Part shown: positions 1-64,000 of the stretch, piece after piece
Numbering within the stretch: the first letter of the stretch is position 1
Layout: every line of letters begins with the position of its first letter
Source: Ornithodoros turicata
Taxonomy: Eukaryota > Arthropoda > Arachnida > Ixodida > Argasidae
Reading direction: 5' to 3'
Assembly: GCF_037126465.1 (NCBI RefSeq)
Contig: NC_088210.1
Location: 10,748,011 to 10,812,010, forward strand
Length of the DNA stretch: 64,000 nucleotides
Position numbers and translations under genes: made by a program
The notes under the pieces: generated by a model
Told to the model about the DNA's origin: nothing
The model's input: only the letters and a program-made list of their open reading frames with translations
Databases searched by the model: none

Positions 1-555
1 TACCAATACAGTACACGTTTCCTACCAAGTGATGCGTTTTCTCTTCTCTCTCGTTATTCCTCATCATAGTAACTATTGTGTTCTGGTCTATAGAACAGCT
101 GAGTTTTCTGGAAAGGCTGTCTCCATTTTTTCTTCCTCTTTCAACTCAACGTATATTCATGATGATTAAAAGAACAAGTGCGCGCGCGAGAGAAAGATCT
201 GCAGTATTTTTTGTAATCTTTCATAACAGAAGAATCCTTACGATTTCATATTAGTTTGAATGCCACTTGATGCCTGTACTCGGCTATGGGGCGTGTGGCG
301 CGTTGGGTTCACTAGCTAACGTGTTTTTCGTGTGCCGTGGCCAGATGGTTTCGGTTTCGGATTGGAAATAATATATTTCGCGAAAGGGACGCCTTAAAAG
401 CAAGGTCGCTAAGATAGCGTTCTTTCCTTTTCATACGTAACCACTAATCGTTCGTTGTCAGGAAAGTTGAAATTTATTATCCCGAAATCCAGGGATTTGT
501 CCTCACAAGGCCCCAGGAATTTGGGATCCAGGGATTCGAATCTCATTCCACAACC

Positions 556-582
556 TCCCCCCCCCCCCCCACACACACACAC
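556..582. repeat. poly-C run followed by (CA)n
   Basis: A run of about 15 C is followed directly by CA dinucleotides. It is a simple low-complexity tract. Nothing else recognisable is seen in positions 1-1000. Confidence 0.9.
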
Positions 583-1007
583 GTAGAGTAGATGGAGTCG
601 GCCGGCATCTACTATACCGGCTAAAGGATTAACGATTGAGAAGCCTCGTTTGCCAAGGCGGAACCGCCCAGTTACCGACTGTTATTATTACTCGATGCCT
701 CATAGCAAAAATGTGTGCGGTTACCTTGGTTACAGGATTGATTAAAGGAACAGTGGAAGCCCCTATCTATTTTTTTTTTTTTCCTTTCTGGCGGACTGCG
801 AAACAAATAATATGCGCTCTTGCGCAAGAACGATCATCGTAGCTGACCTCTAGAGCGCGAGAAAGGTCTTTCGTCTGCACACCCTCTAGAAACCCCTTAA
901 CTCCTTCAGGGAGCCCGGCAAAGCCGCGTATCCACACGCTGAAAAAGCCGCATCCGCTTTTCGCCGACCGCGCAGCGCACGATTTTCGGCGGATGCCGCA
1001 CATCCTC

Positions 1008-1198
1008 CCCTGATGTTTTCCGAAGACTTTCCAGACGAATGTTGGCACAGCTGCCTCTGAAGTCGGCCCAGGACGCATACTAATCCCCCCTGTTCCCCAC
1101 TCCTTCCTGCTGTCCTCTCTCCATCTGTCCATATCAGTACGCCGCTCATAGTCACAGTTGCTTCGCGGCTCTAACACGGAATAACAAAAAAAAAAAAA
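1008..1198 (+). mobile_element. 5'-truncated tRNA-derived SINE, family 1
   Basis: The body and 3' end match other family-1 copies in this window (5013-5286, 55016-55540): it carries 'gtcggcccaggacgcata', the 'ctgctgtcctctctccat' block, and the terminal 'cacagttgcttcgcgg', followed by a poly-A tail. The tRNA head is missing, so the copy is 5'-truncated. It is flanked by an 8-bp direct repeat acatcctc (1000-1007 and 1199-1206), as expected of target-primed reverse transcription by a LINE partner. Read strand is plus, from the A-tail. Confidence 0.8.
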
Positions 1199-1621
1199 AC
1201 ATCCTCGGCCAATCAGGAAGTCAACGGAAGTTGCGTGACGTTCTCGTTTTCTTCCGGTCTCGCATACGGAGAGCGTTGACAGCGTCTTTGACTGGAACGT
1301 ATCGCGTCTTACTGGATCTCGCAACAGGGCTCATGTTTTTCAACCGGCGAATTTATGAAGGTAATAAGATGTCATTGCTGCCTTGATTATAAAGCGTCGC
1401 ATTAAAATGACTTCTTGGTCCGACATTGGAATAAAGTTCGGGAGTGCAGGTAAGTAAAGTGTGAGATATTGGCTGTCATATGTAGTGTCAGGAAGGTGAA
1501 AGCTGAACATCGTTCACAAGGACAGAATTCGCTATCGTCACATCGAGTGAATGATTTCCTCTCAGTTGTACCCAGTTTCCTGGGGCTGCTACAAGTGACA
1601 GGCTAGATATGGTAGTTTATC

Positions 1622-1724
1622 GTGTTTTTTTTTTCTTTTTGTGACACCTTGTGTGAAGCTCATGCCCTTTATCCCCCCCTTATGTAATGCCCCTTCGGGC
1701 TCTTAAGGTAAATAAATAAATAAA
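1622..1724 (+). mobile_element. LINE-type 3' end with (AAAT)n tail
   Basis: The segment ends in 'cttcgggctcttaaggta' followed by AAAT repeats, a layout typical of 3' untranslated ends of arthropod non-LTR retrotransposons. No coding part is left, so it is a severely 5'-truncated insertion. The family name cannot be set from this piece alone. Confidence 0.5.
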
Positions 1725-1956
1725 CCAAAATATGAATCTACCTCATTCGGGACCAGCGCACATTTGTACGAGTGTAGAGTGTTCCTCAGAAAGTTCACAA
1801 AGAAACAAATAGCAACTTGATCGATTCATTCTTCATTTCGAGCATGCATAAAAGAGAGAACCACTAGGTGAAATTTCCTGTCTTTAATCCGACCTTCTCT
1901 CTCCCGCATTTATTTATTTATTTGTCAACAGATATTGCCACTTCGTTGTCGTAAAT

Positions 1957-1983
1957 GTGGTGGTGGTGGTGGTGGTGGTGGTG
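1957..1983. repeat. (GGT)n microsatellite
   Basis: About nine GGT/GTG units in a row. A short TTTA repeat lies just upstream at 1907-1922. Confidence 0.9.
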
Positions 1984-2364
1984 ATGAAAGAGCTCGCAAG
2001 GGGTCGTAAATGTAATGCTTCGAGCAGTTGCAAAATACGCTTCTGAGCTCTCCTCTAATGAGAACACAACGTCGAATTCCGTCAGGTATTACCGTTTGCA
2101 CTTTCAGTGCAGTCCTGTAATTCATATGTCGAGGCCATCTACAACACACTGATAGCTTTGACGATGTACTACATCCGTCAGCCAAATGTCTTCTTGCAGA
2201 GTGCTATGAAATCACACTTCAGGGTGAGCATGTTATATTCTGTGTACTTAACGTGGTCTAAGTCATATTTGAATTGTAATATCGGTTCATTGAAATATTT
2301 ACTTTGGTGGACCGTTTTCGAACGGAACCTCTATTTTTTTCTGCTCTAGACCCGAACCTGAACC

Positions 2365-2617
2365 CAGTGGCGTATCTAGAGCTACCTGCGCCCATGGCAA
2401 CATGGTTAACATGATGTCCTTGGGGATGCGTTTTCGTGTGGTCAGCACTAGGTTTCACACTACAACCTCCCTACTGGCGGGTGCTTTAGATCATTTATGA
2501 ATGTGCCAGGTTGAGTGCCCGACCTGGCACATTCACACCCGACCACATAATGGCGCCCCTGTTCACCTGGCGCCCATGGCACCTGTCCACGCCTGCCACA
2601 CCCTAGATACGCCACTG
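2365..2617. mobile_element. non-autonomous hAT MITE with perfect 8-bp target duplication
   Basis: The 253-bp element starts CAGTGGCGTATCTAG and ends with the near reverse complement ctagatacgccactg. The 8-bp direct repeat cctgaacc sits immediately outside both ends (2357-2364 and 2618-2625). Ends beginning CAGTG plus an 8-bp duplication are the hallmark of the hAT superfamily. There is no room for a transposase, so it must have been moved in trans. The interior contains a further inverted pair around 'ggtgcc'/'ggcacc'. Confidence 0.85.
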
Positions 2618-3111
2618 CCTGAACCAAACCGATATGCTCGAAGCCTAACGCGAGCTGAACTCCCAAAATAACGGTTCGAATTCCTCCAACAGACTCTCAA
2701 CTGTTAGGTGGGAAGTTGTAGATGGTAAAATATTGAGGCACGTTGAAGGGCGCTCTGAATACTTCTATACTCACGAGTCGTGTTTCGGCACCTATGAAAC
2801 AAAATGATATATGGACTTGCCAAACATGTAGGATTTGCGAGGTATAGTATGATGCAGTAGTCTCGCGTCGTATGCAGGCACATGAATTTACTTCAGAGTG
2901 GAATAAATGTTATGACGGAAGTATTTTTCATCCGGCAGCAGGGTACTTCGCACGAGAAAGTCAGCAGAGGCATTTCTCTACGATGGTGGCGGCGATAAAG
3001 AAATGAAGAAGAAGAAGACGAAGAAAGACGACGTAAGGCGCGATAAAGTCGATCATGCTACTCCAGTACACAAACAGAGAGCTTGAACATTGTACCACCA
3101 CCACCACTACA

Positions 3112-3647
3112 CACTATTAGAAAAAAGGGTGGAGCAGTTACACCTTTTAGGAGGTAATAGTTGTCACGTATGTTGTGCCTAAAAGGTTGCAAAGTTACCT
3201 GCTACCTCACTCTCAAAGTAGAGAGAGAGAGTAATGGCAGGATCGGCTCGCCGTTGTTGGACACACAGAAGTGGGCTTTGTCATGACTATAGCAAAAAAA
3301 AAAAGAAAGAAAGACGGATGGAGGATGAAGGGTGGAGATGCGTAGAGGGTGCATGAGTTCGTTGGGGGGAGCAAAGTGTTAGAGGGGTCGTTGAGCAAGA
3401 CCCGCCTTCTGCAGAAGGAGAATAAGAACTTCACCGCATAGCACGTTGGCCGCCAACTATTGTCATGAATGATAGGGTTAGTGCTTCTGATTCGGTGAGC
3501 GAGGGGGGCGTACGCCTTTTTGTAGCAATTTGGATAAATGATAGTTGCTTTTACCACCCTTTTACACCCTTTATCAGACACTATGTTGACCTATAGGTGG
3601 TAACCATAGCAGTTACAACCTTTTCACACCCTTTGTTCTTAGAGTTG
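3112..3647. mobile_element. chimeric palindromic MITE (family C outer ends, family B inner arm)
   Basis: The left 100 bp match family C at 51114-51395 ('gggtggagcagttacacc', 'aggaggtaata'). At about 3420 the sequence switches to a family-B left arm ('gaacttcaccgcatagca'), then through 'ggggggcgtacgcctttt' back to a family-C right arm that ends in 'cttagagttg'. A 200-bp stretch of unrelated sequence (3213-3415, with GA and A tracts) lies between the two left arms. Either a B element inserted in C or the two recombined at their shared core. Confidence 0.65.
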
Positions 3648-3649
3648 CA

Positions 3650-4410
3650 CCACACAGAGTTGGCTAAAAATGAAGACGCACACGCGCGCACTTACGCAAC
3701 CACTTGCTGATTTTCTAATATCCGTGGCATTCCGGTACAGAAATGAACCTTGTTTTTGGTTTTGTTTTGTCATTATTGTACAATTCTTGTTTTGTTAAAG
3801 ATTGATTCATACCCTGCGCAGGTCTGAAGAGGCCCAGCTGTGCGAGTTCTATGGGTTTCGTTGTTTTTAATAATGTACGACCAACCGGCACACATTCTAA
3901 ATCTTCTCGAAGACCATAGGAAGTTTCACGACTGCTTGTATGGAACTGGGGAGGGTGTGGGGAGCTCATAGGAGATCGAGGAGTGTGTGGGGGGGAAGGC
4001 ACATCGTGCATCGTGCATCCTCGGTCGACTTCATGGAGGAGAAGTGTTACGATGTAACTCCCTTTTTTGTGTGTGTGTGGAGAGCCATGGATAGAGCAGA
4101 GGGAATGCAATGAAGTCAGAAGCCTATCACAGACAATAAAGTTCACATGCGTTAACCGAGTTTGCGTCCAAAATGCCGTAAAACCACTCCGATAACGTGT
4201 TTGTATCAGACTATAGGTTAACGTGGGGAAAAGTGAGGCACAAATTCGCAAAGGTCAATTTGGAATTGAACGTACATGTTTATCTGTACACCTATTTCGA
4301 AAGAAACTAAAGGTACAACATTTCTTAGGGGTACCGAGCTTCCGACCGGAAAATATAACAACGGTAAACTTAGTCTGAGAAATAGATTGTGCCGTGAAAT
4401 TCAAAACTCA
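3650..4410. other. stretch with no recognised feature
   Basis: Open frames up to 178 codons exist on the minus strand, but their translations show no domain and are low in complexity. I see no repeat boundary here. Confidence 0.5.
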
Positions 4411-4414
4411 CACT

Positions 4415-4580
4415 AGGGTTCATTCACGTGACGTCACCCGCAGGAGAGCGCCACTGTCGATAGCCGATTTGCCGCCATAATATAGGTCCTCATGTTTTGA
4501 CCGTCCAGTCCTTCTTCATCAATGCACATCGCATTCGCCATTTGATGTTTCAAAATTATTGTACTGTGTGAATATTATTT

Positions 4581-4648
<68 letters not shown>

Positions 4649-4835
4649 GAAACAATGATCAGATGATGATTTGTACCATAATTTCCAAGCAATTTCCACG
4701 TTTTCAACGCCGAGAGCCCTCTAAATAGCATAACGAAAACTGAAACCAAACTTCGAAACGAAATACATCATGGCGGCTATTTCGCCTTTTCCAAACTAGT
4801 GCCCCCTGGCGGGATGACGTCAGTGAATAAACCCT
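4415..4835. mobile_element. inverted-repeat DNA element containing a CA microsatellite
   Basis: The left end AGGGTTCATTCACGTGACG is matched in inverted orientation by the right end (cgtcagtgaataaaccct), with a second pair of matching blocks inside ('gagagcgccact' against 'agtgccccctggcg'). No clear target duplication is visible, so the superfamily is unassigned. A CA repeat of about 62 bp fills part of the centre. Confidence 0.6.
4584..4646. repeat. (CA)n microsatellite
   Basis: About 31 uninterrupted CA units inside the inverted-repeat element 4415-4835. Confidence 0.95.
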
Positions 4836-5012
4836 TTCGTCTCCTTTTCCGCCGACTCTCGGGGGCAAAATGAGATGACCTTGCAAAATGAACCGTGCCG
4901 GTTCGTTCTCGAAATGAAGGCATGCAAAGTGAACCACTCCCATATCGCAATCGTCCTGATGAGCCCATTCTCCGCATCCGGCGCACTGATCCTCCGTAAT
5001 AAGCAAACAATT

Positions 5013-5286
5013 TTTTTTTAAATTCCATGTCAGCGCCGCGAAGCAACTGTCGCTATGAGCGGCGTACAGACGTGGACAGATGGAGAGAGGACAGCAGGAA
5101 AAAGTGGGTTAGTATGCGTCCTGGGCCGACTTCAGGGGGAACTGTGCCGAAATTCGGCAGGAAAGTCTTCGGAAAGCCCAGGAAAAACCTCAGACAGCAC
5201 AGCCGGTGACAGGATTCGAACCCGTGTCACCTCCTAGTCTCGGCGTGGAAAAGCGATCATCTTAACCACTATGCCACGAGAGCGGG
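5013..5286 (-). mobile_element. full-length tRNA-derived SINE, family 1
   Basis: On the minus strand the element begins with a tRNA-like head with a good A box (tggcatagtgg) and a perfect B box (ggttcgaatcc), the two internal RNA polymerase III promoter parts. A 190-bp body follows, then 'gttgcttcgcggcgct', then an A-rich tail. The 13-bp repeats taagcaaacaatt (5000-5012) and taagcaaaccatt (5287-5299) flank it with one mismatch. This is the most complete family-1 copy and serves as reference for 1008, 22722, 31950, 32337 and 55016. It resembles tRNA-derived SINEs described from ticks, but I cannot confirm identity. Confidence 0.88.
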
Positions 5287-5639
5287 TAAGCAAACCATTT
5301 CCCGTTTGCCTTGGCTCACGTGGCTTGGTCTTGGTTCCCTGGGGGCTCTTGTTTTACCTTATCGTCGTACTCGGCTTTGCAAAGTCTTCATTTCCCGTAT
5401 ATGTGCGAAACTTCCCGCCAGACAATAAGTGATTAAGAAATTCCTCACTAACAAGAATGAAGCTAGACTTGAAGGGGTTGCAAGTCGCAACATCTTGTGT
5501 TAAGTTATTTCTGATAAAACCGGCCTCAGTTGATAGCTTCTCAGCATACTGATACCAAGGTTGCATGTTTGACCCTTTCCGAGGACGCCAGCGACTTGGT
5601 GACTGGGAACAAGTATAGCCTGGGTACGCCGTCTGCAGC

Positions 5640-5808
5640 GAGGGGCGTTACACACTGTGCACCGTGTGCTAAGCTCTCGGTGTACGATATCGGTTTAGTG
5701 CCCCCTTAATGGTGCACAAAACTAATCCACAGGCCGACCGCTGTGGTGTCACTCATGATCACAGTTGCTTCGCAACGTATTGACTCGAATTATTATTATT
5801 ATTATTAT
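5640..5808 (+). mobile_element. SINE family 2, 3' part with (ATT)n tail
   Basis: The segment 'gaccgctgtgg' to 'cagttgcttcgc' followed by ATT units corresponds to the 3' part of the minus-strand copy at 10135-10412 (there 'gaccgctgtggcgtt' and 'cagttgtctcgcggcgc' then ATT). The tRNA head is not recognisable, so this is a truncated or diverged copy. Confidence 0.6.
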
Positions 5809-5849
5809 TGATATCTCTGTTGACATCTTCGACTCCCATACAAACGTTT

Positions 5850-6004
5850 TCAAAAGCCTCCTCTGGCGTTCACTCAGTAACATGTGAAGTTGTACAGTTT
5901 TTTTTCCCTCCCGGCCATGTACTGTATATCTGTATTTACTGTATGTATCAGTGTGAATATGTTCCTGTTCCTGTTCCTGAATACGTTATGTTTTGCCTAA
6001 TCTG

Positions 6005-6057
<53 letters not shown>

Positions 6058-6145
6058 CTATATTTGTAAGTACTGTATTGTCTATGTGCGCCAATACCAA
6101 GACTTTGGCTGTTCGTGGGCACGTTAATAAAGATTATTATTATAA
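5850..6145 (+). mobile_element. LINE-like 3' end with internal TA/TG microsatellite
   Basis: The end 'cacgttaataaagatt' followed by ATT repeats, preceded by a T-rich 3'-UTR-like stretch, looks like the 3' terminus of a non-LTR retrotransposon. It contains a TA repeat (6008-6040) running into TG (6041-6057). No coding residue remains. Confidence 0.4.
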
Positions 6146-6522
6146 TTATTGTTCCGGATAAATGTAAAACGCAGTCATTTGCATTGATATGAACCTACAT
6201 TCTAGATTTTACAGCAAAGGGTCAATAGATGCGTAGAAAACCTGCACCACGAATACCAGAAACGTCACGGCGCAGGCCTCTCTCCGCCAATGAGGAAGCG
6301 CGAGAGAGGTCACGTGCTTACGACTACCAATGGGAATGGTCGGAGCTGTGATGTCAGAGCTTGACGAGTAAACGTGTTCAAGGGTTAAAGAGCTCCAAGT
6401 ACGACACGTAGAAAAATAATTATTTTTCCCGTGTGTGTTCTCCGTGGCGTGCAATACAATATTGAAGGATTATGCCTTTCCAAATGGCACACTCTATGTT
6501 GTGCTCGGTGTCATGTCCTTAC

Positions 6523-6696
6523 CAGGGCCGACGAGAGAAATTACGGGCCCCGGGGGATGAATCATACCCGGGTCCCCTCCTCACGTCTCGATAACACAGT
6601 CAAAGTATTTCTTCTTTATGCGTTTACGACATGCTTTGGGTCCCGCGGGCCCCTGAAGTGGCTCGGGCCCGGGGCTCCCCCACCCTCTCGCCGGTT
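6523..6696. mobile_element. GC-rich inverted-repeat element, possibly hAT
   Basis: The left CAGGGCCGACGAGAG is faced by ctctcgccgg near 6690, and GGGCCCCGGG blocks lie in both halves. Ends beginning CAGGG suggest hAT, but no 8-bp duplication is visible and the right end is degraded. Confidence 0.35.
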
Positions 6697-6959
6697 CTTA
6701 CCCAAATAATCTTTCCTACTCAAAACCAGGAAACCCGGAGAGCATACATTTTGCAGAAATCGAGCAAGATAAGTAAATGTACAAAACGTGAATTTTGACA
6801 TAGTAGACTTGTAAAGCGCAGCTGCACGCGTGAAAAGCGAAAGATCACGGCCTTTTTTTGTGTGTGTAAGCCTTCACCCTATACATCTGGAGGTGACGAT
6901 TTGATTTTTTTTTCTCTTCAACGCATATGCACCGGTCACAACTCCGAAGTCAAATGAAG

Positions 6960-7142
6960 CGGACACGTAGAGACGATGAAAGATGAAAGTCACTGAAAAG
7001 GTTAGCCAGCTGTAGGGATCGAACCCACATCTTCTGACTTTCATCTTTCATCGTTGATTTCTTAGGCAATTTGAGGCTTTGTTTGTATCTGTCCCCTCTA
7101 TGTTGTTCCAGCCTCAGAACATCAGTTTATCTCTGTTCAACG
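6960..7142 (-). mobile_element. fragment of the tRNA-like composite repeat
   Basis: It shares 'gttagccagctgtagggatc' and the GATGAAA motif with the copies at 30297-30619 and 35650-36110, and its end carries their terminal block ('ccagcctcagaacatcag' in inverse orientation). Only the 3' half of the tRNA-like domain, with the B box, remains (about 7003-7040). Confidence 0.65.
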
Positions 7143-7375
7143 TAGAGACACCTGTCAGTAAAGTGTGAAGTTTATAAAGCTGCGCGACCATAGGTGGCGT
7201 CGAGCAAAATATTGTCTCATTTTGCTTACCCTGATTGATCTGATATCATCTGCTCAGATGTGTTATGCAGGCTTGTATATTGAACTCATCTGCGTACAGA
7301 AACATCCAATGGAAGAGATCGTTTACAAAAACTGCGAAGAAGATAATATCTTGAGGCGAGCTAAAATTAAATGGT

Positions 7376-7506
7376 CTTTAGTACGCTATTGCCTTTGCGT
7401 ACGTAAGGGGTAGCGTTGGCGGTTCTGCGCACGCGCAAGATACAAGTAGAGCTTTGCGCATTACGCAGAACCACCACGCTATCCCTTACGTACGTTATAC
7501 TAAAAC
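7376..7506. mobile_element. palindromic MITE, small
   Basis: Two arms of about 55 bp face each other around 'agatacaagtaga': 'gtacgtaaggggtagcg' on the left and 'cgctatcccttacgtac' on the right, ending in tttagta / tactaaa. The left arm has about 14 extra bases near its end. No target duplication could be set. Confidence 0.65.
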
Positions 7507-7892
7507 TCCCTAATGAGTTTGACCGACTTGCAATAATGTTTAATAAGTAAGGAAGGAGCAGTGAAATGGCTGCGGCGTATTGAGCAAAATACTCTTCAAC
7601 GTGTTATGTGATGAAGCGCGCTTAGGATCTTTCGCTAGCTTGCCCGCGTGCGTCTATGCGCGGTGGTGACGGTGACGGCTCGGCGTGGCGGTTTGTGTCT
7701 GTGTAATTTCATCAGTGCCATCCACTACATCAAATGAGTCTGTGTTCTTGCCTGTTTGCACAGGCCACTTGAATATGTCGTCGTATGTGTCGGTACTTCG
7801 TCCTTAGCGTTTCCTTGGAGTTCCGACAAAGAGTTGTATTTGTTTAGGTCCAGTTATCCTTTCCATTTGCCTTTGGAGAGGGGGCGCTAAGG

Positions 7893-8069
7893 CTGTGGCG
7901 TAGCCAGAGGGGAAGAGGGTTTCTGTGGTGCAACCGCCCCCGCGCCCGATATCGTACATTTGGTAGTGCATTTGTGAGAGGGAAAACGAGGGTGAAGTCC
8001 TCTTCCCCCACGTAAAGGTCCCGTGCCCCCCCCCCCCCAAAAAAAAATGTTTTTCTGGCTACGCTACTG
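7893..8069. mobile_element. degenerate hAT MITE
   Basis: The ends CTGTGGCGTAGCCAGA and tctggctacgctactg are inverted matches and resemble the ends of the element at 2365-2617 (C-G-TGGCGTA). The flanking octamers cgctaagg and cgcaaaga agree at six of eight positions, so the duplication has decayed. A C-run and A-run lie near the right end. Confidence 0.55.
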
Positions 8070-8333
8070 CGCAAAGAGATCATAGCCACCCTGCTTCCTG
8101 TGTTTTGGATATCGTCTTCTCTATATACGGCACTAGAAAAACTTCGCTTCTACTTCCATCACCTTTTTTTTTTTGTCGACTCCCACTCGTGATTATTCGG
8201 AGACCTGTAGTGGATGTTGATGTTGCCAGCACAGCTCTTCGTAAGCTATGGAGCTCCTATTAATTTAATTACTCCCCTTAATAACCATGACCTTCCGGGT
8301 CAGGAGAGTTCCCACTGTTGCATTATCAGCGAC

Positions 8334-8650
8334 GGGTGAGGGGGGGGGATATATTTATTAGACGAAAAGAAAAAAAAAACGGGGGAAAGGTCAGCTAAAC
8401 GAGACGTCGGCTTGCTCTTCCATAAATAAATACATAAATAAATAAATCAAAAATTAAGAAATAATAAATAAATAAAAAGAAAAGAAAAGAATTAAAGAAA
8501 GAAAGAAATAGGAAGGAATAAGAAACGCTTAATGACGGATAATATAGAGCGGTGTGCCTTTCTGGGTAGGTCATGCCACGCGACCGACTGCCATCGTTCA
8601 AACGCTCCGCGAGACTGTCCTTGTTTATTTATTTATTTATTTATTTATTT
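8334..8650 (+). mobile_element. LINE 3'-UTR end, 5'-truncated, with AAAT tail
   Basis: A G-run is followed by 'atatatttattaga', A-rich sequence, 'gggggaaaggtcagc', and 'cggcttgctcttcc' with an A/T-rich tail. The same module occurs at 35465-35640 (+), 40600-40830 (-) and 42290-42535 (-). At 40.6-40.8 kb it is joined to a LINE ORF2 C-terminal peptide, which identifies it as the 3' UTR of that family. A TTTA microsatellite is at 8620-8650. Confidence 0.6.
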
Positions 8651-9116
8651 TGACGTCCAGTTTTCAACTAACTTTATAAGTACATTATCCGCGGGCACGA
8701 AAACATAAAGATGGGGAACTATGGGGTTTAGCCAAGCAAGCCAATTACGTGTGATGTCGCGTTGCCGCACCGCTTTCGCATCTTCATTATGTTAATTGGC
8801 GAAAAGAAAAGAATGAGACGCAGCGGCAGTATAACTCTGGCGTACTCGCAGCTGCAAAACGCCTGCGGCGCCCGTTTACCCTGGGACCCATCTTGGATGT
8901 TTGAGGTCAAAATCGCATTTTTGAGTTAGGGGCGCACGTTCGCAGATATTCATCAAGAAAAGAAAAGAAAAAAAAACAGAAAAGCTAAAAAGCTCTCTTT
9001 CTTTTGAGATGTTAAGGAGTTCTAGAATGTCGGAAACGTTCTGTCTCTGCGAAGACGACGAAAAAAGCCTGTCAAATGAAAGACCGCGGTAACATGATGT
9101 CAGCCACTTCAAAGGA
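8651..9116. other. stretch with no recognised feature
   Basis: No repeat boundary or protein domain is seen; open frames are short. Confidence 0.4.
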
Positions 9117-9577
9117 ACCGGGCTACACCAACGCCACCTAGATATACAGAAGGCCTGCTTATTGCCTCCTCTCCCCTCCTTCGCTGCGTGGACATTAACA
9201 GTCAGAATTGAATTCGTCCTCTACTGCGATTCTTCGTTCAGCGAATTCAAGAACCCTCAAATGATTGCAGCTCACCTGGAACCTGCAGACCTAAATATTT
9301 AGACAAAAAGTGCAAGACGCTTTCCAGAAGATCAGTTTTGAGGATGATTGAGACCGTTCTGCGCTTTATTTTCAAGTTTTCCCATTTAGTACGGGGGACA
9401 TTCAATCACAACTCGCAGACGACGGTGGTTCTTCTCCATGGCCACGACCGCTGAAAGCACGTTCATGATTGGCTACGGCCGTTGAAAACACGGTCCTGAT
9501 TGGCTGACTTTTAATTGTTACGTCATGGCGACGAGTACTTTCTCTACCTAGGTGGTGTTGGCTGCACTCTAACCGGG
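9117..9577. mobile_element. inverted-repeat element, unclassified
   Basis: Left 'ctacaccaacgccaccta' and right 'taggtggtgttggctgca' are inverted matches about 420 bp apart. The interior contains a doubled motif 'tgattggctacggccg' / 'tgattggctgac'. No target duplication was found. Confidence 0.4.
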
Positions 9578-10134
9578 CGACATGCAGCTTCCGCGGTGAA
9601 ATCTTCTATCAAGTAACGCATGTCAGCATGCCTCAGCATATCTCGGACGCAAGCAGATAGCCTCCTATTCACACGATAGCCTCCGACTGTCTTATCTCTT
9701 CGCCGTGGTTATGACGCAGTACATGAATTCACTATCTAGGGGTGCCGGGTGATGATAAGCGCGCATGCTAAGCCTAGCGACAAATCACCTGAGCGTGAAG
9801 ATCAAGCAGACGGCACCAAACGCAAGGCAAATTGCGTTGAAAGACATTCGACTGATTTTGGCACGAAGGCTACACGGCCGGTGCTCAAGCAAATGGGAGT
9901 TTCCATTTGCCATCCTAGTTGTGAGGTGTAATGGTTTGAGTTTTACGAGGCGTCGTGGGAATCAAGTTGACATCTGTTTTATGACCGCGGGAGTGCGCGC
10001 ATGACTTGGATTCAGTGTGTGATTTTGCAGAGAGCGACAGATGCTGTAGTGCTGTAAAGGATTTGAACGCCGGCCGAGGTGACCACACCGTAAGTTCTGC
10101 TTTTATCTTTTATCTTGGCGAACGCTCAGGCACG

Positions 10135-10412
10135 AATAATAGTAATTGGGGGTTTGCGCCGCGAGACAACTGAGATGACGAGCAACGCCACAGCGGTCAG
10201 TCTGTGAATTGCTTCTGCCCACCTGAGACCTTCTTTAACGTGCAATGAAAGCTCACCACACGGCACCACGTATTTAGCGCCCATCGCCGCAAACGGCGTG
10301 TTTAATCAACTTGTACCCTGCCATCAAATTGCTGGTGCCCTCGGCCGGGTTCGAACCCGCGATCTCGGGATCAGGAGACGAACACGCTACCGGCTGAGCC
10401 GCCGAAGCGAAC
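10135..10412 (-). mobile_element. tRNA-derived SINE, family 2
   Basis: On the minus strand, the head at about 10405-10335 reads like a tRNA gene with an A box (ggctcagccggtagcg) and B box (ggttcgaaccc). A body with 'cattgcacgttaaagaag' follows, then 'gaccgctgtggcg', 'cagttgtctcgcggcgc' and an ATT-rich tail. It is distinct from family 1 in body and tail. A second, headless copy is at 5640-5808. Confidence 0.75.
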
Positions 10413-11040
10413 CGAACGAACCAATGAAACGCGACTATATGGGATTTCCCTACACCCACTAGGGGTGTGTGTACACTCTCCTAGGTGTTTTGCAATGTCC
10501 CCACCCCTCCCCGCAGATTTCTGAGATTGCCGAGTACGGTTGCTACCAACGCATACATCCATAAAAACATGGGTGGGGTGTAAGGCTCCTCTTCAACTTG
10601 TCGTTATCCCGTAAATCGCCACGAGCTCCTGTGCAAGCCCACCACAGCGGCATTGGAGCGCGTGAACTTCAAATATAAGGATAACGATCGTTATGTGAAA
10701 GTTCAAGATCGGGACCCTGACGGCAATAAATAAATAAATAAAAACCCCTCCCCCGAGATCGATTTCTGGGAAAGCTACTGAACGCGACACATTGCAATGA
10801 AGCGACCAGCGTAAGATTTTCCGCACTATACGGCAACCAGTATTACGGCGTCTACAGTGCAAGATAGACCTCCTTCTGAGCTTGCCAACCAGCGTCGATG
10901 AGACTGAAGGAACCGAAGCATTTGTGCCGTTACCTACTGATAGCGTTTCAAACGCGTTTCGTTATATCCGAAACAAAGCAACTATCGAAGCGAGTAGATC
11001 AGCTTGGTTCCTTGGGTAAGTCTACACGTGGACAACTTGT

Positions 11041-11480
11041 AGAGTCGTAGTCGTCGTCAACAGCTTGAAATCCACGGTATCCCAGAGATTAAACGAGGTA
11101 GCGACAAAAATAGGTGTCCAGACCGTGTGTCAAAGTGATATTGAAGCTTCGCACAGGCTTCCGGCTGAGTCAGACAGAACGTTCTATTTTCTGTTGAACC
11201 AGAAGCGGAGAAGACTCGTGGAGTGCAAATCGGGTCGTCCGCAATTTGTTGGACAAGAGGCACGTGTTTAAAAGTGAAAAAAATGCAGTTTTGTTCATGT
11301 GCGAAGACATGACTCGGCACTTTTACGCGCATCCTGTCTGCGTCGCAGGAATGGGCACAGAAATCAGGCATCGTGTCCGTTTGGCGTCCAATTGGGAAAG
11401 TATTGGTCCGATAATAAAAATGGTAAACGAGTAATCGTCATTCGCAGTGAACAAGATCGGAGATCTGGAAAGATAATCTG
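11041..11480 (+). pseudogene. decayed LINE ORF1-like protein (FP-domain type)
   Basis: Three plus-strand frames together give the order seen in ORF1 proteins of some arthropod LINEs that carry a baculovirus-FP-like domain. First comes LEIHGIPE (about 11064-11090), then NEVATKIGVQT...DIEASHRLP (11094-11180), and last GKYWSDNKNGKRVIVIRSE (about 11393-11449), which fits the C-terminal lysine-rich hairpin of that domain. In the family such proteins bind RNA or assemble the retrotransposon particle. At least two frameshifts separate the parts, so no full protein is made. No ORF2 lies next to it. The assignment rests on motif shape only. Confidence 0.5.
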
Positions 11481-12825
11481 AAGAGAATGCTGTTATGAAT
11501 TCACACTACATGAGATAGCTTTTGTTGGGTTTTGTGTTCTTGATATGTATGAAGAATGTCAGTAGCATCGAACCTCTTGTAATTTCGCACCAGCGAATGA
11601 CAAATATGACGTTTCCTTCTTCCACTTAAATGGACTGCCATATCCGTCCTAGTCGATTCCGAAACTGTAGAGCCCTTTTACCCCTCGTTCGTCGTGGACA
11701 ATAACACCGCAGATCCGACGCGCACTAGTGGAGTAGCTTCTGTGCAATTGGATGCAATGCACGGCAAGAGCTAAAGACGGATGTTGAGAATATGCAAGAA
11801 TACCCTCTCTGGAAATCGGAGAAAACGTCACTCGAACAATGCCAACCAGGGAGCGCCTTTTGCGCAGACAAGTCCACGGAGGGGGCGACCGAAGGACCTT
11901 TGGTGGGAGAACGCCTGAAGGTCGCGGAGAGTGTGTGATCGGCTTGTGGAATGTTACCTCTGGGTTAGCGTCGGACGTGTTTGTACAGCCAGGGGCGCGT
12001 TCCTGGCAGCGCGTGAGCACCGTATCACCGTAGCGCCGCTACGTGGCGCGGCGTAATGCACCCGCACGGGCGGCGCTACGATACGTCCGGTCGCGTCAGG
12101 ACTCACGCTGGTAAGCGAAAATAGGTGTATTTACCGATGACTTTTCAGTAGCATACTGCTATGCCAACGCTAAGCAGGCTATAGGTACTACATAGCGACA
12201 CCGCGCGGTGGAAACTGTCAACAGTGTGGATCGGCGTGCGCAATTCGCATTGCATGCTTTACGGTCGGTGCGTTCAATCTGTTTCATGGTCTTTGGTTCC
12301 AACAATGGAACAGAAAATGAACACTGTGTGACGGGTAAGACACTATCAGTGGACACACGAATTGCTGTTTTGTCGTGAACAGGAAGACCTTTTTTTTTGT
12401 GACGGTACGAAATTGCAACATAGTAGCGTTTGTTTGGTATGTACTTCGCGGGCGTAAATGACGGTGACCATGGCTAGTCCTCCTCTCAAGGTATTCTTCG
12501 AAGCTTTTATAGTGCATTCATTCCGTACGTGAAGTCTGAACGATTAAACAAAAGAGCGCGCCAAGCCATGTAAGTGCTTCGCAAAATTCTTCGAGTAATT
12601 CGTTGAACGCTTCATGCTGTCGTAGAATCTCAACGCTTGTTGTTCACTTTGCTGTTTACATTCATTGCTGGAGCATGTTGAAAACAGCTGGCATTACGTT
12701 CTTAAAGGAGAGCAGCTTCTTGCGACAAGTCATGTTATCGAATGTAGCGTTCTGCGTATGTTATGTTAACGTCCAGGCTCCTCAGTGCTCCTCATTTAGT
12801 TAGCTTCAACAACAAGTCAGTCAGG
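11481..12825. other. stretch with no recognised feature
   Basis: A GC-rich patch lies at about 12030-12110 with partly palindromic 'gtagcgccgctac'. Open frames up to 123 codons show no domain. No repeat ends were identified. Confidence 0.4.
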
Positions 12826-13062
12826 AGCGATTTCAGAAAATCCTAGAGCTCCTTGCGGACGCGTTGCATCCTGGGAGATTACTGGAATGAGGAAGGGAGA
12901 TCTGTCCTTCACGTTTCATTTTCGCAGACCTTCGGCTCCCCGTGGACAATCGGCCAAGAGAGAAGGAACCGAAACAGCTTGGAGACCTTCTCCCCCTCCC
13001 TTATCAGCAAGTTCCCATAGTTCCAAGCGGCGCTAAGCTCTCTGGGATTTTCTGAGGTCGTC
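12826..13062. mobile_element. MITE family E, copy 1
   Basis: The ends 'cgatttcagaaaatcc' and 'gggattttctgaggtcg' form a terminal inverted repeat. The whole 237 bp is repeated in inverted orientation at 60847-61063, including 'tatcagcaagttcccatag' and 'gagagaaggaaccgaaac'. It is non-coding. Confidence 0.7.
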
Positions 13063-13199
13063 TAACGTTTTACCTCAACTTTGCTAGGAAATTAAAAATA
13101 TAAGCGTTATCTGTCACACTGTAACATGTTGCGCTGAATTTACAAGCAACAAGGTGGTAAGGTGGTGGTGCCGTCGATATAAACCGCCGGTCTGGTCCC

Positions 13200-13250
13200 G
13201 GCAAAAAAAGAAAAAAGAGAAGAAAAAGAAGAAATAGAAAAAAAGAAAAG
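13200..13250. repeat. A/G-rich low-complexity tract
   Basis: A mixture of AAAAG and AGAAA units follows 'ggtctggtcccggc'. It may be the tail of a retroposon but shows no diagnostic body. Confidence 0.6.
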
Positions 13251-14859
13251 TTCGATTGCTTCGTAAGATGATATATGCCGTGTTTAAAAATCCGACACCA
13301 CTAGTTACACTAATTAACCTCTCAGCTTCAGGAGTTTTCGATGTCTGTCGAAGTCGCTATAGCGAAAGCCACATTTTTGGCGGCCGTTAGACTTTGCAGG
13401 GCGGACACGCCGAAATACAGCATGTTGGTGGTTACTGTATTGCCAGGTTAGTCCAAGATCGGTGTTCGCATTTTCTATTCCAATGATATACCAAGTTCGC
13501 TGTTGGCGTTTCCCCAGGCGCATCTGCGCGTTCTATAGGCAGCTTATTTTTGATTGGGGGACCGAGTGACATTCACATCCACCAATTTGTTTTGCAACGG
13601 GGATTTCGAGTATTTTAATTCGAGGTACGTCCCTTTTAAAAGGTATAGCAACGTTTGGACGACAATACGTTAGGGAAATAAATGGTGCCGAAGATCCCAT
13701 TAAACGTCATCCATAAAACAACCCTGAGACAAAAAAAAAAAAAAAATCCTTTGCATGTGCTGTTCCCAGTAAGACCGCTGGAGACGCAAATGAAAGCAAC
13801 AAAAGACCACGACAGTACGTTCTTTTTTTTATCGTCATTCATGACTCATGAAAAGAAGGAAGTCATTCAAGGTCATTAGCCTTGGTCGCCAAATCCGAAA
13901 AGAAGGACTTTCGTCTCACACCGAACCGCAATAAACGATGAGACTTCCTCCCTTGACGATAAGGGAATTGAGACGAGCTTCGGCACTGATTCGGGGGTGA
14001 TATATGGTTTTAGGCGTACAGCGGCACGTCGGCTTTCTCAGTGTAATGTGTTTTCAAAGGGTCCAAATGGGAGACTGTCATTCACCCCGCTGGGCCGTTG
14101 TGCTGGGCCAGAAAGTGTATTCTATACACGTTTGTTTGTGCCATAACACACTCAGTCCAAGATTACACTGTTTCGTTTTTTCGTTTGGCTGAAATTCACC
14201 TTAATGCTTTCTTGGTTTTTTTTATGTGCGTTTTTTTTTTTATTTCATCGAGAAACGCACTTTGGTTTAGCAGTCGGAGCACGGGGGAAGGCTCATCAAT
14301 GACAAATTTTTGTGCTTCTGTAGAATATAAATCTGCCAGTGGAAGCCTGCGTGCCATGCAACTCATGAGGTCTGATCTATGACACTAGCACATACGCGTC
14401 GTTGTTCGAGTGAGAGTTTTCTGACCCCTGACTCGGCTTACCAGAAAGTGGCCTCTCTCTTGACCTGAGTGTGTGTCGGAACGCGTTCACTCTTTAACGG
14501 GAAGTGAAATGTGACGATGCCCGAAACGTTTATTAGATTGGAGGGAGGAACAGTGGCTGCGCTCGATTTTGAGCACGTGGCCCGAGATTGTTAGTGGCTG
14601 TCATGACTCTGATGACAGCTTTCACTGCGCGTTGGAGAAGTTGAAATTTAATAAATCTACGGGCAAATGCCAGTTGGACGCGATGTCCTTAGAGGAAACA
14701 CTGGCTGGCAAGAGCGATCAGCGTGGGGGAGCACCTAATGGATCAGTTAACTTCGAAGTGTCTGTTGCAGCAGCAACAACAACAGGTACAATAACAACAA
14801 TAACACAATAATAATAGAATAACAACAATATTGCGCATGGTTGTAGATAATGTAGAGAT

Positions 14860-14965
14860 AGTTAGGTAACATGTAGAATGTATGTAATGTACGTATGTAT
14901 GTAATCACCTAGGCAACTTCTGTTCATGGACACCATAAAAATACGAATAAATAAAATAAATAAAT
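14860..14965 (+). mobile_element. possible LINE 3' end with AAAT tail
   Basis: GTAT-rich sequence leads into 'tacgaataaataaaataa', resembling a 3' UTR and AAAT tail. A CAA-rich tract lies at 14767-14840. There is no coding remnant, so this is tentative. Confidence 0.3.
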
Positions 14966-15144
14966 GTACGAATGAGCCTTGTGTATATGCATATGTACGT
15001 TTACATGTACAGATAACGCGTGCGGAGAATGTTTTATATCCATCGAATAGTGTGTGCGCGTGGGGGTGGGGTGGGGGTGCTATAGCATAGTGTATACAGG
15101 GTAAAATAGCATACACGCAGGCAAGTAAGTTGTTGGGCGAGATC

Positions 15145-15302
15145 CGTGACGACGAAAGCCTGATTTTGGGTACAACAACAAGAGGGACGTATGGTAACAT
15201 AAGGCTCACACCAGCAAACAACTGTTTTTGCTGGTTTAAGCTCGCGTGTTTTACGTTACGTCCTGTTGTTGTTGTACCCATGCTCAGACTTTCGTTGTCA
15301 CG
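15145..15302. mobile_element. palindromic MITE
   Basis: Arms of about 45 bp match in inverted orientation: 'gtgacgacgaaagcctg' with 'actttcgttgtcac', and 'gggtacaacaacaagag' with 'ctgttgttgttgtaccc'. The loop is about 60 bp. It would give a long hairpin RNA if transcribed. Confidence 0.65.
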
Positions 15303-15666
15303 CATACAGGTATGTTTATCCATGACAGATTTTTTTTAAAATATAAAAACTGCACGAGAGAAGCATAAATGTCGTTTTCGCAATTGAATTTACGGCGAGG
15401 CGGACATCTTCTGTATCTAATCCGACAGCTCTCAAAATATTAGTGCGCCGCAGATAGGATGGCTGGACACAGAGAGGTCGTGCTCCCTCCTGCGCTAGGT
15501 AATGTAATACGTCGTTCTCACTCTGCTTCCATATTGGCTGTTAAGATGACCGCATGACGCTATACGCTGCGGCAGAAAGTGCGCTCCCCTGCTGATGGCG
15601 CGTGGCGGCGCAGCAGTATTTCACCTGACGTGCAATTGCACCTCGTTACCTTCTACGGTGTATGTA

Positions 15667-16161
15667 CCGTATTTTCCGGTGTATAACGCGCGCGTTATAC
15701 AGTAAAAAAAGCGCTCTGAAGCGGTCCTGCGCGTTATACACTGAAATATTTTCCTATAGAGTTCCTTTTCTGGTCGGTGACGAGCAAATTCTAGCCTCTT
15801 CCAGGGTGTGCTGTGAGTTTCTCCCAAATCTCTTAGGGTCAGCTGACAAAGCTGGCGAAAGAGCGCTGGACTTCATAAAAATTCACGATCCTGCTTAAGG
15901 ATGCTATTGAGCAGTCAATAATCCTGAATTCATTTCAGAAGGCTGGCATGATTGAGAAGGGACGCGAAACTAAACATGTTTCAAATAAAGCATATGCATA
16001 TATTATACACCGCCTTGGTTTATTGTGTATAGTGGTGGCAGTACAGAAGCTTGTAGCAACATTGTGATGCGCGTTATACATGGAACATTTTTTTCCAAAT
16101 TCGGCCCGTTTTTAGGGGTGCGCGTTATACACGAGTGCGCGCTATACACCGGAAAATACGG
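15667..16161. mobile_element. MITE family F (TA duplication), copy 1
   Basis: The ends CCGTATTTTCCGGTGTAT and atacaccggaaaatacgg are near-perfect inverted repeats, each bounded by TA (15665-15666 and 16162-16163). A TA target duplication points to the Tc1/mariner/pogo group or similar. 'gcgcgttatac' occurs several times inside. Related elements are at 38647-38825 and 34351-34925. Confidence 0.75.
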
Positions 16162-16881
16162 TATAGTTGACGGACTAGATTTCTTGAAGTTGTTAAGTTG
16201 GAAACGACAATACTTAGATAACTACAAGATGAATAATTACCTGAAATTCATTATTTAACACTCGAATTAGGGGATCCCGGTAAAAAGGGAAATAGCAGAA
16301 TGGGGGAAATAGCAGAATCCTCGTTGAAAGCTATTCCATAAAAATAAAAATAAATAAATAAAAATCCTGAAACGCGCGCACGTGCGTTGGAACCGAAACC
16401 GCGCCGATCGGACAGTTTCCACGTCAGGTGGTCCCGTGCTTTGGAGCGATGGGGATGACTGGAGTAGATGCTCATCTGCCGGCGAGATCAACCGCTTCGC
16501 GGTCCACATAAGCCTCCGTCGGCGCTCCTGAGGCGCGCTGTGTTGGTTTCGGCTCATTTGCATAGCCAAATTTGGCGATGGATAACTTCACGGCACGCGC
16601 TCGTTTCGTGGTTTTAAAACATAAAATATCTTTCAGCGAGGATTGTCTGCCGTACTGCTCTCTCGTCTGCCTGAAATTTCCTAATTAACGAACGAATCAA
16701 TGCATTTTAGTCATCTAGTCATCTTGTAGTTGCATAGTCTCTTCGAAAGGATGTCCGAAAGGATAGCTTTCTTTGTAAAAAAAAAACTGTAACGGACAAA
16801 AATGAACGCCATAAGCTGATAAGTAATTTTTAAAACATATGGAATATGAAGAACTTGAATTCGGCACCCTACCAATTCTGC

Positions 16882-16882
16882 G

Positions 16883-16914
<32 letters not shown>

Positions 16915-16940
16915 AAGAAAAAGAAAGAAAGAAAGAAAGG
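16882..16940. repeat. (CA)n then (GAAA)n microsatellite
   Basis: About 15 CA units are followed by AGAA/GAAA units. Confidence 0.9.
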
Positions 16941-16990
16941 AAAAAGGTAAATAAAATGTAAAAAATAGAAAGCCCTGTATATAGTGTGTA

Positions 16991-17387
16991 CCGGGTGTTT
17001 CACGAAGGTCCCCCGCCTGAATAATTCGAGAACAGGTAGCGCTAGCGAAGAAATTTCTTTTTGGTAAAAGGCCTTGGGACATCGGCCATGAACCCGGTAG
17101 GGAGCAGCTCATTTGCATACGCTCACCAATTAAATAAACATATCAACTTTTAAATTTTATTTCGCACGCGTACGGAACCTCAGTTTTACGCATCGGGACC
17201 TTCAGCGAAACATATTCCAAGAAGAACAACGCGTCGACACTTAGCGATTTTTCGGAGTAATTAATCGGTTTCGGTTTACATATTTCTTGCGCGGAGCAGT
17301 GCACCAATGTGCTCTTTGGATCAGCTATCCGGCTGTCAATTTCGTGTTCATCCGCATGGTTGACACACGGGGGTGACGGAAGATAAG
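16991..17387 (+). repeat. unclassified 400-bp interspersed repeat G, copy 1
   Basis: This copy and 20109-20516 are similar along their whole length. Both start ccgggtgtttcacg, share 'tgaataattcg', 'gggaccttcagc' and 'gagtaattaat', and end ggaagataag. They lie in the same orientation 3.1 kb apart. No terminal inverted repeat or coding frame was found, so the class is open. Confidence 0.75.
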
Positions 17388-19018
17388 GAACCTGAATCCT
17401 AAGGAATAAGGATGCCTCAACAAGTGTTTATTTCAACCTCCTCTTTTCCTTCCCCTGTTCCTTTCCTCTTCAACCTCTACAAATAATAATAACAATAATA
17501 AACGGTTCTGTGTGAAGCAGAGGTTGAAATGTAGAGCGAACGTCGAGGCTAATACTGAGATGGATGGATGGAGGACCGAAGAAATATTCCCGGGCACCGC
17601 CATTACCCTGAAGGGGTACTTCTCTATATGGGAGGCTGATGCTGCGAAAACATCTTGAGATAGAAACTCTTACTTTTATCCGTATCCCGCGTTAAATCAT
17701 GCATTCCTCATTCCACTTCTGTGCAGCGAGTGTCACATGCAGGCTTCATATTCCTCGGTCGTTTTCCGTCGGCAGTGGACAAACTCCGAATGGTAACCAA
17801 GAACGTACTTGACGATATCGTATATGTGGAATATATTTGCAGACGCACTCAGAATGGGCTTCCGGTCTGAGTCTAGCTCCAGACGTTTTCCGTGGCAATA
17901 AAAAAAGAAGAGAGTGAGAAAGAAAATGCGGGAGAATATGGGTGTAGGGAACGGCATCATGTAGCATCACAAGGGAAAATTATTTATCATCCGGAGTGGG
18001 GGACACATTTGATTCGCTGCACAAATAACTCGCGCGGCGAGGCAGCGTCCGGTTAAAGCGGAGAAAATGAGGTTTCGTGTGTGTACCACGACCTACTGGA
18101 TTATAGCGACCATGTCATAATCGGCAGACCCAATGGGGAGCCCGTCCGCACGATCCGCTTTGGGCGCTACTAGTCGGCCCACGAGATCTACATCGTGATT
18201 GGACGATGGAAATTTGAATTTTGAACGCGCAGAAGCGGACGTGTACGACTATACCGTAGCAGACGACAGCAACAGGTCCTATGAAAACGCGTAGGATGAT
18301 GATGATAATCAACTTTAGAAAGAAGCATCTCTCGTGGGACACCCACCGCTTGTACAAAACTACTAAGGTAAGCTAAAATACAGAGCTCTGTAGAAATTCA
18401 GGAAGCAATAACCGGGCCGATGAGTAGCGCCACCGCTGGCCACCAAATGCGGCGCTGGGGAGGGGTAGAGAATCAAAATTTCCGGAAATTTTGAATCGCT
18501 AGAAAAGAACCGTTCTTTTTCCGGTTTTTTTTTTCGAAAAATTGGCAAAAATGGAAACAAATGTGGTTACTGCTGAGTCGAAGCATTGCCGGCCAAACCA
18601 CAGCATACAATGAGTTAGAAGCTTTAGTAGTGCTCATCCTCTAGGCATAAATGCAGAGCAGAGCATCCAATGAAACTGCCGTTTACTCAGAGATTGGTAA
18701 TTAGAACAACCTGTCCACTCCGACCAGAACTCCGACATTATGTGAACGCGATGGCGACCGCTTGGAGCGGCCAGTCTGAGCACTAAGTTGGTGGTTTTGT
18801 TGGCGGATTAGAGGCACCTAAGGCACTGTTGGCGGGTTGGGAACGCATCAAAGTCACGAAAATGTACATTTTTGAATTTTGTCTCCTGGACATTTTGGGC
18901 TATTTTTCCTGAGACGAGGAAAAAAAACGAAAAAAACTTTTTTCCCCAAAAATTTCCGGGTTTTTTTCCGGGGCTTCGCATCTCGAGGAAGGGGTCCATG
19001 TCGCATGGTCGCTACAAT
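17388..19018. other. stretch with no recognised feature
   Basis: Only short simple repeats (GATG at about 17562, ATAATA at about 17484) and no domain-bearing open frame are seen. Several A/T-rich tracts near 18900 give false open frames. Confidence 0.4.
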
Positions 19019-19143
19019 CTACAGGTTTTCCCGGCGATTTTAATCCAAGTGCCAGTTAAATTAATCCACATGCCATGCAAACTTTATGGGACATGGATTA
19101 ATTTAGCTGGCACTTGGATTAAAATCGCGGGGAAAACCTGTAG
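19019..19143. mobile_element. palindromic MITE family H, 125 bp
   Basis: Two arms of about 55 bp are inverted matches (ctacaggttttcccggcg / cgcggggaaaacctgtag), with a loop of about 15 bp. TA-containing ends suggest insertion at TA, but the duplication cannot be fixed precisely. Confidence 0.8.
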
Positions 19144-19885
19144 TAGGTCGTGGCGTGTACCTATTCACCAACCGTTACACGAACCAGTAAATGAGAAAAC
19201 GGTTCAAACAGTTCTTTGGAGACCCAGGTCGATACAAATGGACGGCTTTCAGACAGGCTTCCTTCGCTGGAACGAGTGACAGACGACATAATCGCGCCGA
19301 ATCATTTCGTGAACTGTTTGGCAGGATAACTGACGTGTGTTTTCGGATACAGCTGACTTGGGCCGCGTGGATTAGGCTTAGGGAAACGTGTCAACATCCA
19401 GCGAAGTCACTCGAAGTGAAAAGGTCAATCGAAGACGTCAGCTGCACGCACGAGACTTTATTTGCCTCCGCGACACCCGCCGGTGGTTATAAATACGGCG
19501 ACACGAACACCCGGATGATCCAAGCGCAACATTTTTGGTTGTGATCCTCGTGCAGCTCATGTGGGTGGTGTAGTTACAACGAACTTCGCTTTCCGACATC
19601 CTTTGAAATGCAGTTTATTCACACTTTATTGACATTTATCGCAAGAGACGCACTAGGAATGTTCTAGACCAACTCTTTACTTATTCGTTCGGAAATTCTG
19701 CCTTGGGAAGTAACCCGGATAAATTTTTTTTAGATATTTTTTGTTATTGCTTAGAGACAGTATAGTTGAAATACATGGAAAATTGCGCTGAGAGGGCAAG
19801 CCCTGTCAAACAGCACAGGAGGGGAAAAAACACGGGTATACAAAAATGTTACATGAGTCTTGTGAGGATTGTTCAGACAGCGAAA

Positions 19886-19925
19886 GATGAAAAATGAAAG
19901 ATGAAAGATGAAAGATGAAAAGATG
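19886..19925. repeat. (GATGAAA)n microsatellite
   Basis: Four to five units of GATGAAA/GATGAAAA. The same unit forms the edge of the tRNA-like composite repeats (7010, 30610, 35735), so it may be a residue of one. Confidence 0.8.
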
Positions 19926-20108
19926 AAAAATTCAGGTGGAGGTGAAACAGCAGAGGAAAAATTAAATTAACTATCAGGATGTAAAGCTATACGCTTGGTA
20001 GTTTTATTAACGCCGGTATTCGGCGCCGTGTCGTCTGTGTTGCTTTCTGTCCACGTCGTATTGCTCTGACATAGCTATGTCAGCAAGTAGCTGTACAGTT
20101 ACAGTACA

Positions 20109-20516
20109 CCGGGTGTTTCACGGAGGTCCCCTGGCTGAATAATTCGTAAACAGGTGGCGCCATCAGAGAGAGAGGTAAAGTTTCGGTAAAGTCCTTCGGG
20201 ACATCGACCATGAACTCAGTAGTGAGCGGCTCATTCGCATACGCTGGCTATTTAAATAAACAGCATAACTTTTAAATTTTATTACGCACGCTTTCGGAAG
20301 CACTGTTTTACGTATCGGGACCTTCAGCAAAAATATTCCAGGAAAAAAAAAAACGAAAAACGCGTCGACACAGTGTGTTTTTCGAGTAATTAATCTGTTT
20401 CGGTTTACATAGTTCTTACGCGGAGCACTGCAACAATGTGCTGTTTGGATCATCTGTCCGACTGTCGATTTCGTGTTAATCTTCCTGGTTGGCACACGCG
20501 GGTGGCGGAAGATAAG
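20109..20516 (+). repeat. unclassified 400-bp interspersed repeat G, copy 2
   Basis: It matches 16991-17387 throughout, with scattered substitutions and an extra A-tract near 20350. See that entry. Confidence 0.75.
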
Positions 20517-20579
20517 CAGTCAACGACATTTGTTTTGCTAGGTTTTAACGTGTGAATTTTCACGAACTGAACTAAAAAA

Positions 20580-21216
20580 CTTGCCAAGTAAAGGTCGCGT
20601 TTTTATCTCGCCAATGTGAAGCGCGTGCCGAATTTGCTCTAGCTCGTGATAGTTTAGCGTCCAGAGCATAGCGCTGGACGAGTTTTTCCGCGCATAGGTT
20701 CCCAAGCAGCACAATGTACTGAAAGTCGAGTGCAATAGGGGTGGACGGGTAGGTGGAAGGCCTTGAACACGCTCCTGCAACTAAAGAACATTGATAAGAC
20801 ACATACCGTCCACCCCTATTGCACTCGACTTTCGGTGCATTGTGCTGCCTGGGTTGTCAGTCCGACCGAAGGTGGTTGCTAAACTCAGTGCACACACGGA
20901 TAGCAGAAACAGATAAGACATGGATGGCTTATCGCATCCGGATTCTGCTGGAATCATGCTCTCCCTCTCTCAATTTCAAGAACTGTTACTTTTCCTACTA
21001 TCCCTCAGTGGGCTGGGTCTAGCAACCTCCTTCCGTCCAAGGCGCTCAGAAAGTCGTCGAGCGCTATGCTCTGTGGTGCTCTCCGAGAAGCATGATGTTC
21101 GGCCATTTTTTTCTGATGGAAGAGTTCCTTAATGTCCCTGCCATTTATTACGAACGTGAGTAAATTTGGCACGCGCTTCACATTGGTGAGGTAAAAAAGC
21201 GGCGTTTACTTGGCAA
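20580..21216. mobile_element. long inverted-repeat element
   Basis: Two nested pairs of inverted blocks are present. The outer pair is 20580-20637 with 21162-21216 ('ttgccaagtaaaggtcgcg' against 'cggcgtttacttggcaa'). The inner pair is 20697-20746 with 20807-20855 ('gagtgcaataggggtggac' against 'gtccacccctattgcactc'). Parts of the arms between the pairs do not match, so it is a decayed foldback element. Confidence 0.65.
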
Positions 21217-21253
21217 ATTTTCGAATTCACTCCGTAATAATCAGCATAATAAA

Positions 21254-22298
21254 CAGGGTGTCGGAGCGAACCGAAAACCAGAACCGAAAACCGAAAAAGA
21301 ACACGCTATTTTGCTGCGAACCGGAACGGAATCGAAACCGTATACGTTTTTTTTTTCGCTCAGGAGGGAAACCGAAAAATTTATTTAACGTCTTCGGTTC
21401 AAGAAAAAGCTTCGCCGGTTTGGACTACGAATGATCGAATGAAACTGACGTCGTGTGTTCTGAAGTCATGTCACGCATACTTTACGAGGGTTACGGTTAT
21501 GGTGGAATGTATGTCGGTATACTATGACTCCTTGGTAACGTTTTATCGTTCGCGCACATAGACTTTCAGGTATATGTGACCGGTTGTGACTCTCTACCAA
21601 TGTGCCGTAGTGTTCATTTTAATTTCATCCGCCCAAACCCTCCTGAACAAAACACGACCCAAGGGGGCTGCGTAATGTTCTGGTAACGTAATGCTCTATC
21701 GGTAATGTCGCGCAACGCGTCCCTTGTTTGAGAACAGCGGAGTTTAATACGTTTATAGGTATCCGCGAGGGCAAGCGCGTACGAAGTGGTGCCTCTTTTG
21801 TGGACAGGACACGAAGAAAAGAAAACGGAGCCGTCGAGCGCGTTTATGAGTGAAGGTGTTCATCGATTTGCGTCGTACTCATGCGGTGGTGCTTGCTGGC
21901 TAGGAAGCAGCAACAGACATTCGGATGGGACGCGATCGCACCAATCCAGCAAGAAAGTACTTTACGTATGACATCACGACAAACAAGTCCGTCTGTATCA
22001 TGCGCTTCAAGGAAGGGGAAAGCCTATTTGAACAGACAGCCAGCACCTACAGGAACAGGAGCTACCAATTTCACAGCTGCCTATTAATATTAAATACCAT
22101 GTGTGCGGAATAAACGGGTTTACATTTTGCAACATTGATTTTTTTTTCTGGGAATGAATTTGCCCACCAGAAGCGGAACCGGTTCAAAACCGGTATGAAC
22201 CGTTATTTTTTTGCTCCGGAGCAGAACCGGTGCCGGACCGTTTATGATAGAACCGGAACGAAAACCGGAACGAAAAACGTTTCGGTTCGACACCCTGA
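21254..22298 (+). mobile_element. non-autonomous hAT element, about 1 kb
   Basis: The left end CAGGGTGTCGGAGCGAACCG and the right end cggttcgacaccctg are inverted matches. The 8-bp repeat ataataaa lies at 21246-21253 and 22299-22306, with one extra base at the right junction. Both subterminal regions are dense in 'aaccgaaa'/'ccggaac' units, which is common for hAT subterminal transposase sites. A decayed zinc finger segment remains inside (21925-22113), so this is a deletion derivative of a full hAT transposon. Confidence 0.8.
21925..22113 (+). pseudogene. decayed BED-type zinc finger of a hAT transposase
   Basis: The frame starts MGRDRTNPARKYFTYD and continues NKSVCIMRFKEGESLF...STYRNRSYQFHS. 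This fits the BED finger layout: aromatic residues, a first Cys, an expected second Cys, a Leu/Phe-rich middle, and a C-terminal His. The second zinc Cys appears as Arg (CIMR where C-x2-C is expected; TGC to CGC would do it) and the final ligand is uncertain. In hAT transposases this domain lies at the N-terminus and binds the element's ends. Its position inside 21254-22298 supports the call. It is non-functional. Confidence 0.5.
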
Positions 22299-22721
22299 AT
22301 AATAAAGCTTTCACATCAGCTAGGAGGTGGGAAAAACCTAGTAAGAACTAACGTTGACCGCGTGACCCTAGGTGGCGTAGTTTTATATCCTAATTCAATG
22401 ACACGTTTTCTGGGATACACTGCATACTATACAGTGTAGAAGCACACTAAAAACAAAACATCACTTCACGAAAGGCTTATACGTTAATAAACAGTAATAT
22501 CAGCGTTTTTATCTTTCGATCAGTCATAGCACGCTCTGAACTAAGCGCCATTCACTAAGAGATGCACGCTTGTCTTGTATCAGTTTGGGTAATGTTAATT
22601 GGTACAAGAACAAAAGAAAAGGCTTACATTTCTGATTTCGCAACCAACCAGAAAAGAACGACATCTTTCTGAAACCCGTTCGGTTGAGAAAATGTTATGC
22701 AGCGAAATTGCATTTTTAGAG

Positions 22722-22897
22722 GGAGATACCCGGGTTCGAATCCCGGTGCCGGCTGTGCTGTCTGGGGTATCTTTCCTCGGTTTTCCTCGGACGCTTTCAG
22801 AGGTATGTCGGCACAGTTCCCTTAGAAGTCGGCCCAGGACGCACATTCCCCTCAGGGCGTCAGTCGTGACGTTGCCCGCCATTTCATCATCACCACC
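22722..22897 (+). mobile_element. 5'-truncated SINE family 1 with ATC-type tail
   Basis: It starts within the tRNA-like head just before a perfect B box (ggttcgaatcc), followed by 'gccggctgtgctgtctgg' and 'gtcggcccaggacgcaca', then a 3' end that differs from other family-1 copies ('gttgcccgccatttc' plus ATC units). A perfect 13-bp direct repeat tgcatttttagag flanks it (22709-22721 and 22898-22910), so both ends are certain. Confidence 0.88.
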
Positions 22898-23161
22898 TGC
22901 ATTTTTAGAGTGTGCAGTTAAACCAGCTTCAACATTTTTCGAGGTAACGACTTCGTATTTCTGTGCGCGTTGCTACCAACACGGGCAGGTACCGTTACGG
23001 GTTGCTAGCCACCTGAAGACATTGTCCCTAATGGTATATACAGCGCGAACATCTATAAGAGACTCACTTCTGTGTTGTCTGCGCGGGCGGGGACGTATAC
23101 GGAATCAAATATGGCGTCAATATATCGACAACTCTCATGGCAATAGTCTCCTGTTCTGCCA

Positions 23162-23180
23162 ACAACAACAACAACAAGAA
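23162..23180. repeat. (CAA)n microsatellite
   Basis: Six CAA units. Confidence 0.85.
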
Positions 23181-23594
23181 ATGGTCATTATCACAACAAC
23201 TGATGTACAAGTACGGTTCGTACAGGTAATTTAAGTACGCCCGTAGAACTCGGAATAAAACCGGTTTAACTTTCACTTCTTGGTCTTGCCAGCCTGAAAG
23301 GCAAATAGGAATAATTGTGACAATTCAGTAAATAAAGTTTTGAAGAGTAAGCATACGTACCTCAACGTTAGTTATTTTTCCATGGTAGTGCCTCGTACAG
23401 TTACATTCGTAAAGTAACTTTTCCGTGACTGGATGTGGTGTGATGTGGTAGAGGAGGGGAAAAAAAGGGGTGATCTGGAAATCTTGATCCCTTCGTCAGA
23501 GCAGAAGGGTTCTTACAAATAACGCTCGCCACAGGCGGCGGAATTATGTGATATGCCTTCAGATTTCATCGACCGTAATAATTCAATATTAATG

Positions 23595-23931
23595 CAGTGT
23601 TTCCCAAAGTGTGGTCCGCGGACCCCTGGGGGTCCGCGAGAGTGTCCGTGGGGGTCCGCGACCGTCTCTCACATTTCAGTGAGCATTTTCGTCCCCACAA
23701 ACACGCGCTCGGACATGCTGCCCGATTTCCAAACACCCAGAACTTCCAAAATTGCTACAAGCATGCTTCAACGGCTAGCTTCTAATTTCCTATAGAAAAG
23801 TCCTGCAATGCACGTTTGTCCGCGTCATACACATACAAACAAGAAGAAACCAGTCCGGAATCGTTTCTGAAGCTGTATCGAAAGCACGCAGCAGCTGACG
23901 AGGTTGCTGGTTATGCACTGGCTGTGACGGT

Positions 23932-23962
<31 letters not shown>

Positions 23963-24025
23963 GTTCGTGGATAGGTTCTAATCGGTTCCGGGGGTCCTTC
24001 ACCGCCAAAAGTTTGGGAAACACTG
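23595..24025. mobile_element. non-autonomous hAT MITE with perfect 8-bp target duplication
   Basis: The ends CAGTGTTTCCCAAAGT and aagtttgggaaacactg are inverted repeats. The 8-bp repeat tattaatg is present exactly outside both (23587-23594 and 24026-24033). Inside are a tandem 'gggggtccgcga' motif and, on the right, a TG repeat running into about 20 G (23931-23963). It is 431 bp with no coding content. Confidence 0.92.
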
Positions 24026-24125
24026 TATTAATGCTATACTCACGTCCTGCGGCGAGCTACGTTTGGAAGTTTAATTAAACTGTGTTGCGCAAGCATGATA
24101 TACCTACCACTATACCCTATGAAGT

Positions 24126-25130
24126 GTGTGTCCAATACTTTAAAGGTGCTGTCACGACAAAAAACGCTGTTGAACTGATGGTGCTATCGGAATTGTGGGT
24201 GAATGCACTTACCTGGAATATTTCGTTCTGAAACAGTCGGAAACATTAGAAAATGAATTTAATCGAATGTTGCAGCCGTCTGCGCGCTCCCGGCTGAATT
24301 GAGGCAACAGTGTGCGAACGGACGTCACTGGAGTCTGTTACCAAAGCGGGCTGCCCTGCACAAAATGCGGTCTTCCGACTGACAATCTGCGTCCATGCTT
24401 TCGGTGGTATCGGATTGCAACCAGCCTGGCGACACCGTCACCTGAGCGATTGGGAACCTCGCCCGCGATGCCAATGACGTCATCAGAAGAGGCCAAGCAG
24501 GAAAGGGCCGTTTCAACCGGAAGTTGGTTTCGAATTCGATGTTTTTGATGATATATGAAAAAAAAAAAAAAAATAAACACCAACAAATTTTGCGAAACTA
24601 TTTTGGTGTTGTCTTTTTGAAAGACATCTCTTCAAGTGGATATCACACTTACTTTAAAATTCCGTATTCCTCGTGGACACCATCCTTAACGGGGCATGGA
24701 GGTCACTTGGAGCCTGTATTTGTTTTGTAATTTCCCTCTCCCTCCTTCCCAAGGAGCCCAACAATGCGGAGAGACCTCGGATTGGTTTCCTCAAACGTCC
24801 TCCGGCGATGATATAGGACAAATTGTTTGACGAGACCAACGGAAGGCCGCTCGGCATTGTCGAGCTTCCTGAGAGACGGAGAGAAGATATTGTTAATTGC
24901 CGGTTTCTTTCGGCGCATAAATCGCGGACGATGCGACGGACGAATTTCGTTCCTTTTGTGTTGGTGTCAAAGTAACGGCTTCTTTCATCCTGCGACGAAG
25001 TTTCGCAGCGCTACAGCGGAAGATGCGAAAAACGTCGTAGTTTTCTGCTGTCACGTGATGGCGAGCGCCCAACGTTGTGTCTTCACGCACACTGCTAACC
25101 GTGGGGAATATGCTGTGACAGAGGCCAGAC
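24126..25130. other. stretch with possible diverged element
   Basis: 'ggtgctgtcacgacaaaa' at about 24146 is weakly mirrored by 'gttttctgctgtcacgtg' near 25045, and a poly-A run lies at 24558-24573. A diverged element is possible, but I could not trace convincing ends. Confidence 0.25.
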
Positions 25131-25135
25131 TTGTG

Positions 25136-25727
25136 CGTAACGCGTTACTAGTAATTGCGTTACTTGTAATCAATTACTTTTCTGAGTAATCGATTACTCA
25201 GTAATTGATTACTTTTCCGGCAGGTATTAGCTTATCTTTTAGATCTTCTGCCCCAAGTCAAGCCCCTGGTGCCGTCTGCCTTTGTTGGGCTGTTGCTGTT
25301 CTACTATAGCAAGCGGAGGTCATTGTAATGACGTTCTGGAATTTCGGGGTCTCTCTCTCTAATCCCTTCCTACACCAGTGTGATGGTACCTGAAGATTTG
25401 GAGGTTTATTGAGTCATGGGGAAGTTCCACGCAATGCTCTTCCACAATCTGGTCAACGTCTTCCCTTGCGATAAATACAGTAGACATACAGATCTTCTTA
25501 TCCTAGGCGTTTTTGTTTTTGTTGTTATCTCAGCTGTTCCACTGTTGAACCTTTCTTTGTTTGTTCTTTTTTTTCCTGAGGCGCACAAAGACGGTTATAA
25601 TTTGCGTGAATGCAGAGTAACGACTGGAGTAATGCGTTACTTTTTTACTCGTTACTCAATTACATTTGGAGTCAAGTAATTGGTAACTGCAATCAATTAC
25701 TTTCTTCGAGTAACGGGCACAAGTCTG
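25136..25727. mobile_element. non-autonomous hAT element with GTAAC/ATTAC-rich ends
   Basis: The ends CAGACTTGTGCG and gggcacaagtctg are inverted. Just inside both ends are many copies of 'gttac' and 'caattac' motifs. The flanks gacagaggc (left) and gacagagcc (right) look like an 8-bp duplication altered by one indel. The same family is present at 36482-36976. Confidence 0.72.
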
Positions 25728-25959
25728 GACAGAGCCACAAGATATTCCGTAGCAGACGACAGGGAAACACGCTGACGGTGTCGTCTGCTAAATGTTAAGC
25801 GCCGAGCGTCGTCTGCTAACACGGACGGAACTTTGGCTCCGTGAGCAGTGTTTTCGCTTTTTCTTCCACTATAATGTTCTGTGAGGATGTCGCTCACGTG
25901 AATACACAGTAAGAGTGCCCATGACTCATTCAAAGCCAGCTACTGCCCAAAGTGACACC

Positions 25960-26020
25960 TTTATCATGCTCCTGATCTGAGTGGGTCGTACGCCTTTCTG
26001 TGACAATTAGCATAAATACA
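25960..26020. mobile_element. MITE fragment (A/B type)
   Basis: 'gggtcgtacgcctttctgtgac' and 'ttagcataaa' match the inner part of the palindromic MITEs, including the GTACGCC core. The ends are missing. Confidence 0.4.
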
Positions 26021-26228
26021 AATGCCCATTGAACATGTGCGTGGAGCCATCACGCGCGTACCGTGCCAACCTGTCAGAGAGCATTGGATCCAATGCCCTT
26101 TGCGAAGTTGACACGTTAAACGCTGGGTGCAGCTACACGCATGTTCAATAGCTGTTGGGTTCAATGGAGAGAGAGACTCCGCTTGCTATCCAGCGCTTTA
26201 ATGAGACGAGCCGTCACTATACCTCCGT

Positions 26229-27371
26229 TTGTTGGCCCATCACCAGCGGCATCCTTTACTGTGGAAGCTTTCCCGTCGCAGGAATAACAAGTTCCGATCC
26301 TGCATTCAACAGCTGAAGCCTGAACTGCCACGTTTTCAAGTTGAGCCCCAGGCGCGTTCAACTCTACCTTGGAACCTCGCTCTACCATCTGCTTCGCTAT
26401 TGGTTCCCGGACTGCAGAGAAAGAATGATGTCGCTGCAGGTGTGGTCCAAGGCGCTCATATTGGATATGATGAGCGTGCTGTATGCATGCTTTACTCCTG
26501 TTTTTACGGACGGCCCGTCCACAAAAACCAGCTCCGCATGCGCCTATATCATTTCATCCGAAGACATAACTGGTATCTCCCGTCTCTCGCATCCAACGTC
26601 GTCAACATGTGCTGAGCTGCATGCTTTGCTCTTTGCCTTGCGCAAGATCCTGAAGTGTTCAGCTCGGTCATGGGGCTTTTACACTCAAAGGCTGCTCTCC
26701 AATGCCTCGACAATGGGCATTCGCGCTCCTCTCATGTCCATTGTTGCTGACGTGCTTGAAACTTACAAGAAGCTGCTGGACCTGGGCCACTGCATAGTAT
26801 TACAGTGGGTACCTGGTCATGTCGGCATACCCGGCAATGAAGAGGCCGACAGGGCTGCCCTACGGGGTCATCAGATACTTTCAGCCCGCTCTACCATCTT
26901 GTACAAAGGTGATCGTCAGGCCCTCGTCTGTGCTATAACTGCAGACAAGACAAGATCACAGTGGCTGCATGACATGACACCCTACTCTCTGCTCCACGCA
27001 GTGGATCCGTCTATCTCACTGTCGCTTCCTCATCGCCTTCCGCGACACTACGCATCCCTTCTTCACCGCATGCGGCTGAATGTTGCATTTACACCAGTTA
27101 TGAGGCAGCGTCTTGGCTGTGCGCCATCGGACCTTTGTGCATCATGCAATGTGCGCGCTGACCTGCACCACCTATACTTATGGACTGCCCTGACTACCAG
27201 CGGGAGCGCGAGATCTTGCAGCACGGAATGCATGCAGTCGACCACCGCCCCTTTACCATGGGCAAGGTGCTGGGCCCATGGTCCAGTAGCGTTCATATGC
27301 ACCAAGGCCTTCGTCATCTTTGGGATTTCCTGTCATCAACAGGCCATCTCCACCCTGCTTTGACCACCTGA
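26229..27371 (+). pseudogene. LINE ORF2 C-terminal part with RNase H, frameshifted
   Basis: Three consecutive plus-strand frames make up the end of a retrotransposon polyprotein. The first (about 26229-26500) has the linker PWNLALPSASLLVPGLQRK. The second (about 26500-27175) is an RNase H domain with the catalytic-type segments FTDG, AELHALLFAL and LQWVPGHVGIPGNEEADRAA, then CASCNVRADLHH. The third (27180-27371) has MDCPDYQRERE and ends RPFTMGKVLGPW...LRHLWDFL. Together CASC...HH...MDC forms the C-x2-C-H-C zinc motif. RNase H plus zinc motif fits the I/Jockey-type LINE superfamilies. Frameshifts near 26500 and 27175 make it non-functional. The reverse transcriptase lies outside or is lost. 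The copy is 5'-truncated near 26.2 kb. Confidence 0.88.
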
Positions 27372-28920
27372 ATCCTCATCCTCACTACCTACAAATGGCA
27401 CTGGAGCAGCACCCAGCCTGCTGACCGACATCAGCCCCATCTCATCATCGTATCTTTATGTGTGCATGTGTGTGTGTGGGGGGGGGGTGTGTTCAATGAT
27501 CACTGAAGACGGTCCGTATGGCAGGGGTATCAGGAAAAAAGAGGATATCGTTCGCAACGATTGTTGATTGATTAGGAGCGTGCTATGTGGTTCTGTCACA
27601 CAAGGAATACGTAACATGTACTTCTCACGCAATGCATAGGTGAGTTCCCCGTTCGGACGATGGGACACTGCATGAATTATCTGCGTACAGTAACGCACAG
27701 TTACCCTTAATAAATAATGCACCCGTGTGACCTACAATGGACCGTTAATGGGCATCATTTTGCAAATGCCTCCTCATGAGGATCCGCATTATGTGCCCTA
27801 CACTCTAATTCTGTCGGTGTGCTCGTAAGCTGAAGCTGCATAACAAAACTGAAAGAAAGAAAGAAAGAAAGAAAGAAAAAAAAACACATTATGGATTTAA
27901 AATAATGACATTTGTTCTACGTACGAGAGTCTCATCATTTTCATGCATGGTGACATTCTCTAAGTTGCTGCCATGTTATGTATGCAAGGTTCAATACTCC
28001 ATGGTAGCAGAACAAGTTTGCTGTCTTGTTCGTCAGCAATGATATGTTCTATATGCTTTGAAATGCACGTTGCTCGTATAGGGGGCAGCTATATCGGTAG
28101 GTGGATAAGAAAAAGGTGCCTTGAAATTAGCAAATTAGCTACCTTAACGCCACCCTCCCCACGACACGGTTACACCTAACCGTAACAGCGGAAATCAAAT
28201 GAACGGTTAATGAACATGAAAAGCAACAGTTGACCAACAAATGAAACACAGGAAAAGTTTCCACTGCTTCGACTTGGGCTGAGCATCCCGCAACCGTCCA
28301 CAGTGTGACACGTGTAAGGATCAACAGAACCAGTTGTCAAAGCATCTGATTGGTCTTCATCAAGAAGACGTACCAGCAACGCAGGTTCCAGCTCCCCTCA
28401 CTTAGTAGCAGCAGCAGCCTGCGGTAACTGCATGTTACAAGCTTGTGTACGAATTTGTTGATACCTTCTCAATCCATTACTGTTGGTGCGTATTTCCAAG
28501 AACCATATCAAAGAATATAATAGTAAGTTAGATTCTGAACTCCGAGCAGGGCAGCTTCACGGCTTGACGGGCTGTGAAAGGAAAATAACAAACTGAAAAA
28601 GGTCAACAAATTGCAATCAGGTGAATGTTCCGTATTAAAGCAAGGATTAAAAGCCAAGAAAAAGTTTCGTCCACATAGTCTGTTCCAGTGTGTCCCACAT
28701 ATCGCGCCGCGGTGAGTCACGAAATAAGCGGGCTAGGAAGGTGGCGTACAACATTGGTTATCACGTGAGGTGTGGTGATGCAGGTGGCGGGAGTGGAAAG
28801 CACACGACGCCTGGCCAAAGGTTGCTGTGTTGGATTCGAGCGTGTCCAGTATAGACAAACGAGCTGAGGCGAGCTCCACCTATAGGGAGAAACACAGCAC
28901 ATAGAGCTTCGCATAGAACT
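27372..28920. other. mostly unrecognised; LINE 3' UTR then microsatellite
   Basis: The first 100 bases are likely the 3' UTR of the LINE just upstream, ending in TG and G runs near 27463-27488. (GAAA)n lies at 27848-27884. The rest shows no ends or domains. Confidence 0.45.
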
Positions 28921-29004
28921 AATTCATGAAAAAGTCAATGACTGCCTGACAAAAAACACAATGACTGCCCGTGGCGCTGGCAGTCATTGGCTTTTCCGTG
29001 AATT
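28921..29004. mobile_element. 84-bp palindrome
   Basis: The arms 28921-28946 and 28979-29004 (aattcatgaaaaagtcaatg / cagtcattggcttttccgtg) are inverted matches around a 32-bp loop that itself repeats 'aatgactgcc'. It is probably a tiny MITE. Confidence 0.7.
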
Positions 29005-30296
29005 ACCTGGTGACGTGTCCAGTGTTTAATATATATGGTTCACTCTCACAGAAACTGCCGTCAAGTGATGGAAGCAGCCATATTGTGACCCAGAGTTGTC
29101 CGACAAATATTTATAGCGTGTGTAACGAATAAAAGTGTCTAAAATGAGTGAATGAAACGATTTGAGACGACATTGAGCCGGGGGGCGTGCTTTTTACTGC
29201 ACCGGTGGAACGATAAAATCGTTTATAAACCCAAAACGCGAGGCATTCTGGCCGTTCTGGTTTTGGCAGCTGCCGTTCAGATTGGACTTGGATTGGATTC
29301 GTACCAGGCAACAATCCGCTATGAGCCAACTTCGCAGCTCCATGTATCCCCGACACGTTTTACTTGGACCCTGATTTGGGTGGGGTATCTTTTATGCTGA
29401 TAACAATGAATCAACATATGGCTGTCGTCTGCGTTTGACGCGTCGAATAGGAATAAACACACGAGAAAATGGTGACTTTTGCGCACCTGCGACGACCCCT
29501 CCGAACGAGTGAGGAGTAGCAAGTCGATATCCCTGGCTCTCCAAAAAACAATAGACGAACGAACGAACCGTGGAGCCTGCTTCCGCCTGCCGCTAGGGCG
29601 TCGCGCTGAAAATACACCGCTCGCGCGTTCCGTACACTATTCTCGCCACCTGTCTTGAGAACAGCCGTCAGGTGTCTCCATAGGGGAAACTTCGTAAATC
29701 CAGAGGGTACTTCATTTTGCATAGGTGCCCGCAAAGAAAACAAATTTGATCCCTCCGTCCACCCTCCTTTCCACTCGCACTTTCCGGATATTTTGTAGAC
29801 CCGTACGAACAGTGGTTCGAAAACCGACGTGAATACGAAGTAAATAGCTCCAAACTCGAACGATTTGCATGCATAGCCGGAGTGGAAATGAAGTGCAAAC
29901 GTACAGGAAACATTAGCAGAGAACAGATATATTTTAATTTGCAGCGATATACGAGCGCCAAATCTCTGTCAGTATTCATTCGAAAGGTGGCGAATTTAAA
30001 GACGTAGCATAGTGCTGCGCCACCTATGTTTTGACTTACGGAAAGGGATAGGAGGTGTCCACTAGTGCACGTAAAACAGTGTTTCTGGCGGTTTCGGTGT
30101 AGATTAATTGTTTGTTCTTGCGCGGGGTTTGTTCTTTTCCATGGCAACCGTTCGAACATATTCGGCATGGAAGATGCATTCGATTCGATCCGCAATTCGA
30201 ATACCGAAATTCGTATTGGGTTTGGAATTCGAATCGAACATATTGCCACGTATCGTCTTTGGGGCGACCACATGCAACAACAACAGGCAACGAGGC
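29005..30296. other. stretch without clear genes; ATTCGAAT-rich part
   Basis: Positions 30175-30240 carry several 'attcgaat' palindromes like those before 31003 and near 42660; they could be subterminal repeats of a hAT-type element that later received the SINE-like insertion at 30297. The rest is unassigned. Confidence 0.3.
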
Positions 30297-30619
30297 ATGA
30301 GAGAAACTGATGTTCTGAGGCTGGAACAACATAGAAGGGACAGATACAAACAAACAGTTTCTCTCATGTTCAACAGGTGCCGCTTGCGTCGATTCCATCG
30401 TATGAATGTGTGTATGAGTGAGCAAAAAAATGTAAGAGTGAAAGGAGGGTGAGTGAGAGTGAGTGGCTGGTTTGTCGTCCCTTCAGATGACGCACCCCGA
30501 AAGTCACTGGAGAGGCGTGTTAGCTTAGCTCAATTGGTAGAGCCCTGGACCGGTAATCCAGAAGATGTGGGTTCGATCCTTACAGCTGGCTAACCTTTTC
30601 AGTGACTTTCATCTTTCAT
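30297..30619 (+). mobile_element. SINE-like retroposon with an internal tRNA-like domain
   Basis: The 13-bp direct repeat caggcaacgaggc flanks the element exactly (30284-30296 and 30620-30632). The insert begins 'atgagagaaactgatgttc' and contains the inverse of that block at about 30355-30372. It ends with 'ctttcatctttcat'. Unlike ordinary SINEs the tRNA-like part is near the 3' end (30519-30591), not at the 5' start. Related pieces are at 6960-7142 and 35650-36110. Confidence 0.82.
30519..30591 (+). other. tRNA-like sequence (73 nt) inside the retroposon
   Basis: The 73 bases fold as a full cloverleaf: 7-bp acceptor (gttagct/agctggc with two G-U), D arm gctc/gagc, anticodon arm ctgga/tccag, 5-base variable loop, T arm gtggg/cttac. 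The A box tagctcaattgg is perfect and the B box ggttcgatcct is close. The anticodon position reads GGT (Thr), but base 33 is C instead of the invariant T, so it is unlikely to be a working tRNA gene. A 17-bp inverted repeat encloses it (30499-30515 with 30594-30610, 15 matches). Confidence 0.7.
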
Positions 30620-30929
30620 CAGGCAACGAGGCGTCGAACGACGGGCTGGGGCCCGCGACACGTCGCGCTACATGGCAAGCGATCCTTCTGGAAGCATCTG
30701 CTCCTTCGCTCGCATCAATCTCAAGGATGGGCCGACGACCTTGCAGAGGCTTCTGTATTTCCTTCTCTCCACCGACGCGTGTTTTCTACAATGTTCACCG
30801 CTGTGTATAAAAGCTTGTGAGCTCCCAGTCGGAGCATTCTTTAACCTTAGTTCTGTCTAAGAGCCACCGCTCTTGTGCTAGCGAGCTAAGCAGCTAGAAC
30901 AAAGCGTTCGCCGATTATTCGCCGTCGCG

Positions 30930-31003
30930 CTCGTCTGTTTTCGTCCGTGACAATATAAGCATTCCTTCGATATTCGAAAAATTCGAAAATTCGCACGGCA
31001 CTA
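30930..31003. mobile_element. possible hAT terminus
   Basis: The right end '...ttcgcacggcacta', preceded by 'attcgaaaa' units, resembles hAT ends of the TAGTGCC type. No left partner or duplication was found. Confidence 0.35.
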
Positions 31004-31077
31004 ATATTGGGCTGCCCATAGGGAACGTCGTAGTTTTTGAGATAAACAAGGGGAACGGAAGACGTGCTCAGATCTCC

Positions 31078-31196
31078 ACTCTCAAAATAGACCTTCAACA
31101 CGTAAGCACGCCGAAGGCCAGCCATTATTGCACAGAATGATGCAGTTATCACTCGCGATTTGTGGAAAGCGCGAGGCATACGCCTTTTTGGTGCAT
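31078..31196. mobile_element. MITE B-type fragment, left arm
   Basis: It starts 'cactctcaaaatag', continues with 'gcacgccgaaggccagccat', and reaches 'gcgaggcatacgccttttt'. The right arm is absent. Confidence 0.5.
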
Positions 31197-31264
31197 CGCA
31201 TCTTGGTATTTAGGGCCGCTTTGAGATTTAAAAGCGATAAAAACCGATGTGATGTGATGTGGTA

Positions 31265-31660
31265 CATTCGAAAAGCGATAAAACACCAGTGCAGGGGACA
31301 CGGATAGACGAAACACAGACGAAGCACAGACTGACAAAAACTTTTTTTGTTTATTGTCAGTCAGTGCTTCGTCAGTGTTTCGTCTCTCCGTGTCCCCTGC
31401 ACTCTTAAAAATGAACTTCACCACATTGCACGCTCCTAGCCAACCACCATCCCGAATGACAACGTTCTCGCCCCTGATTTGTTGAAAACGGGAGGAGGAG
31501 CCTATTTTGTGCTGTGCATAATGGCACAAAATAGGCTCCTCCTCCCGTTTTCAACAAATCTAGGGCGAGAACGTTGTCATTCGGTGTGATGGTTGGCTAG
31601 GAGCGTGCTATGTGGTGAAGTTCATTTTTAAGAGTGTGCACTGGTGGGGTTTTATCGCTC
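31265..31660. mobile_element. foldback element interrupted by a MITE-A insertion
   Basis: Left 'agcgataaaacaccagtgca' and 'ggggacacggatagacgaaa' are matched in inverse by 'gtttcgtctctccgtgtcc' and, beyond the inserted MITE, by 'tgcactggtggggttttat'. Removing 31400-31636 restores a continuous right arm. The loop contains a T-run near 31344. Confidence 0.7.
31400..31636. mobile_element. MITE family A copy
   Basis: It runs from CACTCTTAAAAATGAAC to gttcatttttaagagtg with nearly perfect palindromic arms ('gggaggaggagcctatttt' facing its inverse). TG lies on both sides. It belongs to the subtype with GAGGAGGAGCC in place of GGCGTACGCC at the centre, as do 49515-49751 and 55062-55300. Confidence 0.85.
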
Positions 31661-31949
31661 TTAGACCGTTTTGGGATACGGTAGAATGTAATCCGTATGT
31701 TTTGTCTCGTGGGTTGATTACTTGACAAAACGGGAACCTCGTACGGAGAGGGACGTCGCGACGGCTGCGAAAACCGCGCCACTAATCAATAAACTTCAAT
31801 TATCAATAGTTTACTGCAAAGTTAATTGACATATTTTGTACAGTGACTCCGAGAGTGCATGCGAAAGAGTCTTTTTGGATTGCCCCCCCCCCTCCACAAA
31901 CTGCTACTTTAATTTATATGCTGTAGTGGCATTCATAACACTTCAAGCT

Positions 31950-32110
31950 TTTTTTTTTTATTCCGTGTTCGCGCCGCGAAGCATGCTATGAGCGGCTTGC
32001 TATGAGCGGCGTACAGATGTGGACAGATGGAGAGAGGACAGCAGGAAGGAGTGGGGGACAGGGGAGGGGGGATAGTATGCGTCCTGGGCCGACTTCACAG
32101 CGAACTGTGC
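31950..32110 (-). mobile_element. SINE family 1, 3' part
   Basis: On the minus strand it holds the body from 'cggcacagttcgctgtg' through 'gtcggcccaggacgcata' to 'cgcggcgcgaacacgg' and an A tail. The head is missing. A small duplication ('gctatgagcggc' twice) lies near 31986-32010. Confidence 0.7.
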
Positions 32111-32112
32111 CG

Positions 32113-32327
32113 ACAAAACATAACTGCACCGCATAACACGTTCTTTGCCAGCCACCAGAAAGGCATATAGTTCTTTCCTCTTGTTGAAGTCGGGAGACGT
32201 ACGCCCTTTTGTGAAACTTATGCACGTACGCTAATTGCCACAAATAGGCGTACTACGTCCCGCAGTTTCCACAAACCGGGATGTAGTAACGCAGTGTGTA
32301 CTGTGGTGGAGTTATGATTTAAGAGTG
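32113..32327. mobile_element. diverged palindromic MITE (A/B type)
   Basis: It has the left-arm motif 'ctgcaccgcataacacg', the centre 'gggagacgtacgcccttttgtg', and the right end 'gatttaagagtg'. The arms are diverged. It separates two SINE family-1 copies in opposite orientation. Confidence 0.6.
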
Positions 32328-32336
32328 TATACTCTG

Positions 32337-32540
32337 CCTGGGAAGTGACCCGGGTTCGAATACTGGCACAGGCTGTGCTGTCTGGGTGTTTTCCCTGGGT
32401 TCCTCTCGGACTGTGAGACTGTGAAGTCGGCCCAAGAAGCGTGATTCCCCTCACACACCGGAGTGACATGCGGCCACGTCAACAGGCAGATCGCTCGGCA
32501 ATAATACGCCGACAACCAATCAACCAATCTACACTGTCTG
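32337..32540 (+). mobile_element. SINE family 1, diverged copy
   Basis: B box ggttcgaatac, 'ggctgtgctgtctggg', 'gaagtcggcccaag', then a body like that of 22722-22897 ('gcggccacgtcaac'). The A box is missing, so the 5' end is truncated. Confidence 0.6.
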
Positions 32541-32570
32541 CACATAAGGACCTAAGCAGAACATCACCGT

Positions 32571-32730
32571 ACTCTTAAAACAGTACTTCCCCGCATAACA
32601 CGCTGAAGGCAAACTATTGCACGAGTGATACCTTTATCACTCATCACTCCTTCATTATCATTAATTTATTTGCTGTTGTTGTTGTTAGCACGGGACGTAC
32701 ACCTTTCTGTGATAGTCCGAAACGCATGGG
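32571..32730. mobile_element. MITE fragment (A/B type)
   Basis: 'actcttaaaacag', 'ccgcataacacgctg' and 'gggacgtacacctttctgtga' match a left arm. A GTT repeat (32672-32687) interrupts it and the right arm is gone. Confidence 0.5.
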
Positions 32731-33175
32731 ACGTTTTCCCAGCGTCAAAACGACGCGCTACACGCCATGGCCTTGCGTACGCAGCGAAGAACCGCCCGCG
32801 AGACGACCACCCGAAGTGCAATGGAACGCGTACATAGCGGGTGACGCGCGCTGACTTTGCTATATTGATCGACCACAAATGTCTGTTAAAATGTGCCGAT
32901 GCTCTTATTTGCTACGGTTTCTGCGTTCGTTCATTCCAAATATCGTTGAAACGCAGAAGTAAATTTAGTGTGGTCGATAGTGTCCCGATAGTGTCGATAG
33001 TGTCCCCCTCGGAAAACGCGCCCAGACGCGCGCGAATCTCTGTAGTCGACAGATTTCGGCGTACACACTTCGCGAGCGTTGAAAAACCCGTTTTTTTTTT
33101 CGAGGTCACACGCACGCCGAGCGCGCGCCCTGGAAACGTCGGAGAAAAACGCTCCATGCATTTCAGCCTTTGGTG

Positions 33176-33298
33176 TCACGAGAAAGCGTACGCTTCCCGT
33201 TTTCAGCAGATCAGGGAGAGAGAGGATACAGACGTTCGAGGGTGATGGTTGGCAAAAAAGCGTGTTATCCGGAGAAGTTTTGTTTCAGGAGTGCAGTA
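33176..33298. mobile_element. MITE fragment, right arm
   Basis: 'gcgtacgcttcccgttttcag', 'cagatcaggg', 'gggtgatggttggc' and 'ggagtg' follow the order of a family-A right arm. The left arm is missing. Confidence 0.55.
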
Positions 33299-33436
33299 TG
33301 TAGAACGGAGAAAGTGGGAGCACCATATACTCGGCTACGAACAGTGAAAGCACTAAGGGCCACCGTCTTCGCAGAATCCGTCGATAAATTGTCTCTTTTC
33401 GTCTCTTTTTGTCTCTACACGCGTTGCGGTCGCACG

Positions 33437-33438
<2 letters not shown>

Positions 33439-33471
<33 letters not shown>
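33439..33471. repeat. (GA)n microsatellite
   Basis: About 16 GA units. Confidence 0.95.
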
Positions 33472-33473
<2 letters not shown>

Positions 33474-34340
33474 TAAAAGAAGCTATAGATCGAACGCAGG
33501 AGCAGCTCCTGGTAATGGAAATCGCATTTCGAGCAGGTGAAGCACTAAGTTAATTTAGCACGAGGTGAAGTGGCCAGACCTCGACTCTTAAGCTTTTGCT
33601 GTATGGAAGATTCACCCCAGAACTCTCCGGGCTGTGCAATGTCAAGCCAGCCCCAGACGCTTCTATTTTTATTGAGATAGTAACGTCTGCTACAATTGCG
33701 TTAGTACGTGTGCTTGCAGTTCGCAATCAGTAATGAACAATTTCGCAGTAATCCTATGCGAAACGTTTGCACCCATTTGGTAGGCGCCCAGTAGAGTGTT
33801 GTTATTCGATTCGCTTTAGATGCGAATTATAACGGCTTAAGATATCTAATTTTGGGGCGTGGAGCCGAAATGTTTAGGGGTTTGGTTCAGACTAGGTTTT
33901 ACCGCGATGATATCGGTACCAACTCAAACTTTATTTGAATGTGCCCATGAACAGCTATATAAGCCTTAATAATGATGGAAAGCGGCGAAGCGATTCATAG
34001 AAAGCTATAAACCGGTTCAGGAAGCAGTTGCATGTAATGATCACGTGCTATAAAAAGCTGGGTGTATATCTATACTACGATGCATTGATCACTGGGAGAC
34101 ATTACATTAGACTGGGTATCATTGGGAGACCAAGGTTATATGTCTTCAAAGCTGTCACACTTAATTGCGTATCCGTACAATATCGTCTCACTAATCGTCT
34201 CAGAACCGTTACTTCAACTGCCAACCGTGACTTCTTTCTTCGATTCCATCCCCGTTAGGTTCGACACTCTACTTCAGCTATTTGCTAAATCTTCAACGAA
34301 AGATCATGTTTAGAGAAGAACAAGGCTTAGCCTTCTCCGG
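33472..34340. other. stretch with no recognised feature
   Basis: Short open frames only; no repeat ends or domains were seen. Confidence 0.4.
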
Positions 34341-34350
34341 GCGAAGATTA

Positions 34351-34925
34351 CCGTATTTTCACGCGTATTAGCCGCGGCTTATGCGCGATTTTTTTTTCTC
34401 ACGGGTGCCCTGCGGCTTATCCACCGGTGCGGCTTATCTGATGACTATTTTTTCTTGGTATTTTCCCCATACGCCGATTTTAACGAAAGGGCCGACAGTG
34501 TCTCTGGAACAGCACTGCCCTGCCGATGCACGAACAGTGCGTAACAGGGACGGGTTCACATTTGAGTAGATTGATCTTCCTGGTGCATTCCCCCAAGCAG
34601 CTTTAAGGAAAGTGGTGACAGTGATTCACGTCTTCTGGAAGATCACTGACCCATCAGCCCACGAAAAACACCCGACAAGGGCACAATCCGATCTTGGTAG
34701 AACTCCAGAACTGACCTCCTCTGTTGTACACTGTGCCGATCCCGGAGTATGGACCACAGGGTGTATGGCCTTCTCTATGGTCTCCTTTGTCGCACAAATC
34801 AGTCGTTTCGTATTGCCCGCGGCTTATCTGCGGGTGCGGCTTATCTGCCAGAAAATTTTCAAAACGTCCCTAAAAACGCGTCCTGCGGCTTATCTGCGGT
34901 GCGGCTTATACGCGTGAAATTACGG
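34351..34925. mobile_element. MITE family F-like element (TA duplication)
   Basis: The ends CCGTATTTTCACGCGTAT and atacgcgtgaaattacgg are inverted; TA flanks both sides (34349-34350 and 34926-34927). 'gcggcttat' is repeated at least seven times in the two subterminal regions. The ends share CCGTATTTTC with 15667-16161 but the subterminal motif is different, so it is a sister family. Confidence 0.75.
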
Positions 34926-34929
34926 TAAA

Positions 34930-35165
34930 GCGAATTAAATGAAATTCAAGATTACCTCATGTAACCTTCGGTAATTAAAGGGTAATTACAGGGTAACTGA
35001 AAGTAATTGAGGCTAGTTATAGGTTAATTAAATGGGCTTATAAATAGTAATTGAAGGTGTCGAACCGGAAGTCAAGTATAGACCGGAGGTGGACAACCGG
35101 AAGTGGAGTTGGACCGGAAGTGGATACCGCGTGAAATTAGGGTAATTGCTTCCCTGCTACGCCGA
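34930..35165. repeat. degenerate GGTAATT and ACCGGAAGT motif repeats
   Basis: 'ggtaatt'-type units recur from 34960 to 35040, followed by 'gaccggaagtgga'-type units at 35056-35128. A single element with subterminal repeats is possible, but no ends were found. Confidence 0.4.
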
Positions 35166-35464
35166 CACCGTGGGTACTATAGTGTATGACTAATTTTACG
35201 GTTGGGAACAAAAGGGGTTATCAGCGTGCCCAAAAGGCTTGTCCACATGTCTGGATTCGTCCGGGTGCGTTTGTACCGGATAAACGCGCCATCCCGCGCC
35301 ACCGGAAGTTCATGCGGTAAGCAGGGAACGCCATACTTGCAAAAATGTGGGGCTACTTTATCTGCACCCGCCCTGTATATATATATATATAAAGGGAAGG
35401 TATTGAATTCGTCACCTGACGAATTCTGCTCAACATCATGTGCATGAGATGGAGGAAAAAGTGG

Positions 35465-35640
35465 AAGTGGGGGGAGGGGGATATATTTATTAGACCGAAG
35501 GAAAAAAAAGGGGGGAGAAAGGTCAGCCAAACGGGAGGTCGACTTGCTATTCCGCGAAGAAAAAAGAAAAATAACGAATAAACTATAAAATAAATAAAAA
35601 GAAAAGAAAATAGTTAGGAAATAAAGGATAAACTAACAAA
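35465..35640 (+). mobile_element. LINE 3'-UTR end, 5'-truncated
   Basis: It has the same module as 8334-8650: G-run, 'atatatttattaga', A-rich part, 'aaaggtcagccaaacggg', 'cttgctattcc', A-rich tail. No coding part. Confidence 0.6.
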
Positions 35641-35649
35641 CGGTGAAGG

Positions 35650-36110
35650 AAGAGATAAACTGATGTTCTGAGGCTGGAACGACATAGAAGGGACAGATAC
35701 AAACAAAGCCTCAAATTGCCTAAGAAATCAACGATGAAAGATGAAAGTCACTGAAACGGTTAGCCAGCTGTAGGGATCGAACCCACATCTTCTGGATTGC
35801 CGGTCCAGGGCTCTACCACTTGAGCTAAGCTAACACGCCTCTCCAGTGACTTTCGGGGTGCGTCATCTGAAGGGACGACAAACCAGCCACTCACTCTCAC
35901 TCACCCTCCTTTCACTCTTACATTTTTGCTCACTCATACACACATTCATACGACGGAAATCGACGCAAGCGGCACCTGTTGAACAAGAGATAAACTGATG
36001 TTCTGAGGCTGGAACGACATAGAAGGGACAGATCCAGAAGATGTGGGTTCGATCCCTACAGCTGGCTAACCTTTTCAGTGACTTTCATCTTTCATCGGTG
36101 AAGGAAGGAT
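35650..36110 (-). mobile_element. tRNA-like composite repeat, rearranged copy
   Basis: It contains the tRNA-like domain on the minus strand (35762-35834) with its enclosing inverted repeat ('gaaagtcactga' before, 'cagtgactttc' after). The block 'aaactgatgttctgaggc' occurs twice in direct orientation (about 35656 and 35992). A second, plus-oriented piece of the domain's 3' half lies at 36033-36080. The layout suggests tandem insertion or recombination between copies. Confidence 0.7.
35762..35834 (-). other. tRNA-like sequence, second copy
   Basis: A 73-nt cloverleaf equivalent to 30519-30591, read on the minus strand. The T stem is better paired here (gtggg/cctac). The anticodon position reads GGC (Ala) instead of GGT, again with C at position 33. 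A change of anticodon between copies fits a retroposon relic and not a conserved tRNA gene. Confidence 0.65.
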
Positions 36111-36481
36111 GAGGTAGATTAAAGACAAAGATGACAAAAAAAGATGACTAACAAACGGTGAGAAGAAGGATGAGATAGATTACAGAAGAAGATGACTTTA
36201 AGAGAAAAGCACGAGGTTAATGCGTTCAGGGTGAGAGTGGGGCACTGAAGAATGAGATTGCACGACTGGAACGGGGAAAGTGGGAACAAAGAGGGAATAT
36301 CGTCAAAGGATGTTCGAAGCTCTCAGGAACAGGTAGCTAAGGAGGTGGCGTTCAAAAACCGGTTAAGTGGATGTATTAACCGGTATTACTAACACTTAAC
36401 CTGTTAGCACTTTACCTTAAAACACCTGACCGGTTTTTTAACATAGCCTCCTTAGCCACCTGTTCCTGAGTGTTTTGAACA

Positions 36482-36976
36482 CAGAGTTGTGCCTAACTCG
36501 TTACTTGGTAACGGTTACTTTTTTTGGTAACGAAGTAACGATTCAGTTACTTTTTAAAACATAGTAACAGTAACGGAATCAGTTACAAAAATTGGTAACT
36601 CGTTACTGACGTTACTCGTTCCTTTTCTTCAGCGCGGGGGAGCACCTTTCGGCACTCCGTGTGGCGCAATGCGTGCAGACCAGGTGTGACGCAAGGTATT
36701 AGTGCAGTCCCTCGCTGGATATGTTGTTTACGTGCTGCGTGTATCAGCTTCTTGTGAAGTGCAATTTCTCATTAATAATGAGTTGAAAGTAAGTGACGGC
36801 ATGTTTGTTGGCTCCTTTAACTATGCGGCGGTAACGTAAAAGTAACTCGTTACCTGTGAGTAACGAGAACTCGTTACTTTTGTATGTTGGTAACGAGGAA
36901 CGTATTTAGTTACTTTTTTCTGAAGTAACGGGTAACGGTATTTAGTTCCTATTTTTTGGTAACGGGCACAAGTCTG
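36482..36976. mobile_element. non-autonomous hAT element with perfect 8-bp target duplication
   Basis: The ends CAGAGTTGTGCCTAAC and gggcacaagtctg are inverted. The repeat tttgaaca flanks it exactly (36474-36481 and 36977-36984). Both ends are packed with 'gtaac'/'gttac' motifs. It shares ends with 25136-25727 and resembles the CAGAGTTCGAGG ends of the two elements at 51.6-53.6 kb. It inserted into the right arm of the foldback at 36297-37110. Confidence 0.92.
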
Positions 36977-37044
36977 TTTGAACATCCTTTGACGAATATA
37001 CCTTTTTGTTTATATAAGTGCTACTCGTACGGCTGTATTCACGC

Positions 37045-37071
37045 CTGAAGAAGTCCAGGCTCTGGGCGAAA
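37045..37071 (+). ncRNA. hammerhead-like core, incomplete
   Basis: CTGAAGA (fits CUGANGA), a 6-bp stem II gtccag/ctgggc with a 3-base loop, then GAAA. Stem III partners and a cleavage triplet are not found upstream, so activity in cis as a monomer is doubtful. In Penelope-like elements the motif may need a neighbouring copy. Confidence 0.4.
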
Positions 37072-37292
37072 GCTTGTGTCTCAATAAATGTAGATATCAA
37101 TTAAGTGGTGTTTTCTTACTTTGGTGTCCTGTCGTCTAATAAAATACCCTACAACAGCGACAACCGTATCGCATGGTGCGTATCGCCTTTTAGGTGAAAG
37201 TAATATACTCTACATTTCAGAGCCGGCAAAAGTGGAGCAGTCTGCGGTCGACAGCTGCCGTAGAAATGTAGAAAGTAATCGCACTTGTTGAT

Positions 37293-37736
37293 GATGATGG
37301 TTGGGAGTTTAGTGGCGCAACGACAACAAAGAACATAATGCGCCAACACTCTGATGTGTAAAATATGTTTAATTCAAAAATATACTGATTGTTTTAAAAG
37401 GATAAAAAAAAGTATTCAAATATTCAAAGGGTGTGTAAATCTCTCCATAAAAAGAGAACTGTGACACTACAACTCATATAATGATCCCTACATCTCTAAA
37501 AAAACTTAAAAACATTCTCGAAAGGAACGAGAGCCTCATCACCCAGCAGCAATGCTGGATGGAGAGGTATACACAGCGTTCATAGAGGAAAGAAAAATGG
37601 CGTTGACGATGTATACCTCGAGAAAAGGACAGCTGATAAGTAAATGCAAAATGGAGAGGTCAGCTCCACACTCTGCACACCCTGGTGGGTCCTCTCCTTG
37701 TAACAAATATGCCTATGGGTCAAGAAAGTATGACCC
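37293..37736 (-). pseudogene. 5'-truncated LINE insertion with 16-bp target duplication
   Basis: The 16-bp repeat aatcgcacttgttgat flanks the insert perfectly (37277-37292 and 37737-37752), so both ends are exact. On the minus strand it starts in the C-terminal coding region: GCAECGADLSILHLLISCP gives the zinc motif C-x2-C-x7-H-x4-C. Further on, in shifted frames, LLGDEALVPFENVFKF and RDVGII match the usual LINE C-terminal tail. The 3' UTR ends 'cgccactaaactcccaacc' with ATC units as tail. It is a dead-on-arrival copy. Confidence 0.9.
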
Positions 37737-37770
37737 AATCGCACTTGTTGATCTCTTTCTAAGCGAATAA

Positions 37771-37815
37771 CAACAACAACAATAAATGAAGAAGTGATGA
37801 TGACATGGGATGTCA
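37771..37815 (-). mobile_element. 45-bp remnant LINE insertion
   Basis: The 11-bp repeat taagcgaataa borders it (37760-37770 and 37816-37826). On the minus strand the insert ends 'tcatttattgttgttgttg', the same 3' end as the LINE at 45110-46760. This is an extreme 5' truncation. Confidence 0.7.
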
Positions 37816-37857
37816 TAAGCGAATAAGGTACGTATAGGTGATATAGGGATCCAGGAG

Positions 37858-38290
37858 GTGCTATGGCGAAGATCCAACAGCAGAATAGACGCATGCACAC
37901 AGAGCTTTCAACGTCCGTGGCGTTACCGCTTGAGACAAATTGATTCTCCCACCTGTTGCCACTGTGGTGCTCTTGAGGATCTGGAGCACATTCTTCTTCA
38001 TTGCCCTTACTACGAACCTTCCCGAATCACACTCTCCGAGTCTCTTCGTCAGCTGGACTCTCGCCCTTTCTCCCTACCGAAATTGCTTGGTCCCTGGCCC
38101 AATCCAGCCCAGCAACGCTCTGCGCTCAAAGCTCTTCTGACATTTCTGGACACCATCGGACTTCGATCGTTATTGTAAAGGGGCTCGTTATTTTATTCCC
38201 CCCATTCCACCAAGCACTGGGGTAGAGTATCGCCTGTTGCGATGAAACTCCCCACTCTCCAAGGCCGAAAATAAAGTTGTTGTTGTTGTT
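37858..38290 (+). pseudogene. LINE ORF2 C-terminus and 3' UTR
   Basis: An open frame from about 37858 to the stop at 38178 encodes the zinc motif CCHCGALEDLEHILLHCPYY followed by the tail RPFSLPKLLGPWPN...ALLTFLDTIGL. The same tail layout occurs at 27.2, 40.7 and 45.7 kb. The 3' UTR of about 100 bp ends in aataaa and (GTT)n (38276-38290). It is 5'-truncated: RNase H and reverse transcriptase are missing. The remaining frame has no internal stop, so this copy is younger than the 26.2-kb one. Confidence 0.85.
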
Positions 38291-38646
38291 CAACGTCCAA
38301 GCCAGTGGCAGCCTGCTGTTGGCTTCTATGACATAGCAGTCTGCCACTCCAAATCGCTTACTTGCGAGAGCAAATGAGTATGTATGTTTCTGTGTGTGCG
38401 TGAGAGGGGAGGGGAAACGACAAGAGAGGAACATAGTTATTAATATATAGAAGGGACCGCGATGTCCATAATGAATTTCACCAGGGCTTGGATCGATTGT
38501 CGCCTTAGGTCAGGCGGCCAGTTCTCCAGTGGCTTCCTCTGGTCTAATGAACGACGGTATTGTCGGTGCAGCACGAAGGTCACGTAGGTCGATGTGAACT
38601 GTATCGGTAGCAGCAAATGTTTTTTTTTTTTCAAAGCGTTTATATA

Positions 38647-38825
38647 CCGTATTTTTTGGTGTATCACGCACACCCCTGAAAACGGGCCGAATTTGAAAAA
38701 GTTCGATATATAACGCGCAACGGTGCAACATTGCGGTGCGAGTTATGCACCGGTGTGCGTTATAGATCGAACTCTTCAAATTCGGACCGTTTTTAGGGGT
38801 GCGCGTTACACATAGAAAAATATGG
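38647..38825. mobile_element. MITE family F, copy 2
   Basis: The ends CCGTATTTTTTGGTGTAT and 'acacatagaaaaatatgg' are inverted, bounded by TA. The inner blocks 'cctgaaaacgggccgaattt' and 'aaattcggaccgttttt' form the arms. It is the same family as 15667-16161. Confidence 0.7.
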
Positions 38826-39132
38826 TAGCTATGGTTCAGTCGTGTCGGTACACATCTGCGTAATTATGCAGTGGAGATGTAAAACGGTACCGCAGAAATC
38901 CTCTTTTTGTTTTTCGTGTGCAAAATATTCTTGCGGTTGGGGGCAGAATAGCGTCGCAAAAAAAAGAAAAAATAAATGGAAAAAGAAAAAAAAAAGAGAA
39001 AGAAGAAGACGAAAAACATGATTTTCAGCGCCATCTATACATCTATCTTAACACTGAACTTACGTCGCGCATAGTATCCAGACTGCATGACAAAGCCATG
39101 TGGTGGTCCGATGAAATTTGCGTGTTCATATA

Positions 39133-39381
39133 CACTCTTAAAAATGAACTTCACCGCATAGCACGCTCCTAGCCAACCATTATCTCGAATGATATCGTTA
39201 TCTGCCCTGATTTGTTGAAAACGGGGGGCGTACGCCATTTCTGTGACACTTATGCTGTTCATAATTGTCACAGAAAAGGCGTACGCCCCCTGTTTTCAAC
39301 AAATCAGGGCAGATAACGATATCATTCGAGATAATGGTTGGCTAGGAGCGTGCTATACGGTGAAGTTCATTTCTAAGAGTG
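39133..39381. mobile_element. MITE family A copy (GTACGC subtype)
   Basis: A near-perfect palindrome from CACTCTTAAAAATGAAC to 'catttctaagagtg', with TA on both sides (39131-39132, 39382-39383). The centre has 'ggcgtacgcc' in both arms and a short loop 'cttatgctgttcataatt'. The high arm identity suggests recent origin or arm-to-arm conversion. Confidence 0.92.
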
Positions 39382-39399
39382 TAGTTCTATAGGTGAGGG

Positions 39400-40590
39400 T
39401 ATGTGTCGCTAGAGTTGCGAGTACTAATAGACAGCTGTGTTAACTCGGCCTTGACATGCTGCATACTTCAGCATGATTTTCATATATAATCATCATATCA
39501 TATTTTCATCATAACATAAAGATACCGGCGTATTATACATCGGAAACAGTGCTCATAATCGGTACATAACGTCGAACGCGTCGCATGCACTTCACGTTCG
39601 CGATTGTTTGTTGTTGCTTTTTACTTTATTATTTTTGTTTTTCTTAAGAAGGTCACGCAAAACACACACACACAAAAGAGAGAGAGAGGGAGAGAGAGGA
39701 AAAGCGCTTCTCCAGTATGCAGGCAACCTTGGCGGTGAGAAAGGAAGAGAAAAGAGATTGACGGGCGGAGAGGCACGAGCATCCCGGATTTTATCGATCC
39801 GTTCGGACGCACACCTGAGGGAGCCCTCTCTTCCGCGGTGAGGCTGCGAAAAGCGTGGCCCAGAAAACGATCGTGGTCGAATGCAATTCCACGCTTGACG
39901 AGCGACAGTGAATCATGAATAGGGCAGAACCGCTGAACGCGTACAAAACGCGGGAGCGACCGTGAAAAAAAAGAAAAAAAAAAAGGAAATAGAGAGCAAG
40001 CATCAAAAGCAACATTAGCCCGGGCTGGAGCTCGCTTTCCTCCGCAGGAATTATGTAACGGGTCACGTTCGTATAGACCCCGTTCTCCTTCCTTATACTC
40101 CCCTATATATACTTCCTTCTCTTCCTCTTCTTTTCTTTTTCTTTCCTGGTAAAAGATAATGGCCTACCATCATGTGGCTTTATTTGTGCGCAACACCGCT
40201 GCTCCCATGCATAACACTCTCAAAGCCATCCTGCAAAGCTGCACGCAAAACCTCCGCCTTGTTTATAGTTTACTCCTGCTGCATGTGCACGTGGGACTCA
40301 GGGGACAGTTATCACCACTGGATGGTTTGGTTTGGTGTAATTAAAAAAAAAGAAAAGAAAGAAAGAAAAAAGGGGGACAATGCGGCGCTCATGAAGACAT
40401 CCGGCTACTCCAGTTCAATTAAATATCCAGTGAAGTAAAGAAAATGAAAAGAAAAGAAAAAGAAGAAAGAAAAGAAAACAGCGGTCATGTGTCATATACA
40501 CAGCATGACTGTCACAGTAAAATCACAGTCACAGCACATCCACCAGCTTAGTGCGTGTATTGTTTATATTTTTTGTTTTCTTTCCTTTTC
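39400..40590. other. stretch with simple repeats only
   Basis: CA/GA repeats at 39661-39700, A-rich tracts at 39964-39985, 40342-40375 and 40437-40480. No domain-bearing open frame. Confidence 0.45.
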
Positions 40591-40599
40591 TTTTGTATA

Positions 40600-40830
40600 G
40601 GGAATAGCAAGCCGGTGTGCTGCATGGCTGACCTTTCCCCTTTCTTTTCTTTTTTTTTTGCCAATAAATCCCCCCCCCCCCCTGTAAGGAACTGCACAAA
40701 GGCCTGCAAGGCTTGGAATTGTTTGGTCGGGGGCCAAGGACCCACCCAGGACCTCCACTGCATGAAATAGGCGGCTGTCCGGTCAGGCAATGGTGGACTG
40801 CAGTTGCTGCCACTGTCGCCCATGTCGTCG
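40600..40830 (-). pseudogene. LINE ORF2 C-terminal tail joined to its 3' UTR
   Basis: On the minus strand the peptide WRSWVGPWPPTKQFQALQAFVQFL corresponds to the LGPW...AL..F..FL tail of the other LINEs here. It runs into a G-run, 'gatttattgg', A-rich sequence, 'ggggaaaggtcagcc' and 'ggcttgctattcc', the same 3' UTR module as at 8334, 35465 and 42290. It is 5'-truncated near 40830. Confidence 0.65.
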
Positions 40831-40839
40831 ACATGACTC

Positions 40840-41040
40840 TGTAACATGCGCAGTATACTCTAGAGACCCGCGCATGCGGCAGTTATAGGAGGGGTCAGCG
40901 CTCCTAAGCCTGCGTAGCAATCGCCCACTATATAAGTAATGTTCCGCGTTCTCAGTTTTAGTCAGACCAGCCATATTGGCTGGCTTCCTTTAACGCAACA
41001 AACGCACTAGTCTACAACCATCGCAACGCCAACACCCGAA
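40840..41040 (+). mobile_element. possible solo LTR
   Basis: It starts TGTAACATGCGCAG, holds a TATA box (tatataag, 40929-40936), then 'tcagttttagtcagacc' and CA-rich sequence, like a retroviral-type LTR with U3-R-U5 layout. No internal retroelement region, primer site or clear 5-bp duplication was found. Confidence 0.3.
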
Positions 41041-41096
41041 GACGAGCTCACGGCAGGTCTGGGGTTGATGTACTTCGATACATAACTGAAATCCCG

Positions 41097-41250
41097 AATA
41101 TAATACAGCTGGTGTTATGATTAGCGAAGTTTATATTACTGATATCACAATATAATAAAGCGAGTGTTATGATTCGCGAAGTTTACATCACTGAAATAAC
41201 AATATAATAAAGCTGGTAATATATGATTAGGGAAGTAAAACATTTATTCG
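41097..41250. repeat. 52-bp tandem repeat, three copies
   Basis: Units start at 41097, 41149 and 41201, each with 'aatataata' and 'gttatgatt..cgaagttta'. The spacing is exactly 52 bp twice; the third is partial. Confidence 0.85.
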
Positions 41251-41624
41251 TTATTTCTAGAGCCTTTAGTGTATTTTTGTAGCGCACTTTTTCTGACAGG
41301 GCTTGAACGTATCCGACCGCACGGATTTAATGAAGCTGCACTGTCTAAGCAGCTAGTCTTGTTAGAACTTTAGACTGAAGCCATGGGTACGTTGAAACGA
41401 TCGCATCAATAAGCAGCCTAGCAAAAAACAATTCTTTAAGACAATGTTCTTCGTGCGTACCGGCCTGTGAGCACTTGTCTGTCCATACAAATAGACCTGA
41501 AACTTTTTTTCTGCTGCTTTTATTGTTTGGTACTGCAGTACTTACCCGGTAGCCTCTGACTTTGCCTCTGACTTGATTTTTTTAGTTGGCCGTTGTGAAT
41601 TGTGAGCTGTAGAACGGGTTACAG

Positions 41625-42000
41625 TGCTCAAGCTAAGCCGGCGGTTATTTTTTCCGCATGGCAGACGCGGAATCCACACTTCAAGTCAAGTGGACGTGCT
41701 CTTGCGCACTGAGGAGGGGGACATCGGGCAGCGCAGTTCCAGAAGCCGTGAGGTTGGTCCTGTGTAAGGCGTTTTCGGCGCGCCCGCCGTAGAAAGAGAC
41801 GGAAGAGATTCTTCTGGAACCAACTAGAAGCCGCGCGCGCCCACGAGCGCGTCCCAGGGCAGGGCCCAGGGCCTCCTCTCCGGGCGACCTTGACGATGGA
41901 GCGCGCGCGCGGACATAAGCTTCGAACGAATTTATGGTCGACATGTCTACGCCGCTGCGGCCTGGGCTGGCTTGTACTACCGCCTGAGCGAGCGCCGCCG
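41625..42000. other. GC-rich, CpG-rich stretch
   Basis: The base composition is clearly higher in GC than the flanks, with many CG dinucleotides (gcgcgcgcg at 41834 and 41900). Open frames in both directions have no known domain. It could be part of a gene's 5' region or a retroelement, but nothing decides it. Confidence 0.35.
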
Positions 42001-42059
42001 ACCCTAAGTCTCACAACAGCCTCAATATTTGCGTCTTTTTTTAGTATCGAGTATCGTTA

Positions 42060-42201
42060 AAATACACGATACACTAAAAATGTATTTTCGATACCGATAC
42101 TCCGATACTCTAATTTTTGGCACGCGATACCTAATACCGATACACAAAATGTATCGAAAGATTGTATCGAAGATGCATGTATCTGCGATACTGCCCACCA
42201 C
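42060..42201. mobile_element. hAT right terminus with GATAC-rich subterminal region
   Basis: It ends 'tgcccaccactg' (inverse CAGTGGTGGGCA), a typical hAT end. 'cgatac' motifs occur about ten times in the preceding 130 bp. The left end is missing. Confidence 0.55.
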
Positions 42202-42289
42202 TGGTAGGGCAAGTACTATAAGGGAAGTCGGTGAAAAAATCGTGGAAAACTTCTTCGGAAACGAGAGCAGTGGGGTAACCTAAAAAGTC

Positions 42290-42535
42290 ATCATCTTTTC
42301 TCTATTTTTTTTTTTCGTTTTCTTTTTTCTTTTCCGTTTTCTTTTTCCTTTTTCGTTTTCTTTCTTTTCTGGTTTCTTTCCTTTTTTCGTTTTCTTTCTA
42401 TGTTTTCGTTCCCTTTCCTTTTTCTTTCGTCCCTTTTTATGAAAGGAATAGCAAGTCTCTCTTTGCCTGACTAACCTTTCCTTGCTTTTTTTTCTCAATA
42501 ACCATATCCCCCCCCCCCCCCCCTCATCACCAGTG
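42290..42535 (-). mobile_element. LINE 3'-UTR end with long A/G-rich tail
   Basis: On the minus strand: G-run, 'gatatggttattgag', A-rich part, 'aaaggttagtcaggc', 'cttgctattcc', then about 150 bp of AAAAG/GAAAA. It is the most diverged of the four copies of this module. Confidence 0.55.
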
Positions 42536-43242
42536 GACTTGTCGGCTTAACCGACCTGTAGTTGTAGTCGCTGACAATTCCACTCGACCTTATAGTATGT
42601 ATATAAAACTGTGCGGATATTGGGGTTTTTCGAAAACGGAAGCGATTGTTCGTATATTTCGATTCGAATTCCGAATCTGATATGGGATGCTATACGCGTT
42701 CAAATTTCGAATCAAAGCGATGTGTTTTCCAAGGCGATTTTGTTGGAATACTCCAAAAGCTGCATTCGTAAGTCTAGAAACGGAACAAGAGAGGGTATAA
42801 AGCCGGTGCTGCTTCGTAAGAAGACCGCTTGATTTCCATTGCTATTCGTACGGCCCTACGGGTATTATATATGTGTGTACAGCGCGTGTTGTATCGCCTC
42901 GGTGGCTTATGCTTACCCTGCACAGTGCCTCAACCTTGCACTACAGTGCATTAAAAATCCTCGGGTCGACGACCTGATTCCACCACCAATCCTGGAATTC
43001 CAGAGGCAACTTCAGTGAGTCGGTTTTGCTGCGAGCGTCCTGTGGATTCCTTCACGTGTTAGAATCGCGATCAACGAAGACGCGGACTGCATCGAATAAC
43101 GACTTTTCGGAAGCCGGCGCGATGTATGCGGTCGAAAGATAGGTCGGTCGCGTGCATGGTGGAGCGGTAACGAAACTGTCGCAGCCAGGCCAGAGAGCGC
43201 TCTTCGGAACCCTAGAAAGGAGCCCCCACGCACCCTATAATA

Positions 43243-43601
43243 TAGTGCCTGACTTTTTAGGGTTAAACCCGTATCCGCCCGATATTTACCCCCCGAACGA
43301 AATCCGTAAAATTCGGGTTTAACCCGAATCTACCCGAAAACATCCGGGTCGTGTGGTACACTCATGAGCGTGCATTAAAATAAAGTTTGATAACATTGCT
43401 AAACATTAGTTCCATGTTAAGACAATGTTTTATTAAACAAAAAAAAAAAAAAAATCACCCGAATACACCCGAATTCCTGACTACAGAATATGCCGTAATG
43501 GGATTTAACCCGAATACACCCGAATTTTCAAACGAAAAATATCACCCGATATTTACCCCCCGAATTTGGCCAAAAATAAAACCCGAAAAAGTCAGGCCCT
43601 A
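43243..43601. mobile_element. hAT MITE with CCCGAA-rich ends
   Basis: The ends TAGTGCCTGACTTTTTAGGG and 'aaaaagtcaggcccta' are inverted. Flanks cctataat (43234-43241) and cctataaa (43602-43609) agree in seven of eight bases, consistent with a hAT duplication. 'acccgaat' repeats fill both subterminal regions. Confidence 0.72.
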
Positions 43602-43957
43602 CCTATAAACAGCTCTGCCCCTACGATACATGTGGCACCACCTGTCGTCAAAAATAGAAGAGAGGAAAAAAAAAAAAGGAGTCGGTCTCCCGAGGCAATG
43701 ATGCGTTACCTGCATCGAAGCGGTTTCTTTCACCGGTCCCGGAAGTGTTTTCCCGTCTGGCTGCAACGGGTTCCTCGCTGCTCCACCGCGCAACGCCCGA
43801 TCGGTCGACTGCGTCCAGCGTTCTGGTGCCGGAAAACGCCCGAATATCTCCCCGGAGATACCTTACACCCCACGATCCGCAGTACAACAGGAAACAGTTT
43901 TGGGATTACCTTCGTGAAATCCGCTTTGTTGTATTTTCGGAAGTGCGTCACTCCTCC

Positions 43958-43964
43958 TATATAA
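43958..43964 (+). promoter_or_regulatory. TATA box upstream of hammerhead-like motif
   Basis: TATATAA lies 12 bp before the first strand of the hammerhead-like fold. The spacing would place a start site about at the fold, as expected for a retroelement internal promoter. Not tested. Confidence 0.4.
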
Positions 43965-43975
43965 CCCTGCGCCGT

Positions 43976-44041
43976 CAAGGACCTCAGCCGCAAGCAGGCT
44001 ACCCTGATGAGGACGCCCGTATAGGCGTCGAAACGTCCTTG
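43976..44041 (+). ncRNA. hammerhead ribozyme-like motif (type III layout)
   Basis: In order: caaggac (43976-43982), triplet ctc (43983-43985), hairpin agcc...ggct (43986-44000), CTGATGA (44004-44010), stem II gacgcc/ggcgtc around a 6-base loop, GAAA (44030-44033), c, and gtccttg (44035-44041). The last heptamer is the exact complement of the first, giving stem III. Two deviations count against full activity: three extra bases between stem I and CTGATGA, and a C-C mismatch next to the cleavage triplet. Hammerheads of this sort are known in Penelope-like elements and retrozymes. Confidence 0.6.
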
Positions 44042-44295
44042 TATCCTTGTTTATTTTCTTACGTAAGCCAGTGTAACATATTTGCTGTGAACATGTCTCC
44101 TGGCTTTTGGTCTATCTTCAACCCTATATAGCGTCCAAATTTGGATCGTATGCGTAATCAACCGGCCCAAATTTTAACGCTGTTTAACGCGTTGTCTAGT
44201 TAGCCGAGCTTCGATGTGAAGTGTGATGTTCTTGTGAGCAAGCAGTGCTTTATCTGTGTTCATCCTTCTACGTGCCTCGCACTGTTTTTTTTTTG

Positions 44296-44648
44296 TCGAT
44301 TTTAGCGGGCTACCATGCTTCACAGAGATGCAAGGCTGTACCTGCAACACCCCCTTCCGTTTACAAGATTGACCTCTCGCCATCACCCCGCTGCGAGCCT
44401 TCTTTTCACCCACGGCGGCCTGTCGCACATCGTCACGGGCTGCCCTGAGCACCAGGCTACACCAGAAGTAACGACGGCACTGTTGGAAGCTCTTCCAATC
44501 CACTGTGTCACATTGGGAGACATATTGTATCCGCGCGGTCCTTCCCACATCCGTAGGAGAGGGCGAGACAAGCTTCTGGACTTCGACTCATCCGTAGGAC
44601 AATCTTTTTCCTTTTTTAGCAGGAGTGACACTCGTCGATTTAGCTGAG
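44296..44648 (+). pseudogene. LINE ORF2 C-terminal fragment
   Basis: The frame ending at the stop 44645-44647 encodes LSHIVTGCPEHQATPEVTTALLEAL, then LGDILYPRGPS...RGRDKLLDFDSSVG. This corresponds to the H-x4-C half of the LINE zinc motif and the following C-terminal tail of another LINE lineage (ILFPRGP-type). The first two zinc cysteines cannot be seen. 3'-UTR-like sequence with TG repeats follows to about 44760. Confidence 0.6.
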
Positions 44649-45109
44649 CAGGCAAACGTCACTCCTTTTCTTGCTGAATGTCGTTCCATCGCCCTCAATT
44701 TCCATGTGTGCGTGTGTCTGTAGGTCTGTGTCATTCATTTCAATCTCATCTTCCTCATATAATCAACTATACGTAATGGGGTAAAGTACATCGGTTCCTT
44801 CAGCGAAACACCTCATGTCATCGTCGTCTCGTGTCCGTTGTTGTTGCTGATCTCCTTGAAGTTAGTGCCGGAAAGAGGCACGGTTCCTTATTAAGTAATT
44901 TTTAGGTACTTAAAAAAAAAAAAAAGGTGTCTGCCTGCTCACCACCTTCTGCGCTATCAACGCTTGGAAGATCGAACACATTTCATTTTTGTTATTTACC
45001 ACTCCGATTTTCCAACCTTGATAGTTCCCGTACAGCTAGCGCACACTATGGTACAGACGTTCTAGTACACGGGGTACTAAGAAAATGGGAATGCACTACT
45101 CAGAACAAC

Positions 45110-46760
45110 AACAAGTATAATGATGAATAATGGGGAAATTCGCCACTTGAGTTGTGGCCCACTACCCCAACAACAACAACAACAATAAATGATAGAAAAG
45201 TGTTGATGACGTGTGATGCTTCCCCTATAGGTAGCCACATGGTACTCCGCTTCAAAGAGGTTAATATGAAAGGACGTATTAATTGTGAGCGCAAAGGGAT
45301 GACAGGCTGGAGGTTTAGAGCTCTTCGTGGAGGCCGGCAGCTTGAAGGAAAGCAAAGAGGGAGCGAAGAGCCCGGCACTGATGCTCATGTGGGAGCTCCA
45401 TTGTTCAAGGCCACTCGGCAAGCTAAATGGTCTGTGCTCCCGGTACACCAATGTCGACGATGAGCGACGGTAATGGATTGAGCTATGGTAGCACAGCTGA
45501 ATCAGCATCTTCGTTGACCCATAAAAACCTCCTGAAAACGACGGAAGACACGAGAGGCACAGAATGTGGAGAGGCGCACTAAAGGACACAAAGGAGACCG
45601 GTGTCTTGCAGAAAATCAAGGGAAATCTGCGGGACGCAGTCTGGTTTGGACCAACAGTCTTGGGTCCGAGGACTGTTGCCAATGGGAACGGAGCGATGTT
45701 CTTCATGCGGTTACACAGCGGTTCTTATCGATTCCAGAAGAGGACACAGTCCAAGATCACGTGCTTGATATCTGTGGGCACTGCACGCCTGGAGCATAGT
45801 ATGGTGTCGGAGCCACCAAGCCTGTGTTTAAAAATTTGAAGGACGATTAATGTAATTAATGGCGTTAGAATTAGACGTATTCACTTATACAATCACTAAT
45901 CACTATTCACTATCACTGATCACCAATTACCACAAATCACTATCACTAATCATTCATCAGTATTAATCACCAATTATCACTAATCACTAATTATCAGTAT
46001 CACCATGCTCCATTACTATTATCACGACCCTTTGTTACTATCAACAAACTATCTACTACTGTACCTACCCTATCTAATCTACTATCTACTTCTCTTCTCA
46101 TATCTAACACCCTATGTCTCAACCGGAGGCTTCACACATCCGACAGGAAGACGGTGACTATTTTCCAGCCTGAGGGTTTCTTATGCTAACAAATTAAAAG
46201 ACAGGTGAAGGGCGCAGCGAGCCTCTGAATAATAGACGAAAAGTAGCGAGCAGCCGATTGGGCGGGTTGAACGATAAGTCGGGATCCACTTCTCTCAATA
46301 GGGTCCTTGATGGGATATCTTGACTCTACTGTAGATGGAACAGGGGCTTCACCATATCCACAAGGCAACTTTTTCTATCCCCTTTGGAGAGGATAATTGA
46401 TATTGTCAATCGGGATCTATACGCGGCTGCCGCAGCCCTGTCCGCTTCTTCACTCCCCGTGGATGCCACGATGTCCTGGAACGCCTCACTTTCTGGAGGA
46501 TGTTTGTAACCACCGGAGTCAGGGATCCACGAAGACCTACATTTGCTATACACTGCAGGACAGCTACAGAATCGCAGTATACCACCCAGAAACGGCGATG
46601 AGAGTTGAGGCATTTCGGAGGAATAGTAAGAAGACATTCAGCTCAGCAGACGTTGTGGATGTGCAGTGCGGTAATCGGTACCCATGAGTCACCGAGTCGT
46701 CGGGGATGGTAAAAGCAGCGATTGGACATTGAGAACTGGCCGATGCATCCGTGAACACTG
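45110..46760 (-). pseudogene. decayed LINE: RNase H, C-terminal tail and 3' UTR
   Basis: Minus-strand frames give, in order: FTDASASSQCPIAAFTIP...TSAELNVFLLFLR (46564-46758, RNase H start), a shifted segment ending GSEEADRAAAAAYRSRL (about 46395-46500, RNase H end), and after a gap IKHVILDC (about 45755, zinc motif) and IAPFPLATVLGP (about 45680). The 3' end has 'tcatttattgttgttg' (45175-45195). Several frameshifts and a 120-bp repeat tract (45885-46010) break it. It belongs near the 37.8-kb LINE by tail and GTT-type end. Confidence 0.72.
45885..46010. repeat. degenerate (AATCACT)n repeat
   Basis: Irregular units of aatcact/atcacca/attatcact over about 125 bp inside the minus-strand LINE. 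Confidence 0.8.
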
Positions 46761-46771
46761 CCCTGTGTCAG

Positions 46772-47010
46772 TCACGGTCGGTCAGTTGATCAGTCACGGT
46801 AGGTCAGTCGGTCAGTCAGTCAGTCAGTCAGTCAATCAGTCACGGTCGGTCAGTCACGGTCGGTCAGTCACGGTCGGTCAGTCACGGTCAGTCAGTCACG
46901 GTCAGTCAGTCACGGTCAGCCAGTCACGGTCAGCCAGTCACGGTCAGCCAGTCACGGTCAGCCAGTCACGGTCAGTCCGTCAGTCAGTCACCATCAGTCC
47001 GTCATCAGAA
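46772..47010. repeat. 14-bp minisatellite built on GTCA
   Basis: Units of cagtcacggtcggt and variants (cagtcacggtcagc, cagtcacggtcagt) repeat with a 14-bp period about ten times, bordered by 4-bp GTCA repeats (46813-46835). Variants are grouped along the array, suggesting stepwise expansion. Confidence 0.9.
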
Positions 47011-47028
47011 TCGAGCTCGTGGTAATGG

Positions 47029-47072
47029 ATGGTGCACAGCGTGCTATGCGGTGAAGTTCTGTTGTTAGAGTG
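47029..47072. mobile_element. MITE B right-end fragment
   Basis: 'gtgcacagcgtgctatgcgg' then 'gaagttctgttgttagagtg' is the right terminus of family B. The left part has been replaced by the minisatellite. Confidence 0.65.
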
Positions 47073-49071
47073 CGGGAGCGGGGGATAGGTTTGCTGGTGA
47101 CGGGATCATGTGGTCGCCATAATTTCATGACAGTGCATTTGTGACGGTTCCTTCGTACTGTGCATTAAACGTGGTGATAGTAGAGCACCTGCGTGTGTCA
47201 CAATTTTTGTACCGTCCGTGTCCCTGTGGTCCCTATACATACTTACAAGATGCATTTATACCCACAAGCCCATTTCATTATCTTGGCAGTCCACGAGAAG
47301 GCTCAGTGTTGGTCCCGCTGCCATTTAAGATTCGCACGTGTTTCACCCGCAGGAGATCTTGCTTTTCAAGCGGCCGCGATCGTTAGATTCGAAATCACTC
47401 CGAAAGATGACACGAGTGTCATCTCTCGGATTTAATGACGCGTTTGCACGAACGACGGATTGTCTCTGGAATTAAGCTTCCGTTCTCTCGCAGTGAATAC
47501 AGTTCTCGCCTTGCATGAGAATTGCATAGCGTGTCTGCATAGCTTAATTAACTCCCCTACATAGTCCCGTAACATAAGACGTTTCTAATATGGCGCGGGC
47601 CTTTTCAGGACATTTTCACGTCCCGCTTTCTAATAATAAGGGCTCTCCCGGAAGCAGTCGATTACCACAGCTAGTTACCGTGGATAAGTTATCTTATCTG
47701 CTTTAAGGTATCTTGGCTAAGCAAATGTGAGCCAATCCTCCGTGTCCTTCGAAAACTCTACTGTGTCCACTGTATAACATTTGGCAGGCTTACGATACCT
47801 TGAGAAGTGTTTATCGTGTTCGTCTGCAGGGTTCGCACGACATCGCTGCCCCTGGCTGCGCTTCTAAAAGTACCACTACGGACTAAATCTCGTGTCTTCA
47901 GAATCCTACCAAAGTTATGTTACTGAAATCTTCTTGTCTCACTTTACGTTCCTGTAAAATATTTTGGCTCTATACGTGACGCGAAAGCTAGAGAAAGTTT
48001 AATTTTTATTGTTGAGAACCGTGACGTCATGTTATGCTCCAACGGGGCGCCCGGCTCTCATCTGGCAACGTTGTTGCCCCCCGCTTCTTTCAGGGGCACA
48101 CTTTTTGCACTCCGGTAGCGGAGCCCCACGTGACATACCGTCCGACCGCTCCGACCTTGGCGAAAACACAAAGGAGGGAGAAGACATCTCTCCCATTTTC
48201 CCCTCTTTCGATCAACCTCACACATGAGTTGTCCACCAGGTGACCCTCCCCGGACGCCGGCGTCGTTGCTAGGAGACGAGTGCCCTCTCCAGAATACGCC
48301 ATTGCAATTTGTGGGCTTATGGATTACGTCACTCGCTCGTCGCGTCATCGCGACTTGTGGAGGCTCAGCCGATCTTAGAAAATTGACAGAAATGCACAGC
48401 GTTTATAAGCACGATTGAAATTTCGCGTATAGAATCCTTCAGGCAACCTTCTTTTCATGAACTAAATAAGATAAACGCTGTTTTCTGAGTCCCGAGTGGT
48501 ACTTTAATGTATTCCTCCACCGCAAAGAGGGAACAAACATCACCCTTCCTTTTGCTTATCACGCGAAACTGTCGAGCATCTATACTTGTCCATCGCCGAC
48601 CTTGTGCTACTGAACTCCATCGAGACCCCTAACATAGAGTCGCTAAATACCCTGCCCTAACCGACTCATGAATACCCTAATAACATTCCTTTCATTTGGA
48701 AGCTCCCAAGAGTGTGCCCTTCACTAGCGTCGTTCGTCCCTCGTTGACCAGTTACTTTGTGATGCGCACACTTAGTCCATCCAACGTGCAATACCGCAGT
48801 GAATGCAATATTCACTGCCCTTTTCAGGCTCCCTCTGTCCCGAACTGAACGCACTAATGGGAACAGCTATTCGCCAAGGAACAAGGCGATTATTGTGTAC
48901 AGAGAGTATACAAAGAACGCAAAGAAGAAACTGAAGAAGATTGTGAAAGGAAAGGCGTCTAGAGTAGAAAAAAAGAAAGAAAAACAGTTTTCTCGCTTAT
49001 ACAGGTCCACGCTAACCATGTAGACGGACTTAAAAATTGACAAATCATTTTTGAATTAGTACATCAACCCA
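47073..49071. other. 2-kb stretch free of recognised repeats
   Basis: No MITE, SINE or LINE piece was recognised. Open frames of up to 96 codons carry no domain. A short palindrome ggcaacgttgttgcc is at 48064-48078. This is the largest 'clean' stretch of the window and the best place to look for non-coding exons or regulatory sequence. Confidence 0.4.
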
Positions 49072-49320
49072 CACTCTTAGAAATGAACTTCACCGCATAG
49101 CACGCTCCTAGCCAACCATCACCTCGAAAGATATGGTTATCTGCCCTGATTTGTTGAAAACGGGTGGCGTACGCCTTTTTGTGACACTTATGTTGTTCAT
49201 AATTGTCACAAAAAAAGGCGTACGCCTCCCGTTTTCAACAAATCAGGGCAGATAACGATATCATTCGAGATGGTGGTTGTCTAGGAGCGTGCTATGCGGT
49301 GAAGTTCATTTCTAAGAGTG
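49072..49320. mobile_element. MITE family A copy (GTACGC subtype)
   Basis: CACTCTTAGAAATGAAC to 'catttctaagagtg', with near-perfect arms including 'ggcgtacgcc' twice. CA on the left, TA on the right. Confidence 0.9.
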
Positions 49321-49514
49321 TAGGAGGTTGCTGGAGCCCTTGTAAGGTGGTGGCCCTTGGCGTAGAAAATACAGTCATCGCTTCAAACTCGGAAAAACTT
49401 GAAAACTTCGAAAACAAAAAAATTGCAGGACGGTTGCGAATGTGTATCGCAAATTTCAGCGGTAGCTGTTGTGCGTGGATGTTGACACTTTTATTGCTGT
49501 TATGTGCAGAATTG

Positions 49515-49751
49515 CACTCTTAAAAACGAACTTCACCACATAGCACGCTCCTAGCCAACCATCATCCCGGATGACAGCGCTCTCGCCCCCGATTTGCTGA
49601 AAACGAGAGGCGGAGCCTATTTAGTGCCGTGCATAATGGCACAAAATAGGCTCCTCCTCCCGTTTTCAACAAATCGGGGGCGAGAACGTTGTCATTCGGG
49701 ATGATGGTCGGCTAGGAGCGTGCTATGTGGTGAAGTTCGTTTTTAAGAGTA
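49515..49751. mobile_element. MITE family A copy (GAGCC subtype)
   Basis: CACTCTTAAAAACGAAC to 'cgtttttaagagta'; the centre has 'gaggcggagcctattt' against 'aaaataggctcctcctcc'. It has the same subtype as 31400 and 55062. Confidence 0.88.
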
Positions 49752-50073
49752 TACTTTAAAGTGACGAGTACTGCCTTCTGATATGTGATGTGAGTGATGA
49801 TGTGTAGAACTGGGATTAGCGGCAGAAAATATTACTAAAGGCCGGGCAGGAAACGCTGAAAAATCGGGACAATTTCCGGGACAACGTACCCATCTCTGAG
49901 TATGTCAAAACCGCTTTTTATTAGCTTCAGCTTATTTTAACTCGTTCTGCATGAGCCAAATCGACAGTCATCAGACAGAAGGAGAATAGAGAAGAAACGG
50001 AGGGTTTCGTGATACAGCCACAGCGATTTCCCGAGAGACCTCGCCGTAACACTAGGAAAGTTCAGTGACTCTA

Positions 50074-50324
50074 CACTCTTAAAAATGAACTTCACCGCAT
50101 AGCACCCTCCTAGCCAACCATCATCTCGAGTGATATCGTTATCTGCCCCGATTTGTTGAAAACGGGACACGTACGCCTTTTTTTGTGACAATTATGAACA
50201 AGCATAAGCGTAACAAAAAAGGCGTACGTCTCCCGTTTTCAACAAATCAGGGCAGGTAACCATATCTTTCGAGATGATGGTTGGCTAGGAGCGTGCTATG
50301 CGGTGAAGTTCATTTTTAAGAGTG
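50074..50324. mobile_element. MITE family A copy (GTACGC subtype)
   Basis: CACTCTTAAAAATGAAC to 'catttttaagagtg', TA on both sides (50072-50073, 50325-50326). It is the third A copy in 1.25 kb. Confidence 0.92.
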
Positions 50325-50614
50325 TAGTTAGTTAACACCCACCGCTGTAAAAGAACAAAACAAAAACAACGAAAAACAGAAAATGCTATCTTTCTCTCTA
50401 TATACAGAAATAAAGAAAAAAGCAACATTCCTGAAACGTTGCTAACACAAAAGCCGTTGCGCACAGGATCACGAATTTCGTTGCAGAGCACTTCGGATGG
50501 CGTTTAATGAGGAACCGCGTTTACTTAAGACGATAAAAAAGAGAAACGTGAAACGCAGCTTGCGGTTCCGCCCTTAGTTTCGCTCACCCAGAAGAAGGAG
50601 AGGCAGAGGAGCTT

Positions 50615-50943
50615 TTATTTATTTATTTTTTTTATTTCGAAGCTGCCTGGGACATCGTCCTGCGCTTTTTAAGGAAAGGTAGTGCATACATAAAATATAT
50701 ATGTAGTGTATAAAGAAAAATCATGTTAGGTAGCGTACCAGACAAAGCTGAAGCGAATGAAAGACTGGAGGGTGAAACATACTTTTCTTTCCTCAGGCGA
50801 TCTATCGGGTCGTTCCGAATTTTGTGCGAAATACATTTAGAACAGAGACCTCTGCGGGTACTTGCCTTCATCGACCTCGACATGCACAAATTAGGTGAAA
50901 AATATTTATCATATTCGAGTGACCTGATTGGTACGCCGACCAA
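50615..50943 (-). mobile_element. possible retroposon with AAAT tail
   Basis: The minus strand ends 'gggacgatgtcccaggcag'-like sequence and then 'aaataaataaataaa' (50617-50635), suggesting a retroposed 3' end. The open frame on this strand (103 codons) has no recognised domain. Confidence 0.35.
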
Positions 50944-51113
50944 TCCTGGTTTTCGTCCGTTTCGCCCTTTTGTTTACACGTATCAGATGGATGGACTCTG
51001 TCACCGCGTTGGATCTCGGATTCTCTCAGGACCAGGGAATTTACCTCCTCCCAAAAAGTTTTGCAACGCCACCCAATGTGCCTGCCGGTAGGAACAACAA
51101 TGCGACAACAGCA

Positions 51114-51395
51114 CACTCTTAGACAAAAGGGTGGAGCAGCTACACCTTTCAGGAGGTAATATAGTTGCCGCATATGTTGTACCGAAACGGTTGCAAAGTT
51201 TGCTACCTTCGAATAACAGCGTTACCGCTTTTCATTCGGTGGGAGCGAGGGGGGCGTACGGCTTTTTGTAGCAATTTGGATATACGATAATTGCTTTTAC
51301 CACCGCTTTAGACCCTTTATCAGACGCTATGTTGACCAAGGTGGTAACTACAGAAGTTACCACCTTTTCACACCCTTTTTTTTTTTCTTAGAGTG
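51114..51395. mobile_element. MITE family C copy
   Basis: CACTCTTAGACAAAAGGGTG to 'cacccttttttttttcttagagtg'-like right end; it has the family-C blocks 'ggagcagctacacct' and 'ggaggtaata' on the left, 'gaggggggcgtacggcttttt' in the centre, and 'ggtggtaact' on the right. The reference for the chimeric element at 3112-3647. Confidence 0.8.
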
Positions 51396-51565
51396 CAGCA
51401 CGGGCCAAGGGGCTCCACGGTTGCACATCATCGTAACTATACACGACATTCTCGTGTAAACATAAACAAGGCCGCATCACAACTTTCGGTGCCACGAAGA
51501 CTTCCGGTCCTTCCACGACTAAGGACGCTGAGAACCAGCCACCATGCAGAATGATAGCTTTCAGG

Positions 51566-52474
51566 CATAGATTGAGAAGTTACCCGTCAAAAGGAACTCG
51601 TTACAAGTTCAGTTACCATGTGCAAAATGTAACTAAGTTAATAACGAAGTTCTTCAGCCTGAAATGTAACTCGCAGTTACTGGGTTACTTAAAAAAAAAG
51701 AACGAGTTACTTCCAAGTTACTTCGGACACAAAATAGCATTACGCAAGTGCAGCGCGCGTGAGCAGTTGAGTTAGACCTTGAGTTGCCTGCGGAGGAGTG
51801 CAACACGCTTAGATCGTTTTCGTTTATGTCCAACAATAGACCTCTCCCTGTTTGTAAACAAATGACGTTATAGTGTTCGACAGCACCAGAAATTTGGTAG
51901 AATTGAACTACGCTCGAAGCTAGAGGTGAACAAGGTCGCGCCCGAAAGCCACGGTCTTGGGGGGATTACGATATGGTCCCTTAAAGGGACATGCTTTTCT
52001 TTCAATGTGAGGCAGCGAACAAATGCCCGTTCGTGGAACCCAGCCCTCTCCCTCCGATTTGTTTTGGTTTCAGTCTGTCTACCAATGTCATGATGACGTT
52101 TCTCTGGTAGAGGTCTATTCGAACGCTTTGCATCTTACTCCCTGTGGGCGATCAATGGTTCAGCTTCATTTCAAAGGCAAGCGGTTCTTACTTCCTGAAT
52201 AAAATGCTGTTATTGATTGAACATCACGTTTTATAGCAAAAAATGCCATGAAGGAACCTGAGAGGAAGCCAGAAAATATGTGAACGTGAGTGGAAAGCGA
52301 GTTAAAAGTAACTTGGAACTTAACGTAAGTTACTTTGGCAAAGTTCCCTGAAAAAGGAACGAGTTCCTCTTAAAGTTACCACGGCGCAAAAGTACCGAGT
52401 TAAGTTACAAGTTACCAAAAAAACGAACTTAGTTACAGTAACGAGTTACTTGTAACGAGTTACCTCGAACTCTG
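51566..52474 (-). mobile_element. hAT element, left-arm copy
   Basis: On the minus strand it runs from CAGAGTTCGAGGTAAC (52474) to 'cttctcaatctatg' (51566). Flanking octamers ctttcagg (51558-51565) and ctttcacg (52475-52482) match at seven of eight. Subterminal 'gttac'/'gtaac' motifs are dense. It matches 52635-53591 along its length, with a few indels and substitutions. There is no coding content. Confidence 0.8.
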
Positions 52475-52634
52475 CTTTCACGTTCCTGATTTGTTGAAAA
52501 CGGGTGGCGTACGCCTCTTTGTGGCAATTTGAATTGCCATGAGAAGGCGTTCTTTTGTATTTTTTGTTCCTTTTTATAAAAAAAAACTCAGTTAAGGCGT
52601 ATACTGTCCAATCTCTCCTCAAATCAGAAGCGAT

Positions 52635-53591
52635 CAGAGTTCGAGGTAACTCGTTACAAGTAACACGTTACTGTAACTAAGTTCCTTTTTTTTGGTAACT
52701 TGTAACTTAACACGGTATACTTTTGCGCCGTGGTAACTATCAGGGGAACTCGGTTCTTTTTTTAAGTAACTTCGCCAAAGTAACTTAAGTAAAGTTCCAA
52801 GTTACTTTTAACTCGGTTTTCACTCACGTCCACATATTTTCTTGCTTTCTCTCCGGTTCCTTCATGGCATTTTTTGCCACAAAACGTGATATTCAATCAA
52901 TGACAGTATTTTATTCAGGAAGTAAGAACCGCTGCCATTGAAACGAAGCTGAACCATTGTGCGCCTAGAGGGTGTAAGTGTGAGTAAGTGAGGGAGTAAG
53001 AGTGCAAAGTGTTCGAATAGGCCTCTACCAGAGAAACGTCATCATGACTAATTACATACATTGGTAGACAGACTGAAACCGAAACAAATCAGAAAGAGAG
53101 GAATGAGTTCCACGAACGGGCACTTGTTCGCTGCCTCCCATTGAAAGAAAAGTAGGACCGAGGGTCGCGTCCCTTTAAGGGACCATATCGTAATCCCCTC
53201 ACGACCGTGGCTTTCGGGCGCGACCTTGTTCACCTCTAGCTTCGAGTGTAGGTCAATTCTACCAAATTTTGGCGCTGTCGAACACTATGACGTCATTTGT
53301 TTACAAACAGGGAGAGGTCTATTGTTGGACATAAAGGAAAACGATCTAAGCGTGTCGCGCTCCTCCGCAGGCAACTCAAGGTCTAACTCAACTGCTCACG
53401 CTCGCTGCACCTGCGTAATGCTATTTTGTTTCCGAAGTAACTTGGAAGTAACTCGTTCTTTTTTTTAAGTAACTCGGTAACTGCGAGTTATATTTCAGGC
53501 TGAAGAACTTCGTTATTAACTTAGTTACATTTTGCACACGGTAACTTAACTTGTAACGCGTTCTTTTTGACGGGTAACTTCTCAATCTATG
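52635..53591 (+). mobile_element. hAT element, right-arm copy
   Basis: It runs from CAGAGTTCGAGGTAAC to 'cttctcaatctatg'. The 8-bp duplication gaagcgat is perfect (52627-52634 and 53592-53599). Its two ends match each other only partly (CAGAGTTCGAGG against CATAGATTGAGA). It is in inverted orientation to 51566-52474. Confidence 0.85.
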
Positions 53592-53718
53592 GAAGCGATA
53601 ACAGTACCAGTCGCCGTGGCGGTTGCCGCAGACAGTGTTTGCTGCGAAACCGGATGTCGTTTTGGCAACAAACCGGAAGCGGTGCAGAAGGGCATGTATA
53701 CCCTCAAGTGGTCGCTTG

Positions 53719-53964
53719 CACTCTAAAAACAGAGCTTCACCGCATAGCACGCTCTGCACCAACCATTGCCGCGAACGGATATCGTTGTCGCTTCTGATTC
53801 GAGGACAGAGGGCGGCGTACGCCTTTTTGTGTCAGTTTGGATATATGATAATAGACATAAAAAGGCGTACGCCCTCACCTCCTTTGGAATCGGCGACAAC
53901 CCCATCGTTCGTGGCTATAGTTAGCGCAGAGCGTGCTGTGCGGTGAAGTTCTGTTTTTAGTGTG
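53719..53964. mobile_element. MITE family B copy
   Basis: CACTCTAAAAACAGAGC to 'gttctgtttttagtgtg', with 'ggcgtacgcctttttgtgtc' and 'aaaaaggcgtacgcc' facing each other and 'ttggatatatgataat' as loop. It is the best complete family-B copy here. Confidence 0.88.
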
Positions 53965-54417
53965 CGCGGCATAATCACATATGGGACTGCACTTCCGAAC
54001 CGACATCGTCTGTAACGAGGACAATCGATAGAACTAATTACTGAGATCGAAAGACTTCAGGAGACGACGCGCAGAAACAGCAATGCGATGTTTTCTAAAT
54101 GACTCGTCAGCCGGATATGGATGCCGCCATTTTAACAGGGTGGGGGTGGGGGAGCAATGACGTTCAGCAAGAAAAGGAGTGCGGTATTCCTGCTCAGCTT
54201 GAGTGGTAAGTTTCACCCCGGTAAAAAAAAAAAAGGTTAAAAAAGAACAAGAAACATTACGACAGTCCTACGGTCAAAGGCGAACGCGTAAGAAGGCGGT
54301 GGTCATGCGCTTGATGACGTTTGCTGTGACGCTGGGTCACGACCCAGGACCAGTTCGGACGGCATCGCGCGAGTCAGGTGGTGGTATGATCTAGGAAAGA
54401 GGGGGAAGGAAGAGGGG

Positions 54418-54460
54418 GAAGGAAGAAGGAAGATTGAGGAGGAGGAGGAGGAGGAGTGAG
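54418..54460. repeat. (GGA)n-rich tract
   Basis: AGGAGGAGG units preceded by GGAAGAGGGGGAA repeats. Confidence 0.85.
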
Positions 54461-54762
54461 GTCTCCCTTCTGAAAAGGGAAGGGCGAGTCAGGCATAAGC
54501 GTCCGCGTAGGCATAACGTAAGTGCGAGGTTCGGCTGGGAAGCCAATTTCCTCCTGCATGAAAGTTTTTGTTGAAAAAAAAAAAAGATTGGGCCGGTTGT
54601 TACGTTGAATATCGCACTTACATAATAAGGTACAAATTAGAGACACCAGTCTTGAACACTCCCGTTGCTTTCATGCACGAAGTGCTTGTGATGAAATCTT
54701 CTATTGGTGCTTCTTCTTTTTTCACCTATTTCAAGTTGTCTGCCGTACTCCAGTTTCCCTTT

Positions 54763-54927
54763 CTCTTAGAAATGAACTTCACCGCATAGCACGCTGCTAG
54801 CCAACCATCGTCTCGAATGATACCGTTATCTGCCCTGATTTGTTGAAGACGGGAGGCGTACGCCTTTGTTTGTGCTACTTATGCTGTTCATAATTTTCAC
54901 AAAAAACGGCGTTCATTTTTAAGAGTG
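54763..54927. mobile_element. MITE family A copy with deleted right arm
   Basis: The left arm is complete from 'ctcttagaaatgaac' through 'gggaggcgtacgcc' and the loop. The right arm jumps from 'aaaaaacggcg' straight to the terminus 'ttcatttttaagagtg', a deletion of about 80 bp. Confidence 0.8.
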
Positions 54928-55015
54928 TAGCATCAATGCAGGTGCGCTGCATTTGGGTGTATAACACCAACTGGGTGCTTCCTTTTGATGGCACCTTATA
55001 GCACCCGCATCATTT

Positions 55016-55540
55016 GACCGGCGGCGTGACCGAACGGGTTAAGGCGTCCCGCTCGTTGGTACACTCTTAAAAATGAACTTCACCACATAGCACGCTCCTA
55101 GCCAACCACCATCCCGAATGACAACGTCCGCGCCCCTGATTTGTTGAAAACGGGAGGAGGAGCCTATTTTGTGGTATGGTATGCACGGCACAAAATAGGC
55201 TTCTCCTCCCGTTTTCAACAAATCAGGGGCGAGGACGTTGTCATTCGGGATGGTGGTTGGCTAGGAGCGTGCTATGTGGTGAAGTTCATTTTTAAGAGTG
55301 TAGTAGCCAAGGTCGTGCTGGGTTCGAATCCTACCACCGGCTGTGCTGTCTCAGGTTTTCCCTGGGTTTTCCCAAGACTTTTCCAGACGAAGGTCGGCAC
55401 AGTTCCCCTTGAAGTCGACCCAGGACGCATACTAACACCTCTGTCCCCCACTCTTTCCTGCTGTCCTCTCTCCATCTGTCCACATCTGTACGCCGCTCAC
55501 AGCCACAGTTGCTTCGCGGCGCTAACACAGAATAAAAAAA
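55016..55540 (+). mobile_element. SINE family 1, split by a MITE
   Basis: The tRNA-like head starts at about 55016 (A box 'gtgaccgaacgggttaagg'), is interrupted at 55062-55300 by a MITE-A copy, and resumes at 55303 with 'gccaaggtcgtgctggg' and the B box ggttcgaatcc. The rest of the body and A-rich tail (to 55540) are complete. Removing the MITE and one TA gives an uninterrupted, leucine- or serine-tRNA-like head with a long variable arm. Confidence 0.85.
55062..55300. mobile_element. MITE family A inserted in a SINE
   Basis: CACTCTTAAAAATGAAC to 'catttttaagagtg' with TA on both sides (55060-55061, 55301-55302). GAGCC subtype. The insertion site within the SINE proves a TA target duplication for this family. 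Confidence 0.93.
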
Positions 55541-55640
55541 GCAGGATCGTTCGCTGACAGCCAACGACCCATGAATGCAGAGCGACAGGTCCTATTTTTT
55601 TTTCTCTCGGCATAATCCTCTTACATATCGCCTCCCTCAC

Positions 55641-55656
55641 CCCCCCCCCCCCCCCC
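55641..55656. repeat. poly-C run
   Basis: About 16 C in a row. Confidence 0.9.
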
Positions 55657-55769
55657 ATGACAAGCATGCACGCATGCATGTGAACGAACCACCAATTAGC
55701 TGCGTCCTTTTCCTTGCTGCGTTGTGCTCTTTAGTAAATCTAAATATGCCTCCGAACCTCGAGAACAAA

Positions 55770-55956
55770 TAGAGCAGAGGCGGGCTTGGACCGGGCCTGA
55801 GCGTGGAAACAGTCGGGTACGGGCTGGGCCTGGGCCGGTGGAGTCGGGCTCGGGCTGGAAATATATAGAAGACGTCGGGCCCGGGCCGGGCACGGGCCGT
55901 GGCAGCCGGGCCTGGGCCGGGCATGGGCCTGAAAATTAGGCCCGTGCAGTGCTCTA
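55770..55956. mobile_element. GC-rich hAT-like element with GGGCC repeats
   Basis: The right end 'cccgtgcagtgctcta' (inverse TAGAGCACTGCACGGG) and left TAGAGCAGAGGCGGGC are partial inverted repeats. 'gggcctgggccgggc' units fill it. The end type fits hAT elements; no target duplication remains. Confidence 0.55.
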
Positions 55957-55959
55957 ACA

Positions 55960-57039
55960 GTTATGCGTCCGACGAATATATTCACGAATCTGTGTTGAGT
56001 GATCTAACGCAGAAGGCTCATCATAAGCAGCCTCAATCACTCGTTTGTAGGGTTTCCGGTCTTTGGTATGTACCGAAAAGCACCGATAAACGTACGCCCG
56101 TAAAATTTTTACAAGTTCGGTGGAAATAAATATCCACCGATTGTCGTCGAAATGTCGACTTCAAATGTCTCGATCTCATTTCCTGTCCCTTCGCTCTGAA
56201 ATGGTTGGCAGCGGACAGTGGACATGAGGTCGTTCTTGAAAGAACATATATTTCGCCTTTATTTCGCCTTTATATTTCTCACGGGGGTGTTAATGTTGCC
56301 GATCGTCAGGATTCAGGCAAGTTACGAATAGATCTGCATAATGAGAATAGGTCTGTTCGGTCAGGAAGTGCCCTAGCTCCTATGCTAATTTCTTACAGTG
56401 AAAAGAGCGGTGTGCAATGTCGCCTGCATCGCTAACATGTATCTCACAAACTGATCAACCCCTGATTGTAATGAAAACAACACACACACACAAAAAGGAA
56501 ATGACAAGAACACAAGGACATCAAGTGCTGGTGTATGCATGGGAAACTTCCGTCACGATCCTCGCAGGTTTCCACCGGGTGTGTTCACGTTTCAAAATAT
56601 TGCCACCGAAAGACACCGATTCCTGGTGAGCGAAACAGCCACCGGTTTCTCCTACCGAATCTCTGAAAAATTAAGCACCGAAAATGGGGAGCCCAACTCG
56701 TTTGCAGTAAGTCCATCAGATTCTGCCATCGCAAATTAAGCAGCTTGCGCGATATCGAATTTCATCGCCGGGGTAACGCAAACAAATATTACTCTATGAC
56801 ATTTTTATATTAACTCCCGCATAGTGGCAGCTATCAAGGTTTTATTAGCGTATATAAGCATAAATTATCCACCGTCTGAGGCTTGTTGCATAATTTTAAT
56901 CCTTGGTGCACCAACGATGCATTGGATGTTACATAAAGCGAAGTGTCGTGCGTAGTAATTAATCAAATGCCAATGGAAGCAATTATGCAAAGGCGAGGTC
57001 ATTTCTATGCAACGTGCCATGTGGTTACATGAAGCACTA
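55960..57039. other. stretch with ACCG-rich motifs, no clear element
   Basis: 'ccaccga' and 'caccgat' motifs recur at 56040-56140 and 56560-56690 and could be the two subterminal regions of one decayed hAT element, but its ends were not found. Open frames have no domain. Confidence 0.3.
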
Positions 57040-57115
57040 CACGCTAAAAACAGAACTTCACCGCATAGCACGCTGTCCGCCGACCATTGCCACGAATTCG
57101 AACCAATTGTGTTTT
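57040..57115. mobile_element. MITE B left-arm fragment
   Basis: 'cacgctaaaaacagaac' and 'accgcatagcacgctg' match the first 70 bp of family B; the rest is lost. Confidence 0.6.
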
Positions 57116-57189
57116 TAAACTACAGAAACAGAGGGGAGGGGGTAATGTCGAAATAGACTTGCCGTTGAATAGGACACGCGAGTGGTCAT

Positions 57190-58070
57190 CAGAGGTGGGG
57201 AGTAATGCATTACAAAGTAATGCATTACCGGTAATGCATTACTTTTGAGTAGTGGTAATGAACTACATTTTGCCAGCAAGTAATGAGTAATGGTAATGCA
57301 TTACATTTCGACTGAGTAATACAGGGTGGCATTACTCATTGCTTTTGTCGAATGTTCATTGCGCCACTTGAAGATTGGAACATCCAGGTTTTCTTCAACC
57401 CGCCTTTAACAATGAGCACAGGGCAACGAGGAAAGAGAAAGGCGCAGCCTGGGGAATTCTGCAAGGGTTCAACAGTCGGCGGTGTGTGTCACAAGTGTTT
57501 ACATGATGATATATATCACCGATTTTCTCCTGTGTGCATTTGGAGTAAAGGATAATCAGTGAAATAGAAACATAGCCTCTATGAAGGTAACACGTAACAA
57601 TTGCTGTAGTGATTCACTGTTTTGGTATGGTACCGTGTTAGTTTCTCTTGTGCTGTCAAAGGTAGCTTTTCTGCCAGGACAGAACTATAGGCTGGGCTCC
57701 ATCCGCAGGCTCCATAATGCTAGAAAAGGCATCTGCAATAATTCTTATCTATAGTTTTTGCCTATCAGACTCGCTTCTGCGGGGATTTAGTGGCACCAAT
57801 TTGGGGATACGCAGATGGCTATTGCATATGACAAAAAAAGCAAGGAAAAAAACTTATGCATAGCATCTTTGAGGCTTATGCCCTAAGACGTAAATGTAAT
57901 GCCAGAGTGATGCCCTTACTTCGTTAAAGTAATGACATTAATAATGCATTACTAATATCAAAAAGTAATGAGTAATGTAATGCACAAGTAATGAGTAATG
58001 TAATGCACAAGTAATAAGTAATGGTAATGCGGTAATGCATTACAAAGTGAAAGTAATTTCCCCACCTCTG
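57190..58070. mobile_element. non-autonomous hAT element with perfect 8-bp target duplication
   Basis: The ends CAGAGGTGGGGAGTAATG and 'tttccccacctctg' are inverted. The duplication gtggtcat is perfect (57182-57189 and 58071-58078). 'gtaatgcattac' is repeated in both subterminal regions (57195-57310, 57940-58040). 881 bp; the inner part shows no domain. Confidence 0.93.
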
Positions 58071-58513
58071 GTGGTCATTCTCAGGAAGATAGTCGTGACT
58101 TTGCCCGTGACCTTGAGCGTGACCGGGTACGGCAAGCACTTCCACTACCACCATCTGTTTTAAGAGCATTCGCTGCCTGATCGACCTATAGGGGGCGACA
58201 CAGTCATCTTTCTAGTGTGGATAACACGCCGGCCGATGTTGCGAGTTGATGGTTCTTTTCCGAAATTCCATTGTATAGTATTCACCGGAAGATCACTTGT
58301 GTCGCGATGGTACGATACTCTTCGGTTCCCGAATGCTCCACCTACTGCACTGAACGCGGAATAGACGTGTAAAAGCAGACGACACGAGCGAAGCTATCCA
58401 CAATACGGTATAGTTCATCGTTTCTCCGCAGCGCGCCGACACCGTTCGATCTCGGAGCGAATGGGAGACCCTTGTTAATGTGTGTGTTCCTTATCGTCCC
58501 TAGTGTAGTGTTA

Positions 58514-59017
58514 TACCCTAGTCAGACAGCATTTCAAATGCCAATTGCGAGAAATTGCCTTCGGCCTCTCAAATGACCTTTGGTCGGGGGCGCCTGCCAG
58601 ACAGGCGGGAAAGGACTGCTCCTCAAATGACTGCCCTCACCGGCTCCCTTTTTCGGTTTCGTTTTCCCTGTCTGCTGTGGAAATTTGAAGTTGGTCTTGG
58701 CGCCACAAATCAAGATGCAGAAGCCATATGCACTTCTCTCAATAGGATCTAAATACGTTTACACAGTTTCACTCCATTATCCGCATTTTATAGGTTTTCC
58801 TACATTCAGCTGCGAAGGTAGCGAGGGTACAATGGCACAACACTGTTGTCGAGATTGCTCCTTTCTGCTCCTCAAATGTCGTTGGGGGCCTCCTTTCGCG
58901 TTGATGGTCATTTCTTAGAAAGGTCCTTTCAGCTGCCGTCTGACACGGCTGTTAGAGGTAATTTTTTGCAAATGAAAATTCCCCGAAGTCCTTCGAGCAT
59001 GCCGTCTGACTGGGGTA
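58514..59017. mobile_element. Harbinger-like MITE (TTA duplication)
   Basis: The ends TACCCTAGTCAGACAGCAT and 'atgccgtctgactggggta' are inverted. TTA lies on both sides (58511-58513, 59018-59020); a 3-bp TTA duplication is typical of PIF/Harbinger. 'ctcaaatg' motifs recur inside. No transposase. Confidence 0.7.
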
Positions 59018-59416
59018 TTATTCTTTATCGACATAAATGGCGTTTTGTCGCGATGCCAATTTCTTGGGAATGTTTCTCCAACCCAGATTAACCTCCCGCG
59101 AGTTTACGAATTCTCCATTAAAAGAACAAACAAACAAAACTGTTTGACGCCACGTGCCCCTAACGGAAGGTCTCGAGCTAGCGTAATTAGGTGCGGGGAG
59201 TTGTGAGCACAAGTCTCTGCATTGCTTGTCCTTCGTGTTCGTTTTTCTTGATCTTCCTGAATAAACGCAGCGTGCGCGAAGTGCCAGTTATACAGAACAC
59301 GGCCTTACCAAGTCAGATATCTGCACACATTTCCCAAGAGCGCGTGTTTACGTTCGGCGCTCGGAAAAGACTCTGGGCGAGAATGAAAGAGAAGTAAAAG
59401 CTTACGAGAAGGGGGA

Positions 59417-59629
59417 TTACTGGCGCAGGTAACGTTTATACCGCATGAGAGCCTCAACTACGCAGTTGGTCCACTCAAAAGGTTCCCAACGGCGCCGTTT
59501 GCCAGGCTTTGTTAGAGTCGGATCACCGATAGAAAAGGCTTGTTGTATTGTTGTGGATATCTGTAATGCCTCTGCAGAAAGAGTTTTAGTTAAAAAAAAA
59601 AAAAAGAAGAAACTTGTACCAGGTAACAA
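59417..59629 (-). other. unassigned open frame
   Basis: The 70-codon frame has a poly-Phe artefact from an A-run, then GDPTLTKPGKRRRWEPFEW and MRYKRYLRQ. A basic, Trp-containing stretch of this type occurs between endonuclease and reverse transcriptase in LINE proteins, but the match is too short to call. Confidence 0.2.
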
Positions 59630-59840
59630 TTAGACCCTTGTGTTGTCTGGTGTTGTTTTTGTATCTTTTTTTGCTGTAATCGGAGGTGGAGGTGCAATGT
59701 TGCGGTAAAGTCTGTGGAACGGAGAGTAAAACTTTAGGTAACAAAAGTCAGAGAATCAGGACCTTGTTTCCACTGCATTCATGGACTGGTAGCTGGAAGC
59801 GAATTGGTGTCTATAGCTTGAGTGATACACTGTTACACTG

Positions 59841-59890
59841 ATCAATGCTGTTGCGCTGCATTGCATGCAATGCAGCGCTTCAGCATTGAT
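59841..59890. repeat. 50-bp perfect-centred palindrome
   Basis: Two 25-bp arms without spacer match at 23 positions (atcaatgctg...tgca / tgca...cagcattgat). Confidence 0.9.
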
Positions 59891-60124
59891 ATCACGTGAC
59901 ACGATTAGAGTACCTGTATCAGTAGCGTAATGTCCAAGAGCGGACTTGGCTACGTTCAGGTCAGGAATATGAGATACAGTGAATTCATTATGAAATGTTA
60001 AACTTAGTATTCCGTTTGCCTTACAATCCAAGATCGCTCTTAAGAGGGAATTCATTTATTTTGAGTTGGTGTTAGGCGATTGTATAGTGACAAATTCCAT
60101 TGGGACAGCAATTTTTGTCTCGTG

Positions 60125-60538
60125 CACTCTAAATCTTTTCACACCTTTAAAGGTGTAATAGCGTGCGTGGCGCACGCCTTTTTAGGTGTAATTTTGGTAA
60201 CATCACAATGGAGCTAGGTTTCACATAAATTTTCTTTACTCGAGTGTTGTCTGGCCCCCAAAAATTCAGTCTTGCAACATCTCAACATTGTTCAACAGTA
60301 TTGTAGACACTTGGGCGTGCTCGATTATCGATAGCGATGCATATATGCATTAGCTCGTACCTACGATATGCAAGACATAATGAAAGCAAGATTTGCACTG
60401 ACACTTGATCTTTAGTGATGCTTTACGAATTTTGTAAAATATCATCGTGGAGATGCAATGTTTCTTTATATAAATGTTACGCAACCAGATTGAATGTGCA
60501 TAGCGCACACCCTAAAAGGTGTGAAAAAGTTTAGAGTG
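60125..60538. mobile_element. MITE family D
   Basis: The ends CACTCTAAATCTTTTCACACC and 'ggtgtgaaaaagtttagagtg' are inverted. Just inside are 'ggcgcacgccttttt' (left) and 'agcgcacaccctaaaagg' (right). TG lies on both sides. The terminus CACTCTAA and a GCACGCC core ally it with families A-C. Confidence 0.75.
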
Positions 60539-60846
60539 TGCTGTGTGGGGTTTAAGTGCATGCTCCCGGCACGGTCGTACGGGTACAGTGAACTAGAAGA
60601 GGACAGTGAAACGACCGAGCTCTCCGCGTGACTACCCCAGCGTCGACAGCCAACGGCGACGCTGCCATCGACGCCTATGGAGTCGCCATAGAACTAGTAA
60701 GCAGGAGAGGCAGAATAAAACTGCAATTATTATTGCAATTAGAATTAATTACAGTTGTAATCAAATTTTCTCGACAGAACAGAAGAGAACAGAAATATGA
60801 ATTCGTAAAATTGTTGTGATGCAGACGTTGACGGACGTTGGCAATT

Positions 60847-61063
60847 GGCGACTTTAGAAAATCCCAGAGAACTTATAGCGCCGCTTTGAACTATGGGAAC
60901 TTGCTGATAAGAGAGGAGGAGAAGGTTTCCAAACTGTTTCGGTTCCTTCTCTCTCGGCCGATGAGTCAAGGTCAGCGAAAACGAAACGCGAAGGACAGTT
61001 CAGTCCAGTAATCTCCCAGTATGCAACGCGAGCGCAAGGAGCACTGGGATTTTCTGAAATCGT
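60847..61063. mobile_element. MITE family E, copy 2
   Basis: Inverse of 12826-13062 over nearly the entire length; ends 'cgactttagaaaatccc' and 'gggattttctgaaatcg'. Confidence 0.7.
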
Positions 61064-61370
61064 CTATTGTTGGTACGCTTTGCAAAGCATGCCCGCGCAC
61101 TGTAGGCTCTTCAACGTAGTTTTTTCTTTCTTTTTCATTCACTCACTCACTCTACGTAGTTTAGTGTAGTACGGCTTTGCTTGTTCAATCGAACGTTAGC
61201 ACTCGTTCAAGGTTCACAGCGCGTCGCTCGCGTGCTTTTTCTCGGGTTGGCTTTGGTCACGTGGAGTTCGGCAACCTGTTTCGGAATCGCTCTAAAGCAT
61301 TTGAAGTACACATAGCAGGATACGCTATGTTTCCAATGTTCAAGGGACGCTTGACAGACTGCACGACACA

Positions 61371-61373
<3 letters not shown>

Positions 61374-61419
<46 letters not shown>
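61374..61419. repeat. (GA)n microsatellite
   Basis: About 20 GA units with few interruptions. Confidence 0.95.
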
Positions 61420-61422
<3 letters not shown>

Positions 61423-61549
61423 CTCGAACATCACCAGCCTCGCTTATCCTGGACATGCGTCTTCCCTGTTGTGTTCTGCTCCCTTTGCCCCCAATAAATC
61501 GCTGGTTTCGCTCCTTGGAGCAAATGTAATGCGCAATGGAATGCCGGAA

Positions 61550-61665
61550 GAAGGAGGATAAGGAGGAGAAAAAGAAGAAGGAGAAGAATAAAAAGAAGAA
61601 AAAGACAAAGATGAAGAAGAAGAAAGGGAAAGGGAGAGAGAGGGAATGAGAAGGATAAGGAAGAA
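61550..61665. repeat. (GAA)n-rich purine tract
   Basis: Over 110 bases of almost pure purine, mainly GAA/AAG/GGA units. Confidence 0.9.
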
Positions 61666-61669
61666 GAAA

Positions 61670-62730
61670 CTATCGTCTTGTCAACTGGCTAGCCGTAGCA
61701 AAGTTTGAGACGTAAAGCACACCAAATGTGCGCAGGAGTGCACCGGCATGTGCTTTCAGAGGATTGAGTTAGGCGTGCTCGTCTGGCTGTTGACTATGTT
61801 GTTACATGTATGATAGCTTAACTTACACGAGAACTTCCCAACTTTTTCGAATACGGCTGCGGTGTATTACGAGGTATTGGAAGTGGACGGCCTGCAGCCT
61901 CAGCTGTACGCGAGTGCAGCGCTGCTCCCTTGTAAATCCGCCGTAGGGTTACTGCAAAAGATATTGGCAATGTCAACGTTAAGCAGAACGAAAACAGTTG
62001 AAGGCACCGTAAAACAGCAAAGGTGCAACCTCAAAAGATTTATCTGTTCGGTAGCCTAAGCCCTCAGTACTTCTACGTCACAATTTTCCTCCCAATTGCA
62101 CTCATACCTTCTCAGAAAATTAAGATTGAAAACGATAACAAGATGGAATGCAAGCGAGCTGGTGGCACATATCCATAACGAAAACGTAGACTAGGAAAAA
62201 AAAAAAAGACTACAAAGACAACGAAAGACAGAAGAAGCACACAAATACAAGTGTTGTGTTTGTGTGCTTCCGTTCTTGTTTATTTTCCCCCAGTCCCGGT
62301 TTTTCGTTATGGATAAGATTGAAAATTACGGGCAACAATGTGCCGAAGTTGTCACCAACTGCGTCTTGCTCGTCATGTACGGCGGAAAACCACATGGCAT
62401 GCGGACAACACTGGGTCTAAGACGAAAGAAGTTGGTTACGGGCCGGCTACGTAGCCATGAGGTACCAGCAAGTCGGTCGGGAACATAGATCAATGTTGCT
62501 TGACGAATTGGAGATTATCTGCCAGCAGACATCGCCCCGAGCCGTTTTACCACAATTTTGCTAGCGTATTAAAAACACCGAGCGTTCTTTGTCACATTTG
62601 TAACTTGTTGCCAACACTGTTCACAAGCAACGAGCCGTTTTACTACGCTGTCAACATAAACTGCTGCCTTCTGCTACGGTATCTTTAAACAGGAAGACAC
62701 GTGACATGCGTAGAAGCGTAGCCGTAGCAC
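61670..62730. other. stretch with one small hairpin, otherwise unrecognised
   Basis: An inverted repeat aagcacacaaatacaa / ttgtgtttgtgtgctt lies at about 62235-62270. No domain in the open frames. Confidence 0.35.
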
Positions 62731-62733
62731 AGA

Positions 62734-63050
62734 ATGGGGATGAAAGCTTTTGCGACCGCAGCTTTGCAAAGGTGCGCGACCATTTTTGTTTCCATGTGCG
62801 GCGATAAGAATGCCGTGAGTGAAGTTATTTACCCGGACGTGTTTACTGAGGGGCTGCTGCCTCACCTGCGAGGAGACAATGCAAACTTCATTTGCATCCA
62901 AGATGAAGTTCCGTGCCCCACCGGCACATGGAGGATCAATATTATCTGCATCAACGCCTGCTCTGACTCGACATTGGATTGACCTCTCAATAGACGAGAA
63001 CATGGAAGCGCGGCGTTTGGAACGAATGGGATTATCGTATCAGTACCTGT
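62734..63050 (+). pseudogene. Tc1/mariner-like transposase fragment
   Basis: The frame from 62734 gives VFTEGLLPHLRGDNANFICIQDEVPC, with the layout of the second catalytic block (LLPHL...FxQDxAPCH) of DDE/D transposases, and later TLDWP. In the next frame follows DLSIDENMEARRLE, similar to the third block (SPDLxPIENxW). This order, D...PC then DWP...D...EN, is the family's signature, but the residues are degenerate (P for H, RREH for the SPDL region) and a frameshift intervenes. No inverted-repeat ends were found nearby. Confidence 0.42.
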
Positions 63051-63196
63051 CTCGTGGCAAAACGCGCACAAACAGAATGAACATTTGTAGCTTAGTCATA
63101 CGATCTTAAAGACAATGGCTTGTACGTATTTTGACTATGTCAATCACACTTTAGTTTCTATATAAAATGTTGATAATGCCTATTTCTTTCGTAGTA

Positions 63197-63390
63197 CACT
63201 AAAAAAAAAACAGGACTTCATCGCATAGCACGCTCTGCACGCACTATTGACACTGGAGATAGTGTTATCGCTTCTGATTCGGAAAGGGGGCGTACGGACA
63301 TCTCTCTTCGAATCACAAGCAGTAACCCTATCATTCTGCGCAATGGTTGGCGCACAGCGCGCTGTGTGGTGATGTTCTTTTTTTAGAGTT
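63197..63390. mobile_element. MITE family B, shortened copy
   Basis: 'cactaaaaaaaaaacaggac' to 'gttctttttttagag', with 'ccgcatagcacgctctgca'-type left arm and 'ttggcgcacagcgcgctg' right arm. The middle is shortened: after 'gggggcgtacgg' the second core is lost. Confidence 0.75.
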
Positions 63391-63462
63391 TTACCCTGTG
63401 TAAACCACCAAAACTTTCGTCGGAGACTCATTTATAAAGAAATTTGAAAATACTAACACGCA

Positions 63463-63530
63463 CACTCTAAAAATTGTAAAAAAAACAAAACAAAAAGGTG
63501 GAGTCATTGTATCGGAATTCGGTCATCACC
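63463..63530. mobile_element. MITE left-end fragment
   Basis: 'cactctaaaaattg' and 'aaaggtggagtcattg' resemble the family-C left end (CACTCTTAGA...GGGTGGAGCAG). No right end. Confidence 0.35.
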
Positions 63531-63539
63531 CTTCTATCT

Positions 63540-63826
63540 TGTTTCACAATGAGTGTGTGACCGTCTCTGGTGCGCCCCCCTGAACGTCATTCAGGTGCTC
63601 TTATTTGCCCTGTAAATACTCTGCACCTGTGTATATATTCATACTCATTATGTACTGCATTCCATACTGTACATAATCGCAGACATCTAGGGTGGTGGAC
63701 TTAGGGAGCACTGTGTTTGTGTATATATGTAAGTAAGTAAGTATGTGTGTATGTATGTAAGGTGTATGTCAACTACGGTGTGAAGTAGCAGTTCTTATTC
63801 CGTTCCTCAGTTTAATAAATTTTCCT
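63540..63826 (+). mobile_element. LINE 3'-UTR-like sequence
   Basis: T-rich text with 'ctgtaaatactctgcacc', TGTA repeats (63718-63765) and a terminal aataaatttt resembles a non-LTR 3' UTR. No coding part, so tentative. Confidence 0.3.
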
Positions 63827-63831
63827 TTAAC

Positions 63832-64000
63832 AAAAAACGGGACTTCACCGCACAGCACGCTCTGCGCGAATCATTGCCACGAATGATAGTGTTATCGCTT
63901 CTGATTCGAGGAGAGAGAAAGGCGTAAGCCATTTTTTTGTCAATTGTCATATATCCAAATTGCCACAAAAAGGCGTACGCCTCCTTCTCTCTTCATATCA
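63832..64000. mobile_element. MITE family B copy, cut by window end
   Basis: 'aaaaaacgggacttcaccgc' left arm, 'gaaaggcgtaagcca', loop 'catatatccaaattg', and start of right arm 'aaaaaggcgtacgcctcc'. It continues past the window. Confidence 0.8.

Follow-up and report, generated by a model that had tools for sequence, protein, structure and literature searches.

Two hAT-type elements facing each other within a worn MITE of Ornithodoros turicata

The window analysed in this study is a stretch of 64,000 nucleotides (64 kb) of Ornithodoros turicata DNA (NCBI RefSeq assembly GCF_037126465.1, contig NC_088210.1, positions 10,748,011 to 10,812,010 of the forward strand), and all positions given below are those of the window. 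At 51490-53650, two long elements face each other across a spacer of 160 bp, and pieces of a MITE lie outside and between them (Table 1). The original prediction, which was made from the letters alone, had placed two inverted hAT copies here, and both copies and their ends were found exactly where it had put them. The 43-bp A/T-rich loop stretch between the AAGGCGT repeats is perhaps a third small insertion.

Table 1. Features of the locus, in positions of the 64-kb window
Feature	Position	Strand	Remarks
Left MITE arm, outer part	51521-51565	+	profile positions 27-71; the final 8 bases are the left copy of TSD1, CTTTCAGG
hAT-type copy 1, non-coding, 909 bp	51566-52474	+	ends CATAGATTGAG... and ...CTCGAACTCTG
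Right copy of TSD1, CTTTCACG	52475-52482	+	7/8 identical to 51558-51565; arm positions 64-71 implied by the adjoining pieces
Inner left MITE arm and start of the loop	52483-52543	+	subfamily A as far as GGCGTACGCC; 35/40 to the A consensus
Loop stretch, A/T-rich, 43 bp, flanked by direct AAGGCGT repeats (52544-52550 and 52594-52600)	52544-52600	.	read from the sequence
Inner right MITE arm, subfamily B	52601-52626	-	profile and consensus match over 52605-52626
Left copy of TSD2, GAAGCGAT	52627-52634	-	identical to the B consensus, 8/8
hAT-type copy 2, non-coding, 957 bp	52635-53591	-	inverted relative to copy 1
Right MITE arm, outer part, with the right copy of TSD2 (53592-53599)	53592-53637	-	profile positions 30-75

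A global alignment of the two inverted hAT-type copies gave 844 identical bases among 906 aligned (93.2%), with 37 transitions, 25 transversions and ten gaps that span 54 columns (K2P 0.072), while BLAST, which counts gaps, gave an identity of 87.9%. The longest identical run is 48 bases (P 0.92) and the heterogeneity among 60-base blocks has a P of 0.38; there is no significant patchiness and, therefore, no sign of recent conversion between the copies. The marks of hAT elements that were tested, an 8-bp duplication and short terminal inverted repeats beginning with CA, are both present, the latter as CATAGATTGAG and CAGAGTTCGAG, which agree at 8 of their first 12 bases. The motif GTTAC/GTAAC occurs 19 times in each copy, mostly near the ends, while 2.4 occurrences per 909 bp are expected at the rate of the window. 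All 15 stop-to-stop frames of at least 55 amino acids overlapping the pair were scanned against Pfam at an E value of 0.1, and none of the 15 contained a family at its cut-off, nor a transposase. The lone match, to UPF0253 (E 0.079), is far below the cut-off, lies in a frame mostly outside the hAT-type copy and is most likely a chance hit. The 8-bp target-site duplications (TSDs), the CA...TG ends, the subterminal repeats and the lack of coding sequence are features of non-autonomous hAT elements. Within the 64 kb, BLAST found only these two long copies of the family, plus one 42-base match at 36923-36963, and exact patterns taken from the MITE core or from the ends of the hAT-type copies had 0 matches in viral and prokaryotic contig collections. 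Inside copy 1, at 51835-52119, and in the counterpart in copy 2, the ends AATAGACCTCT...AGAGGTCTATT bound a segment of ~285 bp, which is perhaps an older element carried along.

Each copy has its own 8-bp flank repeat at the element ends, in agreement with the prediction: TSD1, CTTTCAGG/CTTTCACG, matches at 7 of 8 bases around copy 1, and TSD2, GAAGCGAT on both sides of copy 2, is perfect (8/8). Random pairs of 8-mers from the window reach an agreement of at least 7/8 at a frequency of 0.0005 and of 8/8 at a frequency of 0.00006.

The receiving MITE was identified with an arm profile of 112 columns built from 17 arms in the window. With nhmmer, the outer left flank (51521-51562) matched profile positions 27-68 (E 0.012), the left part of the centre 66-111 (E 3.2e-07), the right part of the centre 66-105 (E 0.031) and the outer right flank (53637-53591) 30-76 (E 0.046), of which E values three are weak, and ungapped scoring against the profile was clearer. 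In the latter, 51521-51557 ranked 14-22 among 127,928 windows and 53600-53637 ranked 19-23 among 127,926, and the windows that outrank these outer pieces are about as numerous as real arms. For each outer piece, a single register stands out, and it is the one predicted by the 8-bp duplication. The arm profile of the local palindromic MITE family is thus recognizable in all four pieces in the predicted register, which bears out the claim that flanks and centre belong to one MITE family. TSD1 occupies arm positions 64-71 and TSD2 68-75, so that the mirror sites are 4 bp apart, just as had been estimated.

The subfamily of the arms differs between the two sides of the centre. The inner left arm is of subfamily A by its profile scores (A 50.8, C 30.4, B 25.7), with 35 of 40 bases matching the A consensus over 52483-52522. 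The inner right arm (52605-52626) scores best with B (B 13.0, C -0.7, A -2.9), its match to the B consensus being only 14/22, as against 11-12 for A and C, and TSD2 itself gives B 11.6, C 2.0 and A -1.9. The outer right piece leans to B (B 15.3, A 10.8, C 8.5), and the scores of the outer left piece (C 21.9, A 18.6, B 17.0) do not tell the subfamilies apart. The wear of the left arm is uneven, with 35/40 matches in the inner part, 23-26/37 in the outer part and 6-7/26 in the terminal part. In both arms, the outermost 26-29 bp (51495-51520 and 53638-53666) can no longer be recognized (6-9 matches), and the CACTCT termini of the local family were accordingly not found on either side of the receiving MITE.

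The prediction of a single palindromic MITE stood as regards the single family, but the receiving MITE itself scarcely qualifies as a palindrome, and it is the hAT-type copies that make the 2-kb one. Identical bases occupy 35 of 68 positions of the two arms (18/34 and 17/34; 51%), and the agreement of their outer parts, which random pairs reach with a P of 0.0009, indicates that the arms are related. In six A- and C-type MITE copies, the arms agree at 67, 62, 61, 63, 67 and 61 of 68 positions; the values for two B-type copies are 47/65 and 39/60 (the latter at 63206-63389), and hence B-type copies are also well worn. When the flanks were joined without the hAT-type copies, the empty site folded with a z of -1.9, whereas four intact MITEs (including a B-type copy) gave z values of -15.9, -32.8, -27.0 and -35.1, and an arbitrary stretch gave +1.5 (60 shuffles each). 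The weak fold comes partly from the 43-bp loop stretch and the lost termini. Because it lacks the near-complete palindrome of the local MITE family, the receiving MITE is classed as no more than a worn or hybrid relative. Assuming neutral decay, most of the arm mismatch should be older than the hAT insertions, since the arms differ at 33 of 68 positions and the hAT-type copies at 7%.

In the rest of the window, the arm profile gave 44 hits in all at E up to 10, of which those with E below 1e-3 were regarded as clear. An insertion would split a hit, and split hits therefore matter: 23 clear hits (28 when all hits up to E 10 are counted) extend through positions 55-85 without a break, and four clear hits end early, namely those at 27529 (position 79), 32641 (position 73), 47001 (position 70) and 57097 (position 58). 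Read by eye, none of these four breaks shows a hAT end, and a tandem array lies beyond one of them, the other three being followed by sequence that could be assigned to no element. About 90 bp past the arm broken at position 58, a different hAT-like end with GTAATGCATTAC repeats is seen by eye at 57190-57330. The window also contains five palindromic MITEs (39131-39383, 31400-31636, 49071-49323, 50071-50325 and 55060-55302) of about 240-255 bp, which are 89-94% self-complementary and fall into two subfamilies; several of them appear, by eye, to be flanked by TA. Two inverted copies of ~266 bp at 30355-30620 and 35733-35997, which are 96% identical and each carry a tRNA-like stretch (Rfam tRNA), probably represent a tRNA-derived SINE.

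What is observed at the locus is a pair of insertions that are in register with the MITE profile and have different duplications and different flanks. We consider it probable, at roughly 0.85, that two separate hAT-type insertions, one per arm and in opposite orientation, entered a worn A/B MITE, and that their near-mirror position is due to chance, perhaps with a mild regional preference. The target would have been a worn MITE, itself non-autonomous, whose inner left arm belonged to subfamily A and whose right arm belonged to subfamily B. Into each of its arms, a member of one non-coding hAT-type family would have been inserted, the two in opposite orientation. Each insertion would have been a cut-and-paste transposition with an 8-bp staggered cut of the target, leaving its own duplication, and the hAT transposase was presumably supplied from elsewhere. 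The near-mirror position might then be a coincidence, perhaps helped by the mild regional preference, and together the two copies now make up an imperfect inverted repeat of 2 kb for which no function is apparent. The separateness of the two insertions, for which the original prediction had argued from the different duplications, is supported because the two 8-bp duplications are different and in register and because the inner flanks belong to different subfamilies, A and B. Several findings speak against this account: BLAST finds just two long members of the family in 64 kb, and these are 160 bp apart, closer than random insertion usually gives; TSD1 fits the MITE arm consensuses poorly (3-6/8); the left arm has decayed more in its outer than in its inner part, which one copy of one age does not explain; and the four other arms break near the same positions (58, 70, 73 and 79), without a hAT there.

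Inverted copying, a composite transposon and assembly fold-back were all tested and were ruled out by the duplications, the flanks and the alignment. The inverted arrangement and the 93.2% identity of the hAT-type copies would fit a transfer of one insertion to the opposite arm through inverted duplication or interarm conversion, and the original prediction had named inverted copying as an alternative. Copying would, however, give both hATs one duplication and one flank, and neither is the case, because TSD1 and the reversed TSD2 share only 2 of 8 letters, and the inner flanks are A-type and B-type in arms that are only 51% alike; inverted copying is therefore rejected as highly improbable. 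The least credible possibility of all is a composite transposon, in which the whole structure would have moved by means of its outer hAT ends, mirror copies of the same end: the 8 bases outside these ends agree at 1 of 8 where one outer duplication is predicted, and the outer flanks are two halves of one MITE. An inverted repeat of 2 kb is also the typical form of an assembly or read fold-back artefact, but 62 mismatches among 906 bases and ten gaps distinguish the two repeat arms, the spacer between them is not symmetric and each copy has a duplication of its own, which leaves such an artefact very little probability.

Another explanation is that the sequence or structure of this MITE family offers the hAT family a preferred site, at about arm positions 64-75, and that both arms were struck for this reason. 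Such a preference would agree with the mirror position within 4 bp and the mirror orientation, with the presence here of both long family copies found in the window, and with the breaks in four other arms at positions 58-79. If each arm receives one insertion, though, a mirror offset of 4 bp or less arises by chance with a probability of 0.079, and the value is 0.034 if both insertions may fall anywhere in the 264-bp MITE. By reasoning, the opposite orientation would halve these values, and at 0.079 no hot spot need be invoked. The two 8-mers are alike at only 2 of 8 letters in mirror orientation, and the four other breaks show no hAT end by eye. The 23 other clear hits that are unbroken through 55-85 also speak against a preferred site, with little power as the hAT copies are few. 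Accordingly, of the targeting suggested in the original prediction, the part concerning the structure of the palindrome, for which the fold of the empty site served as a test of cruciform targeting, is not supported, as the empty target is hardly a palindrome (z -1.9) and has mismatches between its arms at 33 of 68 positions; the part concerning sequence keeps the distance of 4 bp between the sites in its favor and loses by the dissimilar 8-mers. A preferred site thus seems unlikely, though a weak regional preference of the hAT may exist. It is slightly less likely still that palindromic MITEs, by virtue of a fixed arm stretch (about 64-75) preferred by hAT, act as two-sided landing pads that repeatedly yield long hAT inverted repeats genome-wide.

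The origin by two insertions is settled by the duplications and the flank subfamilies, and the locus is a commonplace example of mobile elements nested in another, in which the matching positions are a mildly curious coincidence. It represents one case in which a long imperfect palindrome came from two ordinary insertions without inverted duplication. Larger palindromes are prone to breakage and form double-stranded RNA when transcribed. Should the same mirror placement be seen again in other copies, MITEs would be the seeds of larger palindromes; the single locus shows no such thing.

A literature search found no account of such a locus, but its components can be compared with known systems. 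The two copies have in common with non-autonomous hAT elements the 8-bp duplications, the CA...TG ends, the subterminal GTTAC/GTAAC motifs and the absence of detectable coding remains. One report gives hAT elements as 11.6% of the Ixodes scapularis genome (PMC10561763). The nested plant LTR retrotransposons described in PMC6911290 are likewise elements within elements, but belong to another element class and concern a 20-bp scale. That study describes a weak preference for short palindromes over all insertions together and no palindrome effect in the nested subset (p 0.50), with targeting primarily by other mechanisms, and it cites a palindrome preference of Drosophila DNA transposons. The palindromic MITEs of the window itself, with long inverted repeats (e.g., 39133-39381 and 55062-55300), share the arm profile with the receiving MITE, whereas the latter has inner arms of two subfamilies that barely pair.
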